Made by a program: the position numbers and the translations under genes. Below, one piece after another: positions 1 through 64,000 of a stretch of DNA of 64,000 bases (positions are counted from its first letter, which is position 1; each line of letters starts with the position of its first letter). Source of the stretch: Streptomyces tateyamensis (GTDB lineage: Bacteria; Actinomycetota; Actinomycetes; Streptomycetales; Streptomycetaceae); contig NZ_PYBW01000081.1 in assembly GCF_003205575.1 (NCBI RefSeq), positions 62,001 through 126,000 on the forward strand. Direction: 5' to 3'. The notes under the pieces are model-generated. The model was not told where the DNA came from. It was given only the letters and a program-made list of their open reading frames with translations, and ran no database searches.

Positions 1-1594
1 TCAGGTTGCGCTGGCTGATCCGCGGCGCCGCGATCGCCTGCTCCAGGGTCAGCCCGCGGTCCATCCGGCCGAGCAGCACCTGGAGCACCGTGGTGATGAT
101 GGTCGCCCCGCCCGGCGACCCGGCCGCGAAGGCGAAGTCGCCGTCCTTGAGCACCACGGTCGGCGAGATCGAGGAGCGCGGCCGCTTGCCCGGGCCGGGC
201 AGGTTGGGGTCCGGCACCCCGGGGGTCAGCGGGGCGAAGGAGAAGTCGGTCAGCTCGTTGTTGAGCAGGAAGCCGCGGCCGGGCACGGTGATGGCGCTGC
301 CGCCGGTCTGCTCGATGGTCAGCGTGTACGAGACCACGTTGCCCCAGCGGTCGGCGACCGTCAGGTGGGTGGTGTTGGTGCCCTCGTACGGCTCGCTGAC
401 GGCCGGGCCCGCGCCGGCGCAGGTGCCCGGGTGGTACGGGTCGCCCGGGGCCAGCGGGCTGGTCTGCGCGTGCTCGGGGTCGATCAGGCAGGCCCGGCCG
501 GCCGCGTAGTCCTCGGAGAGCAGCTGACGGCTCGGCACCTGCTGGGCGGCCGGGTCGCCGACCCAGCGGTTGCGGTCGGCGAAGGCGATCCGGGTGGCCT
601 CGACGAACCGGTGGTAGTACTGGGTGTCGTCCACCCGGGACAGGTCACCGGTCTCCTGCAGCAGGTTGAGCGCCTCGCCCACCGCGGTGCCGCCGGAGGA
701 GGAGGGCGCGATCCCGTACACATCGTAGGCGCCGTACTCGACGTGGGTCGGCGCCTGCTCGTGCACCCGGTAGGCCGCCAGGTCCGCGGCGTCCAGCTTG
801 CCGGTGCGGACCACCCGGGTGCTGGCCGGGTCCACCGGCGGGTGCTGGACGGTGCGCACGATGTCCGCGCCCAGGTCGCCCTGGTAGAGCGCCTTGGTGC
901 CCTCGCGCCCGAGTTCGCGGTAGGTGCCGGCCAGGTCCGGGTTGCGCAGCAGCGAGCCGACGGCGGGCAGCGTGCCGCCGGGCAGGAAGAGCTGACGGGT
1001 CGCCGGGAAGTCCTTGAACCGGTCCTGGTTGAGCGCGGTCTGGTTCTGGAAGGTCTGGTCGACCACGAAGCCCTGGTCGGCGATCCGTTCGGCGGGCTCG
1101 AGCACCTCGCCGAGCGGGCGGGTGCCCCAGCTGTTCAGTGCCTGCTGCCAGGTCGCGGCGGTGCCCGGCACGCCGACCGAGCGGCCGCTGGTCACGGCGT
1201 CCGCGAAGGCGAGCGGCCGGCCGTCCTCCAGGAAGAGCGAGCTGTCGGCGCTCAGCGGAGCGGTCTCGCGGCCGTCCAGGGTGTGCACCCGGCCGGTCGC
1301 GGCGTCGTAGTAGACGAAGTATCCGCCGCCCCCGATCCCGGCGGAGTACGGCTCGGTGACCCCCAGCGCGGCGGCCGTGGCCACGGCGGCGTCCACCGCG
1401 TTGCCGCCGTGCTTGAGCACCTCCAGGCCGGCAGCGGTGGCGTCGGCGTCCACCGAGGCCACGGCGCCGCCGTAGCCGACGGCCTCAGGCACCTTGGGCG
1501 GGGGCGCCGCGGCCTGGGCCGGCGCCACGGTGCCGAGGGCGGCGGCGGCCAGGGTCAGCGCGAGAGGTAAGGAGAGGCGGGCCGGAATGCGCAT
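1..1594 (-). CDS. ggt: gamma-glutamyltranspeptidase, 3' end cut by window
   Basis: Secreted gamma-glutamyltransferase, which hydrolyses or transfers the gamma-glutamyl group of glutathione and related amides. The reverse-strand product begins MRIPARLSLPLALTLAAAAL, a signal peptide that probably ends after an APAQA site near residue 28. The family core follows: HGGNAVDAA, then SAGIGGGGYF, and near residue 408 the TNTTHLTV motif. Its first TTH threonine is the residue that becomes the N-terminal nucleophile after self-cleavage. A later PGGATIITTV stretch belongs to the small subunit. The start is chosen because AGGAGG lies just upstream of the ATG. About 530 residues are visible and the C-terminus lies outside the window, so it is incomplete only because of the window edge. 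Confidence 0.95.
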   Translation of the reverse strand, partial: MRIPARLSLPLALTLAAAALGTVAPAQAAAPPPKVPEAVGYGGAVASVDADATAAGLEVLKHGGNAVDAAVATAAALGVTEPYSAGIGGGGYFVYYDAATGRVHTLDGRETAPLSADSSLFLEDGRPLAFADAVTSGRSVGVPGTAATWQQALNSWGTRPLGEVLEPAERIADQGFVVDQTFQNQTALNQDRFKDFPATRQLFLPGGTLPAVGSLLRNPDLAGTYRELGREGTKALYQGDLGADIVRTVQHPPVDPASTRVVRTGKLDAADLAAYRVHEQAPTHVEYGAYDVYGIAPSSSGGTAVGEALNLLQETGDLSRVDDTQYYHRFVEATRIAFADRNRWVGDPAAQQVPSRQLLSEDYAAGRACLIDPEHAQTSPLAPGDPYHPGTCAGAGPAVSEPYEGTNTTHLTVADRWGNVVSYTLTIEQTGGSAITVPGRGFLLNNELTDFSFAPLTPGVPDPNLPGPGKRPRSSISPTVVLKDGDFAFAAGSPGGATIITTVLQVLLGRMDRGLTLEQAIAAPRISQRNL

Positions 1595-1797
1595 GGGAGA
1601 AGTCCTCCTGGGTCGGCGTCAGATCCCTTCCCTACCCAGCGGAAGGGCGGGTCGCACTGCCTGCCGGCGCTTCCCGGGGTTGCTCGGCGCTGCTCGGTGC
1701 TTCCAATGAGGTGAACCGGGGCGCGGGCTGCCAGCGGTGCGGCCCGCCCGCGACCAGACTGGTCCAACGGGTACGGCGGACGGAAGGCACGGCACGC

Positions 1798-3420
1798 ATG
1801 CGGCGGATGCGGAACGAGCAGCTGGAGCACGACCGCCAACAGCGCGTCAGCCGCCTGCGCGCCCAGCGCGCCCAGGCTCGTGCGGCCGCCGAGCAGCACC
1901 GGGCGGCCGGGCGCCGGGCCGAGGCCGGCGCCCGCTGGCTGGACGGGCGGCTGCCGTTCCTCGACGCGGGCAAGGGGCTGCTGCGCAAGATCTTCCCCGA
2001 CCACTGGTCCTTCCTGCTCGGCGAGCTCGCCCTCTACAGCTTCGCGCTGCTGATGCTCACCGGGGTGTACCTGACCTTCTTCTTCAAGCCCGCCATGCGC
2101 GAGGTGGTGTACTCCGGCAGCTACGCCCCGCTGCGCGGCCTGCGGGTGACCGAGGCGTACGCGAGCACGCTGACGATCAGCTTCGACGTGCGCGGCGGCC
2201 TGCTGATCCGTCAGCTGCACCACTGGGCGGCCCTGGTCTTTCTCGCCGCGATCGGGGCGCACATGATGCGGGTCTTCTTCACCGGGGCCTTCCGCCGCCC
2301 GCGCGAGATGAACTGGCTGATCGGGCTGACGCTCTTCCAGCTCGCGCTCGTCGAGGGCTTCGCCGGCTACTCGCTCCCCGACGACCTGCTCTCCGGCACC
2401 GGACTGCGCACGGCCCAGGGCTTCATGCTCGCGGTCCCGCTGGTCGGCAGCTACCTCTCCTTCTTCGCCTTCGGCAGCGAGTGGCCGGGCCAGGACATCA
2501 TCCCGAGGCTCTACACCACCCACGTGCTGCTGCTTCCCGGGCTGATGCTGGGCCTGGTGACGGCGCACCTGATCCTGGTCTTCTACCTCAAGCACACCCA
2601 GTGGGGCGGGCCGGGACGCAGCGGGCGCAACGTGGTCGGCCAGCCGATGTTCCCGCAGTTCCTCGCCAAGACGGGCGGGCTGGCCTTCATGGTCTTCGGC
2701 CTGCTGGCCCTGCTCGCCGCCGTGGCCCAGGTCAACCCGATTTGGAACTACGGCCCCTACCGCGCCGACCAGGCCTCCACCGACGCCCAACCGGACTGGT
2801 ACATGGGCTTCCTGGAGGGCGCGCTGCGACTGATGCCGGGGACCGAGACCCAGGCACTGGGGCACACGATCTCCTGGAACCCGCTGATCCCCGCGGTGCT
2901 CTTCCCCCTGGTCCTCTTCATGGCCCTCTACGCCTACCCCTTCGTCGAGCAGTGGATCACCGGCGACCGCTCCGAGCACCACCTCTGCGACCGCCCCCGC
3001 AACCGCCCCACCCGCACCGCGATCGGCGTCGCGGGCCTGACGGCCTATGCCGTCCTGCTGCTCGCCGGGGCCCAGGACATCGTGGCGTACAAGTTCGACA
3101 CCTCGGTCAACACCCTCAACTGGACCCTGCGGATCGCCCTCTTCGTCGCCCCCTTCCTCGCCTTCCACCTCACCCGCTACCTCTGCCTCGCCCTCCAGTC
3201 CCGCGACCGCACCCGCCTCACCACGGGCACCCCCACTGGCTTCGTCCACCAGTCCGTCGAGGGCGCCTTCCGCCAGTCCCACGACCCCCTGACCCCCAGC
3301 CAGAAGTACACCCTGACCCTGGACCCCCCACCGGCCCCCCTCGCCCCGGCCGACCCCTCCCGCCGCGAACGCGTCCGGGCGGCCCTGAGCGACTGGTACT
3401 ACCGCGACCGGGTGCACTGA
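1798..3420 (+). CDS. qcrB: cytochrome b subunit, QcrB-like paralogue
   Basis: Membrane cytochrome b of a bc1-type quinol:cytochrome c reductase, 540 residues from this start. Visible features are several hydrophobic segments, histidines in LHHWAALVFLAAIGAHMM and in TTHVLLLPGL...TAHLILVFY that fit the two haem b sites, and QPDWYMGF, which matches the PEWY quinol-oxidation loop with D for E. A charged N-terminal extension rich in R, Q and A precedes the membrane part, and a hydrophilic tail follows. An upstream ATG at 1711 is in frame, but the start at 1798 has GGAAGG about 10 bases upstream. No Rieske protein or cytochrome c subunit is adjacent, so this is probably a second, stand-alone copy. 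The ctaD-ctaF pair at 15.4-17.4 kb may be its functional counterpart (inference). Confidence 0.85.
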   Translation: MRRMRNEQLEHDRQQRVSRLRAQRAQARAAAEQHRAAGRRAEAGARWLDGRLPFLDAGKGLLRKIFPDHWSFLLGELALYSFALLMLTGVYLTFFFKPAMREVVYSGSYAPLRGLRVTEAYASTLTISFDVRGGLLIRQLHHWAALVFLAAIGAHMMRVFFTGAFRRPREMNWLIGLTLFQLALVEGFAGYSLPDDLLSGTGLRTAQGFMLAVPLVGSYLSFFAFGSEWPGQDIIPRLYTTHVLLLPGLMLGLVTAHLILVFYLKHTQWGGPGRSGRNVVGQPMFPQFLAKTGGLAFMVFGLLALLAAVAQVNPIWNYGPYRADQASTDAQPDWYMGFLEGALRLMPGTETQALGHTISWNPLIPAVLFPLVLFMALYAYPFVEQWITGDRSEHHLCDRPRNRPTRTAIGVAGLTAYAVLLLAGAQDIVAYKFDTSVNTLNWTLRIALFVAPFLAFHLTRYLCLALQSRDRTRLTTGTPTGFVHQSVEGAFRQSHDPLTPSQKYTLTLDPPPAPLAPADPSRRERVRAALSDWYYRDRVH

Positions 3421-3865
3421 GCGGCGGCCACGGCTGCCACTCCCCCAGATCGGTTCCGCCCCATCCCGCCTACCTACTCCGGAAGAACCAACGTGTAGTT
3501 CGGCGGACCACCGAACTCGGGCTTCTCCCGCTCACCGGGTGGGATGAGGACCGCCCCCTCGGGCACCGGGCACCGCGAGATCGAGATTCCCAGCAGACAA
3601 CCCTCACACCACAGCGCTGCCGACCCGGCATCAGCACCGGGTCGGCCTCTGGCCACTTCCAGTGGATCAGTCACGTGTCCCCCGAGTTCTCGTTTGCCAG
3701 GTGCCGTCCGATCCAGGTGGCAAGGTCGGCCCCGAGGCTTCCCCTGGCAATCGGCGCCATCCCCCAGCGACTCCGCCGCGCCCCGCAGTTCGGGCCCCCG
3801 GTGCAGAAGCGCAGCCAAACGCGACCGTACGTGGTAGAAAATGTGGCGGGATCTGACGATCAGTC
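3421..3865. other. intergenic region without a convincing gene
   Basis: 445 bases between the cytochrome b stop and the first GTPase. Open frames exist on both strands (for example 3474-3818 reverse) but their products are Pro/Arg/Gly-rich, have no recognisable motif and lack good ribosome binding sites. GC content dips slightly towards the GTPase start, which fits a promoter region, but I cannot place -35/-10 boxes with confidence. Confidence 0.4.
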
Positions 3866-5428
3866 ATGATCCTTATGCTACTTGCCACCGACCGAGCGGA
3901 GTGGCTACCGGTGGACCAGTTGGACCTGGCCGAGCGGGTCGCGCTGCTCGCGGACGGGGCCGGCGCCGATGCTGTCGCCGAGTCGGTGCGGCGGGCGGCG
4001 CGGCGGGCTCGGGCGCCGTTGGGCAGGGTGGCGGTGATGGGGGGCAGCCGGGTGGGCAAGAGCCGGCTGGTGGCCGTGCTCGGCGAGGGTGGCTGGGCGG
4101 AGCTCGCCGGGCTGGAGCTGGTGGACACGCCCGACTGGGAGACCTGGCCCGACCATCCAGAGACCGCCGCGCTCGCGCGCCTGGTGGCCGACTGCGACCT
4201 GCTGGTGGTGGCCACCGAGGCCCGCCGGGCGCTGCCGTCCACCGAGCAGGCCCGGCTGCGGGCGCTCGCCGCGCAGCCGCAGACGCCTCCGCTGCTGGTG
4301 CTGGTCACCAAGCTGGACGAGGTGGAGGACGAGGCTCCCGAGGTGCTGCTGCGGGTCCGCCACCTGACCCGCACCCTGGCACCCGCCGCCCAGGTGCTGC
4401 CCGCCCCGCAGCAGCCGCCGGTCGACGACCAGCTCGCGCAGGCCCGGGCCGTGCTGGCCGCGCTGGCCGGTCCCCGGGACCGAATAGCGCGGCGGACCGT
4501 GCGCCGTCACCACCAGCTGGCCGACGTCTGCCGGTTGATCGCCCAGGCGGCCGAACGGGCGCTGGCCGAGGCCGAGCGCGCCGAGCCGGTGCGCCGGCAG
4601 GCGCTGCAACTGTGGCGCGCGCAGCGGGAGATCGCCCGGGTCCGCTGGCTGACCCTGGCCGCCGACCTGGACAAGCGCTGCCAGGCCCTGCTCAACCTGC
4701 TGCGCGACGAGGTCGAACGGCGCCGGGTGGCCTGCGCGGCCGAGCTCGCCGGAGCCCTCGCCGAGGGGCCCGACGCCCGCGCCTTCATCCGCCTGGTGGC
4801 CGTGCCCCGGGTCGAGGAGCGGCTGCAGGAGCTCCAGGACTCGATCGGCGAGACGGTCCGTGAGGCCCTGTCCCGGGACGCCGACTGGCTGGGCGCGACC
4901 CTGCTGGCCGACCGCCCCGGCGAGAGCGGCGCCCCCGAGCTCGCCGGGGCGTCCCCGGTCCCCGACCTCGAACGCGGCCACGCGCTCGACTCACGGGCCG
5001 CCCAGCACCCGGACGGCTGGGACCTCTCCCGGCTGCCCGACCTGCTCGGCTCCGCCATCGAGACCCTGCTGGCGCCGCACGTCAGCGATGCCGTCGCGCA
5101 CCTGGCCGGCTCCGCGGGCACCGCGCTGACCGGCAGCGCCGTCTCGCTCGGCAACGACCAGCGGCTAGAGCGCGTCATCGACGACCTCGAACACGTGGTC
5201 CGCTCGACCTTCGCCGCCCGGCTCGCAAGCACCGAGGAGCGGGTCCGGCTGGCCTACCAGCAACTCGCCGACCGGGCCCACCGGCGCGACGAGCAGTGGT
5301 GGCAGCTGAACACCGCGGCGCTGTCCGCACCGCCCGAGTCGGTCCAGCACTGGCAGGGCCTGGCCGGCCACGCGGCCACGCTGGGCGCGCTGGTGGACGC
5401 CCGACTGGCAACTCTCGAAGGAGCGTGA
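3866..5428 (+). CDS. dynamin-like/TRAFAC GTPase, first of tandem pair
   Basis: P-loop GTPase of 520 residues. G1 is GGSRVGKS at residues 59-66, G3 is DTPD at about 87-90, and G4 is TKLD at about 148-151. The long remainder is charged, Ala/Arg/Leu-rich and probably helical, as in the stalk regions of bacterial dynamin-like proteins. No clear transmembrane segment is visible. It ends 17 bases before the next GTPase gene, so the two are almost certainly co-transcribed and may act as a hetero-oligomer. Streptomyces DynA/DynB, which support sporulation septation, are a comparison for a paired arrangement, but I cannot show orthology. The start is uncertain: ATGs at 3866 and 3872 both lack a clear ribosome binding site. 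Confidence 0.75.
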   Translation: MILMLLATDRAEWLPVDQLDLAERVALLADGAGADAVAESVRRAARRARAPLGRVAVMGGSRVGKSRLVAVLGEGGWAELAGLELVDTPDWETWPDHPETAALARLVADCDLLVVATEARRALPSTEQARLRALAAQPQTPPLLVLVTKLDEVEDEAPEVLLRVRHLTRTLAPAAQVLPAPQQPPVDDQLAQARAVLAALAGPRDRIARRTVRRHHQLADVCRLIAQAAERALAEAERAEPVRRQALQLWRAQREIARVRWLTLAADLDKRCQALLNLLRDEVERRRVACAAELAGALAEGPDARAFIRLVAVPRVEERLQELQDSIGETVREALSRDADWLGATLLADRPGESGAPELAGASPVPDLERGHALDSRAAQHPDGWDLSRLPDLLGSAIETLLAPHVSDAVAHLAGSAGTALTGSAVSLGNDQRLERVIDDLEHVVRSTFAARLASTEERVRLAYQQLADRAHRRDEQWWQLNTAALSAPPESVQHWQGLAGHAATLGALVDARLATLEGA

Positions 5429-5445
5429 CGAGCGTGAGGAGCGCC

Positions 5446-7494
5446 ATGACCGGCAACGGCGGATCCGAGTCCCCCGGCAGCCACTTCGACGGGTGGAACA
5501 CCAGGGTCAGCGAGTTGCGCGGCCTCTACCTGCAGATCCAGGACATCGCCACCGATGCCGAGTCGCTGCTGGGCAGCCCGGCCACCAGCAGCAGCCGGCT
5601 GGGCCGGCTGGCCAGCACCGGCAGCGTGCTGGAGCGCGAGACCTTCCGGGTGATGGTGCTCGGCGAGTTCAGCAGTGGCAAGAGCACGCTGATCAACGCG
5701 CTGCTCGGCCGGAAGCTGCTGCCCACCAAGGCGAACCCCGCCACCGCCTTCACCACCCTGCTGCGCTGGGGCGAGCACGAGCGCGCCGAGCTGTACCGCA
5801 ACGCCGACCGCACCGGCGGGGTGACGGTGACCACCATCGAGGAGTTCCAGCACGAGGTCTCGCTGCAGCTGGACGCCGACGGCGCCTCCCGCGAGCCCTC
5901 GTTCGCCCTCGCGGTGGTCTCCCAACCGCTGGACCTGCTGCGCCGCTCGGTGGAGCTCGTCGACTCCGCAGGCCTCAACGAGAGCCCCACCCGCGAGCAG
6001 GTGACGCTGCAGTTCCTGGAACAGGTGGACGCCGTCCTCTTCGTCACCGACGCCAGTCGCGCCTTCAACATGACCGAGACCGACAGCTACCTCGCCCACG
6101 TGCGCCGGCTCGGGCACCGGCAGATCTTCTACGTGGTCAACCAGTTCGACCGGATCGACGAGGACGAGCAGGCCGAGGTGATGGCGCGGTGCCGCCACTC
6201 GGTGGCCCGGTTCGGCGACAGCGGCGGGCCCCTGGGGGACAACGTCTTCTTCGTCAGCGCGAAGAACGCCCTCAAGGCCCGGCTGGCGCAGAACGAGGCC
6301 GGTGTGCGGGCGTCCGGGATCGTCGAGCTGGAAAAGGCCCTGGAGACCTTCTGCATGCTGGACGCGGCCCGGGTGAAGTTCGTGCGGATCGGCGAGTTCC
6401 TGCGGGAGAACGCGATCGGCCTGCGCCAGCACCTGCAGGAACAGAGCGGCATCCTGCTGCGGTCGACCGCCGGGCTGCGCGAGTCGCTCGAACAGAGCCA
6501 GGCGGTACGGGACGCGCTGCGCCGCAGCATCCGGGAGATCCGCGAGGTCATCGACCGCTGGATCGAGGACATGGAGGACCAGATCCGCTCCCGGGTCGCC
6601 CTCTTCCTGCAGGAGCTGGCCGCGGAGGTCCCCGGCTGGCCGATCGCCACCAACCCCTCCCGGTCCACCGTCGGCCGGCTCTTCCCGGTGACCAGGTCCG
6701 GGCGCGAGGAGTACGCCAGGAAGCTGGGCGACAGCTACACGATCACGCTCCAGCGCCGGCTGCAGCTCTTCGCCAAGGGCACGCTGGAGGGGGAACTGAC
6801 CAAGCGCCAGGAGGAGCTGGGCCGACAGCTCACCCCGCTGCTGCAGCACCACGAGGCGGCCTTCGCCGACCTGCGCACCGACCTGAGCGGGGTGCGCATC
6901 GAGCCCGCACCCGACTTCCTGCTGCGCACCTTGGCGCTCTCCATCGGCTGGGGCGAGTCCGGCCGCACCCGTGCCGAGGACATCCCGCTGCCCTACCGGC
7001 CCGGCCCGATGCTGGGGGTGGGCACCGGGGCCGGGATCTTCGGCGTCGCTGGCCTGGCCGGGCTGCTCAGCCTCGGGGTGGCGATCCCGCCGCTCGGCGT
7101 GGTGCTGGGCATCGGCGCGGCGGTCGGACCGCTGGTGGCTCTCGGCGCTGCCTGGCTCTCCGAGGACAAGCTGCGCGCCAAGGCCACCGAGCAGTTCGCC
7201 GCCGCCCTGCTGGCCTCGGCCCCCCACACGGCCAAGGCCTACGCCGAAAGCCGTGCCACCAACCTGCGCGAGGTGTGGCACGGCATCGCCAACACCTTGG
7301 AGAGCAGCCTGGAGGAACTGGTCGACGGCGTCCAGCGCACCATCGACGCCTCCCGCCTGGACGAGCAGCAGAAGCAGCACCTGCGCGACGCCCTCTACGC
7401 CCACGAGCAGCGGCTCACCACGATCGAGAAGAGCATCGGCGACTTCCTGCGCCCCTACGTCGCCGACCGCCTGGCCGCCGGGGGCGGTGCCTGA
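5446..7494 (+). CDS. dynamin-like GTPase with membrane hairpin, second of pair
   Basis: Dynamin-family GTPase, 682 residues. G1 is GEFSSGKS at residues 73-80, switch I is PATAFTT just after, G3 is DSAG near residue 171 and G4 is NQFD near 232. A long helical region follows, then a hydrophobic Gly/Ala/Leu-rich hairpin at about residues 523-570 that would insert into membrane, then a short C-terminal helical tail. Bacterial dynamin-like proteins use this layout to bind or remodel membrane. The frame is open further upstream, but the ATG at 5446 follows GAGGAG at a normal distance. It sits directly downstream of the GTPase at 3866, consistent with a two-gene operon. Confidence 0.85.
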   Translation: MTGNGGSESPGSHFDGWNTRVSELRGLYLQIQDIATDAESLLGSPATSSSRLGRLASTGSVLERETFRVMVLGEFSSGKSTLINALLGRKLLPTKANPATAFTTLLRWGEHERAELYRNADRTGGVTVTTIEEFQHEVSLQLDADGASREPSFALAVVSQPLDLLRRSVELVDSAGLNESPTREQVTLQFLEQVDAVLFVTDASRAFNMTETDSYLAHVRRLGHRQIFYVVNQFDRIDEDEQAEVMARCRHSVARFGDSGGPLGDNVFFVSAKNALKARLAQNEAGVRASGIVELEKALETFCMLDAARVKFVRIGEFLRENAIGLRQHLQEQSGILLRSTAGLRESLEQSQAVRDALRRSIREIREVIDRWIEDMEDQIRSRVALFLQELAAEVPGWPIATNPSRSTVGRLFPVTRSGREEYARKLGDSYTITLQRRLQLFAKGTLEGELTKRQEELGRQLTPLLQHHEAAFADLRTDLSGVRIEPAPDFLLRTLALSIGWGESGRTRAEDIPLPYRPGPMLGVGTGAGIFGVAGLAGLLSLGVAIPPLGVVLGIGAAVGPLVALGAAWLSEDKLRAKATEQFAAALLASAPHTAKAYAESRATNLREVWHGIANTLESSLEELVDGVQRTIDASRLDEQQKQHLRDALYAHEQRLTTIEKSIGDFLRPYVADRLAAGGGA

Positions 7495-8032
7495 CGCCAC
7501 GTCACCTGCCGCCCGGCACGCGCCGCATGTGCCCTGCCCCAGAGGATCTCCACGGCCCGCCCGACCGCTTCCGCTCCGAGCCGGGCAGCGGACGGCGGGA
7601 CCGGACACCTCCGCGCCGGGCTGCGGGGACCCGCCGCAGCCCCGTTCGTCGATCGTGGTCGGGCGCGGATGTCCGGCGCCCCCGGCGGTCCCGGTCACGG
7701 CATGCAGGCCCGGCATCGACGCCGGCCGCTCGAAGCTAACAGAGCGCCAGAGCCGAGCGCCAGGACTCCCGGGAATTGTCCGCTCTTCAGGGCGTGTACC
7801 ACCGTTCGGGAGACGGTTCCGGTACACACACCGATCATGCTGGACGAAACGGGCCTATCCGCGGCATTCGGGGCGCATTCCGTTCACGATCCCAGATTGC
7901 GAGACGCCCGAGTTGATTCCCAAGGTTCCCCGGAGACCGTCAACTACCAATACGGTAGACTGAACTGACGAGACATCAGCAACTTCGGCAGTGCACCCGG
8001 CGGGAATCCACCACTTCCGCGGAAGGGTTCGG
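7495..8032. other. long intergenic region, probable promoter of the dioxygenase locus
   Basis: 538 bases with no supported gene. Base composition drops clearly from about 7780 to 8000 relative to the flanks. TAGACT at 7956-7961 is an acceptable -10 hexamer, but no good -35 sits 17-18 bases upstream, so I mark it only as a candidate. An open frame at 7669-7968 gives a product with no recognisable feature. Confidence 0.35.
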
Positions 8033-8700
8033 GTGGTAACTTTGCGGAGCTGGTGTGTGGCGCCGTGTACGTCGACGAAGACGGCGACGGTCGCCGCTTT
8101 GTCGGACACCGGCGCCCATCTGCTGCGCTCGGCCGAGCTCTCGCAGCTGCTTGGCATCGGGGCGGCCGACTGGTCGCGGTTCGCCCGGAACTGGGACGAC
8201 CTGACCCTGAACCGCTTCATGGCCGGCACGAGCCGTACCGGCAGGAGAGCTACATCAACGCGCTCAACGGCGGCGTCGAGCGCGTCTTCGACCCGCTGAC
8301 CGAGCAGTTCAGCGGCGATCCGCTGCTGCGCGAGCTGCTGGTGCTGCTCGGCCGGATGTTCAGCGCGGTGGACGGCACCCCGGTGTGGAACATCAAGCTC
8401 CACCCCTACCGGATCACCGCCGGCGAGCAGGTCGGCCACCCGGCCCCGGAGGGCCGCCACCGCGACGGCGTCACCTTCATCACCTCGCTGCTCATCTCGC
8501 GTACCAACGTCGAGGGCGGCGAGAGCGGCGTGTACACCGACGAGGACGAGCACCTGCTCACGGTGACCCTGACCGAGCCCGGCGACCTGCTGCTGGGTGA
8601 CGACGCCCGCACGACGCACTCCGTCACCCCCGTCCGCCCGGTGGACGGGTCCGCGCCCGCGCACCGCGACGTGCTAGTGATCGCCTACACCGCACGCTGA
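8033..8700 (+). pseudogene. 2OG-Fe(II) dioxygenase (IDO/BsmA-like) split by an apparent one-base deletion
   Basis: The product resembles PF10014-type 2-oxoglutarate/Fe(II) dioxygenases, a family that includes free-amino-acid hydroxylases such as L-isoleucine 4-dioxygenase. The N-terminal third reads in the frame of the GTG at 8033 (GGAAGGG five bases upstream) up to WDDLTLNRFMAG. The rest, from EPYRQESYINALNGG to the stop at 8700, reads in a different frame. Restoring one base near 8226-8229 gives the continuous join RFMAGHEPYRQ. The C-terminal part has the expected iron ligands: His and Asp of HRD, encoded near 8458-8466, and a distal His in TTHSV near 8617, with a following Arg in HRDVLVIAY. 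Either the gene is broken or the assembly has lost a base; programmed frameshifting is less likely. An EamA exporter gene follows. Confidence 0.75.
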
Positions 8701-8814
8701 TCCCCGCCTGCCCGGCGCCCCTCCCCCGCCCCGGCGGCCGGACAGGCGGCCGGGCCGCAGGCCGCACCCCGAAGGCCCCGGCGCTCCACGCCCCAGCTCG
8801 CAGGAACGGATGAC

Positions 8815-9759
8815 ATGACCGGACACCCCCGCGCCCCACGTCTGTGGTTGGTCGACCTCCTAGTGGTCCTGGTGGCCGTGGTGTGGGGTTCGAGCTACCT
8901 GGCCACCAAGGAGATCGCCACCGGCGAGGCCGTGGTCGCGCTGCTGGCCCTGCGCTTCCTGGCGGCCCTGCCGTTCCTGGCGTTCCAGGCCGCGGGGAAG
9001 CTGCGCGGCCTGTCCCGCGCCGAGGTGCGGGGCGGCGCGGTGCTCGGCGCGGTGCTCTCCGTGGTACTGCTGCTGGAGACCTACGGGGTGGTGTACACCT
9101 CGGCCACCAATGCGGGTCTGATCATCAGCCTGACGATGGTCTTCACCCCGCTCGCGGAGGCCGTGATCACCCGCACCCGGCCGCGGCCGGCCTTCGTCGC
9201 GGCGGCCGGCACCTCGGTCGTCGGCGTGCTGCTGCTGACCCAGGGCTCGGGGCTCACCGTGCCCCGGCTCGGCGACCTGCTGATGCTGCTGGCGGCGGTG
9301 GTCCGCACGGCGCACGTGCTGGTCATGCACCGGCTCAAGTCGGTCCGCCACACCGACTCCGGCGTGCTGACCTTCGTGCAACTCGCCACCGCGGTGGTGG
9401 TCTTCGGCATCGCCTCGCCGCTGGCCGGCCACGCCCCGTGGGCGCTGGCGGCGGCCTTCGGCACCAAGCAGTGGCTCCTGCTGGTCCACCTCGCGGTGAT
9501 GTGCACCCTGTTCGCCTTCCTGGTGCAGATGTGGGCGGTCCGCCGCACCTCGCCGTCCCACGTCAGCCTGCTGCTGGGGACCGAGCCGATGTGGGCCGCC
9601 GTGATCGGCGTCGCGTTCGGCGGGGACCGGCCCGGTGTGGCCGGCGGGGTGGGGGTGGTGCTGGTGCTGGTCGGCATCTGGTGGGGCCGCCGGGAGGCCC
9701 CCGCCGCCACCGAGCACGCGGCGCCGCCGCAGGCCGAACAGGTCCTGCAGGCCGGCTGA
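8815..9759 (+). CDS. EamA/DMT-family exporter (RhtA-like)
   Basis: Inner-membrane transporter of the drug/metabolite superfamily, 314 residues, with about ten hydrophobic segments in two EamA repeats. The first begins LVDLLVVLVAVVWGSSYLAT, including the WGSSY signature, and the second centres on TSPSHVSLLLGTEPMWAAVI. Members such as RhtA export amino acids. The ATG follows AGGAA by about nine bases. The gene lies 114 bases downstream of the dioxygenase, which suggests that it exports the hydroxylated amino acid made by that enzyme (inference from context). The C-terminal 20 residues are hydrophilic and Ala/Pro/Gln-rich. Confidence 0.85.
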   Translation: MTGHPRAPRLWLVDLLVVLVAVVWGSSYLATKEIATGEAVVALLALRFLAALPFLAFQAAGKLRGLSRAEVRGGAVLGAVLSVVLLLETYGVVYTSATNAGLIISLTMVFTPLAEAVITRTRPRPAFVAAAGTSVVGVLLLTQGSGLTVPRLGDLLMLLAAVVRTAHVLVMHRLKSVRHTDSGVLTFVQLATAVVVFGIASPLAGHAPWALAAAFGTKQWLLLVHLAVMCTLFAFLVQMWAVRRTSPSHVSLLLGTEPMWAAVIGVAFGGDRPGVAGGVGVVLVLVGIWWGRREAPAATEHAAPPQAEQVLQAG

Positions 9760-9800
9760 CGAGCTGGGACGGGACCGCTCACCCGCCGCACAGCGCCAGA

Positions 9801-9989
9801 GTGGACCTCACCGAGCCCGGGTACTACAAGGCGCTGAAGAGCAAAGTGCGGACCTTCAGCGCCGCCCCGGCGCTGTTCTATGCGGCCAGCAGCTTCCTGG
9901 TCCTCGGCTCCGCGTCGGTGGCCGCCTCCGGCGCCCGGCCGGCCCGGCGGCGTTCGTCCGGCTCTGCGACGCGGTCCGAGGTGTCCTGA
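9801..9989 (+). CDS. possible small ORF, unrecognised
   Basis: A GTG-initiated frame of 62 residues with one hydrophobic stretch (residues about 19-38, around SAAPALFYAASSFLVLGS) and an Arg/Ser-rich tail. I do not recognise it and there is no strong ribosome binding site. It could be a remnant of a longer membrane protein, because the hydrophobic segment looks protein-like while the tail does not. Otherwise this 270-base interval between the exporter and the DUF397 gene holds nothing I can support. Confidence 0.2.
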   Translation: MDLTEPGYYKALKSKVRTFSAAPALFYAASSFLVLGSASVAASGARPARRRSSGSATRSEVS

Positions 9990-10030
9990 AGGTTGGGCTT
10001 CCCTTCCACGGCTGCGCGCGCCCGTCATGG

Positions 10031-10240
10031 CTACGGACGGGCGGCCGACGCCCCGGTCAACTTCCCCGAGCGCAGCTCCGCGAGGAAGGCAGCCCAGGCA
10101 CCGGCAGTCACAGTGAGGGCGGGCCCGTCCGGGTCTTTACTGTCCCGGAGCGGGACCAGGGCAGAGAGATTGACGGCCACCTCGACGCACTCGCCGCCGT
10201 TGCTGCTGTAACTCGACTTGAACCAAGCGGGATCGGTCAT
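10031..10240 (-). CDS. DUF397 protein, copy 2 of tandem pair
   Basis: Small 69-residue DUF397 protein. The start region MTDPAWFKSSYSSNGGECVE and the later LRDSKDP motif define the family. DUF397 proteins are actinomycete partners of Scr1/WhiJ-type helix-turn-helix regulators and are thought to modulate them, and some pairs behave like toxin-antitoxin modules. The ATG at 10240 is preferred over an in-frame GTG at 10258 because AGGAA lies eight bases before it. It is 33 bases downstream of a close paralogue (10274-10471) and transcribed in the same direction as the HTH gene. The two copies share a 39-base identical segment at their 5' ends, so the second probably arose by recent duplication. 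Confidence 0.85.
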   Translation of the reverse strand: MTDPAWFKSSYSSNGGECVEVAVNLSALVPLRDSKDPDGPALTVTAGAWAAFLAELRSGKLTGASAARP

Positions 10241-10462
10241 GTCCCGATTCCTACCCACCCCAGGCGCGAAACCTCACACCCCTGCGGTGAACTCCCCCGC
10301 CCGCACACGCGCCACGAACTCCGACCACGCATCGACAGTCAACGCGAGAGCCGGACCCTGCGGGTCCTTGCTGTCACGCACCGGAACTATGCCAGGCAGG
10401 TTGGCAGCCACCTCAATACATGCGCCGCCGTTGCTGCTGTAACTCGACTTGAACCAAGCGGG
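10193..10462. repeat. 39-bp perfect direct repeat between DUF397 paralogues
   Basis: Bases 10193-10231 are identical to 10424-10462. Both copies encode the conserved N-terminus PAWFKSSYSSNGG of the two DUF397 proteins on the reverse strand. Perfect nucleotide identity, including synonymous positions, indicates recent duplication or gene conversion. It also offers a target for recombination that would delete one copy. Confidence 0.85.
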
Positions 10463-10471
10463 CTCGGTCAC
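10274..10471 (-). CDS. DUF397 protein, copy 1 of tandem pair
   Basis: DUF397 protein of 65 residues starting MTEPAWFKSSYSSNGGACIE, with VRDSKDPQGPAL in the middle. Its GTG start overlaps the stop codon of the upstream HTH regulator (GTGA, 10468-10471), and AAAGGAA lies before it, so translation is probably coupled. The pair has the standard Scr1/DUF397 organisation of actinomycetes. Compared with the second copy (10031-10240), the N-terminus is nearly identical and the C-terminal half has diverged, which may give different partner specificity (inference). Confidence 0.88.
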   Translation of the reverse strand: MTEPAWFKSSYSSNGGACIEVAANLPGIVPVRDSKDPQGPALALTVDAWSEFVARVRAGEFTAGV

Positions 10472-11322
10472 TGAAGTTCCTTTCGTACCTTGCTGATCAG
10501 CGCCACGGATGCGCCCTGCGACAACGCCTCCACTTGTAGCTGATGATAGGCCGTCAGCAGCGGTCGCACCGCGTCGGGATCACGCTCCACCTGGCCACGC
10601 TGAGCAGACTCTGCATAGCTGAGGACCGTGCCATTTCGCTGAGTCAGCAGGTAGACGGGCAGATCCAGGCTGCGGGCCTCTCCCATCTCGTACGGAGCTA
10701 CCTGAAGGACCGTGTAAGGGAGCTCGGCGAACGCGATCAAGCGATCCAACTGCGCCGTCATCACATTTTGGCCGCCGACCATCCGGCGCAGGCAACTCTC
10801 ATCCAGCACCGCATGAACGAATGGCGCCGGATCCTCCGAGAGCCTGGCTTGCCGCTCCGCGAGCACCGTCAAACGCTCCCGTGCCTGATCCTCGGTGATA
10901 CTGCCCCGTCGAACGGCTCCGTCTGTGATCGCCCTCGCATACTCCGGTGTCTGCAGCAGTCCAGGAATGATCCCCAGCTCGAACACCCGCAGCTCCACCG
11001 CCCGTTCCTCCTGCGCCAGGTAGTCCGCGAACCCGTGCAAGAGCGAGGTCCGGCGGATGTCCCAGAACAGGTCTACGAACTTGCTGCCTGTCTCGTACAC
11101 CTGGTCAACTCTTCGCGCAAAACGGGGAGTAGGCGGCTTGCGGCCGGTCTCCACCGCTGACACGTGCGTGCCCGAGTACGAGAGCTGACGCCCCATCTCC
11201 TCCTGCGTCAGGCCCAAGCCCTCCCGCAGCTTGCGGAGTTCGGCACCGAAGGTGTGGCGCGGCGAGGTCTCGGGGTTCAACTCCAAGCGATTCAAGGACC
11301 GTTCTCCGTTCTCCCCTGACAC
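10468..11322 (-). CDS. Scr1/WhiJ-type helix-turn-helix regulator with DUF5753
   Basis: DNA-binding regulator of 284 residues. The N-terminal XRE-type HTH (about residues 20-75) reads LRKLREGLGLTQEEMGRQLS then SGTHVSAVETGRKPP. The C-terminal part is the DUF5753 ligand/partner domain, recognisable from PGLLQTPEYARA near residue 120 and from the later LPVYLLTQRNGTVLSYAESA stretch. The GTG start at 11322 is chosen because GGAGGAGAG sits upstream and the resulting length fits the family; the open frame extends to 11535 but that part looks non-coding. Two DUF397 genes follow, the first overlapping by four bases, forming a regulator-partner operon. Members of this family influence development and antibiotic production in Streptomyces. 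Confidence 0.9.
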   Translation of the reverse strand: MSGENGERSLNRLELNPETSPRHTFGAELRKLREGLGLTQEEMGRQLSYSGTHVSAVETGRKPPTPRFARRVDQVYETGSKFVDLFWDIRRTSLLHGFADYLAQEERAVELRVFELGIIPGLLQTPEYARAITDGAVRRGSITEDQARERLTVLAERQARLSEDPAPFVHAVLDESCLRRMVGGQNVMTAQLDRLIAFAELPYTVLQVAPYEMGEARSLDLPVYLLTQRNGTVLSYAESAQRGQVERDPDAVRPLLTAYHQLQVEALSQGASVALISKVRKELQ

Positions 11323-11569
11323 GTTGAAGGCTCTCTCCTCCAAGCGGAGAGTAGATGTGCTCCCGGTAGTGACTCGACTACCCAGCGGAGCGACGCCACC
11401 GACTATGCGGCATCCGTCAACCCCCGTCATCACCTTCCCGGAACATCGGTCCACCCAGCCGGGTGGAGCCGGGAGCGCGCCCGCCACGCGGGGCGCGCCA
11501 TCTCCACGCGAGCCCCGTCCACGCCGGTGGTCCAACTACCCCATCCACCAGCAAAGGTGACATATCCCC

Positions 11570-11944
11570 ATGACCCAGAGCCAGAGCCAGAGCCAGATGA
11601 CCCTGCGCGTCTACCGCATCGCCCCCGGCGGCGAGCGCACCGAGCTGAGCAGCACCGAAGTGGCCGCCGGCCAGCCCTACGAAGCCCCCCGCACCACGCT
11701 GTTCGAGGAGCCGTGCCGGTGCGGGCGCTGTCAGCAGTCCGCGGCGCTCGCCGCCCTCCCCGGGGCCGAGTTGCCCTCCCCCACCCCGGCCCCCGGCTGC
11801 GCCACCTGCGCCGACTTCCACGCCGAACTCCGGGTGGCCCAGGCCCGCACCTCCGCGTGGTCCGACGTCCGGGTGCTGTGGCGCCGTCACCTGGCGGCCG
11901 CGCATGCCGTCGCCGACTGCCCAGGCCCTACCATCGTGCGATGA
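11570..11944 (+). CDS. small Cys/His-rich protein of unknown function
   Basis: 124-residue soluble protein that I do not recognise. It opens with a low-complexity SQSQSQSQ run from an AGCCAG-type repeat. Three groups could bind metal: CRCGRC at about residues 49-54, CATCADFH at about 87-94, and HLAAAH near residue 109 with a Cys close behind. The gene is divergent from the HTH regulator across about 250 bases and its stop overlaps the start of the flavoprotein gene (ATGA, 11941-11944), so the two are co-translated. Ribosome binding may use AAAGGTGA upstream. A zinc-binding or redox accessory role is possible but unsupported. Confidence 0.6.
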   Translation: MTQSQSQSQMTLRVYRIAPGGERTELSSTEVAAGQPYEAPRTTLFEEPCRCGRCQQSAALAALPGAELPSPTPAPGCATCADFHAELRVAQARTSAWSDVRVLWRRHLAAAHAVADCPGPTIVR

Positions 11945-12465
11945 CCAGCCAGCCGTTCCTCTACGTCGTCGTGTGCGCCTCCGGGATAGCCGGCGGGGTG
12001 GGTGAGCTGATCGGGGCGGCCCAGCGGCAGGGGTGGCGGGTCGGGGTGGTCGCGACGCCCAATGCGCTCGCGTTCATCGACCAAGCGGCCATCGAGCAGC
12101 AGACCGGCTATCCGATCCGTTCTGCCTGGCGCACCCCCAGCGCTCCGGCGCCGCTGCCGCCCGCCGACGCCATCGCCGTGGCGCCCGCCACCTTCAACAC
12201 CCTCAACAAGTGGGCCGACGGCCACGCCGACACCCTCGCCCTGGGCATCCTCACCGAGGCGTACGGGCTGGGCATCCCGGTGGCCGTGCAGCCGTGCCTG
12301 AACGCGGCCCAGGCGGCGCACCCGGCCTACGCCTCCAGCGTGGCGCGGCTGACGGCCATGGGGGTGCGGTTCGGCGACTTCGTTCCGGGCAGCGCGCCGG
12401 GCGACTACAACTGGACCGCTGTGCTGGACCTGTTGCGCCCGAGTCCGGCATTCGGGCAAGGGTAG
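11941..12465 (+). CDS. flavoprotein, PPC-decarboxylase-like (HFCD family)
   Basis: 174-residue member of the HFCD/flavoprotein family, which includes phosphopantothenoylcysteine decarboxylase and lantibiotic decarboxylases (FMN-binding Rossmann fold). It begins MTSQPFLYVVVCASGIAGGV, with the nucleotide-binding SGI loop, and later has ADAIAVAPATFNTLNKWADG, matching the PAT/N motif around the FMN site. It lacks the CoaB synthetase domain, so it is not a CoaBC fusion. The ATG at 11941 overlaps the previous stop. Its own stop codon lies inside a palindrome (12462-12476) that probably serves the following TetR gene. The substrate is unknown. Confidence 0.75.
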   Translation: MTSQPFLYVVVCASGIAGGVGELIGAAQRQGWRVGVVATPNALAFIDQAAIEQQTGYPIRSAWRTPSAPAPLPPADAIAVAPATFNTLNKWADGHADTLALGILTEAYGLGIPVAVQPCLNAAQAAHPAYASSVARLTAMGVRFGDFVPGSAPGDYNWTAVLDLLRPSPAFGQG

Positions 12466-12492
12466 ACACTGTCTACTACCCGCTGGTAGACA
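12462..12492. promoter_or_regulatory. probable TetR operator, palindrome plus third half-site
   Basis: GTAGACA-C-TGTCTAC at 12462-12476 is a perfect 7-bp inverted repeat. A third copy of the half-site, GTAGACA, lies at 12486-12492, only seven bases before the GTG of the TetR gene. The first half-site contains the flavoprotein stop codon (TAG at 12463-12465). Position and symmetry fit autoregulation by the downstream TetR protein. Confidence 0.6.
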
Positions 12493-12498
12493 CGTCCC

Positions 12499-13152
12499 GT
12501 GCCCGAGCAACCCCCGCTGCGCGAACGCCTGGTCGATGTCGGTGTCGAACTCGTGCTCGCCCACGGACCGGTCGGCCTGCGGGAGATCGCCCGCCGGGCC
12601 GGGGTCTCGCACGGTGCGCCCAGGCGCTACTTCCCCACCCACCACGCGCTGCTGTCGGCGATCGCCGAGCGCGGGTACCAGGAGCTCGGGCGCCGCTTCG
12701 CCACAGCCCAGGCCACGACCACGACCACGACCACGACCGACGATCCCCGCGCCCAACTCGCCGCCTACGCCCGGGTCTACGTGGGCTACGCGCTGGAGTG
12801 CCGCGGGATGTTCGAGCTGATGTTCCGGCACGACCTGCTCGGCGGCGGCCAACTGGCCTCGGGGCTGACGCCCTTGCGCGAGTCCACGCTGCCGCTCTTC
12901 GAGCAGCTGGTGCGCCTGGTGCAGCGCTGCGGGGTCACGGAGGCTCCCGCCACCGCCGCCGCGCTGTGGTCGGCCATGCACGGCATCGCGCAGCTGTGGA
13001 CCTGGGGCAGCCTGCAACTCGTCCTCGGCGGCACCGGATCCCAGCGCCTCGACCAGCACCTCGACCAGCACCTCGACCAGCGCCTCGACCAGCTCGTCGA
13101 GACGGTGCTGGCGGCCCACCTCACCCCTGAACCTGGAGGCACCATCCCATGA
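12499..13152 (+). CDS. TetR-family regulator with internal tandem repeats
   Basis: 217-residue TetR regulator. The HTH is at about residues 27-50, LREIARRAGVSHGAPRRYFP, and the rest is the helical ligand-binding domain. Two repeat tracts are unusual: four ACGACC hexamers (12715-12738) encode eight consecutive Thr, and four copies of a 12-bp unit (13048-13095) encode repeated LDQH/R near the C-terminus. Both are likely to vary in copy number between strains. The GTG start lies directly beside the operator-like repeats, with no good ribosome binding site, so a leaderless or very short leader message is possible. Its stop overlaps the KAS III gene start (ATGA), so regulator and enzyme are coupled. 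Confidence 0.85.
   Translation: MPEQPPLRERLVDVGVELVLAHGPVGLREIARRAGVSHGAPRRYFPTHHALLSAIAERGYQELGRRFATAQATTTTTTTTDDPRAQLAAYARVYVGYALECRGMFELMFRHDLLGGGQLASGLTPLRESTLPLFEQLVRLVQRCGVTEAPATAAALWSAMHGIAQLWTWGSLQLVLGGTGSQRLDQHLDQHLDQRLDQLVETVLAAHLTPEPGGTIP
12715..12738. repeat. hexamer tandem repeat (ACGACC x4)
   Basis: Four perfect ACGACC units in frame inside the TetR gene, encoding poly-Thr between the DNA-binding and ligand-binding parts. Unit length is a multiple of three, so copy-number change would not shift the frame. Confidence 0.9.
13048..13095. repeat. 12-bp tandem repeat x4
   Basis: Four consecutive units of CTCGACCAGCAC, the last two with single changes, encode LDQH-LDQH-LDQR-LDQL near the C-terminus of the TetR regulator. 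In frame, so copy-number change would only lengthen or shorten the last helix. Confidence 0.9.
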
Positions 13153-14087
13153 CCGGCTCCCGCGTCCTGTCCTTCGGCCACTACCAGCCGGCCAAGGTGG
13201 TCACCAACGCCGACCTCGCCGAGCTGGTCGACACCAGCGACGAGTGGATCCAGAGCCGGGTCGGGATCAAGACCCGGCACATCGCCGACGAGCACGAGAC
13301 CGTCCCCTACATGGCCGCGCAGGCCGCCACGAAGGCGCTGGCCACCGCCGGCCTGAGCGGGGCCGACATCGACCTGGTGATCCTCGCCACCTGCACCGCC
13401 GTCGACCGCTCGCCCAACATGGCCGCCCGGGTGGCCGCCGCGATCGGCGCGCCCTCGCCGGCCGCGATCGACGTCAACACGGCCTGCTCCGGCTTCCCGC
13501 ACGCGCTCGCGCTCGCGGACGCCACGATCAAGGCGGGCTCGGCGACCAAGGCGTTGGTGATCGGGGTCGAGCGCCTGAGCGACTTCACCGACTGGACCGA
13601 CCGGCGCACCTGCGTCCTGGTGGCCGACGGGGCGGGAGCGGCGGTCGTGGTGGCCGCCGAGGAGCCGGAGATCAGCCCGGTGGTCTGGGGCTCGGTGCCG
13701 GAGATGGGCGACGCGGTGCGGATCGAGGCGCCGAGCAACACCTTCGCCCAGGAGGGCCAGAGCGTGTACCGCTGGACCACCACCGCGCTGCCCAAGGTGG
13801 CCCGCCAGGTGCTGGAGCGGGCCGGGGTCCAGCCGGAGGAGCTGGGCGGCGTCATCCTGCACCAGGCCAACCTGCGGATCATCGAGCCGCTGGCCCGCAA
13901 GATCGGCGCGGTCAACGCGGTGGTCGCGCACGACGTGGTGGAGTCGGGCAACACCTCGGCCGCCAGCATCCCGCTGGCGCTGTCCAAGCTGATCGAGCGC
14001 GGCGAGATCGCCCCCGGCTCGCCGGTGCTGCTCTTCGCCTTCGGCGGCGGCCTGTCCTACGCGGGCCAGGTCATCCGCTGCCCCTGA
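13149..14087 (+). CDS. beta-ketoacyl-ACP synthase III-like enzyme (KAS III)
   Basis: Thiolase-fold condensing enzyme of 312 residues, FabH-like. Catalytic residues are visible: Cys near 113 in NTACSGF, His near 238 in HQANLRI and Asn near 268 in SGNTSAASIP. The DEWIQSRVGIKTRH stretch near residue 40 is typical of KAS III. The gene stands apart from fab genes and is coupled to a TetR regulator by a four-base overlap. It is therefore more likely a specialised condensing enzyme (starter selection or acyl transfer in secondary metabolism) than the housekeeping FabH; that is inference. No acyl carrier protein or other ketosynthase is nearby. Confidence 0.88.
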   Translation: MTGSRVLSFGHYQPAKVVTNADLAELVDTSDEWIQSRVGIKTRHIADEHETVPYMAAQAATKALATAGLSGADIDLVILATCTAVDRSPNMAARVAAAIGAPSPAAIDVNTACSGFPHALALADATIKAGSATKALVIGVERLSDFTDWTDRRTCVLVADGAGAAVVVAAEEPEISPVVWGSVPEMGDAVRIEAPSNTFAQEGQSVYRWTTTALPKVARQVLERAGVQPEELGGVILHQANLRIIEPLARKIGAVNAVVAHDVVESGNTSAASIPLALSKLIERGEIAPGSPVLLFAFGGGLSYAGQVIRCP

Positions 14088-14189
14088 GCACCCCGGCCAC
14101 CGCTCGCCGGGGTCGACCCCGCGGCCGACCCCGGCGGCCCACCCCGCAGCCGGCCCCGGCGGTGAGCCGACCCCGGCGGTGGCACGGTG

Positions 14190-15338
14190 TCAGAGGTGCA
14201 GCGCCACGTCCTTGTGCTTCTCCCGCAGCTCCGGCGGCAGCGGCTTGGCCTTCGACTTGGCCACCGCCACCGCCCGGGCCGCGTGGAACACCTCGACCGG
14301 GTCGCCCTGCTCGGACCAGACCGGGGTGCCGCACCACGGCCCGATCAGCCGGAACTGCTGCAGCGCCGCCTCGTACAGGCCGGCCTGTAGGAGGTAGCGC
14401 GCCAGCAGGTGCCGCAGCGTTGGGAGGTTCTCCTCCTCCGCCGGGACCAGCGCCAGGGCGTCCGCGACGGCCAGCAGCCGCTTCTTCGCCGCGCCACCGG
14501 ACGGCAGCGCGGTGCGCCTCTTCTCCAGCTCGGTCAGCGCGTGCAGGTAGATCCCCGCGAGCGGGCTGCCCGCCGGCGCGCCGTCCATCGCCCTTTCGGC
14601 GAAGCCCAGCATCTTCGCGTCCGAGCCGAACCACTTGGCGCACCAGTACTGCATGCCCTGCCAGTGGCCCTCGTAGTGGTGCGGGGCCCGGGCCACCAGG
14701 CCGTCCCAGAGCGGCTGGAAGCGGTCCGGCCGGTACTGCGCGCCGCGCGCGGCCGTCACCATGACCACCCAGGGTGCCGGGTTGCGGGGGTCCAGGTGGG
14801 CTGCCCGCTGCGCCGCCTCGATCGCCGCCGGCAGCAGGGCGCGGAACTTCGCCATGTTCGCGGCCGGCACCTCGTGGGCGTAGCCGCTGCCCCGGATCGC
14901 CCAGGCCTGGTGCACCATCAGGTCGGCCGCCAGCGCGGCCGCGTCACAGCTGCTGGGCACCGCCTCGCGCCAGGCGGTCAGCCACCCGTCGTCCCGGCGG
15001 GCGATCGACCGCAGCAGCTCGAACCGCGACCAGTGCTCGTCCCAGTCCCCGTGGGCCGCCTCGAGGTGCGCGGCGGCGGCGCGCCAGTCGCCCGCCCAGG
15101 CGGCGTCCGCGACGGCCTGCGACTGGCGGCACGCGCGGTCGGTGGCCGGCGGGCCGGACCGGGTCGGGTCCAGGGCCTCACGGGGCGCCAGCCCGTAGGC
15201 CGCGGCGTCGAACGAGGCCGGCGCCGGCTTGAAGGCCCTGGGCGCACGCTTCGGGCGGTAGATCCCGGTGCCGCCGCTGCGGGTATTGCGTATCAGGATG
15301 ACGAGAATGACGCCGAGGATCGGCAGGAAGTGTGTCAC
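14190..15338 (-). CDS. membrane-anchored TPR-like protein of unknown function (DUF4034-like)
   Basis: 382-residue protein. Residues 3-17 are a hydrophobic anchor (FLPILGVILVILI) followed by a basic stretch. The remainder is helical and rich in Ala, Trp and Leu with TPR-like spacing, for example WAGDWRAAAAHLEAAHGDWD, HWQGMQYWCAKWFG, and PTLRHLLARYLLQAGLYEAA. It resembles DUF4034-type proteins, whose role is not established. The reading starts at a GTG at 15338. It converges with the KAS III gene across a 100-base interval made of repeated CCGACCCCGGCGG-like units. No catalytic motif is visible. Confidence 0.65.
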   Translation of the reverse strand: MTHFLPILGVILVILIRNTRSGGTGIYRPKRAPRAFKPAPASFDAAAYGLAPREALDPTRSGPPATDRACRQSQAVADAAWAGDWRAAAAHLEAAHGDWDEHWSRFELLRSIARRDDGWLTAWREAVPSSCDAAALAADLMVHQAWAIRGSGYAHEVPAANMAKFRALLPAAIEAAQRAAHLDPRNPAPWVVMVTAARGAQYRPDRFQPLWDGLVARAPHHYEGHWQGMQYWCAKWFGSDAKMLGFAERAMDGAPAGSPLAGIYLHALTELEKRRTALPSGGAAKKRLLAVADALALVPAEEENLPTLRHLLARYLLQAGLYEAALQQFRLIGPWCGTPVWSEQGDPVEVFHAARAVAVAKSKAKPLPPELREKHKDVALHL

Positions 15339-15385
15339 GAGTGAAGATCATGCTGGTCGGCGCCGCATTGGGCAATGGCCCGGGG

Positions 15386-15772
15386 CTAACCCCGTCGCGC
15401 GTACTGGAAGACGAACCCCGCCACCCCCGGCGCGAGCACCCCGAAGCCGATCAGCGCCAGCCAGAGCCCGTACACGACGCCCAGCGCCAGCACCGCCGCC
15501 CCGGCGGCCGTCAGCAGGGGGTAGCTGCTGGCCGGCGCGAAGAAGTCCAGCGGGCCGGTACCTGATGCGATGTCGGCCGACGGGTCGTCAGCGGGTCGCG
15601 GGCCGCGTTTGACGTGCTGCGCCCAGCAGAAGACGGCGACCAGCGCGGACATCAGGAAGGCGACCACCAGCGCCGCCTTCCCGGCCGGTTCGTGGGCGAA
15701 CACGCCGTAGACGGTGGCGGTGACTGCGAAGAACCCCGCCACCCCGGTGAACAGCCAGGCCTCGGCCTTCAC
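15386..15772 (-). CDS. ctaF: cytochrome c oxidase polypeptide 4 (CtaF)
   Basis: Small actinobacterial subunit IV of aa3-type cytochrome c oxidase, 128 residues. The N-terminus [20 protein letters not shown] is a typical first membrane helix, followed by a second (residues about 34-50) and two more near the C-terminus. The GTG start overlaps the ctaD stop (GTGA, 15769-15772), so the two are translationally coupled. ctaC and ctaE are not adjacent, so this pair is probably an additional oxidase cassette that borrows the other subunits or is used under particular conditions. Confidence 0.85.
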
Positions 15773-17439
15773 GAGCGCTCCTCCTGCGGCTCCAGGACGG
15801 CCCGGCTGTGCGCCGGGTGGTGCAGGTCGAAGGCGGGGCTCTCGGACCGGATCCGCGGCATGGCGTGGAAGTTGTGCCGCGGCGGCGGGCAGGAGGTCGC
15901 CCACTCCAGCGACCGCCCGAAGCCCCACGGGTCGTCCTCGGTCACCCTGGGCGCGTACTTGGCGGTGCGCCAGACGTTGAACAGGAACGGCAGGGTGGAC
16001 AGCCCCAGCACCGCGGCACCGACCGAGGAGACGGCGTTCAGCGTGCTGAACCCGTCCGAGACCAGGTAGTCGGCGTAGCGGCGCGGCATGCCCTCGGCCC
16101 CCAGCCAGTGCTGCACCAGGAAGGTGGTCTGGAAGGCCGGGAAGAGCAGCCAGAAGTGCACCTTGGCGAGCCGCTCGTCGAGCAGCCGCCCGGTCATCTT
16201 GGGCCACCAGAAGTAGAAGCCGGCGAAGGTGGCGAAGACCACCGTGCCGAACAGCACGTAGTGCAGGTGGGCCACCACGAAGTAGCTGTCCGAGACGTGG
16301 AAGTCCAGCGGCGGCGCGGCCAGCAGCACCCCGGTCAGGCCGCCGAACAGGAAGGTGGTCAGGAACCCGATCGAGAAGAGCATCGGGGACTCGAAGGAGA
16401 GCGAGCCGCCGATCATGGTGCCCACCCAGTTGAAGAACTTCACCCCGGTGGGCACCGCGATCAGCAGCGAGGTGAGGGAGAAGAACGGCAGCAGCACCTG
16501 TCCGGTGACGAACATGTGGTGCGCCCAGACCACCGCGGAGAGCGCGGTGATCGCGATGGTGGCGCCGATCAGGCCGCTGTAGCCGAAGATCGGCTTGCGG
16601 CTGAAGACCGGCAGGATCTCGCTGACGATGCCGAAGAACGGCAGCGCCACGATGTACACCTCCGGATGGCCGAAGAACCAGAACAGGTGCTGCCAGAGCA
16701 GCGCGCCGCCGTTGGCGGGGTCGAAGACGTGCGAGCCGAGCCGGCGGTCGGCCTCCAGGGCGAGCAGGGCGGCGGTCAGCACCGGGAAGGCGAGCAGGGC
16801 CAGCACCGAGGTGAAGAGCACGTTCCAGGTGAAGATCGGCATCCGGAAGAGCGTCATGCCCGGGGCCCGCAGGCAGATGATGGTGGTGATGAAGTTGACC
16901 GCGCCCAGGATCGTGCTCAGGCCGGCCACCACCAGGCCCATGGCCCACAGGTCGCCCCCGGAGCCGGGGCTGCGCACGGGGCCGTTCAGCGGCGCGTAGG
17001 CGAACCAGCCGAAGGCGGCGGCGCCGTTGGTGGTGAAGAAGCCGGAGACCACCAGCAGGCCGCCGAACAGGAAGACCCAGTAGGTGAAGGCGTTCAGCCG
17101 CGGGAAGGCGACGTCCGGGGAGCCGATCTGCAGCGGCATCACCGCGTTGGCGAAGCCGGCGAAGGTCGGGGTGGCGAAGAGCAGCAGCATCAGGGTGCCG
17201 TGGATGGTGAACAGCTGGTTGTACTGCTCGTTGGTGAACAGCTGCAGGCCCGGGCGGGCCAGCTCGGCCCGCATCAGCAGCGCCAGGATTCCGGCGAACA
17301 GGAAGAAGCCGAAGGCGGTGGCCAGGTAGAGGTTGCCGATCACCTTGTGGTCGGTGGTGGTCAGCCACTCCAGCACCCGGTTGCCCCGGCGCAGCCGGAC
17401 CGCGGTCGGGTCCGCCGCCGGCTCGGCGAGCTGCGTCAT
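15769..17439 (-). CDS. ctaD: cytochrome c oxidase subunit I (CtaD)
   Basis: Haem-copper oxidase catalytic subunit, 556 residues and about twelve membrane helices. Key residues are visible: a low-spin haem ligand His near 80 in [10 protein letters not shown]; the Cu-B His near 258 and cross-linked Tyr near 262 in [14 protein letters not shown]; the His pair in WAHHMFVTG; and His 391/393 in [12 protein letters not shown]. The ATG at 17439 ([10 protein letters not shown]) follows AGGAGG and is preferred to an in-frame codon at 17481. It reduces O2 to water while pumping protons. Cotranscription with ctaF and the absence of ctaC, ctaE and qcrCAB suggest a paralogous oxidase. Confidence 0.95.
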
Positions 17440-17595
17440 CCGACCTCCTGAGGGCCCCGGGAACGTTCGGTGACCATGCAATCACCGAACGGCACGAGTA
17501 CCGCTCAGGCGCGCTCGCCCGAGGCCCCGCTCAGCCCACCCCGGGCCTGGGCCGGGCCCGCCTCGGCCCCCGATACCGGCTCAGCTGAGCTCGCC

Positions 17596-18708
17596 TCAGG
17601 CCCGCTCGACCCGGGACCGCTTGACGGTGCGGAACCGCCGGGCCACCGCCCGCGCCAGGTCGGCCGCCCCGATCAGCCCCGCCTCGTTGCCCAGCGCGGC
17701 CGGCACGATCTGCGCCTCGGGCCGGAAGCCCCGCCCGGTCAGGGTGCGCCGGTAGGCGTCCTTGGCCGGGCCGAGCAGCAGCTCGCCGGCCGCCGAGACG
17801 CCGCCGCCGACCACGAACCGGCCCGGGTCCAGCGCGGCGGCCAGGTTGGCCAGGCCCACGCCCAGCCAGGTGCCGATGTCGTGCAGCAGCTCGACCGCCA
17901 TCGGGTCGCCGTCCCTGGCCGCCTCGGTGACCAGCGGTCCGGTGATCGCCGCCACCTCGCCGCCGGCCCGGGCCAGCAGCGGCTCGGCCACCAGTGACTC
18001 GGCGGCGGCCAGCTCGCGGGCCTCGCGGACCAGCGCGTTGCCCGAGGAGTACTGCTCCCAGCAGCCCCGGTTCCCGCACGGGCAGCGGTGACCGCCGGGC
18101 ACCACCTGCATGTGGCCGAACTCGCCCGCCAGGCCGTACCGGCCCCGGTCCACCCGGCCCTGGCGCACCACGGCACCGCCGATCCCGGTGCCGAGCGTGA
18201 TCATCGCCAGCAGGTCCTCGCCTCGCCCGGCGCCGAACCGCCACTCGGCCCAGGCCGCCGCGTTGGCGTCGTTCTCCACCACCACCGGGAACTTCAGCCG
18301 GTCGGTGAGCGCCTCGCGCAGCGGCTCGTCGCGCCAGTTCAGGTGCGGGGCGAAGAGCACCCGGGAGCGGTCGGAGTCCACCCAGCCGGCCGCGCCGATG
18401 CCGACCGCGTGCACGTCGTGCCGGTCGGCCAGCTCCAGCACCAGCTCCACGATGGTGTCCTCGACCACCTTGGGGCTCTTGCTCTTGTCGGGGGTGTCGG
18501 TGCGCAGTTGCTCGACGATCTTCCCCTCGCCGTTGACCACTCCGGCGATCACCTTGGTGCCGCCGATGTCGATGCCGATGGTCGGCAGCCGCAGCACGCC
18601 GGCGGGCAGCGAGCGGCGGCGGTCGGCGGCGAACCGGTCACCGCGCCCGGAGCGGCCGAGCAGGGCGGGCAGGACGGGCTGGCCGCTGCGGCCGGTGGAC
18701 TGCGTCAC
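17596..18708 (-). CDS. ROK-family glucokinase
   Basis: ATP-dependent sugar kinase of the ROK family, 370 residues from a GTG at 18708. The catalytic domain starts about residue 40 with the phosphate-binding IGIDIGGTKVIAGVV. VVENDANAAAWAE carries the catalytic Asp, LGTGIGGAVV is the second phosphate motif, and the zinc site is CPCGNRGCWEQYSSG with an upstream GGH. These match Streptomyces GlkA, the glucose kinase central to carbon catabolite repression. It has an extra 35-40 N-terminal residues compared with GlkA, so the true start may lie further in. It stands alone and divergent from an esterase gene. Whether it is the main glucokinase or a paralogue cannot be told from the window. Confidence 0.85.
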   Translation of the reverse strand: MTQSTGRSGQPVLPALLGRSGRGDRFAADRRRSLPAGVLRLPTIGIDIGGTKVIAGVVNGEGKIVEQLRTDTPDKSKSPKVVEDTIVELVLELADRHDVHAVGIGAAGWVDSDRSRVLFAPHLNWRDEPLREALTDRLKFPVVVENDANAAAWAEWRFGAGRGEDLLAMITLGTGIGGAVVRQGRVDRGRYGLAGEFGHMQVVPGGHRCPCGNRGCWEQYSSGNALVREARELAAAESLVAEPLLARAGGEVAAITGPLVTEAARDGDPMAVELLHDIGTWLGVGLANLAAALDPGRFVVGGGVSAAGELLLGPAKDAYRRTLTGRGFRPEAQIVPAALGNEAGLIGAADLARAVARRFRTVKRSRVERA

Positions 18709-18831
18709 AGGCGCGACGATACGCCGCCGGGGCTGCGGTTTCGCTGCCGGGATCCTGAGTGTTGGCCGAGTGGGTGTGCCCGGTACGTCCGGTCAGGTGA
18801 CAGACTAGGGGGCGCTCACACCGGGGATTCT

Positions 18832-18896
18832 CATGAACACGTGATCTTCCTCTCAGGTTTCCGGAGATCTCCGTGGAAACCGATCACGCGTTCATG
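18832..18896. repeat. 65-bp compound palindrome in the esterase leader
   Basis: Outer arms CATGAACACGTGATC (18832-18846) and GATCACGCGTTCATG (18882-18896) pair at 14 of 15 positions. Inner arms GGTTTCC (18856-18862) and GGAAACC (18875-18881) pair perfectly. The centre is the palindrome GGAGATCTCC (18863-18872). A nine-base bulge sits only on the left side between outer and inner arms. As RNA it could form a long bulged hairpin; as DNA it could be a multi-dyad binding site. No poly-T follows, so it is not an obvious terminator. Confidence 0.7.
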
Positions 18897-18940
18897 TCGT
18901 CCCCGTAGTCGTGTAGGCGACACGGCCGTGTCACCGACAC

Positions 18941-19012
18941 AGGCAGGTAGGCAACGCAGGCATGTGGGCAGCACGGCCCCAGGCAACACAGTCATGTAGG
19001 CAGCGCACCGGC
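18941..19012. repeat. degenerate 16-17 bp tandem repeats
   Basis: Units built on GTAGGCAACGCAGGCAT start at about 18947, 18964, 18980 and 18996 with periods of 17, 16 and 16 bases. A related GTAGGCGACACGG lies upstream at 18913. They sit between the compound palindrome and the esterase start codon. Confidence 0.5.
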
Positions 19013-19059
19013 CCGAGCGGGGTCCGGGCGGACGGCGACGCGGGACGAACGAGAAACAG

Positions 19060-20190
19060 ATGCAACTGACAGGCCAGCCCTTCCTGATCCTCACGATCAT
19101 CCTGGTCCCGGTCTCCATCGCGGTAGCGCTGCTGCTGTGGGGCCGGGTGAAGGGCCCCAAGCCGCTGCAGGCAGCGGCCCGGCTGGCGATGCTGCTGTTC
19201 TGCCAGGCCACCGCGGTGACCATGGTCTTCGTCATGGTCAACAACGCGAACCTGATCTACGGCAACTGGGACGACCTGCTCGGCTCGGACAGCCACGTCC
19301 GCTCGGTCTCCAGCCCGCCGGCCGCGGCCGCCGATGCCGGCAAGCCGGGCAACGACGGCAAGCCGGCCCCCGCCAAGGGGGTGCAGAAGTTCAAGCCGGT
19401 GGACGATCCGCTGGTGCCGAGCGACGTGCAGACCACCGACCTCAAGGGCCAGCTGTCCGGGGTGGACGGCGAGGTCAACGTCTGGCTGCCGCCGCAGTAC
19501 AACGACCCGGCGTACAAGGACAAGAAGTTCCCGGTGGTCGAGCTCTTCCCGGGCTTCCCCGGCTCCTCCAAGACCTGGTTCGGCTCGCTGAAGGTCTCCG
19601 ACCAGCTCAAGCCGCTGATGGCGAGCGGCCAGGTGACTCCGTTCATCCTGGTCTCGCCGCGCACCCAGCTGATCAGCACCACGGTCGACACCGGCTGCGC
19701 CGACGTGCCGGGCAAGGTCAACGCGGACACCTGGCTCTCCCGGGACGTGCCGCAGATGGTGCTGGACAACTTCCGCGCCGACCCGTCGCCGGACCGCTGG
19801 GCGGTGGCGGGCTACTCGGCCGGCGCGCACTGCGCCGACCGGATGGCGCTGCTGCACCCGGACCGCTACCGCGCCGGGATCAGCCTGTCCGGCTACAGCA
19901 ACCCGGGCGCCGAGAACCTCGCGCTGACCGCGAAGGACCCGAAGCTCAAGGAGACCGCCAACCCGCTGTACATCCTCCAGCACGCCGCCACCCCGCCCAA
20001 GACCGCGCTCTACCAGAGCGGTGACAAGGGCGACGGCTACGAGGACGGCCAGGCGCTGGCCGCCGCCGCCAAGGCGCCCACCGCGGTGACCGTGGTGGAG
20101 ACCAACGGCCCGCACACCCCGGCGCTGTGGCGCCCGATGCTGCCGGACGTGTTCAAGTGGCTGAGCGGCATCATCCCCGCCCAGCACTGA
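19060..20190 (+). CDS. membrane-anchored alpha/beta-hydrolase esterase
   Basis: 376-residue protein. Two N-terminal membrane segments (about residues 8-25 and 42-60), then a low-complexity Pro/Ala/Lys linker (about 85-110), then an extracytoplasmic esterase domain of the antigen 85/esterase D type. The nucleophile elbow is GYSAGAHCA, and the acid and His lie further on, with His probably in NGPHTP near residue 350. LFPGFPGSSKTWFG resembles the oxyanion-hole region. This architecture is common in Streptomyces secreted esterases of unknown substrate. A hairpin at 20211-20241 probably ends the transcript before the MMPL gene. Confidence 0.85.
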   Translation: MQLTGQPFLILTIILVPVSIAVALLLWGRVKGPKPLQAAARLAMLLFCQATAVTMVFVMVNNANLIYGNWDDLLGSDSHVRSVSSPPAAAADAGKPGNDGKPAPAKGVQKFKPVDDPLVPSDVQTTDLKGQLSGVDGEVNVWLPPQYNDPAYKDKKFPVVELFPGFPGSSKTWFGSLKVSDQLKPLMASGQVTPFILVSPRTQLISTTVDTGCADVPGKVNADTWLSRDVPQMVLDNFRADPSPDRWAVAGYSAGAHCADRMALLHPDRYRAGISLSGYSNPGAENLALTAKDPKLKETANPLYILQHAATPPKTALYQSGDKGDGYEDGQALAAAAKAPTAVTVVETNGPHTPALWRPMLPDVFKWLSGIIPAQH

Positions 20191-20210
20191 CGGCCCGTCA
20201 GCAGGACCTC

Positions 20211-20241
20211 GGACCCCGGCCCGCACAGCGGACCGGGGTCC
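20211..20241 (+). terminator. hairpin terminator after esterase
   Basis: GGACCCCGG and CCGGGGTCC form a 9-bp stem with a 13-base loop, 20 bases after the esterase stop. No T-run follows, as is common in actinomycetes. Confidence 0.55.
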
Positions 20242-20329
20242 CGCGCGTTGTGCTCCACCCGGGTGGCCTCGGCCGCCGCACCGGCGACGCTCCCCGGGCC
20301 GACCGTGATCACCGCCCCTACGATCGGAC

Positions 20330-22546
20330 ATGACCAAGCAAGGAGCCGGCCGAGCGCCGGGCGGCCTGCTGCGCCGCACGGGTGAGTGGTGCGCCCGGCA
20401 CCGGGTGACCGTGATCGTGCTCTGGCTGCTGGCGCTGCTCGGGGTGATGGTGGCCAACCAGGCGGCCGGCGGCACCTACTCGGACGACTTCTCGCTGCCG
20501 GACACCCAGTCGGGCCGCGGCCTGGCCGTGCTCAAGGCGCACGACCCGGCGGCCGGCGGGACCGCTGCGCAGATCGTGCTGCACTCCGCCCAGTCGCTGA
20601 CCGCCGAGCAGGGCCAGATCGCCCAGACGGTCGGCAACCTGCAGGCCCTGCCGCACGTGCTCTCGGTGCAGAACCCGGTGCCGCAGGGCGCCCAGCCGCC
20701 GGCCGGCCCGACCACCGGGCCGCTGTCCAGCGACGGCCGCACGGCGTACATCACCGTCCGCTTCGACTCCAACCCCACCTCGCTGGGCACCGACTACCTG
20801 CAGCAGGTGGACGGCGCGACCGCCGACCTGCGCGCGGCGGGCGTGCAGGTCGAGTACGGCGGCGCGCTTGGCGAGCTGGCCCGGCCGGTGGCGGACGACC
20901 GCACCAGCGAGGCGATCGGCTTCGCGGTGGCCATCGTGGTGCTGCTGATCGGCTTCGGCAGTGTGATCGCGGCCGGACTGCCACTGGTCACGGCACTGAT
21001 CAGCGTGCTGGCCGGGCTCAGCTGCCTGGGCCTGCTGGCGGCCGCGATCACCTTCGCCAGCGTCTCGCCGACCCTGGCCACCATGATCGGCCTCGGGGTC
21101 GGGATCGACTACGCCCTCTTCCTGATCACCCGTCACCGGCAGAACCTGGTGGACCGGCTGGACCCGGTACGCAGCGCCGGCCAGGCCGCCACCACCAGCG
21201 GCCGGGCGGTGCTGGTCTCCGGCTGCACGGTGATCATCGCGCTGACCGGGCTCACCGTCTCCGGGGTCGGCTTCATCGCCAAGCTGGGCCTGGCCGCGGC
21301 CGTCACCGTGGTGACGGCGGTGCTCGGCGCGCTCACCCTGGTGCCGGCCATGCTCGGGCTGGTCGGACGGCGGATCGACCGGTACCACGTGCGCCCGCCG
21401 GTGGCCGAGACGCCCGCGGACGCCGACGGCGCGGCGACCGGCGGCTGGCACCGCTACGCCCAGCGGGTCGAGCGGCGCCCCTGGTACTTCCTGGTCGGCG
21501 GGGTGGTGGCGATCGCGGTGCTGGCGATCCCGCTCTTCTCGATCCAGCTCGGCCACATCGGCGACGGCGCGGACCCGACCAGCTTCACCGACCGGCGCGC
21601 CTTCGACCTGATGTCGGCCGCCTTCGGCCCGGGCTCCAACGGCCCGCTGACCGTGGTGGTGGACCAGAGCGCCGTCCCGCAGGGCGACCGGTCCGCGCTT
21701 TCCGCCAAGCTGACCGCTTCGCTGACCGGTGTGCCGCACCTGTCCAGCGCCACCCCGGTGCAGACCACCTCCGACGGCCAGGTGCTGATCAGCACGGTCT
21801 ACTCCACCAACGCGCCGCAGGACCACGCCACCACCTCGCTGGTCAACGACCTCAAGGAGCACGTGCTGCCCGGTGCGGTGGCCGGCACCGCGGCGCACGG
21901 CTACGTCACCGGGGTCACCGCGGCACAGGTCGACTTCCTGGACATCGTGGCGGCCCGGTTGCCGCTGATCATCGCGGTCGTGGTGGGCCTGGCCTTCCTG
22001 ATCATCCTCGCGGTCTTCCGCGGCCTGCTGGTCGCGCTGAAGGCGGCGGTGCTCAACCTGCTGTCGATCGGCGCCTCCTACGGCGTGGTGGTGGCCGCCT
22101 TCCAGTGGGGCTGGCTGGGCCCGGCGCTGGGGGTGCACGGCAAGGTGCCGATCGAGAGCTATGTGCCGATGATGATGTTCGCCATCGTCTTCGGCCTGAG
22201 CATGGACTACGAGGTCTTCCTGCTCTCGCGGGTGCACGAGGCCTGGATCCGAACCGGGGACAGCCGGGCGAGCGTGGCGCACGCGCTGGAGATCACCGCC
22301 CGGGTGATCACCTGCGCCGCGCTGATCATGGTCAGCGTCTTCGCCGCCTTCGTGGTCAGCGACAACATCGTGATCAAGATGATGGGCCTGGGGCTGGCGG
22401 TCAGCGTGCTGATCGACGCCACCGTGGTCCGGCTGCTGCTGGTGCCGGCCGTGCTCACCCTGCTGGGCGCCCGGGCCTGGTGGACGCCGCGCTGGCTGGA
22501 CCGGATCATGCCGCACATCAACGCCGAGGGCGGCGAGGCGGACTGA
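20330..22546 (+). CDS. MMPL/RND-family membrane transporter
   Basis: 738-residue transporter with the MMPL layout: a first membrane helix (residues about 25-45), a large extracytoplasmic loop, a block of five to six helices (about 205-350), a second large loop and a second helix block from about 540 to 725. LATMIGLGVGIDYALFLITRHR and the matching VFGLSMDYEVFLLSRVHEAW carry the GxGxDY/GLxMDYxxF motifs of the proton relay in the two repeats. Streptomyces MMPL proteins export lipids, polyketides or drugs; the substrate is unknown. It converges with pucR with only 20 bases between stops. Confidence 0.92.
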   Translation: MTKQGAGRAPGGLLRRTGEWCARHRVTVIVLWLLALLGVMVANQAAGGTYSDDFSLPDTQSGRGLAVLKAHDPAAGGTAAQIVLHSAQSLTAEQGQIAQTVGNLQALPHVLSVQNPVPQGAQPPAGPTTGPLSSDGRTAYITVRFDSNPTSLGTDYLQQVDGATADLRAAGVQVEYGGALGELARPVADDRTSEAIGFAVAIVVLLIGFGSVIAAGLPLVTALISVLAGLSCLGLLAAAITFASVSPTLATMIGLGVGIDYALFLITRHRQNLVDRLDPVRSAGQAATTSGRAVLVSGCTVIIALTGLTVSGVGFIAKLGLAAAVTVVTAVLGALTLVPAMLGLVGRRIDRYHVRPPVAETPADADGAATGGWHRYAQRVERRPWYFLVGGVVAIAVLAIPLFSIQLGHIGDGADPTSFTDRRAFDLMSAAFGPGSNGPLTVVVDQSAVPQGDRSALSAKLTASLTGVPHLSSATPVQTTSDGQVLISTVYSTNAPQDHATTSLVNDLKEHVLPGAVAGTAAHGYVTGVTAAQVDFLDIVAARLPLIIAVVVGLAFLIILAVFRGLLVALKAAVLNLLSIGASYGVVVAAFQWGWLGPALGVHGKVPIESYVPMMMFAIVFGLSMDYEVFLLSRVHEAWIRTGDSRASVAHALEITARVITCAALIMVSVFAAFVVSDNIVIKMMGLGLAVSVLIDATVVRLLLVPAVLTLLGARAWWTPRWLDRIMPHINAEGGEAD

Positions 22547-22566
22547 CGGCTACTCAGACGGCCCGG

Positions 22567-24159
22567 TCAGGCCAGTTCGAGGGCCAGGTAGAAGTCCACC
22601 CGGTCCTCCAGTCGGGACAGGTCGCGTCCGGTCAGCTCCTCGATCCGGCCGATCCGGTAGCGCAGCGTGTTGACGTGCACGTGCAGTTGGGCGGCGCACC
22701 TGGTCCAGGAGCCGTCCGAGCGCAGGAAGGCCTCCAGGGTGCGGACCAGGTCGGCCTGGTGCTCGATGTCGTAGGCGATCACCTTGTCCAGCAGCCGGCC
22801 GCGGAAGGCGCGGCGCACCTCGTCGGGGACGGCGGCCAGCAGCAGCACGTGCGAGGCCAGCTCCTCGGGGCCGGCCACGCAGACCCGGCCGACCCGGGCG
22901 GCGGCGATCCGGCGGGCGTGCCGGGCCTCCTCCAGCGCGCCGCGCAGCCCGCCGGCCTCGGTGGCGGGCGCCGAGACGCCGAGCGTGATCCGCCCCTCCG
23001 AGCCCAGGCCGGCCTCCAGCGGGGCCAGCAGCTCGCGCAGCGCGTCGGCGGGCACCGAGGCGTCCAGCGCGGGCAGCACCACCACGGCGCCGCTGCCGGC
23101 TCCCGCGATCAGCGCCCGCTCCGAGGTGTCGGTCAGCGCCTCCTCCAGCACGGTACGCACCGTGCCGTCCGGCAGCCCGGTGCCCTCGGCGCTGAGCACC
23201 AGCCAGGAGGCCTCGCCCTGCTGCTCGGTGGGCACCGCGCCCTCGTAGCGGGCGGCCATCGCGGCGGAGGCGTACAGGGTGCGGCTGATCTCGGCCGGGT
23301 CGGCGTCGCGCTGCAGCAGGGTGAGCACCTCGTCGGCGAGCCGGCGGCGCAGTCGGCGGCCCTCGTCGCGGCGGCTGCGCTCGGCGGCCACCAGGCGGGC
23401 CAGGTTCTCGGCCAGCTGCTGGCGCTTGACGGTCCATTCGGTCACGTCGCCGGCCACCGCGAGCATCCAGTCGGCCAGCGGCACCTCCTGCTCGGGCTGC
23501 CCGGCGGCGGGCAGCAGCGAGTAGTTGCCGGAGACCAGGCGGGCCCGGTGCGGCGGGCGGCGGCGCTGGCGCTGGGCCGCCAGGTGGGCCCGGACCAGCT
23601 GGTCGCGGTCGGCGGCGCCGAGGTGGTCGGCGGGCCCGGCGATCACCCGGCCGGTGGGGGTGAGCACCCAGCAGTCCAGGTCCAGGTCGCCGCCGAGCAG
23701 GTCGAGCACCGCGTCCAGGCCGCCGGCGCCGGCCGCCTGGACCAGCAGCCGGTGCCGGTCCACCAGGGCGGCCAGGTCGGCGGCCCGGTCGGCGGAGACC
23801 TGACGGCCGATGAACTCGGTCAGGGTGGCGAAGGCGATGTCGTCGGGCACCGCCAGCAGCGGCATCCGGTGCCGCCGGCAGGCCTCCACCAGGTCCTGCG
23901 GCACCGGGCCGACCTCGGCCTCGCCGGCCGCCAGCGCGACCGCGCCGCCGGAGGCCAGGGTGCGCACGAAGCGCTCGGAGTCCTCCGGCGAGGTGCGCCA
24001 GAGCATGCCGGTGAGCACCAGCTCGCCGCCGTGCAGGTAGCGGCCCGGGTCGTGCAGGTCCGTCGTCATCACACCGCTGACCTGGCGGTCGAGCTCCTCC
24101 TCGGCGGCGAGCAGGCGCAGTCTCGGGGCGCCGGGGGCGAGCAGGTCACGGACGCGCAT
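22567..24159 (-). CDS. pucR: PucR-family purine catabolism regulator
   Basis: 530-residue transcription factor. The N-terminal PucR domain begins MRVRDLLAPGAPRLRLLAAE and continues through LHDPGRYLHGGELVLTGMLW. A GGDEF-like CdaR middle part follows (TLGVSAPATEAGGLRGALEE). The C-terminal HTH_30 has LEAFLRSDGSWTRCAAQLHV followed by HVNTLRYRIGRIEELTGRDL. In Bacillus, PucR controls purine catabolism in response to intermediates and nitrogen status. Here it is divergent from the xanthine dehydrogenase operon across 448 bases, which strongly suggests direct control of that operon. The sign of regulation cannot be read from sequence. Confidence 0.92.
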   Translation of the reverse strand: MRVRDLLAPGAPRLRLLAAEEELDRQVSGVMTTDLHDPGRYLHGGELVLTGMLWRTSPEDSERFVRTLASGGAVALAAGEAEVGPVPQDLVEACRRHRMPLLAVPDDIAFATLTEFIGRQVSADRAADLAALVDRHRLLVQAAGAGGLDAVLDLLGGDLDLDCWVLTPTGRVIAGPADHLGAADRDQLVRAHLAAQRQRRRPPHRARLVSGNYSLLPAAGQPEQEVPLADWMLAVAGDVTEWTVKRQQLAENLARLVAAERSRRDEGRRLRRRLADEVLTLLQRDADPAEISRTLYASAAMAARYEGAVPTEQQGEASWLVLSAEGTGLPDGTVRTVLEEALTDTSERALIAGAGSGAVVVLPALDASVPADALRELLAPLEAGLGSEGRITLGVSAPATEAGGLRGALEEARHARRIAAARVGRVCVAGPEELASHVLLLAAVPDEVRRAFRGRLLDKVIAYDIEHQADLVRTLEAFLRSDGSWTRCAAQLHVHVNTLRYRIGRIEELTGRDLSRLEDRVDFYLALELA

Positions 24160-24607
24160 CCGCTGACTCCTTCGTCTGAACGGTGGGTGACCGGTGGGTG
24201 TCGGGGGGACAGTGTGCCCGATGGTGGGCGGTTCGGTGTTACGTATCAGCGGGGTGCCGGGTCACGGGGCAATTGCCCGGTCGTCACGGCCGGATCACGG
24301 TCGCAAGGGGCGGCTGGGGCTCCGCTCAGCAGGGCGTTCGCGCCCTTTAGACGAACGTACAGGATGCCGGGTGGCACTGGTGTACGGGCTTCATGCCATC
24401 AGTGACTGCCTCCGAGGTGTCGGACGGCGGTTCACTGGCCACACGCCGCCGGACCCACCCCGGTGACCAGGACGCGAAGCCCCGGCAACGAGTCCGCAAA
24501 ACCGGAGGTACGACTTTCCGCACCGCAGCGCCGTTCGGGCGAGGCAGCGGGGATTCCGGGCACCCTGCCCAAAGGTTCGATCGGCGACGACTTGAGGAGA
24601 CACCCGC
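24160..24607. promoter_or_regulatory. divergent pucR-xdh control region
   Basis: 448 bases that must hold both promoters. A perfect 12-bp palindrome GGGCAATTGCCC lies at 24267-24278 and is the best operator candidate for PucR. AAC-GTAC sequences around 24350 are less GC-rich and may be promoter elements, but I cannot assign hexamers safely. Neither shared motif of the later purine promoters (TTCAACA or TTCC-N7-GGAA) is seen here. The leader ends in GAGGAG ahead of the xdh ATG. Confidence 0.5.
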
Positions 24608-25498
24608 ATGGAGTTCCTGCGGCCCGCTACCTGGGACGAGGCGCTCGCGGCGAAGGCTGAGTACCCGACCGCGCTGCCGATCGCCGGTGGCACGGACGTG
24701 ATGGTCGAGATGAACTTCGACGTGCACCGGCCGTCCGCGCTGCTTGACCTGAACCGCCTCACCGAGTTGACCGAGTGGACGATCGAGGGCGAGGTCGTCA
24801 AGCTCGGCGCCTCGGTCCCCTACTCGCGGATCATCGACGAGCTGTCCGGGCCGCTGCCGGGGCTGGCCCGGGCCGCGCACACGGTCGGATCCCCCCAGAT
24901 CCGCAACCGCGGCGGTGTCGGCGGCAACCTCGGCGGGGCCTCCCCCGCCGGCGACTCGCACCCGGCGCTGCTGGCGGCCGGCCGCGACGTCTTCGTCGAG
25001 GTCGCCTCCCAGGCCCGCGGCACCCGGATGATCGCCATCGACGACTTCTACGTCGGCGTGAAGCGCAACTCCATGGAGCCCGACGAGCTGATCCGCCGGG
25101 TGCACATCCCGGTCGCCGACGGCCCGCAGGAGTTCTCCAAGATCGGCACCCGCAACGCGATGGTGATCGCGGTCGCCGCCTTCGGCTTCGCGCTGCACCC
25201 CAAGAACCACACGGTCGGCACCGGCATCGGCTCGGCCGCCCCCACCCCGCGCCGCGCGGTGGAGGCCGAGGAGTACCTGCAGGGCGTGCTCGCCGAGCGC
25301 GGTCTGTGGGAGAGCGGGGCGCTGCTCGGCACCGAGGTGATCCAGCGGTTCGGCGAGCTGGTCAAGGCCGCCGCGTCCCCGATCGACGACGTGCGCGGCA
25401 CCGCGGACTACCGCCGGCACACCCTCGCGGTGATGGCCCGACGGACCCTCACCTGGTGTTGGAACGACTACAGCAAGCAGATCAGGAGCGCGGCATGA
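24608..25498 (+). CDS. xanthine dehydrogenase, FAD-binding subunit
   Basis: 296-residue FAD subunit of a three-protein xanthine dehydrogenase. The N-terminus MEFLRPATWDEALAAKAEYP and IAGGTDVMVEMNF fit the VAO/PCMH FAD fold. RNRGGVGGNLGGASPAGDSH is the second FAD motif, and the C-terminal CO-dehydrogenase flavoprotein domain ends near ADYRRHTLAVMARR. It passes electrons from the Fe-S subunit to NAD+ or oxygen. The stop overlaps the start of the 2Fe-2S subunit (ATGA, 25495-25498). GAGGAG precedes the ATG. First gene of the xdh operon. Confidence 0.93.
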   Translation: MEFLRPATWDEALAAKAEYPTALPIAGGTDVMVEMNFDVHRPSALLDLNRLTELTEWTIEGEVVKLGASVPYSRIIDELSGPLPGLARAAHTVGSPQIRNRGGVGGNLGGASPAGDSHPALLAAGRDVFVEVASQARGTRMIAIDDFYVGVKRNSMEPDELIRRVHIPVADGPQEFSKIGTRNAMVIAVAAFGFALHPKNHTVGTGIGSAAPTPRRAVEAEEYLQGVLAERGLWESGALLGTEVIQRFGELVKAAASPIDDVRGTADYRRHTLAVMARRTLTWCWNDYSKQIRSAA

Positions 25499-25986
25499 GG
25501 GTCACTTTCACCGCCAACGGCAAGCCCGTCGAGGCGGACGACGTGTGGGAGGGCGAGAGCCTGCTCTACGTGCTGCGCGAGCGGGTCGGCCTGCCGGGTT
25601 CCAAGAACGCCTGCGAGCAGGGCGAGTGCGGCTCGTGCACGGTCTACCTGGACGACGTGCCGGTCTGCTCCTGCCTGGTCGCGGCCGGCCAGGTGCAGGA
25701 CCGCCAGGTGCGCACCGTCGAGGGCCTGGCCGACGAGGAGAGCGGCGAGCTCGGTCTGGTCCAGCAGGCGTTCATCGACGCCGGCGCCGTGCAGTGCGGT
25801 TTCTGCACCCCGGGCCTGCTGGTGCAGACCGACGCGCTGCTCGACCGGGACCCGCAGCCCAGCGACACCGACATCCGCGAGGCGCTCAGCGGCAACCTGT
25901 GCCGGTGCACCGGCTACGAGAAGATCATGGACGCGGTGCGGCTGGCCTCCGCCCGCACGTGCCAGAAGGCGGGGACCCAGGCATGA
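25495..25986 (+). CDS. xanthine dehydrogenase, 2Fe-2S subunit
   Basis: 163-residue small subunit with two [2Fe-2S] clusters. The plant-type ferredoxin site is CEQGECGSC at about residues 41-49 plus a Cys about 12 residues later. The second cluster uses CGFC (near residue 101) and CRC in NLCRCTGYEK (near residue 136). It carries electrons from the molybdenum centre to FAD. Both ends overlap neighbours by four bases (ATGA), giving translational coupling across the three-subunit operon. Length and motifs are normal for the family. Confidence 0.95.
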   Translation: MRVTFTANGKPVEADDVWEGESLLYVLRERVGLPGSKNACEQGECGSCTVYLDDVPVCSCLVAAGQVQDRQVRTVEGLADEESGELGLVQQAFIDAGAVQCGFCTPGLLVQTDALLDRDPQPSDTDIREALSGNLCRCTGYEKIMDAVRLASARTCQKAGTQA

Positions 25987-28343
25987 GTGCGCGGACGATC
26001 GCGGGTCAGAAGAACCTGCAGGACATCAACCAGGCCTCCAAGGACGGCATCGGCGGCTCGCCGCTGCGCCCGGACGGCATTCTGAAGGTCAAGGGCGAGT
26101 TCGCCTACTCCTCCGACCTGTGGCACGAGGACATGCTCTGGGGCATGGCGCTGCGCTCGCCGCACCCGCGCGCCAAGATCATCGGTGTGGACATCTCCGA
26201 GGCCCTCAAGACCCCGGGCGTCTACGCGGTGATGACCCACGAGGACATCCCCGGCGCGAAGTTCTACGGCCTGGAGATCCGCGACCAGCCGGCGCTGGCG
26301 ATCGACAAGGTCCGCTACCACGGCGAGGCCATCGCGCTGGTCGCGGCCGACCACCCGGAGACGGCCCGCCGCGCGGTGAAGAAGATCAAGGTCGAGTACG
26401 AGGTGCTCACCCCGATCACCACCGAGGAGCAGTGCCTCGACCCGGAGACCTACGGGTACGTGCACGAGCCGCACGAGTACAAGTCGCACGGCTACGGCAA
26501 CATCTGCCACGAGCAGAAGCTGGTCTCGGGCCTCGGCGTGACCGACGAGGTACGGGCGCTGGCCGACGTCATCGTGAGCGGCGAGTACGAGGTCGGCATG
26601 CAGGACCAGGCCTTCCTGGGCCCCGAGTCCGGCCTGGCGGTGCCCGCCGAGGACGGCGGCATCGACCTCTACATCGCCACCCAGTGGCTGCACGTGGACC
26701 GCGAGCAGATGGCCCCGGTGCTCGGCCTGCCCGAGGAGAAGGTGCGCCTCACCCTGGCCGGCGTCGGCGGTGCCTTCGGCGGCCGCGAGGACATCTCGAT
26801 GCAGATCCACGCCTGCCTGCTGGCGCTGCGCACCGGCAAGCCGGTCAAGATCGTCTACGCCCGGGACGAGTCCTTCTTCGGCCACGTGCACCGCCACCCG
26901 GCCAAGATGCGCTACGAGCACGGCGCGACCCGCGACGGCAAGCTGGTCTTCGCCGACTGCCGGATCGTGCTGGACGGCGGCGCCTACGCCTCCGCCTCCC
27001 CCGCGGTGGTCGGCAACGCCGCCTCGCTGGGCCACGGCCCGTACGTGATCCCGAACGTGAAGATGCACGCCATCGCGCTCTACAGCAACAACCCGAGCTG
27101 CGGCGCGATGCGCGGCTTCGGCGCGGTGCAGGCCGCCTTCGGCTACGAGTCGCAGATGGACAAGCTCGCCGAGGCCCTCGGCATGGACCCGGTCGAGCTG
27201 CGCCAGCTGAACGCGATGTCGGAGGGCGACTACATGCCCACCGGCCAGCAGATCGACTCGCCGGCCCCGGTCGCCGAACTGCTGCAGCGGGTCAAGGACA
27301 TGCCGCTGCCGCCGCCGCTGGACCTGACCGACCTGGACGTGCGCCAGCTGCCCGGTGCGCTGTCCAACACCTCGCACGGCGAGGGCATCGTGCGCGGCAT
27401 CGGCTACTCGGTCGGCATCAAGAACGTCGGCTTCTCCGAGGGCTTCGACGACTACTCCACCGCCCGGGTCCGCCTGGAGGTCATCGGCGGCGAGCCGGTG
27501 GCCATGGTGCACACCGCGATGGCCGAGGTCGGCCAGGGCGGCATCACCGTGCACGCCCAGATCGCCCGTACCGAGCTGGGCGTGGAGCAGGTCACCATCC
27601 ACCCGGCCAACACCGAGGTCGGCTCGGCCGGTTCCACCTCCGCCTCGCGGCAGACCTACATGACCGGCGGTGCGGTGAAGCTGGCCGCCGAGGCGGTCAA
27701 GCAGGCGCTGATCGAGAAGGGCCGCAAGCGCTACGGCTGGACCCAGACCGACCTCGACCTGGTCGGCGGCAAGGTGGTCTCCGAGTCGGGCGGCGCGCTG
27801 GTCTCGATGGTCGACCTGCTCGGCGACGAGGCGATCGACCTGACCCGCGAGCACCACCACCGGCCCACCCAGGCCTTCGACAAGGAGACCGGCCAGGGCT
27901 TCGGCCACGTCCAGTACACCTTCTGCGCCAACCGCGCGGTGGTCGACGTGGACGTGGAGCTGGGCCTGGTCAAGGTGGTCGAGCTGACGGCCGCCCAGGA
28001 CGTCGGCAAGGCGCTCAACCCGCTCTCGGTGGTCGGCCAGATCCAGGGCGGCTGCACCCAGGCGCTGGGCCTGGCGGTGATGGAGGAGATCATCGTCAAG
28101 GACGGCAAGGTCCGCAACGCCTCCTTCACCGACTACCTGATCCCCACCATCCTCGACACCCCGCCGATCCCGGTGGACGTGCTCGAACTGCCCGACCCGA
28201 ACGCCCCGTACGGGCTGCGCGGTGTCGGCGAGGCGCCCACGGTCTCCGCCACCCCCTCGATCGTGGCCGCCATCCGCCAGGCCACCGGGATCGCGCTCAA
28301 CCGCATCCCGGTCCGTCCCGAGCACCTCACCGGGACCCTCTAG
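25983..28343 (+). CDS. xanthine dehydrogenase, molybdenum-cofactor subunit
   Basis: 786-residue catalytic subunit that hydroxylates hypoxanthine to xanthine and xanthine to urate. The ATG at 25983 overlaps the upstream stop; the frame is open from 25545 but that part is a shadow. Visible motifs are GGAFGGRED near residue 262 (cofactor loop), GAMRGFGAVQ near 374 (substrate-binding Arg), the Q-loop GQGGITVHAQ near 518, and RGVGEAPTVSATPS near 746 with the catalytic Glu. Bacterial three-subunit XDHs have this order: FAD, Fe-S, Mo. A strong hairpin follows at 28349-28388. Confidence 0.95.
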   Translation: MSARTIAGQKNLQDINQASKDGIGGSPLRPDGILKVKGEFAYSSDLWHEDMLWGMALRSPHPRAKIIGVDISEALKTPGVYAVMTHEDIPGAKFYGLEIRDQPALAIDKVRYHGEAIALVAADHPETARRAVKKIKVEYEVLTPITTEEQCLDPETYGYVHEPHEYKSHGYGNICHEQKLVSGLGVTDEVRALADVIVSGEYEVGMQDQAFLGPESGLAVPAEDGGIDLYIATQWLHVDREQMAPVLGLPEEKVRLTLAGVGGAFGGREDISMQIHACLLALRTGKPVKIVYARDESFFGHVHRHPAKMRYEHGATRDGKLVFADCRIVLDGGAYASASPAVVGNAASLGHGPYVIPNVKMHAIALYSNNPSCGAMRGFGAVQAAFGYESQMDKLAEALGMDPVELRQLNAMSEGDYMPTGQQIDSPAPVAELLQRVKDMPLPPPLDLTDLDVRQLPGALSNTSHGEGIVRGIGYSVGIKNVGFSEGFDDYSTARVRLEVIGGEPVAMVHTAMAEVGQGGITVHAQIARTELGVEQVTIHPANTEVGSAGSTSASRQTYMTGGAVKLAAEAVKQALIEKGRKRYGWTQTDLDLVGGKVVSESGGALVSMVDLLGDEAIDLTREHHHRPTQAFDKETGQGFGHVQYTFCANRAVVDVDVELGLVKVVELTAAQDVGKALNPLSVVGQIQGGCTQALGLAVMEEIIVKDGKVRNASFTDYLIPTILDTPPIPVDVLELPDPNAPYGLRGVGEAPTVSATPSIVAAIRQATGIALNRIPVRPEHLTGTL

Positions 28344-28348
28344 TACCT

Positions 28349-28388
28349 CCCCGGGGCGGCGGTCACGTCTTCCCCCGCCGCCCCGGGG
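28349..28388 (+). terminator. hairpin terminator after xdh operon
   Basis: CCCCGGGGCGGCGG (28349-28362) pairs perfectly over 14 bp with CCGCCGCCCCGGGG (28375-28388), loop of 12 bases, five bases after the xdh stop codon. Confidence 0.7.
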
Positions 28389-28585
28389 CTGCTCCACCCG
28401 CTCCACCCCGCAAGGCCCGCTGCCTCTCCCACGCCGGGGCTCTGCAGCGGTGCGCACCACCCCACGCACCGCAACCCGCACACCGTGTGCGCCAGTGAGT
28501 CGAACAAGTCCCCCTGCTCCGTCCTCCGCGGCGACAGTCAGGTCGGCTCGCCCACCCCAATCCCCTATGAACCTTGGGAGTGGAC

Positions 28586-30067
28586 ATGACCCGGATCCCC
28601 ACGGAGCCCGGCACCACTGAAAGAGAAACCGTCGAGACCGGCACCCCCACGCCGGCGGCGGCAGCTTCGCCGAAGAACGCTCTGGACCTGTACTTCAAGA
28701 TCTCCGCCCGGGGCTCGACCTTCGGCAACGAGATCCGCGGCGGTCTGACCACCTTCATGGCGATGGCCTACATCGTCCTGCTCAACCCGCTCATCCTGAG
28801 CGGCGCCGACGTCACCGGCGCCAAGCTGAGCCACGCCCAGCTGACCACCTCCACGGCGCTGGCCGCGGCCGTGGTGACCATCGTGATGGGCGTGGTGGGC
28901 AACGTGCCGCTGGCGGTCGCCGCCGGCCTGTCGGTCTCCGGCGCGGTCTCCGCGCTGGTGGTCCCGCACACCACCTGGGCCCAGGCCTTCGGCCTGTGCG
29001 TGATCTACGGCCTGCTGATCGTGCTGCTGGTCGTCTCCGGCCTGCGCGAGAAGATCATGAACGGCATACCGCTGCCGCTCAAGCACGCGATCACCATCGG
29101 CATCGGCCTGTTCGTCGCGCTGATCGGCCTGCACAAGGCCGGGTTCGTGATGAGCGGCGGCCCGACCCTGGTCTCGCTCGGTCCCTTCGGCGAGCTGACC
29201 GGCTGGCCGGTGGTCTGCTTCGCCTTCACCCTGCTGACCATCTTCGTGCTGCTGGCCCGCAACGTCCGCGGCGCGATCCTGATCGGCATCGTGGCCGGCA
29301 CCGTCTTCGCCGTGGTGGTCAACACGGTGGCGCACATCCCGACCAAGGCCTGGGGCAGCGCGGCGCCGACCTGGCCCGGCAGCCCGGTCTCCGCACCGGA
29401 CTTCGGCCTGTTCGGCCACGTGGACCTGTTCGGCGCCTTCGGCGGCAAGGGCCTGGGCGCGATCAGCGCCTCGGTCGCGGTCTTCACCCTGGTGCTGGCC
29501 GGCTTCTTCGACGCGATGGCCACCATCATCGGCGTCGGCACCGAGGCCGGGCTGGCCGACTCGCAGGGCCGGATGCCGGGCCTGTCCAAGGCGCTGTTCA
29601 TCGACGGGGCCGGCGGCGCGATCGGCGGCCTGGTCGGCGCCTCGGGCCAGACGGTCTTCGTCGAGTCCGCCACCGGTGTCGGCGAGGGCGCCCGTACCGG
29701 CCTCGCCTCCACCGTGACCGGCGGCATGTTCGTGCTGATGCTCTTCTTCTCGCCGCTGGCGGGCATCGTGCCGGTCGAGGTGGCCGCGGCCGCCCTGGTG
29801 GTGATCGGCTCGATGATGATGAGTCAGGCCCGGCACATCGACTGGGCGGACCGCGAGGTGGCCATCCCGGCCTTCCTCACCTGCACCCTGATGCCCTTCA
29901 CCTACAGCATCACGGCCGGCGTCGCCGCCGGTGTGATCTCCTACGTGGTGATCAAGGCGGGCAAGGGCAAGTGGCGTGAGCCCGGCCCGCTGATGTGGGT
30001 GCTCACCGCAGTGTTCGTCGTGTACTTCGCGCTCACTCCGGTCAAGGAGTGGCTCGGCGTCCACTGA
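28586..30067 (+). CDS. AzgA-type purine permease (NCS2 family)
   Basis: 493-residue membrane transporter, probably a proton symporter for hypoxanthine, guanine or adenine. After a hydrophilic N-terminus, FGNEIRGGLTTFMAMAYIVL begins the first helices. ATIIGVGTEAGLADSQG and GQTVFVESATGVGEGARTGL are motifs of the AzgA branch and contain the residues that contact the base. About twelve to fourteen hydrophobic segments. The ATG at 28586 is preferred to in-frame TTG/GTG codons just upstream because GGGAG is at the right distance. It sits between xdh and the xdh maturation gene, so it probably imports the substrates of the pathway. Confidence 0.92.
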   Translation: MTRIPTEPGTTERETVETGTPTPAAAASPKNALDLYFKISARGSTFGNEIRGGLTTFMAMAYIVLLNPLILSGADVTGAKLSHAQLTTSTALAAAVVTIVMGVVGNVPLAVAAGLSVSGAVSALVVPHTTWAQAFGLCVIYGLLIVLLVVSGLREKIMNGIPLPLKHAITIGIGLFVALIGLHKAGFVMSGGPTLVSLGPFGELTGWPVVCFAFTLLTIFVLLARNVRGAILIGIVAGTVFAVVVNTVAHIPTKAWGSAAPTWPGSPVSAPDFGLFGHVDLFGAFGGKGLGAISASVAVFTLVLAGFFDAMATIIGVGTEAGLADSQGRMPGLSKALFIDGAGGAIGGLVGASGQTVFVESATGVGEGARTGLASTVTGGMFVLMLFFSPLAGIVPVEVAAAALVVIGSMMMSQARHIDWADREVAIPAFLTCTLMPFTYSITAGVAAGVISYVVIKAGKGKWREPGPLMWVLTAVFVVYFALTPVKEWLGVH

Positions 30068-30073
30068 GTCCCG

Positions 30074-30103
30074 GCCCCGGTGCGCCCTGCTGCGCACCGG
30101 GGC
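30074..30103 (+). terminator. hairpin between permease and xdhC
   Basis: GCCCCGGTGCGC and GCGCACCGGGGC form a perfect 12-bp stem with a 6-base loop, seven bases after the permease stop and 40 bases before the xdhC start. It may only partly terminate, since xdhC belongs with the operon. Confidence 0.65.
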
Positions 30104-30142
30104 ACTCACCCTCGTACCCTCGCAGTGAAAGCAGGAGCCGCC

Positions 30143-31324
30143 ATGCAGGACATCGCCGAGCAGTTGCAGGCCTGGCACGCCGCGGGGCGTTCCTTCGCCG
30201 TGGCCACCGTGGTCGGCGTCTCCGGCAGCGCCCCGCGCGACCCGGGCGCGGCGCTGGCCGTGGACGCGGTCGGCGAGGCGGTCGGCTCGGTCTCCGGCGG
30301 CTGCGTCGAGGGGGCGGTCTACGAGCTGTGCCGGGAGGCGATCGAGTCCGGGCAGCCGGTGCTGGAGCGGTTCGGCTACAGCGACGAGGACGCCTTCGCG
30401 GTCGGCCTGACCTGCGGCGGGATCCTGGACGTCTTCGTGCAGCCGGTGGTCCCCGGCGCCGACGCCGGGCTGGACGCCGGGATCAGCTACATCGCCTCGG
30501 GCACTCCGGTGGCACTGGCCCGGGTGGTGGAGGGGCCGGACGCCCTGCTCGGCGCCACCGTCGCGGTGACCGCGGACACCCACCACGGCGCGCTCTCGCC
30601 CACGGGCCCGAGCATGACCGGTGCCCTGGAGCGCTCGCTGGTCGCCGAGGCCCGGGCGATGCTGGACGCGGGCCGCACCGGCAAGGTCACGCTGGCCCTG
30701 GACGGGCGCCCGTGCGACCCGACGGCCGCCGCGACCGTCACCTTCTTCGTCGAGTCCTACGTCCCCAAGCCGCGGATGCTGGTCTTCGGCGCGATCGACT
30801 TCGCCGCCGCGGTGGTGCGGATAGGCAAGTTCCTCGGCTACCACGTGACGGTCTGCGACGCCCGCCCGGTCTTCGCCACCGCCCGGCGCTTCCCGGACGC
30901 CGACGAGGTGGTGGTCGACTGGCCGCACCGCTACCTGGACACCCAGCTGGCCAAGCTGGACGGCCGCAGCGTGCTGTGCGTGCTGACCCACGACGCCAAG
31001 TTCGACATCCCGCTGCTGGAGCGGGCGCTGCGGCTGCCGGTCGGCTTCGTCGGCGCGATGGGCTCGCGCCGCACCCACCTGGACCGCAACGCCAAGCTGC
31101 GCGAGGCCGGCCTGACCGAGGCGGAGATCGCCCGGCTGCGCTCGCCGATCGGCCTGGACCTGGGCGCCCGCACCCCGGAGGAGACCGCGGTGGCGGTGGC
31201 CGCCGAGATCGTGGCCGGCCGGCGCGGCGGCGGCTGCCTGCCGCTGTCGGCCGGCACCGGCCCGATCCACCACGACCTGGCCCGGGCCGCCAAGCGCTCG
31301 GGCGCGGGTTTCCGGGTGGCCTGA
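30143..31324 (+). CDS. xdhC: XdhC/CoxI-family xanthine dehydrogenase maturation factor
   Basis: 393-residue accessory protein that binds molybdenum cofactor and helps its sulfuration and insertion into xanthine dehydrogenase. The N-terminal XdhC/CoxI domain has GVSGSAPRDPGAA (near residue 30) and GSVSGGCVEGAVYE (near 50), with the conserved Cys. The C-terminal Rossmann domain begins PRMLVFGAIDFAAAVVRIGK, ending in FVGAMGSRRTHLDR. The ATG at 30143 follows GCAGGAG; an upstream in-frame start is less likely. Position after xdh and the permease fits a role in maturing that enzyme. A strong terminator follows. Confidence 0.92.
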   Translation: MQDIAEQLQAWHAAGRSFAVATVVGVSGSAPRDPGAALAVDAVGEAVGSVSGGCVEGAVYELCREAIESGQPVLERFGYSDEDAFAVGLTCGGILDVFVQPVVPGADAGLDAGISYIASGTPVALARVVEGPDALLGATVAVTADTHHGALSPTGPSMTGALERSLVAEARAMLDAGRTGKVTLALDGRPCDPTAAATVTFFVESYVPKPRMLVFGAIDFAAAVVRIGKFLGYHVTVCDARPVFATARRFPDADEVVVDWPHRYLDTQLAKLDGRSVLCVLTHDAKFDIPLLERALRLPVGFVGAMGSRRTHLDRNAKLREAGLTEAEIARLRSPIGLDLGARTPEETAVAVAAEIVAGRRGGGCLPLSAGTGPIHHDLARAAKRSGAGFRVA

Positions 31325-31389
31325 CACCCCTGGAAACTGGCCTCGGGGCCCCTGGCGGGCGGCCCGGCGACCCCTGCTCCCCCACCGGT

Positions 31390-31428
31390 CCCGTTCGAGC
31401 GCAGCGCTCGAACGGGATCTTCTTCTTT
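31390..31428 (+). terminator. strong intrinsic terminator after xdhC
   Basis: CCCGTTCGAGCG (31390-31401) pairs perfectly with CGCTCGAACGGG (31405-31416), loop CAG, followed by a T-rich ATCTTCTTCTTT tail. It marks the end of the first purine cluster. Confidence 0.9.
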
Positions 31429-31455
31429 CCCCCGCTGGCCACCGGAGGCCGCCGC

Positions 31456-32184
31456 ATGCCGCATGATGTGCCAGTGCAAAACGCAGATCCGTTCGGGTAC
31501 GCCGAAGACGCCGGCCCGCCCTCCCGACCCGCGCCACCACCCTCCGAGGCCGACCTGGGCCAGGCGGTGGCCGCCGCCCAGGCCGGTGACGAGGAGGCGT
31601 TCAGACAGGTGTTCCGGACGGTGCAGCCGCTGCTGCTGCGCTATCTGCGGGTACTCGTGGGGGATCCGAGCGACGCCGAGGACATCGCCTCGGAGGCCTG
31701 GCTGCAGATCGCCCGCGACCTGCACACCTTCCACGGGGACGGGGACGGTTTCCGCGGCTGGGCCGCCACCGTGGCCCGGCACCGCGCGCTGGACCACCTG
31801 CGGGCCAAGCGCCGCCGCCCGACCGCGGAGCTGCCGGAGGAGTACCTGACCGAGCTGGCCGCCGAGGACGACACCGAGGGCACGGTGGTCGCCGCCGACG
31901 GCACCCGGCGCGCCCTCGAGCTGATCGCCGCACTGCCCAAGGACCAGGCCGAGGCGGTACTGCTGCGGGTGGTGCTGCAACTGGACGCCGAGAGCGCGGC
32001 CCAGGTGCTGGGCAAGCGGGCCGGCAGCGTGCGGATGGCCGCGCACCGGGGGCTGCGCAGGCTGGCCAAGCTGCTCGAGGCCCCGGTGCCCGCGGTGCCG
32101 GGCCAGCGGGTGGAGCGGAGCACGAAAAACCCGTCCCTCGGTGTGACGAAACCGGGCGCCTCGACGCTGAAGGACATGAGATGA
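31456..32184 (+). CDS. ECF-type RNA polymerase sigma factor
   Basis: 242-residue sigma-70 family factor of group 4. Region 2 runs about residues 35-105: FRQVFRTVQPLLLRYLRVLV, then DAEDIASEAWLQIARDLHTF and FRGWAATVARHRALDHLRAK. Region 4 at about 150-210 has LPKDQAEAVLLRVVLQLDAE and GKRAGSVRMAAHRGLRRLA. The ATG at 31456 has GGAGG seven bases upstream; the frame stays open far upstream only because of GC bias. The stop overlaps the next gene (ATGA), which encodes a membrane protein likely to act as its anti-sigma factor. The target promoter is unknown. Confidence 0.9.
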   Translation: MPHDVPVQNADPFGYAEDAGPPSRPAPPPSEADLGQAVAAAQAGDEEAFRQVFRTVQPLLLRYLRVLVGDPSDAEDIASEAWLQIARDLHTFHGDGDGFRGWAATVARHRALDHLRAKRRRPTAELPEEYLTELAAEDDTEGTVVAADGTRRALELIAALPKDQAEAVLLRVVLQLDAESAAQVLGKRAGSVRMAAHRGLRRLAKLLEAPVPAVPGQRVERSTKNPSLGVTKPGASTLKDMR

Positions 32185-33086
32185 GCACCAACCGATCCGG
32201 TCGGATCGACCGCGCCGCCGCCGAGCGACTGCTCGCCGGCCCCGCCGTCGGTGCGCAGGGCGGACAGGGTGCCCTCGCCGACCTGCTGGCGGCCGCGGCC
32301 GCCCCTGCGACCGAGGCCGAACTGACCGGCGAGACGGCCGCCGTGGAGGCGTTCCGCGAGGCCGTCCGGCTCGGGCCGCCCACCGCGGGCGCCCTCGGCG
32401 CACCCGCGCGCCCGGCCCGCCGCCTGGTCTCCCGCCGCCGTACCAGCGCCCGCCGCACCGGCGTGCGCGCCGCGGTGGCCGCCCTCGCGGTGACCGCGCT
32501 CGGCTCGGTGGCGGTGGCCGCCGGCACCGGCCACCTGCCCGAGGTGCTCGGCGGCGCCGGGCAGCGCACCGTGGCCGACCCCTCGTCCGGCGCCGTCACG
32601 GCACCGAGCGCCACCACCCACCCCGCCGTGCGCCCCACCGGCGCGGCCCCGGCCCGCACCGGACCGGCCGGCGGCAGCAGCACCGCCGCCGCCGCCACCG
32701 GCGGTACCGCGACCGGCAGCAGCGCGGCTGACGACCTGGTCCCGCTCTGCCGACAGTGGCGCGGTGCCGACAACGACTCCCGGTTCGAGCCGCTGACGCG
32801 CGCGGCGGGCGGCTCGGACCGGGTCCCGGCCTACTGTGCGGCCCTGCTGCTGAAGGCGGCGGGCGGCGACCAGAGCCCCGGTGCCACCCCGGGCGACGGC
32901 GCCGGCCAGGGCCGTTCGGACCCCAGCGACGGCACCGACCCGCAGCACTCGGCCACCGCGGACCCGGGCAAGCCCGACCCGGCGGCCACCGGGCACGGCA
33001 AGCCCAGCCCGTCCCCGGACCCGGGCCGGACCAAGAACGGCAACCACCCGAGCCCGACCGGGACCTCGGAGCACGGAAACAGTTGA
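32181..33086 (+). CDS. single-pass membrane protein, probable anti-sigma partner
   Basis: 301-residue protein translationally coupled to the sigma factor gene. The N-terminal ~100 residues are cytoplasmic, Ala-rich and helical. One membrane segment lies at about residues 95-117 (VRAAVAALAVTALGSVAVAA). The extracytoplasmic part is low-complexity Gly/Ala/Thr/Pro with one compact piece containing two Cys, LVPLCRQWRG and RVPAYCAALL, which may form a disulfide. A Pro/Gly/Asp/Lys-rich tail follows. No ZAS zinc motif is seen, so it is not a classical ZAS anti-sigma factor; the anti-sigma role is inferred from position and topology. Confidence 0.7.
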   Translation: MSTNRSGRIDRAAAERLLAGPAVGAQGGQGALADLLAAAAAPATEAELTGETAAVEAFREAVRLGPPTAGALGAPARPARRLVSRRRTSARRTGVRAAVAALAVTALGSVAVAAGTGHLPEVLGGAGQRTVADPSSGAVTAPSATTHPAVRPTGAAPARTGPAGGSSTAAAATGGTATGSSAADDLVPLCRQWRGADNDSRFEPLTRAAGGSDRVPAYCAALLLKAAGGDQSPGATPGDGAGQGRSDPSDGTDPQHSATADPGKPDPAATGHGKPSPSPDPGRTKNGNHPSPTGTSEHGNS

Positions 33087-33116
33087 ACGCTCTCCGGTCC
33101 GCAGCGGGCCGGCCGA

Positions 33117-33143
33117 GGGGGGCTGACGGGCCGTCAGCCCCCC
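33117..33143 (+). terminator. hairpin terminator after sigma operon
   Basis: GGGGGGCTGA (33117-33126) pairs with TCAGCCCCCC (33134-33143), and the seven-base loop CGGGCCG can close further. TCCTTGC follows. Confidence 0.75.
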
Positions 33144-33216
33144 TCCTTGCTCCCCGTGCCGCCGCGCGCGATGGTGGAGGGACAGGACCGGATACCACAC
33201 GAAGGGCGGTCCGACC

Positions 33217-33513
33217 ATGCGTACCCTGCTGCAGGTCGAGTTGGACACCGAAGCGTCGAACAAGCTGATCAGCAACGGCGAGCTCCAGCAGACCATGGGT
33301 GAGCTGATGGGCACCCTCAAGCCCGAGGCGGCCTACTTCTACGCGATGAACGGGCACCGCGCGATGACCCTGGTGGTCGACCTGCCCGACGAGAGCTCGA
33401 TCGTCACCGCCTGCGAACCGTTCTGGCTCACCCTGCAGGCCCGCGTCACGGCCGTGCCGTGCATGAACGCCGATGACCTGACCAGCGGTCTCGGCCGGCT
33501 GCCGCGCGCCTGA
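33217..33513 (+). CDS. small conserved-looking protein of unknown function
   Basis: 98-residue soluble protein, well-formed codon bias and a ribosome binding site (GAAGGG) about ten bases before the ATG. The sequence has the alternating pattern of a ferredoxin-like alpha/beta dimer: an N-terminal strand MRTLLQVEL, a helix, a middle AYFYAMNGHRAMTLVVDLPD and a C-terminal helix. It resembles actinobacterial DUF3303-like proteins in outline only. It lies alone between the sigma operon and the PPOX gene. I cannot assign a function. Confidence 0.6.
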   Translation: MRTLLQVELDTEASNKLISNGELQQTMGELMGTLKPEAAYFYAMNGHRAMTLVVDLPDESSIVTACEPFWLTLQARVTAVPCMNADDLTSGLGRLPRA

Positions 33514-33674
33514 CCGGCCACATTCGTCGAACGCCGCGCCGGGTCGCCGTCCGCGGCTTGGGCCTTCCGGGTGACCTCTCGTCGCGCTGCGTGTAGGGTG
33601 CTTTGAAGGGTCGAACGCCGACCCGGCCAACCTCATATCGTTCGACCGAAGTTGTAGAGTTCCGGGGGATATCT

Positions 33675-33690
33675 TGTCATGCCCTTGACA
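33675..33690. promoter_or_regulatory. candidate operator TGTCA-N6-TGACA
   Basis: TGTCA (33675-33679), six bases, TGACA (33686-33690), 39 bases before the PPOX start codon. The symmetry and N6 spacing are those of CRP/FNR-family sites, though the half-site is not the E. coli one. It precedes a PPOX-flavohaemoglobin pair, which is often controlled by oxygen or NO sensing regulators. TTGACA within it could instead be a -35 box, but the downstream spacing to the ribosome binding site is too short. Confidence 0.35.
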
Positions 33691-33728
33691 TGGGCGTTCA
33701 GAGGCGCTACCAGTCCCCCGGAGGCCAG

Positions 33729-34349
33729 ATGTCCAATCCGCTGCTCCACCTCCCCGGTTCCACCGGCGAGCATCTGCTGCAGCAGGAACACGGCACCACC
33801 GAGCGGGCCGAACGGTTCTACAGGGAGCAGGTGCTGGACCACCTGAACGCCCGGATGCGGGAGTTCGTGGCCCGCCAGGAGATGGCCTTCGTGGCCACCA
33901 GCGACGCCGACGGCGAGTGCGACGCGACCTTCCGGGCCGGTCCGCCCGGCTTCCTGCACGTGATCGACGAGCGGACCCTGGCCTACCCCGAGTACCGCGG
34001 CAACGGCGTGCTGGCCAGCCTCGGCAACATCACCGAGAACGGCCACGTCGGCCTGCTGCTGGTCGACTTCGTGCGGGACCTGATCGGCCTGCACATCAAC
34101 GGCCGGGCCTGCCTGGTGGACGACGCCGCCCTGCGCCGCACCGTGCCCGGCCTGCCACAGGAGACCGTGCCGGGCCGGCGCGCCGAGCACTGGGTGCTGG
34201 TCGACATCGACGAGGCCTACATCCACTGCGCCAAGCACATCCCGCGCCTGATCCCCGCCCCGCGCACCCGCGCCTGGGGCAGCGACGACCAGCGCCGAAA
34301 GGGCGGCGACTTCTTCGGCGCCAAGGCCGTGGCCGGACAGGCCACCTGA
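33729..34349 (+). CDS. pyridoxamine 5'-phosphate oxidase-family flavin/haem-binding protein
   Basis: 206-residue split-barrel protein. Central motif FVARQEMAFVATSDADGECD, then LGNITENGHVGLLLVDF and IGLHINGRACLVDD, as in PPOX-like proteins that bind FMN, F420 or haem. The C-terminal IDEAYIHCAKHIPRL is typical of the pyridoxamine oxidase-related group that occurs fused or adjacent to flavin reductases. The ATG at 33729 follows GGAGG; the frame is open further upstream. It is 41 bases upstream of a flavohaemoglobin gene, so both probably act in nitrosative or oxidative defence (inference). Confidence 0.85.
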   Translation: MSNPLLHLPGSTGEHLLQQEHGTTERAERFYREQVLDHLNARMREFVARQEMAFVATSDADGECDATFRAGPPGFLHVIDERTLAYPEYRGNGVLASLGNITENGHVGLLLVDFVRDLIGLHINGRACLVDDAALRRTVPGLPQETVPGRRAEHWVLVDIDEAYIHCAKHIPRLIPAPRTRAWGSDDQRRKGGDFFGAKAVAGQAT

Positions 34350-34390
34350 CCGATCATCACCTCTCACGGGAACTGCGACCAGACGCCATC

Positions 34391-35605
34391 ATGACGGATA
34401 CCAGCGAACCCGACGACCTCACCCTGCTCCGCTCCAGCTTCGCGCTGGTCCAGGAGCACGGCGACAAGCTCACCGGCCACTTCTACGCCACCCTCTTCCT
34501 GCACCACCCCGAGGTCCGCCAGCTCTTCCCGCCGGCCATGGACCTCCAGCGCGACCGGCTCTTCCGGGCGCTGGCGGGCGCCGTGCGGATGATCGACCGG
34601 CCGGAGGAGCTCGGCACCTTCCTGGCCCAGCTGGGCCGCGACCACCGCAAGTACGGGGTGCTCGCCGAGCACTACGCGGCGGTCGGCGACGCGCTGCTGG
34701 CGACCCTGCGCAAGTACGCCGGTGAGGCCTGGAACGACCGCCTGGAGCAGCTCTGGGCATCGGCCTACCAGCAGATCGCGGCCGCGATGAGCGGGGCCGC
34801 CGAGGCCGAGGCCGGCCACACCCCGCCGTCCTGGCTGGCCGAGGTGGTCGGGCACGAGCTGCGCACCCCGGACGTGGCGGTGCTCACGCTGCGCCCCGAC
34901 GCCCCGTTCCCGTTCCGGGCCGGCCAGTACACCACCGTGGAGACCGCCCGCTGGCCCCGGGTCTGGCGACCCTACTCGATCGCCAACGCCCCGCGCCGGG
35001 ACGGCCTGCTGACCCTGCACGTGCGCGCGGTGCCGGCCGGCTGGGTGAGCAACGCGCTGGTCCACCACACCCGGGTGGGCGACGTGGTCCGGCTCGGCCC
35101 GGGCCGCGGCAGCATGGTGCTGCCGGAGCGCCCGGCCCGCCGGGTGGTCTGCGTGGCCGGCGGCACCGGGCTGGCGCCGATCAAGGCGTTGGTCGAGGAG
35201 ATGATCGCCCGGCACCGCCCGCTCACCCTGCACCTGTTCGTCGGGGTGCGCCGCGAGAGCGAGCTGTACGACCTCCAGGCACTGCGCCAACTGGCCGGGG
35301 TCTTCCCGCGGTTGCTGCTGGTCCCGGTGGTCTCCGAGGAGATCGGCTTCGCGGGCGTGCAGGGCCGGCTGCCCGAGGTGGTGCCCGCCCAGGGCCACTG
35401 GAACGAGCACGAGATCTTCGTGGCCGGCCCGGACGACATGGTGGTCTCGATGGTCGAGCAGCTGCACCGGGCCGGCGTGCCGGGCAACCGGCTGCACTAC
35501 GACCTGTCCACCACGCTGGCCGAACTGGACATCACCTCGGGCCTGCTGGACCAGGCGGCGGTGAACCGGCCGTCCCGCGAACCGAGTCAGCGGGACGGCC
35601 GGTGA
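34391..35605 (+). CDS. hmp: flavohaemoglobin-like NO dioxygenase
   Basis: 404 residues: an N-terminal globin domain (about 1-135) with proximal His near 85 in RDHRKYGVLAEHY, and a C-terminal FAD/NAD reductase (about 145-385) with WRPYSIANAPRRDG binding FAD and VCVAGGTGLAPIKALVEEM binding NAD(P)H. Such proteins oxidise nitric oxide to nitrate, using electrons from NAD(P)H. The globin part is somewhat degenerate at the distal side compared with E. coli Hmp, so a related function is possible. ATG chosen at the first Met of the globin domain; no strong ribosome binding site is seen. It converges with the EphD-like gene after 30 bases. Confidence 0.88.
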   Translation: MTDTSEPDDLTLLRSSFALVQEHGDKLTGHFYATLFLHHPEVRQLFPPAMDLQRDRLFRALAGAVRMIDRPEELGTFLAQLGRDHRKYGVLAEHYAAVGDALLATLRKYAGEAWNDRLEQLWASAYQQIAAAMSGAAEAEAGHTPPSWLAEVVGHELRTPDVAVLTLRPDAPFPFRAGQYTTVETARWPRVWRPYSIANAPRRDGLLTLHVRAVPAGWVSNALVHHTRVGDVVRLGPGRGSMVLPERPARRVVCVAGGTGLAPIKALVEEMIARHRPLTLHLFVGVRRESELYDLQALRQLAGVFPRLLLVPVVSEEIGFAGVQGRLPEVVPAQGHWNEHEIFVAGPDDMVVSMVEQLHRAGVPGNRLHYDLSTTLAELDITSGLLDQAAVNRPSREPSQRDGR

Positions 35606-35635
35606 ACACGGCGCCGGCCAAGAGGCGTTGCTGCG

Positions 35636-37351
35636 CTATCCGGCGTTGATGCGGGCAGCGCGGCGCAGCAGGGCGGGCGAGAGGCGGCCGAGCAGGCGGG
35701 CCGCCTTGGCCTCCACGGTGACCGGCACCACCGGCCGGCCGGTCCGCACCGCCTTGACGATCTCGGCGGCCACCTTCTCCGGCGGGAAGCCCCGGCGGGC
35801 GTACATCTTGGACACCCGGGCCTGCTTGGCGGCCTGCTCGGCCGAGTCCAGCCCGGAGAAGGTGGTGGTGCGGGTGATGTTGGTGTTCACGATGCCCGGG
35901 CAGATCGCGCTCACCCCGATGCCGTGGTCGGCCAGTTCGGCCCGCAGGCAGTCGGAGAGCATCAGCACCGCGGCCTTGCTGGTGGCGTAGGCGGCCAGCA
36001 CCTTGGACGGCAGGTAGGCAGCGGCCGAGGCCAGGTTGACGATGTGTCCGCCCTGCCCGCGCTCGGCCATCAGCGCGCCGAACGCCCGGCACCCGTGGAT
36101 CACGCCCCACAGGTTGACGTCCAGCACCCGCTGCCACTCCTTCTCGGTGGTCTGCAGGAAGGTCCCGGAGTGGCCGATGCCGGCGTTGTTGACCAGCACG
36201 TCCGGCACCCCGTGGGCGGTGGCCACGGTCTGCGCGAAGGCGTCCATCGCGGGGCCGTCGCTGACGTCCACCCGGTAGGCGTGCCCGGCCCCGCCGAGCA
36301 GGGTGACCAGTTCGGCGGTCCGCCGGGCGGCCTCCAGGTCCAGGTCGCAGACCACCACGGTGGCCCGCTGCTCGGCGAAGGCCAGCGCGGTGGCCCGCCC
36401 GATCCCGCTGCCGGCGCCGGTGACCACCACCAGCGGACCGCCCGCCGCGGCGGGCGGCTCGCCGCGCTCGATCCGGGTGGTGAACTCCCGCACCAGCGAG
36501 GCGACCGCGGGCGCCTGGTCCAGCAGCCCCGACCAGTGGGTGGCGTTCAGCTCGCGCCGGGTCAGGTCCGGCACCCAGCGCTCCAGCCCCTCGCTGAGGA
36601 ACGGGCTGACGTAGCGGTCCCGGCGCAGCGTGACCAGCTGCACCGGCACCCGGGTCGGCCGCTCGCGCGGGTGGCGCAGCGCGGGGCGCATGTTGGCCCG
36701 GTACAGCTCGATGCCGCGCACCGCGTCCTGACGCAGCGTCGCCTGCGGGTGCCCGGGGCGCGGGCTGACCTTCTCCAGGTCGCGCAGCACCCGCGGCCAG
36801 GCCCGGGCCAGGCCGAACTTCCAGACGCCCGGCGCCAGGTAGGGCAGGTGGAAGGCGGTGATGTACCAGGAGTGCACCCCCTGGACCAGCAGCTGGCGCA
36901 GGTGGCGCGGGGTGGGCCGGCGCAGCCGGTGCCGGATCCAGTGGCCCATGTGGTCCAGGCAGGGCCCGGACATGGTGGTGTAGGAGGCCAGCCGCCGCTC
37001 GGCGCCGGGCTCGGTGACCGCCTCCCAGGACTGCAGCGAGCCCCAGTCGTGCGCCACCACGTGCACCGGGCGGTCGGGGCTGACCGCCTCGGCCACCGCG
37101 AACAGGTCGCGGGCCAGCAGCTCCAGCCGGTAGCCGGCCCGATCGGCGGGCACCCCGGACTCGCCGGCCCCGCGCACGTCGTAGCGGACCACGTGGTGGT
37201 CGGCGGCCAGCTCTTCGGCCACCTCGTCCCAGACCCGGTGGGTGTCCGGGTAGCCGTGCACCAGCAGCACGGTGGGGCGCTCGGGGTCGCCCTGCTCGAA
37301 GACCGCGAGCTCGATCCCGGCCGAGGAAACGGTCCTGCGCGTGACGGTCAT
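35636..37351 (-). CDS. EphD-like fusion: alpha/beta hydrolase + short-chain dehydrogenase
   Basis: 571-residue two-domain protein. Residues about 1-285 are an epoxide-hydrolase-like alpha/beta hydrolase: HGYPDTHRVWDEV holds the oxyanion loop, VAHDWGS carries the nucleophile Asp, and LNATHWSG the likely catalytic His. Residues about 300-571 are an SDR: VTGAGSGIGRATALAF, NNAGIGHSGTF, LASAAAYLPSKVLAAYATSK with Ser, Tyr and Lys. The same fusion occurs in mycobacterial EphD, linked to epoxide-containing lipids. It is the last gene of a four-gene operon and overlaps the M24 gene by four bases. Epoxide opening followed by alcohol oxidation is the likely chemistry (inference). Confidence 0.88.
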   Translation of the reverse strand: MTVTRRTVSSAGIELAVFEQGDPERPTVLLVHGYPDTHRVWDEVAEELAADHHVVRYDVRGAGESGVPADRAGYRLELLARDLFAVAEAVSPDRPVHVVAHDWGSLQSWEAVTEPGAERRLASYTTMSGPCLDHMGHWIRHRLRRPTPRHLRQLLVQGVHSWYITAFHLPYLAPGVWKFGLARAWPRVLRDLEKVSPRPGHPQATLRQDAVRGIELYRANMRPALRHPRERPTRVPVQLVTLRRDRYVSPFLSEGLERWVPDLTRRELNATHWSGLLDQAPAVASLVREFTTRIERGEPPAAAGGPLVVVTGAGSGIGRATALAFAEQRATVVVCDLDLEAARRTAELVTLLGGAGHAYRVDVSDGPAMDAFAQTVATAHGVPDVLVNNAGIGHSGTFLQTTEKEWQRVLDVNLWGVIHGCRAFGALMAERGQGGHIVNLASAAAYLPSKVLAAYATSKAAVLMLSDCLRAELADHGIGVSAICPGIVNTNITRTTTFSGLDSAEQAAKQARVSKMYARRGFPPEKVAAEIVKAVRTGRPVVPVTVEAKAARLLGRLSPALLRRAARINAG

Positions 37352-38184
37352 GCGGCGGCCCCCTCAAGGCTCGTCCAGCGCCGCACGTGCGGCAGGTCCT
37401 CGTCCAACCAGTAGGCGTCGTCCTCGGTGACCACCAGCAGTTCCTCGAACTTGATGCCGGTGTCCCTGAGGCCGATGTGCGGCTCCACCGCCCACAGGCC
37501 CGGGGTGGGCGCGTGACGCGAGGAGCGGCCGTCGGCCCACAGCGGGGAGCGCCCGTGCAGGCGCTCGCTGATCAGCTCCCGGCCCAGGGTCTGCAGGGTG
37601 CGCAGGCCGAAGCCGAACAGGTTGACCCCGGCCGGGGCCCGGCTGGTGTTGCGGGTCACCTGGTGGCCGATCACCCGGCCAGGGTAGACCTGGTGGCGGT
37701 TGTCGTACCCGTGCGCGGCGATCTGCGCGTCCACGGCGGCGTAGATCTCGTCGAGCGGCCGGCGGGCCCGCACCTCACGCAGGATCAGGTCCCGGTAGAC
37801 CTTCAGGTCCTGGGCCAGCCGGTCCCAGACCGGGTTCTCGCCGACCTTGCCGCCGTAGCCGATGTCGGCGGTGTAGCCGTCCACCACGGGGGCGCAGTCC
37901 AGCACGTACGGCATGCCCTCGCGCAGCACCCGCCCGCCCGCGAAGAACTGCAGCGGGGTGTGGAAGTGCCGGAAGGCGGTGCGGTCGCCGAACCAGGCGA
38001 ACGGCACGTGGAAGAAGTCCTGCACGCCGGCGGCCACCAGGGTGCGGCGCAGCCTGGCGGTGGTCTGACGCTCCGTCACCCCTGGCTCGATCCAGGCCGC
38101 GACCTGCTCGGCGCAGTGGTAGGCGAGCTGCTGGACCTCGCGGAACCGCGCCAGGTCCTGCTCGGTGTACTTGAATCCGGTCAT
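37348..38184 (-). CDS. M24-family metallohydrolase (creatinase/aminopeptidase P fold)
   Basis: 278-residue protein with the pita-bread fold. All five dimetal ligands are visible: two Asp in LDCAPVVDGYTADIGYG, His in VIGHQV, and two Glu in VEPHIGL and KFEELLVV. It is therefore probably an active metallohydrolase. The length fits a catalytic domain without an N-terminal creatinase domain. Its ATG overlaps the reductase stop and its stop overlaps the EphD-like start (both four bases), so it is locked into the operon. That context is odd for a housekeeping aminopeptidase and suggests hydrolysis of an amide or ester in the same pathway. Confidence 0.85.
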   Translation of the reverse strand: MTGFKYTEQDLARFREVQQLAYHCAEQVAAWIEPGVTERQTTARLRRTLVAAGVQDFFHVPFAWFGDRTAFRHFHTPLQFFAGGRVLREGMPYVLDCAPVVDGYTADIGYGGKVGENPVWDRLAQDLKVYRDLILREVRARRPLDEIYAAVDAQIAAHGYDNRHQVYPGRVIGHQVTRNTSRAPAGVNLFGFGLRTLQTLGRELISERLHGRSPLWADGRSSRHAPTPGLWAVEPHIGLRDTGIKFEELLVVTEDDAYWLDEDLPHVRRWTSLEGAAA

Positions 38185-39419
38185 CGCGGCTCGACCTCCA
38201 GGACCAGGGTCTCGCCCTCGGCGGCCCGCGAGACGCAGGGCAGCAGGGCGCCGGCCGCGCGCTCCTCGGCGGTGAGGCGGCGGTCGCGGTGTTCGGGGGT
38301 GCCGGCCAGCAGCTGGACCTTGCAGGTCCCGCAGAAGCCCTGGTGGCAGGAGTAGGGCTGGTCGGGGTCGGCCTCGCGCAGCACGTCCAGCGCGGACCGG
38401 TCGGCGGGGACCGGCAGGGTGCGGCCGCCGGGGCCCAGTTGCAGGGTGAACGGCCGACCGTCGGCGATCGGGGCCGCGCCGAACCGCTCGAAGTGCAGCG
38501 CGGTCGGCCGGCGCCGGGGTGCCTGCCGGCCGGAGGCCGGGGGCCCGTCCAGGGCGTCCAGCGCCTCCTGCACGGCAGCCAGCATCGGGGCCGGGCCGCA
38601 GCAGTAGACGGCACCGCCGGCGACGGCCCGGGCCAGCAGCTCGGCACCGGTGGGGACTCCCCCGGCGAGCAGGGTGACCCTCCCCCCGCCTCCGGCCGGG
38701 GGCACCCCCGTCGCGGCCAGCGCCGTCAGCTCCTCGGTGAACGGCATCGAGGCCCGGCTGCGCCCGGCGTGCACCAGGTGCCAGTCCAGGCCGCGGCGCT
38801 GCGCCTCGCGGGCCATCGGCAGCAGCGGGGTGATGCCGATCCCGCCGGCCACCAGCAGCACCTGGGCCTCGCCGCAGAAGGCGAAGCCGTTGCGCGGCCG
38901 GCGCGCCGTCAGGCGGGCGCCCAGGTGCAGCTCGTCGTGGATCTCGACCGAGCCGCCGCCCCCGCCGGTGATCCGGCGCACCGCGATCCGGTAGCCGAAC
39001 CGGTCGGCGGGGTCGCCGCAGAGCGAGTAGTGGCGCTGCCGGCCCGAGGGCAGGGTCAGCCGCAGGTGGGCGCCGGGCTGCCAGGCGGGCAGCGGGGCGC
39101 CGGCCGGGTCGGCCAGGTGCAGCTCGACCACCTCCTCGGCGACCGGGCGGTGGGCGGTGACCACCAGGGTCAGCGGGGCACGGCCGCGGCTCTCGGGGCG
39201 GCGCGGGCTGCGGCGCAGCAGCGGGGCGCCCATGGCGGGGCTGTAGGCGTCGCCGAACCGGGTCAGGAAGGCCATCAGCCGGTCGGCCTGCGGGCGGCCG
39301 TACAGGTCCGGGGGCGGGTTCTCCAGGTCGTGCCGGGCGTCCCGGCCGAAGGCCAGGGCGGGCGCGGGGTCGGTGGCCCGGGTACGGGGCGCGGCGGGCT
39401 TCTTGGCGCGTGGTGTCAT
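38181..39419 (-). CDS. FAD/2Fe-2S oxidoreductase (oxygenase reductase type)
   Basis: 412-residue electron-transfer protein. After an N-terminal extension of about 85 residues comes a ferredoxin-NADP reductase module: RHYSLCGDPADRFGYRIA binds FAD, VAGGIGITPLLPMAREAQRR binds NAD(P), and VYCCGPAPML closes the domain. A C-terminal plant-type ferredoxin has CHQGFCGTC (spacing C-x4-C-x2-C) and a fourth Cys in LLPCVSRAAEGE. This order (FNR then ferredoxin) is that of reductases feeding oxygenases. It lies 18 bases after the di-metal protein gene and overlaps the M24 gene, so it probably supplies electrons to the di-metal protein (inference). Confidence 0.9.
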   Translation of the reverse strand: MTPRAKKPAAPRTRATDPAPALAFGRDARHDLENPPPDLYGRPQADRLMAFLTRFGDAYSPAMGAPLLRRSPRRPESRGRAPLTLVVTAHRPVAEEVVELHLADPAGAPLPAWQPGAHLRLTLPSGRQRHYSLCGDPADRFGYRIAVRRITGGGGGSVEIHDELHLGARLTARRPRNGFAFCGEAQVLLVAGGIGITPLLPMAREAQRRGLDWHLVHAGRSRASMPFTEELTALAATGVPPAGGGGRVTLLAGGVPTGAELLARAVAGGAVYCCGPAPMLAAVQEALDALDGPPASGRQAPRRRPTALHFERFGAAPIADGRPFTLQLGPGGRTLPVPADRSALDVLREADPDQPYSCHQGFCGTCKVQLLAGTPEHRDRRLTAEERAAGALLPCVSRAAEGETLVLEVEPR

Positions 39420-39437
39420 CGGGTGCCTCGCTCGGGT

Positions 39438-40328
39438 TCAGTGCGCGCCGGCGGCGGCGCGGGCGGCGGGCGAGCCGGCCAGGTAGCTGAGCGCCTGCGC
39501 GCTGGAGCCCTCCTGGGTGGGGTGGTAGCCGGGCTTGAGGTAGCGGATCCCCGAGCGCAGCGACTGCACCGGGTCGGGCAGCATGCCGCGCCGCGCGACG
39601 TGCCAGGCCGCCTTCCAGCTCGGCTGGACCCGCCCGTCCAGGCTCGGGTCGGCGGCCAGCAGGAAGCGCACGCCGCGCACCCACAGGTGGACCAGCAGCG
39701 GGCCGCCGAGCAGCATGCCGCGCACCCGGCGCAGGTAGCCCGGGTCCAGGTGCACCAGCAGGTCGAAGGCGACGCTGCGGTGCTCCACCTCCTCGGCGCC
39801 GTGCCAGCGCAGCAGGTCCAGCATGGTCGGATCGGCGCCGGCCCGGTCCAGGCCGGGCGAGTTGAGCGCCCAGTTGCCCAGGAACGCGGTGAAGTGCTCG
39901 ATCGCCGCCACGAAGGCGACCCGCTCGATCACGTTCTCCCGGCGCCGGCGGGCCGTCAGCCGGGGCTTGGGGCCCAGCACCCGCTGGAACAGCCAGGCGA
40001 TCTGGCGCACGTACGGTCGCGGGTCCAGGCCCTGGGCCAGCAGGTGGTCCAGCACCTGCTGGTGCGCCTCGGCGTGGATCGCCTCCTGGCCGACGAAGCC
40101 GAGCACCTCCTCGCGCAGTTGCTCGTCCCGGACCAGCGGCAGCGCCTCCTTGAACACCTCGACGAACCAGCGCTCGCCCTCGGGCAGCAGCAGGTGCAGC
40201 ACGTTGATGGTGTGGGTGGCGAACGGCTCGTCGGGGATCCAGTGCAGCGGCAGCCCGGTCCAGTCGAAGTGGACGTCACGAGGCTCCAGCACGAGGTCGG
40301 TGTGCACCTCTGGGACGGTTCTGGGCAT
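39438..40328 (-). CDS. PF10118-type di-metal protein ('metal-dependent hydrolase')
   Basis: 296-residue mostly helical protein. EEVLGFVGQEAIHAEAHQQV, AAIEHFTAFLGNW and RWHGAEEVEHRSVAFDLL provide E, ExxH, E(H) and EExEH patterns like those of ferritin-fold di-iron carboxylate enzymes. The family is labelled metal-dependent hydrolase in databases, but the motifs and the reductase encoded next to it suit an oxygenase or desaturase-like activity. It is the first gene of the four-gene operon, and ribosome binding uses GAGGTT-like sequence before the ATG. The substrate is probably hydrophobic, judging by the EphD-like partner (inference). Confidence 0.8.
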   Translation of the reverse strand: MPRTVPEVHTDLVLEPRDVHFDWTGLPLHWIPDEPFATHTINVLHLLLPEGERWFVEVFKEALPLVRDEQLREEVLGFVGQEAIHAEAHQQVLDHLLAQGLDPRPYVRQIAWLFQRVLGPKPRLTARRRRENVIERVAFVAAIEHFTAFLGNWALNSPGLDRAGADPTMLDLLRWHGAEEVEHRSVAFDLLVHLDPGYLRRVRGMLLGGPLLVHLWVRGVRFLLAADPSLDGRVQPSWKAAWHVARRGMLPDPVQSLRSGIRYLKPGYHPTQEGSSAQALSYLAGSPAARAAAGAH

Positions 40329-40525
40329 GGGGGAACCTCCTGACCTGCGGGGGGTGGCGGCAGGACCTCAACCTACTGGCGGGTATGCCCGGTTACAAGA
40401 GTTTGGACCCTCCTTATCGACAGCACGTCTAATAGTTCCGGCCCCCGCCGGCTCCGGTCGCGAGCCGCGGCGGACCCACCTACGGTGAAGGCGCCGGTAC
40501 TCTCCGGCACCGAGAGGAGCGAGCA

Positions 40526-40960
40526 GTGATCACAGCACGTGACATCATGCACAGCGGCGCCCAGTGCGTGAACGGTGACCAGTCCCTGATGGATGCCGCG
40601 ATGATGATGCGGGACAAGGGCGTTGGCGCCCTGCCCATCTGCGGCCCGGACAAGCGCCTGATGGGCATCATCACGGAGCGCGACATCATCACCCGATGTA
40701 TCGCCGAGGGCCGGGACCCGTCCGCGATGAAGGCCCGGGACCTGGGCGGCCACCTGCACTGCGTGCGCGCCGACGACGACCTGGGCACCGTGCTGAAGAA
40801 GATGGAGCAGCACCAGATCCGCCGGATGCCGGTGATCGACAACGACCAGCTGGTCGGCATGATCACCGAGAAGGACCTGGCGATGGGCCACAAGATGGCC
40901 AAGGGCGTCACCGACCAGCAGATCATCGACTTCATGGACTCGATGTTCGTCAAGCACTGA
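40526..40960 (+). CDS. tandem CBS-domain protein
   Basis: 144-residue protein consisting of two CBS domains (about residues 1-60 and 70-130): GVGALPICGPDKRLMGIITE with RDI after it, and IRRMPVIDNDQLVGMITEKD with LA after it. CBS pairs bind adenosine nucleotides and sense energy or redox state. Stand-alone actinobacterial versions are often induced under hypoxia. GTG start with GAGAGGAG upstream. Monocistronic, ended by an excellent terminator. Partner unknown. Confidence 0.9.
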   Translation: MITARDIMHSGAQCVNGDQSLMDAAMMMRDKGVGALPICGPDKRLMGIITERDIITRCIAEGRDPSAMKARDLGGHLHCVRADDDLGTVLKKMEQHQIRRMPVIDNDQLVGMITEKDLAMGHKMAKGVTDQQIIDFMDSMFVKH

Positions 40961-40975
40961 CGGCCGGGTACGCAG

Positions 40976-41018
40976 CTGCGGGCCGGATCCCCCCGACGGC
41001 GGGGGATCCGGCCCGCAG
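40976..41018. terminator. bidirectional terminator, 18-bp perfect stem
   Basis: CTGCGGGCCGGATCCCCC (40976-40993) pairs perfectly with 41001-41018; loop CGACGGC. It lies between the convergent CBS (+) and SnoaL-like (-) genes and can serve both. Confidence 0.85.
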
Positions 41019-41031
41019 GCGCGTGCCCGGC

Positions 41032-41469
41032 CTACTGCTGGAAGGCGGCCGTGAACTGCTCCAGGCCGCCGCTCGCGGCCGCGATCACCGCGTGGTGGTG
41101 GTAGTCGCGGGTGTGCACGATCCGGCCGCCGCGCGCCCGGACCAGCTGGATGTTGGGCGCCTCGAAGGTGCGCCCGGACGGCAGGTGGCGGCCGACGTAG
41201 TCGAACTCGGCGATCACCACCTCGGGATCCGCACTCTGGTGGATCACCAGGTTGCGCACCGTCAGCTCGTACGGCGGGTTGCCGCCCAGCTCGTCGAACC
41301 GGGCCTGCAGCGCGGCCCGGCCCACCATCCGCTTCGGCTCGAACGGCGAGAACGGCACCTCCACCACCGCGTCCTCGGCGTACAGCTCGGGCGTCTGGGA
41401 CCAGCGGCCCGAGGTGATCCGGTCGATCAACTCCTCGAAGAGCTCGCGCGCCGTGGCATTGTCGGACAT
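41032..41469 (-). CDS. SnoaL/NTF2-like protein
   Basis: 145-residue cone-shaped alpha+beta barrel protein of the SnoaL-like family. Typical elements: LFEELIDRITSGRWSQTPEL, the YAEDAVVEVPFSPFEPKRM strand-loop, and the C-terminal IVHTRDYHHHAVIAA. Family members are isomerases, hydrolases or ligand binders. It is divergent from a TetR gene across 107 bases that contain two identical 16-bp operator-like repeats, so TetR probably controls it. The substrate is unknown. Confidence 0.8.
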   Translation of the reverse strand: MSDNATARELFEELIDRITSGRWSQTPELYAEDAVVEVPFSPFEPKRMVGRAALQARFDELGGNPPYELTVRNLVIHQSADPEVVIAEFDYVGRHLPSGRTFEAPNIQLVRARGGRIVHTRDYHHHAVIAAASGGLEQFTAAFQQ

Positions 41470-41508
41470 GGTTACCCCCAGATCGACGACAGAGGGGTCG
41501 CCTAGAAT

Positions 41509-41552
41509 CGGACTGGCGACTCCGGTTACGACGATACGGACTGGCGACTCCG
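41509..41552. promoter_or_regulatory. paired TetR operator candidates (16-bp direct repeat)
   Basis: CGGACTGGCGACTCCG occurs at 41509-41524 and again at 41537-41552, 28 bases apart. Each is itself an imperfect palindrome (CGGA...TCCG). They lie in the divergent SnoaL-TetR promoter region and are the obvious binding sites for the adjacent TetR protein. Confidence 0.65.
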
Positions 41553-41576
41553 ATTGTCCAGGGGCAGAGAGGGTCA

Positions 41577-42155
41577 GTGGTGAGCACGGATCAGGCGCGC
41601 CCGCTGCGCGCGGACGCGGCGCGCAACCGCGCCCGACTGCTGGACGCCGCGGAGGAGGTGTTCACCGCGCGCGGCACCGGGGTGCGGACCGAGGAGGTCG
41701 CCAAGGCGGCGGGGGTCGGGGTCGGCACCCTGTTCCGGCACTTCCCGACCAAGGAGGCGCTGCTGCAGGCGGTGCTGGTGCGCCGGATGGAACGGCTCGG
41801 CCAGGAGGCCGAACGGCTGCGCGGCGAGCTCGGGCCGGGCGAGGCCTTCCTCGCCTTCTTCGCCCTGGTGGTGGACGCCTCGCCGAGCAAGAACGAGTTC
41901 GCCGACGCCCTCGCCGCGGCCGGGGTGGACGTGCGCGAGGCCACCCAGGAGGCCGGCAAGGTGGTGCTGCAGGCCGTCGCCGAGCTGCTCGCCGACGCCC
42001 AGCGGGCCGGCCGGGTCCGCCCCGACCTGGGCGTCCCGGAGGTCACCGCGCTGATGGTCGGCGCCAGCCGCGCGCTGGAGCACCTGGACCCGCAGGACGG
42101 CCCCGCCCGGCGGCGCGCCGTCGAGGTGGTGCTGGCCGGACTGGGAGCCGGGTAG
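41577..42155 (+). CDS. TetR-family regulator
   Basis: 192-residue TetR protein. N-terminal HTH: RARLLDAAEEVFTARGTGVR then EEVAKAAGVGVGTLFRHFPT with KEAL. The C-terminal domain (SBP-type TetR_C) is helical, with FLAFFALVVDASPSKNEFAD. Two adjacent GTG codons (41577, 41580) are possible starts after GAGAGGG. It is divergent from the SnoaL-like gene and separated from it by a 16-bp repeated operator-like sequence, giving a regulator-target pair. Confidence 0.9.
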   Translation: MVSTDQARPLRADAARNRARLLDAAEEVFTARGTGVRTEEVAKAAGVGVGTLFRHFPTKEALLQAVLVRRMERLGQEAERLRGELGPGEAFLAFFALVVDASPSKNEFADALAAAGVDVREATQEAGKVVLQAVAELLADAQRAGRVRPDLGVPEVTALMVGASRALEHLDPQDGPARRRAVEVVLAGLGAG

Positions 42156-42174
42156 GCCCCTTGCGGGGCGGGCC

Positions 42175-42954
42175 TCAGACCGCCATCGCCAGCATCAGCG
42201 GCGCCGCCCGGTCGGCCAGCAGTTCGGCGGCGGAGCGCAGCCGGTGGGCGTGCTCGGCGGGCATCGACATGGCCAGGCAGCCGATGGTGGAGCCGGCCGT
42301 GACCGGGACGGCCGCGCAGACGGTGCCGAGCGCGTACTCCTGGAGGTCGAGGACCGGCACGGTGGCCGGCTGGCGCTCCAGGCGGTGCATCAGCTGCTCG
42401 GCGTCGGTGATGGTGCGCGAGGTGAGCCGGGCGATCGGGTGGCGGGCCAGGTGGTCCAGCCGTCCGTCGTGGTCCAGCTGGCTCAGCAGGCACTTGCCGA
42501 TGGCACTGGCATGCGCCGTGGCCCGGAAGTCCACCCACTCGTGCACCGCCGGCGCGTGCTCCGCCGCCGCCACCGCCTCCACCCGCAACTCCCCCTCGTG
42601 GTACCGGCTGAAGTACACTGCCGCACCCAACTCGTCGCGCAGCTCCGCCAGTTTGTGCTCCAGCCGGATCCGGATCAGCTGCTCCCGGTTGGCCTGGCCG
42701 AGCATCGCGAAGGTGCCGCCCAGCACCCAGCCGCCACCGTCCAGTTGCAGGTAGCCCTGGTCGCAGAGGAGGGTGACCAGCTCGCGCACCACGGGCTCGG
42801 GCAGCTCGGTGTCGCGCACCAGATCGGTCAGCGCGACCCCGTAGGGGTGGCGGTCGGCGGCCTCCAGCAGCCGCAGCGCCCGCAGCAGCGAGGCGTGCGG
42901 GCCCGGCTGCCCCTGTGCCAGCGTGACCTGACGACCGTGACCGTGCGTCGGCAT
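42175..42954 (-). CDS. IclR-family regulator
   Basis: 259-residue IclR regulator. Winged HTH at about residues 20-80 (LLRALRLLEAADRHPYGVAL then VRDTELPEPVVRELVTLLCD). The C-terminal effector domain has SAIGKCLLSQLDHDGRL and GTVCAAVPVTAGSTIGCLAM. IclR proteins such as AllR sense allantoin or glyoxylate and repress purine-glyoxylate genes. This gene lies just beyond the catalase-allantoicase-allantoinase operon, so it is a candidate for that role, but its HTH is not especially close to known AllR and I do not assign the name. Its stop is close to and convergent with the TetR gene. Confidence 0.88.
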   Translation of the reverse strand: MPTHGHGRQVTLAQGQPGPHASLLRALRLLEAADRHPYGVALTDLVRDTELPEPVVRELVTLLCDQGYLQLDGGGWVLGGTFAMLGQANREQLIRIRLEHKLAELRDELGAAVYFSRYHEGELRVEAVAAAEHAPAVHEWVDFRATAHASAIGKCLLSQLDHDGRLDHLARHPIARLTSRTITDAEQLMHRLERQPATVPVLDLQEYALGTVCAAVPVTAGSTIGCLAMSMPAEHAHRLRSAAELLADRAAPLMLAMAV

Positions 42955-43231
42955 GGCCCTCCCCTTCCGCCGCTTCCGGCCGCATTGCGAAAAACCCGTC
43001 GCCGCCGCCGGCCAGACTATCCGTCAGCCCCCTTGCCGAGGCGCAGGATCCACGCGAATGGCGGACCTGACGGATATTGGCCGAATGGCATATGCCAGAC
43101 GATCCGCCTCCGGGGCCGCCGCGTCAAGAACGCCTCCCCGGTTGCCGGTCCGAGCCGCCGGACACGGCGACGGGCCCCTCCGCTGTCCGCGGCGGGGCCC
43201 GTGCGAGGGTGGGTCAGGCAGTAGCGGTGGC
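42955..43231. other. intergenic region between IclR gene and catalase 3' end
   Basis: 277 bases containing the IclR promoter (moderately AT-richer at 43060-43100) and, at 43171-43201, the hairpin that ends the catalase transcript. No gene is supported. Confidence 0.5.
43171..43201 (-). terminator. hairpin terminator after catalase
   Basis: Stem CGGGCCCCTCCGC / GCGGCGGGGCCCG (43171-43183 and 43189-43201) with one mismatch and a five-base loop, 30 bases beyond the catalase stop. Confidence 0.7.
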
Positions 43232-44692
43232 TCAGTTCTCCTCGGCGGAACGGAGCTTGGCGACCGCGGCGGCCAACCGCGAGCCGTACTCCGGGTCGGC
43301 CGCGTGGAAGTGCGCCAGGTTCTTCTCGATGACGTCCTCGCGGCTCACCTGGGACAGGAAGCCCGCCAGGTTGTCGATCAGCCGCGACTTCTCGGCCTCC
43401 GACATCAGCCGGTACAGCTCGCCGGCCTGGAAGAAGTCGTCGTCCTTGGTGTGGGCCGGCGTGGTGTAGGTGCCGGTGTAGCCGTTCAGCGCGACCGGGG
43501 CGGCCAGCGCGCTGTCCGTCTGGCTCGGGCCGTCGTACGAGTTGGGCTCGTAGTTCTTGCCCCGGCCCGACTTGTTGACGGCCCCCAGGCCGTCCCGGCC
43601 GTAGTTGTTCACCTCGGTGGCCTTCGGCGCGTTCACCGCGAGCTGGGTGTGGTTGACGCCCAGGCGGTAGCGCTGGGCGTCCGCGTAGGCGAACAGGCGG
43701 CCCTGGAGCATCTTGTCCGGGGAGGGGCCGATGCCGGGAACGAAGTTGTTCGGCGAGAAGGCCGCCTGCTCGACCTCGGCGAAGACGTTCTCCGGGTTCC
43801 GGTTCAGCACCAGGCGGCCGACCTTGACCAGCGGGTAGTCCGCGTGCGGCCACACCTTGGTCAGGTCGAACGGGTTGAAGCGGTACTCGGCGGCCTCGGC
43901 CACCGGCATCAGCTGGACGTACAGGGTCCAGGACGGGAACACGCCGCGCTCGATCGCCTGGTGCAGGTCGCGCTGGTGGCTGTCGGCGTCGCCGCCCACC
44001 ACCTCGGCGGCCTGCGAGCCGTCCAGCGAGCGGATGCCCTGGTTGGTCTTGAAGTGGTACTTCACCCAGAACGCCTGGCCGGCCTCGTTGACCCACTGGT
44101 AGGTGTGCGAGCCGTAGCCGTTCATGTGGCGGTAGGAGGCCGGGATGCCGCGGTCGCCGAACAGCCAGGTGATCTGGTGGGTGGCCTCGGGGGCGTGCGC
44201 CCAGAAGTCCCACACGTTGTCGGCCTCGGTGACGCCGGTGAACGGGTCGCGCTTCTGCGAGTGGATGAAGTCCGGGAACTTCAGCGGGTCCTTGATGAAG
44301 AAGACCGGGGTGTTGTTGCCGACCAGGTCGTAGTTGCCCTGGGCGGTGTAGAACTTGAGCGCGAAGCCGCGCGGGTCACGCACCACGTCGCAGGCGCCCA
44401 GGTTGCCGGCCACGGTGGAGAAGCGCAGGAAGACCTCGGTGCGCTTGCCGACCGCGCCGAGGAAGTCGGCCTTGGTGTACTGGGAGACCTCGTCGGTCAC
44501 CTCGAAGTAGCCGTAGGCGCCGGAGCCGCGGGCGTGCACCACGCGCTCCGGGATCCGCTCGCGGTTGAACCGGGCGAGCTTCTCCAGCAGCTGCTGGTCC
44601 TGGATCAGCAGCGGACCGTACTCGCCGGCCGAGGCCGAGTTCTGGTTGTCGGCGACCGGGGCGCCGGACTCAGTGGTGAGGATCTTGGACAT
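43232..44692 (-). CDS. katA: monofunctional haem catalase
   Basis: 486-residue small-subunit catalase. The catalytic His is in RVVHARGSGAYGYFEVTDEV, the Asn in YDLVGNNTPVFFIKDPLKFP, and the haem-ligating Tyr in LFAYADAQRYRLG near residue 340. It removes H2O2. It lies 63 bases downstream of allantoicase in the same orientation, after allantoinase, so it is probably the last gene of the allantoin operon. Uricase (52649) and possibly xanthine dehydrogenase yield H2O2, which gives this placement a clear logic. An alternative is that it has its own promoter in the 63-base gap. Confidence 0.95.
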   Translation of the reverse strand: MSKILTTESGAPVADNQNSASAGEYGPLLIQDQQLLEKLARFNRERIPERVVHARGSGAYGYFEVTDEVSQYTKADFLGAVGKRTEVFLRFSTVAGNLGACDVVRDPRGFALKFYTAQGNYDLVGNNTPVFFIKDPLKFPDFIHSQKRDPFTGVTEADNVWDFWAHAPEATHQITWLFGDRGIPASYRHMNGYGSHTYQWVNEAGQAFWVKYHFKTNQGIRSLDGSQAAEVVGGDADSHQRDLHQAIERGVFPSWTLYVQLMPVAEAAEYRFNPFDLTKVWPHADYPLVKVGRLVLNRNPENVFAEVEQAAFSPNNFVPGIGPSPDKMLQGRLFAYADAQRYRLGVNHTQLAVNAPKATEVNNYGRDGLGAVNKSGRGKNYEPNSYDGPSQTDSALAAPVALNGYTGTYTTPAHTKDDDFFQAGELYRLMSEAEKSRLIDNLAGFLSQVSREDVIEKNLAHFHAADPEYGSRLAAAVAKLRSAEEN

Positions 44693-44755
44693 GGGGGTCC
44701 TTCAGGTACGGGAGGGTAGGGCAGGCAGAGAGAAGTGACGCCCCGTCAGGGACGG

Positions 44756-46021
44756 TCAGACACCGAGCAGGCGCCACACCGCGGCGGCGCGGCGGGAGGT
44801 GTCCGCACCGTCCGGGCCGTCGGCCGGCTGCAGTGCCGCCACCGCGGCGGCGGCCTGGGCGGGGCCGGCCAGCGGGCGGGCCGCGGCCAGCGCCCCGGCC
44901 TCGGCGGCGGTCAGCCCGGCGCCGGTGAGCGCGGCGGCGGCCTCGGCGGCCGGCAGGGCGTCGAACCAGCGCAGCGCCAGGGCCGCGCGGCCGGACTCGG
45001 TGAGCCGACCGGTCAGGCGCAGTCGGGCCACCCCGCCGTCCGGGTACACGTTGAACCGCACGTGGGTCGCCGGGCGGCCGGCCGCCAGCCGCAGCCGGTG
45101 CCGGGTGTCGGGCTGCAGGCGGGTGCGCGGCAGCAGCTCGAACCAGCCCGCAGTGTCGGTGGCCGGGTCGCCGCCCGAGGAGGCGTCGTAGCCCTGCAGG
45201 TCGGCCCAGCCGGGAGCGTTGGCGACGAAGTGGCTCGTGTCCACCTCGACGGCAAGGACCTCGCCGCTCCCGGCCAGGGCGATCTGCACCCAGTCGTTGG
45301 CCTTGTCGCGCCGACGCCGGGTCTCCCAGCCCTCGCCCATGACGGTGGCTCGGCCGGGAGCGTTCAGGTTGTGCGGGGAGGAGAAGTAGCGGTCGGAGGC
45401 CGCCTCGGCGACGCCGCCGAACTCCTGCGCGGCCAGGTCGAAGGTCAGTCCGTCCAGGTCGCGCGGGTCGGGCAGCACCTCGCCGTAGACCCGCAGCCGG
45501 GCCACGCCGCCGTCCGGCCAGATGTTCAGCCGGACATGGGTGTACCGGGTGGTGTCCGCGACCTCGAACTCGTGGGCGGTGTCGCCGCGCAGCGGGGTGC
45601 GGGGCACCAGGTCGGTCCACTCGGCGTCGGCCAGCTCGGCGACCGAGGGGTGGCCCGGTATCGAGGCGCCCTGGACCGAGCCGGACTCCGGGTAGTTGCC
45701 GGTGAAGTACGCGGTGTCCACGATCACGCCGTGGATCCGGCCGGCCACCCCGAGCCGGACCACGGCCCAGTCGTGGTCCTCGTCGGTGGGGTGCGGCTGG
45801 TCGGCACCGGTGCCGCGGCGGCGCCGGCTCTCCCAGCCGTCCATGATCTGGCCCTTGTGGCCGAAGGTGTGCGGACGGAACTCGGCGGGCTTGGCGACCA
45901 GCAGGTTCTCCGCGTCCGCGAAGGTGTCCTCGTTGGTGGCCACCACACCGGCGCCGAGCAGCCGGGAGGCGAGGTTGACCAGCTCGGTGAACGGAGCCGC
46001 AGGGGTCTGACTGGTACTCAT
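44756..46021 (-). CDS. alc: allantoicase with C-terminal extension
   Basis: 421 residues; hydrolyses allantoate to ureidoglycolate and urea. Two repeats of the allantoicase jelly-roll are visible: MDGWESRRRR...DWAVVRLG and ...NIWPDGGVARLRVYGE, then MGEGWETRRRR...DWVQIALA and ...NVYPDGGVARLRLTGR. These end near residue 345. The last ~75 residues (from RWFDALPAAEAAAALTGAGL) are extra compared with typical allantoicases. They resemble the N-terminal helices of OHCU decarboxylase, but the catalytic His and Glu of that enzyme are missing. The start at 46021 is 17 bases after the allantoinase stop. Co-transcribed with allantoinase and probably catalase. Confidence 0.92.
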   Translation of the reverse strand: MSTSQTPAAPFTELVNLASRLLGAGVVATNEDTFADAENLLVAKPAEFRPHTFGHKGQIMDGWESRRRRGTGADQPHPTDEDHDWAVVRLGVAGRIHGVIVDTAYFTGNYPESGSVQGASIPGHPSVAELADAEWTDLVPRTPLRGDTAHEFEVADTTRYTHVRLNIWPDGGVARLRVYGEVLPDPRDLDGLTFDLAAQEFGGVAEAASDRYFSSPHNLNAPGRATVMGEGWETRRRRDKANDWVQIALAGSGEVLAVEVDTSHFVANAPGWADLQGYDASSGGDPATDTAGWFELLPRTRLQPDTRHRLRLAAGRPATHVRFNVYPDGGVARLRLTGRLTESGRAALALRWFDALPAAEAAAALTGAGLTAAEAGALAAARPLAGPAQAAAAVAALQPADGPDGADTSRRAAAVWRLLGV

Positions 46022-46038
46022 ATCGCTCCTCAGCAAGG

Positions 46039-47391
46039 TCAGCGGGTACGAAGGATCTGCTGCCCGAACGGCTGCCCGGCCGTGTCCACCACGCGCCCGC
46101 GCAGCCAGGTGGTCCGCACCACGCCGGTCAGCTTGCGGCCTGCGTACGGGGTGACCGGGTTGCGGTGGTGCAGCCCTGCCGGGTCGACGGCGAACTCGGC
46201 GTCCGGGTCGAAGGCGACCAGGTCGGCGTCGCAGCCGACCGCGATGGCGCCCTTGGTGCCGGTCAGGCCGACCAGCTCGGCCGGGCCGCCCGCCATCCAG
46301 CGGGCCACCTCGGTGAGCGTGTGCCCACGACGCCGGGCTTCGGTCCAGATCGCCGCCAGGCCCAGCTGCAGCGAGGCGATGCCGCCCCAGGCGGCCGCGA
46401 AGTCGCCGCTGCCCCCGAAGCGTTCCAGCAGCTTCAGATCGGGGGTGGAGGGCGAGTGGTCGGAGACGATCCCGATGAACTCGCCGTTCGCCAGCGCCGC
46501 CCAGAGCCGGTCCCGGTTGGACTCGTCGCGGATCGGCGGGCAGCACTTGAAGGCCGTGTCGCCGTCCGGGACCTCCTCGGCGGCCAGGGTCAGGTAGTGC
46601 GGGCAGGTCTCGGCGGTCACCTGGACGCCGTCCGCCCGGGCCCGGGCCAGCAGCGGCAGCACCGCCGCGGAGGAGACGTGCAGGATGTGCACCCGGGCGC
46701 CGGTGCGCCGGGCGGTGTCCAGCAGGTGCGCCACCGCCGCCGTCTCGGCGTCGTCCGGGCGGGAGTTCAGGAAGTCGCGGTAGTGCGTGCCGGGCACCTG
46801 CGGGGCGGCCGAGAGCACCGCCGGGTCCTCGGCGTGGATGATCGCCAGCGCGCCGATCCGGGCCTGCTCGGCCAGCGCGGGCTCCAGCTGGTCGCGGTCC
46901 AGGTGCGGGAACTCGTCCACCCCGGACGGGGCCAGGAAGCTCTTGAAGCCGAACACGCCGGCCCGGTGCAGCGCTTCGAGCTCACCGGTGTTGTCCGGCA
47001 CCGCGCCGCCCCAGAAGCCCAGGTCGACCCAGGTCTGGCCGTCGGCGGTCTGCCGCTTGGCATCCAGCCCGGCCACCGTGGTGGTCGGCGGGATCGAGTT
47101 CAGCGGCATGTCGATGATCGTGGTGACGCCGCCGGCCGCGGCCGCCCGGGTGGCGGTGGCGAAGCCCTCCCACTCGGTCCGGCCCGGCTCGTTGACGTGC
47201 ACGTGGGTGTCGACCAGGCCCGGCAGCAGCACGGTCTCGCCCAGGTCGGTCAACTGCGCGTCGCCCACCAGCAGCGAGCCGTGCGCCGCGATCTGCTCGA
47301 TCCGGCCGTCCCGGACCAGCACGTCGGCCGGGCGCTCACCGTCGGGCAGGACCACGCGCCGGGAGCGGATCACCGCGGTCGGCTGCTGCAT
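46039..47391 (-). CDS. allB: allantoinase
   Basis: 450-residue cyclic amidohydrolase that opens allantoin to allantoate. Dizinc site residues are visible: [20 protein letters not shown], the carbamylated Lys in [11 protein letters not shown], His in [10 protein letters not shown], His in [11 protein letters not shown], and the Asp in [11 protein letters not shown]-terminal [20 protein letters not shown] is typical. First gene of the operon allB-alc-katA. A promoter with -35 TTGACG and -10 TAGGCT lies 45-70 bases upstream and overlaps a copy of the shared TTCAACA palindrome. Confidence 0.95.
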
Positions 47392-47431
47392 CAGGGGCCT
47401 CCGGAAAGGGTGTTGCGGTGGGGTGGCTCGG

Positions 47432-47461
47432 AGCCTAGGCCCGCCTTCAACAAAACGTCAA
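47432..47461 (-). promoter_or_regulatory. allantoinase operon promoter
   Basis: On the reverse strand, -35 TTGACG (47456-47461), 18-base spacer, -10 TAGGCT (47432-47437). The operator half-site TGTTGAA lies in the spacer, so a bound regulator would block RNA polymerase. Confidence 0.6.
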
Positions 47462-47462
47462 T
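47446..47462. promoter_or_regulatory. operator A1 (TTCAACA family, one good half)
   Basis: TTCAACA-AAA-CGTCAAT. The left half is identical to the shared motif and the right half is degenerate. It overlaps the -35 box and spacer of the allantoinase promoter. Confidence 0.5.
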
Positions 47463-47482
47463 GTAGGAAAATACGAGGAGTC

Positions 47483-48625
47483 TCAGTCGGACAGCAGGTC
47501 GCGGGCCAGCGTCTCGCCTGCCAGCTCGGCCAGCTCGCCGGCCCGGGTCAGGCTGTCGCCGGCCTCTTCGGCCAGGTCGGTGAGGGCGTAGGCGGCGGCG
47601 AAGCCGGCCGTGCGCCACTCACGCTCGCCCAGTTCGAGCCGGCCTGCCACCGCGGCCACCGGAACCCCCGCCCCGGTGGCCGCCGCGGCAACCCCGGCGG
47701 GGGCCTTGCCGTGCAGAGTCTGCGCGTCCAGGCATCCCTCACCGGTCACGACGAGGCGCGCCCCACGCACTGCCTCGTCGAAACCCAGCAGTTCGAGCAG
47801 GAGCTCGATGCCGGGTCGCATGGTGGCGCCGAGCAGCGCCAGGGCGGCGAATCCCACCCCGCCGGCCGCCCCGGCCCCGGGGGCCTGGCGGACGTCGCGG
47901 CCGGTGCTCTCCTGGACCAGGTCGGCCCAGCGGGTCAGCCCCGCCTCCAGCACCGCCAGGTCCGCCTCGCCGGCCCCCTTCTGCGGGCCGTAGACCGCGG
48001 CCGCGCCGCGCGGGCCGAGCAGCGGGTTGTCCACGTCGCAGGCGACCACGACCTCCACCCCCGCCAGCAGGTCGGCCAGCACGCCGGGGTCCAGGCGGTG
48101 CAGCCGGCGCAGGGCCGCACCGCCGGGCGCCAGTTCGGCGCCCTCGGCGTCGTACAGGCCGACCCCGAGTGCCTGGACCATGCCGGCACCGCCGTCGGTG
48201 CAGGCACTGCCGCCCAGGCCCAGGACCACCCGTTCGGCCCCCAGCGAGACCGCCTTGGCGATCAGCTGGCCGACCCCGAAGGAGCCCGCCGCCAGCGGCG
48301 CGGTGCGCCCGCCGGGAAGCTGGCTGAGGCCGGAGGCCTGGGCCAGCTCGACCACGGCGGTCCGGCCCCGCAGCGCGAGCGCGGCGTCCACCGGCAGCCC
48401 GGTGGGGCCGGAGACCTTGGCCGGCACCCGGGTGAACCCGGCCGCCAGGGCGGCGGCCAGGGTGCCCTCGCCGCCGTCGGCCACCGGGAGCTCGCGGACC
48501 TCGACGCCGGGGCGCACCCGGCGGATTCCGGCGGCGATCCGGGCGGCCGCCTCGGCGCCTTCCAGGGTGCCCTTGAACTTGTCGGGAGCTACGACCACAT
48601 GGCCCTGGGTGGGGGTGGCGGGCAT
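47483..48625 (-). CDS. glxK: glycerate 2-kinase
   Basis: 380-residue GarK-type glycerate kinase; phosphorylates D-glycerate (2-phosphoglycerate for this family), the last step from glyoxylate into glycolysis. Visible motifs: VVVAPDKFKGTLEGAEAAAR at the N-terminus, LPVADGGEGTLAALAAG-like glycine motif near residue 60, LGLGGSACTDGGAGM near 145, and LVVTGEGCLDAQTLHGKAP near 290. The ATG at 48625 follows GTGAGG and gives the usual family length; an in-frame codon at 48664 is less likely. It lies upstream of the tartronate semialdehyde reductase stop with a 307-base gap, so it may have its own promoter. Confidence 0.93.
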   Translation of the reverse strand: MPATPTQGHVVVAPDKFKGTLEGAEAAARIAAGIRRVRPGVEVRELPVADGGEGTLAAALAAGFTRVPAKVSGPTGLPVDAALALRGRTAVVELAQASGLSQLPGGRTAPLAAGSFGVGQLIAKAVSLGAERVVLGLGGSACTDGGAGMVQALGVGLYDAEGAELAPGGAALRRLHRLDPGVLADLLAGVEVVVACDVDNPLLGPRGAAAVYGPQKGAGEADLAVLEAGLTRWADLVQESTGRDVRQAPGAGAAGGVGFAALALLGATMRPGIELLLELLGFDEAVRGARLVVTGEGCLDAQTLHGKAPAGVAAAATGAGVPVAAVAGRLELGEREWRTAGFAAAYALTDLAEEAGDSLTRAGELAELAGETLARDLLSD

Positions 48626-48932
48626 GGTGGGCCTCACTTCCGAGTCGAACCGATGGTGCGTCAATCCTGCATGTCCGGGGGCCGCTCAGGCATGGTGCGA
48701 CCCCCTCCCCGCCGTTCCTCCCGTCCCGCTTCCGACGTACGGGAGGCTCCCCTCGGCGAAGGAGGGGGCCGGGCGGCTCACCCGGGTACGACCGAAGTAC
48801 CCGGGCATGCCGCCGGTTGGACGGCCGACGGTGGACGGAAGAGCCCCGGCCCTACCGTCGGCCGCGAGGTGCCCTCCTGGTGACGCGGGCACGACCGGAC
48901 AGGTACACGCCACCAGGAGGAGTTTCGGAGTG
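48626..48932 (-). promoter_or_regulatory. glxR-glxK intergenic region with weak operator-B candidate
   Basis: 307 bases. TTCCGACGTACGGGA at 48730-48744 fits the TTCC-N7-GGAA family with one mismatch and is about 105 bases before the glycerate kinase start. Short GC-rich inverted repeats around 48745-48790 may terminate the upstream transcript. No gene is supported. Confidence 0.35.
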
Positions 48933-49820
48933 CTACTTGACCTCGCGGCCCGCCAGGCGCTCGACGCCGCGCAGCAGGGCCGAGTGGTCGAGCGACCCGT
49001 CGCCGTTGGCCCGGGCCGAGGCGACCAGCTGGGCCACCGCCGCACCCAGCGGCAGCGGGGCGTCCACCGCGCGGGCGGCGCTGGTGACGATGCCCATGTC
49101 CTTGTGGTGCAGGTCGATCCGGAAGCCCGGGGCGAACTCGCGGTTGACCATGTTGGCCTTCTTGCGGTTCAGCACCGTGGAGCCGGCCAGGCCGCCCGCG
49201 AGGACGTCCAGCGCGGCCGGCAGGTCGACGCCGGCGTTCTCCAGGAAGACCACGGCCTCGGCCACGGCCTGGATGTTGATCGCCACGATCAGCTGGTTGG
49301 CGGCCTTCACGGTCTGGCCGGCGCCGGCCGGGCCGACGTGGATGACCGTGGTGCCCAGCGCGTCGAACAGCGGCTTGGCCTCGGCGAAGTCGGCGGCCTC
49401 GCCACCGACCATGATCGAGAGCACCGCCTCGATCGCGCCGGCCTCACCACCGGAGACCGGGGCGTCCAGGGTGCGCACGCCCTGCGCCTTGGCGGCGGCC
49501 TCGACCTTGATCGAGGTCTGCGGGGTGATCGAGGACATGTCGATCACCAGGGTGCCGGCCTTGACGTTCTCCAGCACCCCGCCCTCGCCCAGGATGACCT
49601 GCTCCACGTGCGGGTCGGCCGGGACCATGGTGATCACGACCTCGGCGTCCTTGACCGCCTCCGCGATGCTGGTGGCGCCGTGGCCGCCGGCCGCGACCAG
49701 CGCGTCGATGGCACTCTGCTCGAGGTTGAAGCCGGTCACGTGGTGGCCGGCGTTGACCAGGTTGACGGCCATGGGCTTGCCCATGATGCCGAGGCCGATG
49801 AAAGCGATCTTGCGGCTCAT
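48933..49820 (-). CDS. glxR: 2-hydroxy-3-oxopropionate (tartronate semialdehyde) reductase
   Basis: 295-residue beta-hydroxyacid dehydrogenase; reduces tartronate semialdehyde to D-glycerate with NAD(P)H. N-terminal Rossmann motif FIGLGIMGKPMAVNLVNAGH, substrate loop DAPVSGGEAGAIEAVLSIMV, and catalytic Lys in GQTVKAANQLIVAIN near residue 171. The start at 49820 lies 29 bases after the hydroxypyruvate isomerase stop, so the two are co-transcribed from the hyi promoter. Confidence 0.95.
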   Translation of the reverse strand: MSRKIAFIGLGIMGKPMAVNLVNAGHHVTGFNLEQSAIDALVAAGGHGATSIAEAVKDAEVVITMVPADPHVEQVILGEGGVLENVKAGTLVIDMSSITPQTSIKVEAAAKAQGVRTLDAPVSGGEAGAIEAVLSIMVGGEAADFAEAKPLFDALGTTVIHVGPAGAGQTVKAANQLIVAINIQAVAEAVVFLENAGVDLPAALDVLAGGLAGSTVLNRKKANMVNREFAPGFRIDLHHKDMGIVTSAARAVDAPLPLGAAVAQLVASARANGDGSLDHSALLRGVERLAGREVK

Positions 49821-49849
49821 CGCGTCGTTCCTTAAAAAGTGACGGGGGG

Positions 49850-50695
49850 TTACTTGGCGGCGCGCAGCTCGCGCGGCAGCCAGTCGAAGCTGTCGGCGCT
49901 GACACCGGAGGCGGGCTTGTACTCCAGGCCGATCCGGCCCTGGTAGCCCGCGGCGGTGAGCCGGGCGAGCAGGTCCTCGAAGTCCAGGCCGGCCGTGCCG
50001 GGCTCGTTGCGGCCCGGGAAGTCGGCGATCTGGACGTGGCCGAACTTGTCGGCGTACTGCTCGATCACGGCGGGCAGGTCCTCGCCGTTGACGGCCAGGT
50101 GGTAGAGGTCGCAGAGGAACTTGGCGTTGCCCAGCCCGGAGGCCGCGTTCACCCGGTCGACCAGCTCGCAGGCGGCCGCGGCGGTGTGCAGCGGGTAGTC
50201 CGGGGCGTCCACCTTGTTCAGCGCCTCGATCAGCACGACCGCGCCGATCGAGTGCGCGGCCCGGGCGGCCAGCACCAGGTTCTCCAGGGCCAGTGCGTCC
50301 TGCTCGGCCGCGGCCACCCCCTCGACCCGGTTGCCGACCAGCGCGTTGAGCGCCTTGGTGCCCAGCGACTCGGCCAGCCCGATGCTGACCGGGATGTTCT
50401 CCCGGAACCGCTCGCGCTCGGCCGGCACCGACAGGGTGCCCTTGGCGCCCTTGGTCAGGTCGTCCAGGAAGTTCAGGCCGGTCAGCTGCACGCCCGCATC
50501 GGTGAAGGCCTTGCGCAGCGCGTCCAGCTCGGCCTCGGCGGGGGTGTGCTCCGCGCCGAACGGCCACCACAGCTCGGCCGCCGTGAAGCCGGCGGCCGCG
50601 GCGGCGGCCGGGCGCTCGAGCAGCGGGAGCTCGGCGAACAGGATCGACAGGTTGATCGTGAAGTTGTGCCCGGAAGCGGCGCTCACGTCCATCAC
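49850..50695 (-). CDS. hyi: hydroxypyruvate isomerase
   Basis: 281-residue TIM-barrel isomerase interconverting hydroxypyruvate and tartronate semialdehyde. Motifs: NLSILFAELPLLERPAAAAA, AAELWWPFGAEHTPAEA, the metal-ligand Glu in VVLIEALNKVDAPDYPL, LCDLYHLAVNGEDL, GHVQIADFPGRNEPGT and GLEYKPA. The start is uncertain: GTG 50695, ATG 50692 and GTG 50686 are all in frame, and the last has the better distance from AAAGG. First gene of the hyi-glxR operon. Upstream lie a good promoter, one operator A and one operator B. Confidence 0.93.
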   Translation of the reverse strand: MMDVSAASGHNFTINLSILFAELPLLERPAAAAAAGFTAAELWWPFGAEHTPAEAELDALRKAFTDAGVQLTGLNFLDDLTKGAKGTLSVPAERERFRENIPVSIGLAESLGTKALNALVGNRVEGVAAAEQDALALENLVLAARAAHSIGAVVLIEALNKVDAPDYPLHTAAAACELVDRVNAASGLGNAKFLCDLYHLAVNGEDLPAVIEQYADKFGHVQIADFPGRNEPGTAGLDFEDLLARLTAAGYQGRIGLEYKPASGVSADSFDWLPRELRAAK

Positions 50696-50719
50696 CTTTC
50701 ACTCTTCCGACATCGCAAC

Positions 50720-50734
50720 TTCCATCATGCGGAA
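50720..50734. promoter_or_regulatory. operator B1 upstream of hyi
   Basis: TTCCATCATGCGGAA, 25 bases before the hyi start and downstream of the predicted -10 box. It differs by one base from the site before gcl at 58989-59003. Its position suggests that a bound protein blocks transcription. Confidence 0.7.
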
Positions 50735-50754
50735 GAGGGATTCTGTCTGGTGGA

Positions 50755-50784
50755 ATCTTGCCTGCCTCCTGCGGAGACTGTCAA
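50755..50784 (-). promoter_or_regulatory. hyi promoter
   Basis: Reverse strand: -35 TTGACA (50779-50784), 18-base spacer, -10 CAAGAT (50755-50760). Operator A2 lies just upstream of the -35 and operator B1 just downstream of the expected start point. Confidence 0.6.
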
Positions 50785-50789
50785 GAAGT

Positions 50790-50808
50790 CTGCAACAGTT
50801 TGTTGAAG
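50790..50808. promoter_or_regulatory. operator A2 (hyi / 50867 divergent region)
   Basis: CTGCAACA-GTT-TGTTGAAG, a near-perfect palindrome of the shared family. It lies between the divergent hyi and thiamine-binding-type genes and could act on both. Confidence 0.7.
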
Positions 50809-50866
50809 CTGCCTCGCCACTGCTCCGCGAGACCCCCGCTGACCAGCGCCTCGCTACAGTGAGCGG

Positions 50867-51148
50867 GTGCGATTGATGGTGGAGTTCACGACAGAACCGT
50901 TCGAGCTGGTCAACTTCCCGGACCACGCGGTGGCCGCGCGCAAGGCGGTGGACGAAGCAGGCCTGGCCGTCTCGGTCGGCCCCTTCGGCACCACTGCCGA
51001 GGGCGGGGCCGAGCAGGTCCTGGCGGCGGTCACCCGGCTGCTGCACGACACCCTGGACGCCGGCGCCAGCCGGATCTCGTTCCAGATCAGCGTGGTCCCG
51101 GACCGGTCCGCGGACCCCGACACCCCCGAAGGAGTGGGTACGCAGTGA
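50867..51148 (+). CDS. MTH1187/YkoF-type small thiamine-binding-like protein
   Basis: 93-residue ferredoxin-like protein of the PF01910 group: MVEFTTEPFELVNFPDHAVA, then AGLAVSVGPFGTTAEGGAEQ and ISFQISVVPDR. Proteins of this group bind thiamine or its derivatives in the cytosol. The start may be GTG 50867 or ATG 50876. It is coupled to the following HTH gene by a four-base overlap (GTGA). Its place inside a purine/glyoxylate cluster is intriguing because glyoxylate carboligase needs thiamine diphosphate, but a direct link is only inference. Confidence 0.75.
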   Translation: MRLMVEFTTEPFELVNFPDHAVAARKAVDEAGLAVSVGPFGTTAEGGAEQVLAAVTRLLHDTLDAGASRISFQISVVPDRSADPDTPEGVGTQ

Positions 51149-51528
51149 CCGATGCCCTGGAGCACCCGCTCACCGTGGCGATAAAGCCGCTGCTGGACGC
51201 CGTCGGCGCGACCGCCCTCGCACTGGGCGAGGCCAAGCCGGACGACGTGGTCCTGGACTGGGAGGGCGAGCCGGCCGTTGCCATCCGGCTGCCCCACCTG
51301 AGCAGCGCACTGGACCGCCTGCTGGCCGAGATGACCCGCCAGTTCGACGGCCGGCCGCTCACCGAGCTGGACCGGCTGGAGAAGCAGCGCGTCGTCGCCC
51401 TGCTGGAGGAACGCGGCGCCTTCACGGTGCGACACGGAGTGGAGACGGTCGCCTCCGCCCTGGGCGTCAGCCGCTTCACGGTGTACAACTACCTGAACCG
51501 GCAGGTGGACGGCCCGAAGAGCGGCTGA
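51145..51528 (+). CDS. HTH (DauR/YheO-type) DNA-binding protein
   Basis: 127-residue protein with a C-terminal HTH: LDRLEKQRVVALLEERGAFT then ETVASALGVSRFTVYNYLNR. The HTH resembles that of DauR/YheO-type regulators, but the PAS-like sensing domain of those proteins is absent. The N-terminal 70 residues instead contain a short alpha/beta part (TALALGEAKPDDVVLDWEGE). It overlaps the thiamine-binding-type gene and precedes the uraD promoter. It is a candidate regulator of the A or B operators, alongside PucR and IclR. Confidence 0.75.
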   Translation: MTDALEHPLTVAIKPLLDAVGATALALGEAKPDDVVLDWEGEPAVAIRLPHLSSALDRLLAEMTRQFDGRPLTELDRLEKQRVVALLEERGAFTVRHGVETVASALGVSRFTVYNYLNRQVDGPKSG

Positions 51529-51628
51529 CCGGGCCAGTCTTTCCGACCGACGGATCCGGACACACTTGGCGGATCACACACGAAGTGGACCGGAGTCGAC
51601 CCGCGGTTCGAAACGTAACCACCAAGGC

Positions 51629-51645
51629 TTCAACAAAGTGTTGAC
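51629..51645. promoter_or_regulatory. operator A3 at the uraD promoter
   Basis: TTCAACA-AAG-TGTTGAC, nearly perfect palindrome; its right half overlaps the -35 TTGACG of the uraD promoter, as expected for repression. Confidence 0.75.
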
Positions 51646-51669
51646 GAGTGGGGGTGGTGGACCTAGTTT
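51641..51669 (+). promoter_or_regulatory. uraD-uraH-uricase promoter
   Basis: -35 TTGACG (51641-51646), 17-base spacer, -10 TAGTTT (51664-51669), about 35 bases before the GTG of uraD. Overlapped by operator A3. Confidence 0.7.
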
Positions 51670-51703
51670 TTTCCGGTGGCACCACTTCTCAGGAGGTCCA
51701 CCC

Positions 51704-52231
51704 GTGACCAACCACCCCCACGCGTCAGTCGACGCGACCGGCGCCCTGGCGGCGCTGGCGGCGACGGACTCCGCCGACCTGGAAAAGCTCCTCCTCGAGG
51801 TCTGCTCCAGCCCCAGCTGGGCCGCCGACGTGGCGGCCAGCCGGCCCTGGTCCGACCGCGGGGCACTGCTGGCGGCCAACGCCGCCGCGATGGCCCGCCT
51901 GACGACCGCCGACCTGGCCGACGCCATGGCCGGCCACGCCCGGATCGGCAGCCCCAAGGCGGGCGACGCCACCTCCGAGCGCGAGCAGGCCGGCATCCAG
52001 GGAGTGGACCGCGCGCTCCTGGACGAACTGCACGGGGCCAACGCCGCCTACGAGGCGAAGTTCGGCCACGTCTTCCTGATCTGCGCCACCGGGCGCACCG
52101 CGGCCACCATGCTGGCCGCCCTGCGCGAGCGGTTCCCGAACGACCCGGCCACCGAGGCCGAGATCGTCCGCGGCGAGCTGCGCAAGATCAACGACATCCG
52201 CCTGGGCCGTCTGCTCGACGAGCCCAGCTGA
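51704..52231 (+). CDS. uraD: 2-oxo-4-hydroxy-4-carboxy-5-ureidoimidazoline (OHCU) decarboxylase
   Basis: 175-residue helical enzyme making (S)-allantoin from OHCU. The catalytic region DAMAGHARIGSPKAGDATSE with REQAGI after it contains the active His (family pattern HPRIG) and the Glu-Gln pair, and FGHVFLICATGRTAATMLAA is the second signature. The GTG at 51704 has AGGAGG seven bases upstream; an ORF extending to 51566 would overlap the promoter. First gene of the operon uraD-uraH-uricase, led by operator A3. Confidence 0.93.
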   Translation: MTNHPHASVDATGALAALAATDSADLEKLLLEVCSSPSWAADVAASRPWSDRGALLAANAAAMARLTTADLADAMAGHARIGSPKAGDATSEREQAGIQGVDRALLDELHGANAAYEAKFGHVFLICATGRTAATMLAALRERFPNDPATEAEIVRGELRKINDIRLGRLLDEPS

Positions 52232-52290
52232 CCGGCCGTCAGCTTCCTGACGGCGAGTCACTTCCTGCCACCAGTAAGGTCATTCACGCC

Positions 52291-52626
52291 ATGACTGGCA
52301 TCTCCACGCACGTGCTCGACACCAGCCTCGGCCGCCCGGCCGAGGGTGTCCCGGTCGAGCTCGCACTGTTCACCGAGGGTGGTTGGAAGGTGCTCGGCAC
52401 CTCCGCCACGGACTCCGACGGCCGGGCCAAGGACCTGCCGGCCGCGGAGGCGGGCTCGGTCGTCCGGCTGACCTTCGACACCGCCGCGTACTACGCCGCA
52501 CGGTCGGAGCAGACGCCGTTCTTTCCCGAGGTCTCGATCGTCTTCACGGTCGCGCCCGCGCAGCACCACTACCACGTGCCGCTGCTGCTGAACCCCTTCG
52601 GTTATTCCGTCTACCGCGGAAGCTAG
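52291..52626 (+). CDS. uraH: 5-hydroxyisourate hydrolase (transthyretin-like)
   Basis: 111-residue transthyretin-like enzyme; opens 5-hydroxyisourate to OHCU. N-terminal ISTHVLDTSLGRPAEGVPVE with the catalytic His, central Arg in TDSDGRAKDL, the HYHVPLLLNPFGYSVYRGS region and the diagnostic C-terminal YRGS. The ATG at 52291 is the natural family start. It lies 59 bases after uraD and 22 before the uricase gene. Confidence 0.95.
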   Translation: MTGISTHVLDTSLGRPAEGVPVELALFTEGGWKVLGTSATDSDGRAKDLPAAEAGSVVRLTFDTAAYYAARSEQTPFFPEVSIVFTVAPAQHHYHVPLLLNPFGYSVYRGS

Positions 52627-52648
52627 ACAGTCCAGATAGGAGCCGACG

Positions 52649-53575
52649 ATGGCCCACGTGCTCGGTCAGAACCAGTACGGCAAGGCCGAGAACCGGATCG
52701 TCCGGGTCTACCGTGACAGCACCCGTCACGAGATCAAGGACCTGAACGTCTCGGTCTCCCTCCAGGGCGAGTTCGAGGACGTCCACCTCACCGGTTCGAA
52801 CGCCAACTGCCTGCCCACCGACACCACCAAGAACACCGTCTACGCCTTCGCCAAGGAGTACGGCATCGAGTCGGCGGAGGCCTTCGGGATCCTGCTGGCC
52901 CGCCACTTCGTCGAGGACACCGAGCGCGGTGTGGTGCACAGCGCCCGGATCCGGATCGAGGAGTACACCTGGAACCGGATCAAGACCCCGGACAACACCT
53001 CCCGGTTCATCGGCTCCGAGGAGGTCGGCCACTCCTTCGTGCGGGACGGCGGTGAGGTGCGCACCTGCGAGGTGGTCTACGACGGCCGCACCGACACCGT
53101 CCAGGTGATCTCGGGGCTCAAGGACCTGGTCGTGATGAACACGACCAACTCCGAGTTCTGGGGCTACATCAAGGACAAGTACACCACCCTGCAGGAGGCC
53201 TACGACCGGATCCTGGCCACCCAGGTGACGGCCCGTTGGAAGTTCTCCTACACCGGCCGCGACAACGAGCCGCAGCCCAACTGGAACCGCTCCTACCAGC
53301 ACGTGCGCCGCCACCTGCTGGAGGCCTTCGCGGAGACCTACTCCTACTCGCTGCAGCAGACCCTGCACGCGATGGGCACCCGGGTGCTGAACAACCGCGC
53401 CGAGGTGGACGAGGTCCGCCTGGAGCTGCCGAACAAGCACCACTTCCTGGTCGACCTCTCGCCCTTCGACCTGAAGAACGAGAACGAGGTCTACTACGCC
53501 GCGGACCGGATGTACGGTCTGATCGAGGGCACCGTGCACCGCGAGGGCGTCGTCCCGGTCATCCCGGTCGTCTGA
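52649..53575 (+). CDS. pucL: urate oxidase (uricase)
   Basis: 308-residue cofactor-free oxidase converting urate, O2 and water to 5-hydroxyisourate and H2O2. Motifs: LGQNQYGKAENRIVRVYRD with the catalytic Lys, NCLPTDTTKNTVYAFAKEYG with the Thr-Asp pair, KDLVVMNTTNSEFWGYIKDK, and the tail ELPNKHHFLVDLSPF. Length is standard. It follows uraH by 22 bases. An 8-bp stem (53599-53606 with 53627-53634) lies downstream and might attenuate before the 8-oxoguanine deaminase gene. Confidence 0.96.
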   Translation: MAHVLGQNQYGKAENRIVRVYRDSTRHEIKDLNVSVSLQGEFEDVHLTGSNANCLPTDTTKNTVYAFAKEYGIESAEAFGILLARHFVEDTERGVVHSARIRIEEYTWNRIKTPDNTSRFIGSEEVGHSFVRDGGEVRTCEVVYDGRTDTVQVISGLKDLVVMNTTNSEFWGYIKDKYTTLQEAYDRILATQVTARWKFSYTGRDNEPQPNWNRSYQHVRRHLLEAFAETYSYSLQQTLHAMGTRVLNNRAEVDEVRLELPNKHHFLVDLSPFDLKNENEVYYAADRMYGLIEGTVHREGVVPVIPVV

Positions 53576-53781
53576 CCCGCGGTCACCGGCACCACTCGCC
53601 CGAGGGATTCTCGCTCCGCCGTCCCGCCCTCGGGACCCCGCTCCACCTCGACGGCGGTGATTCCCTGGCCCGGGTCCGCGCGGCCCGCACCCGTCGGGTC
53701 GGTCCATCTCCCCGACCCGCCCCCGGTGCCGGCCGCGCGGTCCCGCCGCGCACATCCCCCACATCCCCCTAGGAGTCACCC

Positions 53782-55164
53782 ATGGCAGTGCTGCCGCCGT
53801 CCGCCGACCAGCGGATCGTGATCGAGAACGCCGCCATCGCCACCGTCGACGCCAACGACACCGAGTACGCCCGCGGCCACGTGGTGATCAAGGGCAACCT
53901 GATCGAGTCCGTCGGGGCCGGGCCCGCGCCGGCCTGGCTGGACAACGTGGTGCGCCGGATCAACGCCGAGGGCCACCTGGTCACCCCGGGCCTGGTCAAC
54001 ACCCACCACCACTTCTACCAGTGGATCACCCGCGGCCTGGCCCAGGACAACATCCTCTTCGACTGGCTGGTCGCGCTCTACCCGACCTGGGCCCGGATCG
54101 ACGACCAGCTGGTGCACGCCGCCACCCTGGGCTCGACGGCCGCGCTGCTCAAGTCCGGCTGCACCACCGCCAGCGACCACCACTACGTCTTCCCGCAGGG
54201 CGGCGGCGACATCCTGGGCGCCTCGATCGAGGCCGTCCAGCAGCTCGGCATGCGCTTCACCGCGCTGCGCGGCTCGATGGACCGCTCCAAGAAGGACGGC
54301 GGCCTGCCGCCGGACCACGCGGTGGAGAAGACCGAGGACATCCTGATCGCCTCCGAGGCGGCGGTGGACCGCTGGCACGACGCCTCCTTCGGCTCGATGC
54401 TGCACGTGGCCATCGCGCCCTGCTCGCCGTTCTCGGTCTCCACCGAGCTGATGCGCGAGGCGGCCGTGCTGGCCCGCCGCAAGGGCGTGCGGCTGCACAC
54501 CCACGGCTCCGAGACGGCCGAGGAGGAGCAGTTCTGCAAGGAGTTGTTCGGCATGGGCCCCACCGACTACTTCGAGTCCACCGGCTGGCTGGGCGAGGAC
54601 GTCTGGATGGCGCACTGCGTGCATATGAACGACTCCGACATCGCCAAGTTCGCCGAGACCGGCACCGGCGTGGCGCACTGCCCCTCCTCCAACGCCCGCC
54701 TGGCGGCCGGCATCGCCCGGGTGCCGGACATGGTCCGGGCCGGCGTCCCGGTGGGCCTGGGCGTGGACGGCACCGCCTCCAACGAGTCCGGCGAGCTGGG
54801 CACCGAGCTGCGCAACGCGCTGCTGATCAACCGCCTGCACGGGCGCCCCGACGCGCTCACCGCGCGCGGCGCGCTGCGGCTGGGCACCATGGGCGGCGCC
54901 CGGGTGCTGGGCCGCCAGCACGAGATCGGCTCGCTGGAGGTGGGCAAGCTGGCCGACCTGGCGCTGTGGAAGGTCGACGGGGTCATGCACTCCTCGATCG
55001 CCGACCCAGTGGCCGCGCTCACCCTGGGCGCGCTGCCGCCGCTGACCGCGCTGTTCGTCAACGGCAACGCGGTGGTCGAGAAGGGCCTGCTGACCACCGT
55101 CAACGAGGACCAGATCGCGCTCACCTGCGCCCGCGCCGCCAAGGAGCTCGCCTCGCGTGGCTGA
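53782..55164 (+). CDS. 8-oxoguanine deaminase (amidohydrolase)
   Basis: 460-residue amidohydrolase of the TrzN/8-oxoguanine deaminase group: LVTPGLVNTHHHFYQWITRG (metal HxH), LHTHGSETAEEEQFCKELFG (His, Glu), MAHCVHMNDSDIA, and GVDGTASNESGELG with the metal Asp. Cys/His residues around CTTASDHHYVFPQGG fit the 8-oxoguanine deaminase branch rather than guanine deaminase. It makes urate directly from oxidised guanine, so it feeds uricase. It has the same orientation as uricase, 206 bases downstream. Substrate preference is inferred from similarity and context. Confidence 0.88.
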   Translation: MAVLPPSADQRIVIENAAIATVDANDTEYARGHVVIKGNLIESVGAGPAPAWLDNVVRRINAEGHLVTPGLVNTHHHFYQWITRGLAQDNILFDWLVALYPTWARIDDQLVHAATLGSTAALLKSGCTTASDHHYVFPQGGGDILGASIEAVQQLGMRFTALRGSMDRSKKDGGLPPDHAVEKTEDILIASEAAVDRWHDASFGSMLHVAIAPCSPFSVSTELMREAAVLARRKGVRLHTHGSETAEEEQFCKELFGMGPTDYFESTGWLGEDVWMAHCVHMNDSDIAKFAETGTGVAHCPSSNARLAAGIARVPDMVRAGVPVGLGVDGTASNESGELGTELRNALLINRLHGRPDALTARGALRLGTMGGARVLGRQHEIGSLEVGKLADLALWKVDGVMHSSIADPVAALTLGALPPLTALFVNGNAVVEKGLLTTVNEDQIALTCARAAKELASRG

Positions 55165-55298
55165 CAGCCGGTCGGCTGACGCAGCGCGGCCGGCCGGCCG
55201 CCGCGGCAGCTGACCTCCCATGAACTCCGGGCCGCCCAGGGACGGTGCGTGACCCGGACTCCGGTCCGTCCCCCAGTGGGGTGGCGGCCGGACCGCGG

Positions 55299-55325
55299 CC
55301 CCGGATCCACGGCGAGGATCCGGGG
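55299..55325 (+). terminator. hairpin terminator after 8-oxoguanine deaminase
   Basis: CCCCGGATCC and GGATCCGGGG, perfect 10-bp stem with a 7-base loop. Confidence 0.65.
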
Positions 55326-55399
55326 CTGTGGCGTACCGTCAGGCGGGTCACTGTGGAAAGGTTTGCGGTGCGATCACCGTCTCCCCGAAAGAGATCCGT

Positions 55400-57067
55400 A
55401 TGACCACCGTGGGGCCGGTGCTCCCCGCTGCCCGCACGCCCGCCGACCTGCGCCGGGCGCTGCGGCGGGCGGCGCGCCACCCGGTGGTCCTGGCCGCCGT
55501 GCTGGCCGGCGTGCTGCACCTGGTCTGGGCGCTGGTCCTGGCCAACGACGCGGGCGACCTGGCCGCGCAGTACGCCTGGACCGACTTCGCCCGCCGGCAC
55601 CCGGACTCGGCCTACAACCTGTCCTGGTACGGCGGCATGCACACCGCCTCGTACAGCGTGCTCTCGCCGTACCTGATGGGCCTGTTGGGGGTGCGCACCA
55701 CGGCGGTGCTGGCCGGCACCGGCTCGGCGGCGCTGGCGGCGCTGCTGCTGGTCCGCTCGGGCCTGCGGCGGCCGCTGGCGCCCGCGCTGTGGACCGCCTT
55801 CGCGCTCTGGTGCGACGTGGCCTCGGGACGGGTGACCTTCGCCATCGGGCTGCTCCTCGGGCTGGCCGCCGCCGTGCTCGCCTTCACCACGCGCGAGCCC
55901 CGGCTGCGCCGCACCGTGCTCTTCCTGCTGGCCGCGCTGGCCACCCTGGGCAGCCCGGTGGTCGGGCTGTTCCTCGAAGTGGCTGCCGCCGCCCTCTTCC
56001 TGACCGGCCGTCGGCGCGACGCCTACCCGCTGGCCGCCTCGCCGGTGCTGGTGGTGGCCGGGACCTCGCTGCTCTTCCCGTTCCAGGGCCGCCAGCCCTT
56101 CGACTGGTGGACCGCCGCGCCGGTGGTGGCCACCGCGCTGGCCGCCGCCTGGCTGGCCCCGGCCCACTGGCGGGCGCTGCGCTGCGGCGCGCTGGTGTAC
56201 GCGGCCGGGGTGGTACTGGTCTGGCTGATCCCCTCGCCGGTGGGCAGCAACGTGGAGCGGCTCGCCCTGCTCTTCGCCGGCACCGTGCTGCTGGCCGCCC
56301 TGCTGGAGGACCGCCCGCCCCGGCGGCGGGCGCTGACCCTGGCCGCCGGCTGCCTGGCGGTGGCCGTCTGGCTGGCCGGGCGGACCCTGGGCGACCTGCT
56401 GGTGACGGTGCCGGTCACGGCGCCGGCCCGGGACGGCCAGGCGCTGATCGACGAGCTGCACCGGGTGGGCGCCGACCGCGGCCGGGTCGAGGTGGTGCCG
56501 CTGGCCTCGCACTGGGAGGCCAGCGGGGTGGCCCCCTACGTGGACCTGGCCCGCGGCTGGAACCGGCAGGCGGACGTGACCCGCAACCCGCTCTTCTACA
56601 CCGAGGCCAAGCTCTCCCCCGCCGACTACCACGCCTGGCTGCTGCGCTGGGGAGTGGGCTACGTGGCGCTCTCCGACGACCGGCCGGACGACGCGGCGGT
56701 GGACGAGGCGGCGCTGGTGACGGCCGGTCAGTCGTGGCTCGCACCGCTGTGGCGGCACGGCAGCTGGCAGCTGTTCCGGGTGACCGACGCGGCGCCGCTG
56801 GCCGACCCGCCGGCCGTGGTGCGCGAGGCCGGGCCGGCCGCGCTGACCGTGGAGGTGCCGGCCCCGGGCCCGGTCCGGCTGCTGCTGCCCTGGTCGCCCT
56901 GGCTGGGTGTGCAGGCCGGGCAGCGGACGGGCGGCGGCTGCCTGAGCCAGCTGGGCGACTGGACCCAGCTCTACGCCCCCGCCCCGGGCACCTACACCAT
57001 CACCGGCCGGTACTCCTTCGGCCGCTCGGGCCACTGCCCGGAGCCGGCCGGCGCCACGGCCCGCTGA
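55400..57067 (+). CDS. polytopic membrane protein of unknown function
   Basis: 555 residues. About eleven hydrophobic segments from residue 27 to about 360 (for example HPVVLAAVLAGVLHLVWALV, TFAIGLLLGLAAAVLAFTTR), then a soluble C-terminal domain of about 190 residues starting near IDELHRVGADRGRVEVVPLA. The topology and a first extracytoplasmic loop with FARRHPDSAYNLSWYGG recall integral-membrane glycosyltransferase-like proteins (GT-C outline), without a clear catalytic motif. The ATG at 55400 follows AAAGAGA. It lies between 8-oxoguanine deaminase and gcl but is bounded by terminators on both sides, so it is probably separate from purine metabolism. Confidence 0.65.
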   Translation: MTTVGPVLPAARTPADLRRALRRAARHPVVLAAVLAGVLHLVWALVLANDAGDLAAQYAWTDFARRHPDSAYNLSWYGGMHTASYSVLSPYLMGLLGVRTTAVLAGTGSAALAALLLVRSGLRRPLAPALWTAFALWCDVASGRVTFAIGLLLGLAAAVLAFTTREPRLRRTVLFLLAALATLGSPVVGLFLEVAAAALFLTGRRRDAYPLAASPVLVVAGTSLLFPFQGRQPFDWWTAAPVVATALAAAWLAPAHWRALRCGALVYAAGVVLVWLIPSPVGSNVERLALLFAGTVLLAALLEDRPPRRRALTLAAGCLAVAVWLAGRTLGDLLVTVPVTAPARDGQALIDELHRVGADRGRVEVVPLASHWEASGVAPYVDLARGWNRQADVTRNPLFYTEAKLSPADYHAWLLRWGVGYVALSDDRPDDAAVDEAALVTAGQSWLAPLWRHGSWQLFRVTDAAPLADPPAVVREAGPAALTVEVPAPGPVRLLLPWSPWLGVQAGQRTGGGCLSQLGDWTQLYAPAPGTYTITGRYSFGRSGHCPEPAGATAR

Positions 57068-57109
57068 CACCGGGAGCCGGGACCCCGTTACGCCGTGAGC
57101 CGTGACGCC

Positions 57110-57144
57110 GGACGGCCCGCCGAGGGATCCTCGGCGGGCCGTCC
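57110..57144. terminator. bidirectional terminator, 16-bp perfect stem
   Basis: GGACGGCCCGCCGAGG (57110-57125) pairs perfectly with 57129-57144; loop GAT. Shared by the membrane protein gene (+) and gcl (-). Confidence 0.85.
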
Positions 57145-57163
57145 TGGCGGTGCTGACGCGGGG

Positions 57164-58951
<1,788 letters not shown>

Positions 58952-58988
58952 CGGGTTACTCCTGCGTCGGCTCGGTACCGCTCCATGT

Positions 58989-59003
58989 TTCCATGATGCG
59001 GAA
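58989..59003. promoter_or_regulatory. operator B2 upstream of gcl
   Basis: TTCCATGATGCGGAA, identical to the hyi site except for its central base. It lies 38 bases before the gcl start and downstream of the predicted transcription start. Confidence 0.7.
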
Positions 59004-59009
59004 TAATGC

Positions 59010-59024
59010 TTCTAGGATACGGAA
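59010..59024. promoter_or_regulatory. operator B3 upstream of gcl
   Basis: TTCTAGGATACGGAA, a variant of the B motif, 21 bp (two helical turns) from B2 centre to centre and over the expected start point. Confidence 0.55.
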
Positions 59025-59027
59025 ATC

Positions 59028-59057
59028 ACGGTAGGCGGCGGCCGGAGCGGGCGTCAA
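59028..59057 (-). promoter_or_regulatory. gcl promoter
   Basis: Reverse strand: -35 TTGACG (59052-59057), 18-base spacer, -10 TACCGT (59028-59033). Confidence 0.6.
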
Positions 59058-59074
59058 GGCCTCCGAGGGCCCAT

Positions 59075-59093
59075 CTTCAACAACTCGTTGAAG
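59075..59093. promoter_or_regulatory. operator A4 upstream of gcl
   Basis: CTTCAACA-ACT-CGTTGAAG, a palindrome with a single arm mismatch, upstream of the gcl -35 box. Confidence 0.75.
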
Positions 59094-59343
59094 AGACACC
59101 ATTGGCGATCCCACCAGGAGGCCGCCCCGATCCGGGGCGCAATCCCCACGGAACCGACCAATCGCCCACGGAGCACCCGGGCCCGGGGCGGGCGGCATGA
59201 CCCCAACGTGCCGGGCACGTTCGTGCCACCCCTGAACCGGTGACACCACCGGCGCGGTGAGCGAGGCTCAAGACATCGGAAGAACGCCCCGGGTGGCCGG
59301 CTTCCGACAATCCGACTCGTCTCCCGTCAGGGGTGGAACTGCC

Positions 59344-59490
59344 ATGCCTCGATTCGCCGCTCTCCTGCTGCTCGCCGTGCTCGCCGTCGGCTTCGGGACC
59401 GGTGCCGCCGGCCTCGCCGACTCCGGCGCCCCGCACCGCACGGTGGCCTCCGACGGATACGGCTGGGGCTCGACGCCCCAGACCCCGTGA
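59344..59490 (+). CDS. small secreted peptide
   Basis: 48-residue precursor. Residues 1-26 form a signal peptide (MPRFAALLLLAVLAVGFGTG then AAGLA), leaving about 22 residues that end DGYGWGSTPQTP. The Gly/Trp/Pro-rich tail is unlike the Ala/Arg-rich noise of shadow frames, and GGGGTGG precedes the ATG. It is followed after 35 bases by the IS4-like gene in the same orientation. I do not recognise it; similar short GWGSTP-type peptides seem plausible as a Streptomyces family but I cannot verify that. Confidence 0.55.
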   Translation: MPRFAALLLLAVLAVGFGTGAAGLADSGAPHRTVASDGYGWGSTPQTP

Positions 59491-59525
59491 TCTGCCCCAC
59501 CTCGTGAAACTCTTGAGGAGTCACG

Positions 59526-60521
59526 TTGTCCGACTTCGCAGACAGCGCAGGCATCGGCCTGCTGGTCCGCACCTACCCGGCGGAGCTGGTCGACTCCGCG
59601 GTCGCCGCCTGCGGGCGCACCGAGCGCCGCCGCCGGGTGCTGTCGGCCCGCATGATGGTCTACTTCGTGCTCGCCATGGCCCTCTTCTCCCCCGCGCCCT
59701 ACCTTGACGTGATGCGCCGCCTGACCACCGGGCTGCGCTGGGGCGGGCACTGGGGGGAGCAGCCGATCCCGAACAAGGCGAGCATCTTCCAGGCCCGCGA
59801 ACGCCTGGGCGCCGGCCCGCTGCACGCGCTCTTCCGCACCTCGGTGCGCCCGCTGGCCTCGCCGGACACCCCGCAGGCCTACTGGCGCGGCCGGCACCTG
59901 CTGCTGCTCCAGGAGGAGCAGGTCGAACTGCCCGAGACCGGGGGCGAGACACCCCGGCTGCGGATCGCCGGGCTGGTCGAGCAGGGCAGCGGGGCGGTGC
60001 TGGACGCCGTCTTCCTGACCGGCGAGACGCCCCGGACCCTGCTGCGCTCGGCCGGGCCGACCAACCTGCTGCTGGTCGACGGGCAGCCGCTCGACCCCGG
60101 ACTGCTCGCCACGGCGACGGCCTGCGGCGTGCCGCTGGTCTGGCGGCTGCCCGCGGTGCGGATCGTCCGGCAGGGCGAACCCTGCGCCCCGGACGGCTCG
60201 TTCCGGGTCCGACTGGGCCACCAGTTGCTGCGGGTGGTCGCACCCGACACGGTCACCACCCTGCTCGACCCGGGCTTCGCACCCGCCGCCGAGCTGCGCC
60301 ACCTGCTGGCCCGCGGCGCCGAGCAGCACGGCGCACTGCGGGACGCGCTGCTCGGCGCCTACGGCCGGAACGGGCCGCTGACCAGCCGCACCAGCGAGGG
60401 GGTGCGCCAGGAGGTCTACGGCCGGCTGCTGGTGCACTACGCGATCCGGCAGTCGATGCAGTACGCCTGTTCGGCGCCGGAGCGGCGCGGGGCGGGCCGG
60501 ATGCCCGAATTCGCCCGATAA
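59526..60521 (+). CDS. IS4-type transposase-like protein, catalytic residue missing
   Basis: 331 residues. The N-terminal IS4 domain is clear: LVDSAVAACGRTERRRRVLS then MVYFVLAMALFSPAPYLDVM and IPNKASIFQARERLGAGPLH. In active IS4 enzymes the next block holds the first catalytic Asp (xDGT). Here it reads LLLLQEEQVELPETG, so that Asp is absent. A second Asp remains in TNLLLVDGQPL and a Glu in VRQEVYGRLLVHYAI. TTG start with GAGGAG six bases upstream. No terminal inverted repeats or target duplication are visible, so it looks like a domesticated, immobile gene coupled to the preceding secreted peptide. Confidence 0.75.
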   Translation: MSDFADSAGIGLLVRTYPAELVDSAVAACGRTERRRRVLSARMMVYFVLAMALFSPAPYLDVMRRLTTGLRWGGHWGEQPIPNKASIFQARERLGAGPLHALFRTSVRPLASPDTPQAYWRGRHLLLLQEEQVELPETGGETPRLRIAGLVEQGSGAVLDAVFLTGETPRTLLRSAGPTNLLLVDGQPLDPGLLATATACGVPLVWRLPAVRIVRQGEPCAPDGSFRVRLGHQLLRVVAPDTVTTLLDPGFAPAAELRHLLARGAEQHGALRDALLGAYGRNGPLTSRTSEGVRQEVYGRLLVHYAIRQSMQYACSAPERRGAGRMPEFAR

Positions 60522-60683
60522 TTCCCGGCAGAAAAGCGGCCCGGCCCGCGATGACGACCGCTAAACAAACGGCATGGCCGGGTGCGGCGAAGCCCCGTAA
60601 ATTTTCTGTTGTCGGCAGGGAGCACCGCCCGGGAAAACCGGGAACCTGCCGGAAGGAAATCCCACAACGGAAAAGGAAACACC

Positions 60684-61034
60684 ATGCGCTTCAAGGCTGT
60701 CATCGGTCTCGGCGTCGCGGCCGCAGCCCTCGCCACCCTGGGCCTGGCCGGCACCGCTTCGGCCAGCTCGGTCACCCTCTACTACAACTCGGGCTACCAG
60801 GGCGAGTCGGTCACCTTCTACGGCAACGTGCCGAACCTGGGTGTCTACTCCTTCCCGTCCAAGGGCAGCGTCAAGAACAACGCCGCCTCGGCCTGGAACA
60901 ACGACTACAACACCGTCTCCATCTGGTACAACTCCAACTACGCGGGCGTGCGTGACGTCATCGCCGGCTACAGCGGCAGCGGCAACCGCCTGGTCAACAC
61001 CTACAACGAGGACGCGTCGATCAGCTTCTCCTGA
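60684..61034 (+). CDS. secreted peptidase inhibitor I36 / beta-gamma-crystallin-like protein
   Basis: 116-residue secreted protein. Signal peptide MRFKAVIGLGVAAAALATLG with LAGTASA after it, cleaved near residue 28. The mature part has two Greek-key-like repeats rich in Tyr, Asn and Ser: VTLYYNSGYQGESVTFYGNV and VSIWYNSNYAGVRDVIAGYS. No Cys. It resembles Streptomyces I36 metalloprotease inhibitor (SMI) and calcium-binding crystallin-type proteins. AAAAGGAAA precedes the ATG, and the upstream region (60520-60640) is relatively AT-rich, as in strongly expressed secreted proteins. Confidence 0.82.
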   Translation: MRFKAVIGLGVAAAALATLGLAGTASASSVTLYYNSGYQGESVTFYGNVPNLGVYSFPSKGSVKNNAASAWNNDYNTVSIWYNSNYAGVRDVIAGYSGSGNRLVNTYNEDASISFS

Positions 61035-61119
61035 CGCACCGTCGGCCGGCCGGCCGGGGCTCGACCCCGGCCGGCCGCCGCCGAACCCCATCCTCCCGAC
61101 CAGGAGTTGACCCAAGACC

Positions 61120-62064
61120 ATGCCCAGTCGCCCCCGCCTCCTGCCCGCCCTGATCGCCGCCCTGGGCTCCGCGGCCGTACTGGCCTCGGTCTCGGGCTGC
61201 TCGGGTGCCGCCGATGCCGCGGTCCCCGCGCCGGCCGCCACCCCCACCGTCCTGAACAGCGCCGCCCTGCACCTGCCCACCGACGACTACCAGCTCTCCC
61301 CCGAGGCCACGGCCCGGCTCGGCCGGGCCACCCAGCTCGTGGTCGGGCAGTGCATGAAGGGCTACGGACTCTCCGTCGACCAATCCGTGGCGGGCGCCAA
61401 GAGCGCACCGGCCACGGCGACGGAAATGCGCTACGGAGTCACCAATCCGGAACAGGCGAAAACCACCGGATATCATTTCGGACCGGCGGACGAGGGATAT
61501 CTTCCGCCGTCTGCCGCACCCACCGGGCCGCCGCCGAACACCGATCCCGAATACCAGCAGGTATTGCGCGGGAACGGCACGCCGGGCACCACCGAGGGAA
61601 CCGCCACGACCTATCACGGCAAGAATGTGCCGGCCGGCGGCTGCGTCGGCGAGATGCACACGAAGCTGCAGGCCGGCGCGACCTTCCTCGGGGTCGCCGC
61701 CCTGGTGCGGCAGATCGACAGCCAGAGCTTCACCGAGGCCATGAAGACGCCGGCCGTGCAGGCCGCCTTCCAGTCCTGGTCCAGCTGCATGCTGGCCAAG
61801 GGCTTCCACTACGCGACCCCGATCGACGCGGTGAACGACAAGGCCTTCCGCACCGACACCGCGAGCCCGACCGAACTGGCGACCGCCCAGGCGGACGTGG
61901 CCTGCAAGCAGCAGGGCAACGTGGTCGGCGTCTGGTTCGCGGCCGAGGTCGACCGCCAGCACGCGCTGATGCAGCCGCACGTGGGGGAGCTGAAGACGAT
62001 CAAGATGCAGATGCAGGACCAGGCGGCCGCGGTCGCCGAGGTCCTGCAGGCGGCGGGCCAGTAG
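61120..62064 (+). CDS. lipoprotein of unknown function with an atypical-codon patch
   Basis: 314 residues. Lipobox LASVSGC places the lipidated Cys at about residue 27. Mature domain is soluble, with Cys pairs (VGQCMKGYG, GGCVGEM, SSCMLAKG, DVACKQQG) that could form disulfides. Codon use between about 61420 and 61660 is unusual for this window (AAA, ATA/ATT, CAT, GGA and TAT codons cluster), while flanks are normal. That suggests a chimeric or recently acquired middle segment. It follows the I36-like gene by 85 bases and may be co-transcribed. No known family recognised. Confidence 0.7.
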   Translation: MPSRPRLLPALIAALGSAAVLASVSGCSGAADAAVPAPAATPTVLNSAALHLPTDDYQLSPEATARLGRATQLVVGQCMKGYGLSVDQSVAGAKSAPATATEMRYGVTNPEQAKTTGYHFGPADEGYLPPSAAPTGPPPNTDPEYQQVLRGNGTPGTTEGTATTYHGKNVPAGGCVGEMHTKLQAGATFLGVAALVRQIDSQSFTEAMKTPAVQAAFQSWSSCMLAKGFHYATPIDAVNDKAFRTDTASPTELATAQADVACKQQGNVVGVWFAAEVDRQHALMQPHVGELKTIKMQMQDQAAAVAEVLQAAGQ

Positions 62065-62089
62065 CCGCGCGCCCCGCCCCGCGATCCGC

Positions 62090-62131
62090 AGCCCCGCAGG
62101 CACCGGTACCCCCGCCGGTGCCTGCGGGGCT
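62090..62131. terminator. bidirectional terminator, 17-bp perfect stem
   Basis: AGCCCCGCAGGCACCGG (62090-62106) pairs perfectly with 62115-62131, 8-base loop, between the convergent lipoprotein and allophanate-hydrolase-like genes. Confidence 0.85.
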
Positions 62132-62159
62132 GCCCCGGTTCGGCGGGCGGCGGGTGCCG

Positions 62160-62552
62160 TCAGGCGGTGCGCCCGATGCTCGCCAGGTAGTCGCGCCAGC
62201 CGCCGAACTCGGTGATCTCGCGGTGCACCCCGCGCTCCAGCTCCCCGCGGGAGAGCAGCATCGAGCAGCAGGCGGTGCCGTCGGCCAGCTTGATCACCCC
62301 GAACTCCAGCTCGCGCGGCTCGCCGGGCAGCAGGACGTCGCGCAGCAGCTCCAGGCTCAGCTCGTACAGCTCGCCCTCGATCGCGCTGTCCACCGCCGGG
62401 TCCGGGTGCAGGCCGGGGCAGACGTCGCCGATCGAGAAGAACCGGTAGCCGGGTGCGGTGCGCACCGCACCGAGGAACGGCGCGTCACCCAGCACGTGGT
62501 GCAGCTCGCCGCCGCGCATCGCCTGGCCGTTGAGGAACATCCGGACCGTCAA
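62160..62552 (-). CDS. stand-alone allophanate hydrolase C-terminal-like (GGCT-fold) protein
   Basis: 130 residues from a TTG start at 62552, chosen because AAGGAG lies five bases upstream; ATG 62540 is the alternative. VRMFLNGQAMRGGELHHVLG then APFLGAVRTAPGYRFFSI and the later EGELYELSLELLRDV match the C-terminal domain of AtzF-type allophanate hydrolase, which has a gamma-glutamylcyclotransferase-like fold. The amidase domain is absent, so it cannot be a complete allophanate hydrolase. It is downstream of malate synthase across a strong hairpin. A role linked to ureido compounds is plausible by context. Confidence 0.75.
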   Translation of the reverse strand: MTVRMFLNGQAMRGGELHHVLGDAPFLGAVRTAPGYRFFSIGDVCPGLHPDPAVDSAIEGELYELSLELLRDVLLPGEPRELEFGVIKLADGTACCSMLLSRGELERGVHREITEFGGWRDYLASIGRTA

Positions 62553-62570
62553 AGGAACTCCTTGGAAGAA

Positions 62571-62620
62571 AAACCGTACGGTCCACCGGGGCGCACTCGC
62601 CGCGGTGGACCGTACGGTTT
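62571..62620 (-). terminator. intercistronic intrinsic terminator/attenuator after malate synthase
   Basis: An 18-bp perfect stem (62571-62588 with 62603-62620) and a 14-base loop. On the reverse strand the stem is followed by a T-tract (TTTTT including stem end). Each arm contains the palindrome ACCGTACGGT. It separates aceB from the TTG-start gene by only 80 bases, so read-through is probably regulated or partial. Confidence 0.85.
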
Positions 62621-62632
62621 GGCGATAGTCCG

Positions 62633-64000
<1,368 letters not shown>

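Follow-up and report, generated by a model that had tools for sequence, protein, structure and literature searches.

In the N-oxygenases, a dimetal site is held by three histidines and four carboxylates, a ligand mode described as largely unique to these enzymes (PMC12101540; here and below, statements from this paper refer to an excerpt of it). Dimetal halogenases are marked by the motifs QExxH and HxxDExxH, and the equivalent of E144 in the protein treated here is the one residue without absolute conservation among them; the assay of NocO, a dimetal enzyme built to the same plan as that protein, contained NADPH along with ferredoxin and ferredoxin reductase (PMC12101540). For the Pfam family PF10118, an excerpt of PMC8960859, the only paper found to name it, lists a protease candidate group. 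An excerpt of PMC4428276 places a protein called "metal-dependent hydrolase" close to the genes of a propane monooxygenase. Excerpts of PMC10034137, PMC12239570, PMC8406957, and PMC10401708 contained nothing decisive on the role of such proteins. In a search mostly confined to open-access rather than subscription journals, no paper among those listed gave PF10118 an oxygenase role, nor did we see a test of hydrolase activity among these papers.

Here, a PF10118 protein (MH) was analyzed in a 64,000-nucleotide stretch of Streptomyces tateyamensis DNA (the window), where it is encoded together with a reductase (RED), an M24 metallohydrolase, and an EphD-like fusion. A sequence-only reading had proposed these four genes as a coupled redox operon. 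The genes, their coordinates, their strands, and the spacings of +18, -4, and -4 bases were all correct, and the four gene identities were confirmed by Pfam and NCBIfam. The features are as follows.

39438..40328, minus strand: MH, PF10118 protein of 296 aa, predicted ferritin-like dimetal oxygenase (PF10118 260 bits; AF2 pLDDT 92.2; VIA-align Z up to 14.8)
40074..40088, minus strand: QExxH motif of MH (Q81, E82, H85) in helix 69-98, invariant in 117/117
39780..39803, minus strand: HxxEExxH motif of MH (H176, E179, E180, H183) in helix 167-194, invariant in 117/117
38181..39419, minus strand: RED, 412-aa reductase of the phthalate dioxygenase reductase type, flavin-NAD-[2Fe-2S] (2pia 175 bits; Fer2)
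38235..38348, minus strand: [2Fe-2S] cysteine stretch of RED (C358, C363, C366, C395), invariant in 24/24 aligned reductases
37348..38184, minus strand: M24 metallohydrolase, 278 aa, a minority partner (PF00557, Peptidase_M24, 77 bits)
35636..37351, minus strand: EphD-like fusion, whole gene (NF004514 end to end)
36452..37351, minus strand: N-terminal alpha/beta hydrolase of the fusion, epoxide hydrolase type (closest PDB chains are epoxide hydrolases)
35636..36451, minus strand: C-terminal short-chain dehydrogenase (SDR) of the fusion (adh_short 173 bits; NF004514)

Fold and metal site of the PF10118 protein

MH matched PF10118 (Metal_hydrol) with 260 bits against a cutoff of 33.2, and all 80 aligned relatives matched the family as well. 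No other Pfam family was matched by the window protein at an E value of up to 10, the cutoff of PF11583 (AurF) not being reached, and sequence searches of the PDB gave no match up to E 10. Sub-threshold Pfam matches among the 80 relatives were to Ferritin_2 (12/80), AurF (4/80, best E 0.019), and COQ7 (2/80), with unrelated families in single members. Compared with PF11583 by HHalign, MH gave a weak match (E 0.0055 at a probability of 6.7%; controls about 0.5). A relationship by sequence to AurF, R2, or desaturases was set aside, HHalign giving weak or nil results. At an E value of 1e-20 or better, a relative was present in 92 of the 121 genomes sampled around genome G074, which makes such proteins frequent in one order at least.

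The AF2 model predicts a ferritin-like bundle of four long helices (pLDDT 92.2). All 50 matches listed by VIA-align were ribonucleotide reductase R2, R2lox, MMOH, or CmlI, with Z scores of 13.7 to 14.8, which lie barely over the level that helical bundles reach through arrangement alone. No Foldseek match reached an E value of 0.001; the acyl-acyl carrier protein (ACP) desaturases 2uw1 and 1oq9 were among the weaker ones.

The signature E52, QExxH (81-85), E144, and HxxEExxH (176-183) is invariant in 117/117 aligned members, and by the alignment and the predicted helix limits each element of the order E/ExxH/E/ExxH falls on its own helix. These nine invariant residues match the active-site signature published for AurF and NocO (PMC12101540). 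The three-histidine, four-carboxylate set comprises E52, E82, H85, E144, H176, E180, and H183 (117/117). The di-iron patterns first reported for MH (E/ExxH/EExEH) are present but incomplete, as they did not include H176. With this third histidine, the site comes closer to AurF and the dimetal halogenases than to classical hydroxylases. The predicted fold and the invariant ligands are compatible with a two-metal carboxylate site and gave no sign of its absence.

Electron supply and gene neighborhoods

RED carries NAD_binding_1 (28 bits) and, at its C terminus, Fer2 (51 bits), and it aligned with phthalate dioxygenase reductase 2pia over residues 83 to 407 (175 bits). The flavin-NAD-[2Fe-2S] order of oxygenase reductases was borne out, and all four cluster cysteines are kept in the 24 aligned reductases. 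The best NCBIfam match was PaaE, at 78.7 bits against a cutoff of 420.8. In the window's genome, the second-best RED-like gene reached only 63 bits. The operon contains neither a second oxygenase subunit nor a coupling protein, and the putative oxygenase part would be a single polypeptide.

RED adjoins MH in 80/80 nearest relatives, in 57/60 places of a second sample, and in 14/27 of a third (phylum) sample. In one clade (three genomes; L151, L161, and L206), an unrelated ferredoxin and ferredoxin reductase occupy the slot of RED. All eight distant members of the phylum sample had neither RED nor such a pair beside MH, and no electron donor adjoined MH at L150, L152, and L160 of the phylum sample, at two places of the second sample (L229 and L262), or at L111 of Burkholderia. 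A single MH-RED open frame of 650 aa at L092 (AF2 pTM 0.56, no docking) was set aside because its junction (residues 292 to 341, pLDDT below 50) resembles a frame-shifted stretch. EphD-MH fusions suggested by long stop-to-stop frames were likewise rejected, as the frames contained MH and not EphD.

The EphD-like fusion matched adh_short (173 bits) and Abhydrolase_1 (75 bits), and NF004514, the hydrolase-SDR family that we take to bear the name EphD, spanned it entirely (836 bits, cutoff 455). Residues D102, Y163, and Y217 are kept in 54/54 neighboring EphD-type hydrolases, H272 in 50/50, and D245 in 52/54. We take these to be the nucleophile (D102), the catalytic histidine (H272), the acid (D245), and the two cap tyrosines (Y163 and Y217) of an epoxide hydrolase; such a tyrosine pair is an epoxide hydrolase trait. 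The hydrolase half lies beside MH in 41/80 nearest relatives and in 32/60 places of the second sample. In 34/80 relatives, only RED and a TetR regulator were present, without the hydrolase, and an epoxide is therefore not implied across all loci. At one locus, L113, the position of EphD is taken by a protein of the LEH family, which may stand in for it; a conserved Asp of 2bng, presumably catalytic, is Glu in this protein.

In one large clade, a flavoprotein monooxygenase (FMO) replaces EphD, and the two occur together in only 2/60 places of the second sample. Mutual exclusion was dropped as a claim, since the FMO is mostly confined to one clade (five changes on the tree) and the independent-pairs test gave p = 1. 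The motif FxGxxxHxxxW, presumably a mark of Baeyer-Villiger enzymes, was found in 19/21 FMO matches. At L252, one of 16 FMO places, the FMO is on the opposite strand.

The M24 protein has, as proposed, all five metal ligands (D96, D107, H174, E234, and E248), which are invariant in 19/19 aligned proteins. It matched no PDB chain at an E value of 0.001 or better, and it lies beside MH in only 15/80 nearest relatives and 4/60 places of the second sample.

The four genes had been expected to be neighbors in other genomes. The order MH-RED-M24-EphD recurs in 12/80 nearest relatives (L030-L039, L042, and L044), and the permuted order M24-EphD-MH-RED was found at L054, L093, L207, L208, L228, and L232 and on a Dietzia plasmid (L117); at L228 and L232, the EphD match covers the hydrolase half only. 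The order M24-EphD-MH also occurs in Burkholderia, the Pseudomonadota having been sampled through plasmid records only. This recurrence exceeds chance, but it does not amount to a fixed four-gene system: the core is two genes, PF10118 and reductase, not four.

Putative reaction course and alternatives

Given its predicted fold, its ligands, and its electron-transfer neighbors, MH is probably a ferritin-like dimetal-carboxylate oxygenase fed by RED and not a hydrolase. Electrons from NAD(P)H would enter the flavin of RED and reach the dimetal site of MH by way of the [2Fe-2S] cluster of RED. Once reduced, this site would activate O2 and transfer one oxygen to a carbon in a substrate that is either unsaturated or aliphatic. 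An epoxide would then be opened with water by the hydrolase half of EphD, the SDR half would oxidize an alcohol, and M24 might hydrolyze some bond. For EphD-bearing loci, we put an epoxide as the product of MH and RED a little short of an even chance. The identity of the metals, the use of O2, an epoxide over an alcohol, the substrate, and the order of the steps are what we infer. The original proposal of oxygenation followed by epoxide opening thus keeps its support in the fold, the ligands, the reductase, the catalytically complete epoxide hydrolase, and the neighborhoods, but EphD and M24 are not constant partners, and the proposed cleavage of an amide or ester by M24 drew no support from the analysis.

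An AurF-like N-oxygenase would instead oxidize an amine at the same site through RED, with M24 releasing that amine from an amide. HxxEExxH is common to MH and 19/19 close PF11583 proteins and is missing from one R2 and one FA_desaturase_2 protein compared, and the ligand mode itself is the one largely unique to N-oxygenases. However, the window protein lacks a PF11583 match, the AurF matches in its relatives being sub-threshold; Q81 stands where AurF has an acidic residue; and the commonest enzyme partner of MH, an epoxide hydrolase, would be superfluous for N-oxidation. We consider this reading unlikely, and to the same degree we doubt that MH is a desaturase or another dehydrogenating dimetal oxidase fed by RED, with EphD acting elsewhere. 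Desaturases also require an electron donor, and two of them appear among the weak Foldseek matches, but H176 is missing from the one FA_desaturase_2 protein compared, and the epoxide hydrolase would be left without a role.

A dimetal halogenase like CylC or NocO, with the alpha/beta hydrolase removing the halide, would fit the invariant Q81 of QExxH. The Glu at 179 in place of the Asp of HxxDExxH, the invariance of E144, and the retention of both cap tyrosines in the hydrolase (54/54) make it extremely improbable. That MH is a metal-dependent hydrolase, with RED an unrelated neighbor, is favored by the family name alone; it is very unlikely in view of the near-constant adjacency of RED in the first two samples, the clade in which a different electron-transfer pair takes its place, and the fold and ligands of dimetal oxidases predicted for MH.

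If the oxygenase reading is true, a curated family named for hydrolysis and without a solved relative detectable by sequence would move to O2 chemistry. A site described as largely specific to N-oxygenases (PMC12101540) would act on carbon, served by a dedicated reductase, and MH and RED would form a compact two-protein biocatalyst. More tentatively, PF10118 may be a further branch of the three-histidine, four-carboxylate ferritin-like enzymes that acts on carbon as a two-component oxygenase (MH with RED or with ferredoxin and ferredoxin reductase), whose interchangeable downstream modules (EphD, the Baeyer-Villiger-type flavoprotein, and M24) would jointly oxidize and cleave unsaturated, perhaps lipid-like, compounds; many actinobacterial "metal-dependent hydrolase" genes would in that case encode oxygenases.

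Comparison with described systems

The N-oxygenases AurF, CmlI, and AzoC (PF11583) share the ferritin-like fold with MH (CmlI Z 13.7), and an excerpt of PMC6783550 gives for AzoC the same ligand order, E, ExxH, E, HxxxExxH. Unlike them, MH has no Pfam or convincing profile match to that family, a Gln before its first ExxH, and its own reductase and epoxide hydrolase neighbors. The halogenases CylC and NocO resemble MH in QExxH, in having a His at the third position ahead of the second acidic pair, and in requiring an electron source, whereas the second motif of MH is HxxEExxH instead of HxxDExxH and the window operon has no halogenase context (halogenase motifs from PMC12101540).

R2lox and ribonucleotide reductase R2 have the E/ExxH/E/ExxH plan and gave the best structural matches listed (Z 14.5 and 14.8, respectively), but identity over the aligned part is 9 to 16%, and HxxxExxH is missing from one R2 compared. 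We know of no RED-type partner for either. The multicomponent monooxygenases and the PaaABCDE epoxidase likewise pair a dimetal enzyme with a flavin/[2Fe-2S] reductase (MMOH Z 13.8), whereas MH is a single polypeptide and RED stays under the PaaE cutoff. Mycobacterial EphD is a hydrolase-SDR fusion like the one encoded in the window, which NF004514 spans from end to end; in the window, however, the fusion is coupled to MH and RED.

The operon in the window

The sequence-only reading had described a run of four genes with gaps of +18, -4, and -4 bases, and this arrangement was borne out on the minus strand:

39438-40328, minus, MH, the PF10118 protein (Pfam)
38181-39419, minus, RED, the reductase (family confirmed by Pfam/NCBIfam)
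37348-38184, minus, M24 metallohydrolase (family confirmed by Pfam/NCBIfam)
35636-37351, minus, EphD-like hydrolase-SDR fusion (family confirmed by Pfam/NCBIfam)
40526-40960 and 34391-35605, plus, genes flanking the two operon ends

The convergent gene at 34391-35605 appeared flavohemoprotein-like (globin plus reductase), judged from its translation alone. Upstream of the operon (41032-42155), a TetR regulator and a SnoaL-like gene (52 bits) point toward one another; the regulator differs in type from the TetR_C_46 regulators, which followed MH-RED in 40 of the 80 nearest relatives. The source genome consists of 439 contigs (7.46 Mb), and the closest MH located among named genomes was that of Kitasatospora humi (86%), which makes Kitasatospora the probable genus of the host.

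Electron-transfer genes beside MH

RED belongs to the phthalate dioxygenase reductase type (175 bits against 2pia). It was found within 3.5 kb of MH on the same strand in all 80 nearest relatives; the two genes often overlap or are separated by a few bases, and in mycobacteria EphD intervenes. Because these relatives had been picked by similarity, two more samples were drawn. In the phylum sample, matches occurred in 17 of 296 genomes and 27 places were examined, 19 of which were 43-60% identical to the window MH; RED adjoined 14 of the 19, a ferredoxin-ferredoxin reductase pair adjoined 2, and neither was present at L150, L152, and L160. At the eight distant places, both were absent beside MH. 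Distant PF10118 members may have a function other than that of the window MH. Pseudomonadota were covered through plasmid records only. In the second sample (matches in 92 of 121 genomes around genome G074), RED was present in 57 of 60 places, the ferredoxin pair in 1, and neither in 2 (L229 and L262). The adjacency does not result from abundance, because the next RED-like gene in the window's own genome scored only 63 bits.

At locus L151, a 62-aa ferredoxin gene directly follows MH with a 4-base overlap, and a 403-aa ferredoxin reductase gene lies 4 bases beyond. The same pair was found at L161, where the ferredoxin also overlaps MH by 4 bases, and at L206. These three loci form one clade on the tree and were therefore counted as one replacement. 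The case for MH as a redox enzyme rests most strongly on this occupation of one slot by two unrelated electron-transfer modules.

RED (38181-39419) begins with an extension of ~80 residues that carries a PPDLxGR...DR motif. RED of L030, L039, L040, L054, and L108 shares it, whereas RED of the Streptomyces group starts with a hydrophobic stretch; the extension is possibly a docking or membrane element. On Acinetobacter sp. Tol 5 plasmid pTol5 (L114, 665-9471), a distant PF10118 gene adjoins a 2Fe-2S ferredoxin/cytochrome P450/FAD oxidoreductase run and PaaI thioesterases. Of 78 PF10118-bearing plasmid records, 56 came from Acinetobacter.

Partner enzymes and the putative reaction

The EphD hydrolase half was near MH in 41/80 nearest relatives and 32/60 second-sample places, and on a 102-row tree its presence changed at least 13 times, versus 4 for RED. 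Two cap tyrosines are a mark of epoxide hydrolases; the nucleophile D102 and cap tyrosines Y163 and Y217 were invariant in 54/54 EphD-type hydrolases. In one plasmid of Rhodococcus fascians, the place of EphD after RED is taken by an LEH-family protein with one residue changed. A general epoxide role is weakened, since RED and a TetR regulator were the sole partners of MH in the Streptomyces group, which makes up 34/80 nearest relatives. FMO-type flavoproteins (7/80 and 16/60, respectively) were mainly confined to one clade. M24 accompanied MH in 15/80 and 4/60; a mobilizable plasmid of Dietzia carries it with the gene order permuted, and Burkholderia (L111) has M24-EphD-MH but no RED.

Several further neighbors were observed. 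A 641-aa protein without Pfam matches immediately precedes MH at L068 (7960-9885), and many Streptomyces loci have a preceding gene comparable by length alone. Another protein without Pfam matches (378 aa) is encoded ahead of MH-RED at L046 (7816-8952), flanked by an SDR and an EphD-type hydrolase; genes of similar length occupy this place at L047-L049. In the vicinity of distant PF10118 members, proteins with sub-threshold AurF matches (~20 bits; cutoff, 29.6) adjoined genes of the SDR and FMO types (L116, 8666-9586; L171, 9629-10549). Two genes after MH at L248 (2001-4903), which may encode wax-ester-synthase-like proteins, hint at a lipid context.

In the proposed mechanism, RED, or ferredoxin with its reductase, would reduce the dimetal center of MH, where O2 would be activated and a substrate carbon then oxygenated. 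Judging by the neighboring gene alone, the product in the EphD-bearing loci may be an epoxide; EphD would open it, and the SDR half would oxidize what results. A Baeyer-Villiger-type partner would fit a ketone formed in this way.

Predicted fold and active site compared with known systems

The predicted fold, the ligand signature, and the neighbors together make an oxygenase the best reading of MH; the rivals are an N-oxygenase, a desaturase, a halogenase, and a hydrolase. The last agrees with the Pfam name of PF10118, predicted metal-dependent hydrolase. A PDB sequence search with MH detected no chain. The AlphaFold2 model (80-row alignment; pLDDT, 92.2; pTM, 0.89) contains four long helices (35-65, 69-98, 126-155, and 167-194). 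Top Foldseek ranks included RNR R2, R2lox, aldehyde-deformylating oxidase, the azoxy synthase VlmB, and acyl-ACP desaturases, with no match at an E value of ≤0.001. Among the VIA-align matches listed, 50/50 were R2 (Z, 14.8), R2lox (14.5), MMOH (13.8), or CmlI (13.7), a Z of ~13 being within reach of helical bundles through arrangement alone.

Across 117 aligned PF10118 sequences (the window, L030-L117, L145-L171, and one second match inside a locus), including distant members at ~30% to the window or below the match threshold, E52, Q81, E82, H85, H89, E144, H176, E179, E180, E182, and H183 were invariant. According to PMC12101540, AurF and the dimetal halogenases have nine active-site positions in common; all nine are present in PF10118 as E, QExxH, E, and HxxEExxH. 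The same paper describes the 3-His/4-carboxylate mode as largely unique to N-oxygenases, and PMC6783550 gives the AzoC ligand order as E, E, H, E, H, E, H. Neither HxxEExxH nor HxxDExxH was present in the single R2 and single desaturase compared. The halogenase motifs given in PMC12101540 are QExxH, shared with PF10118, and HxxDExxH, whereas PF10118 has HxxEExxH. In the AurF family (PF11583), HxxEExxH was found in 19/19 close proteins and HxxDExxH in 4/6 distant ones. Because the profile comparison between PF10118 and PF11583 was weak, MH resembles AurF in the plan of its active site but is not demonstrated to be a member of that family.
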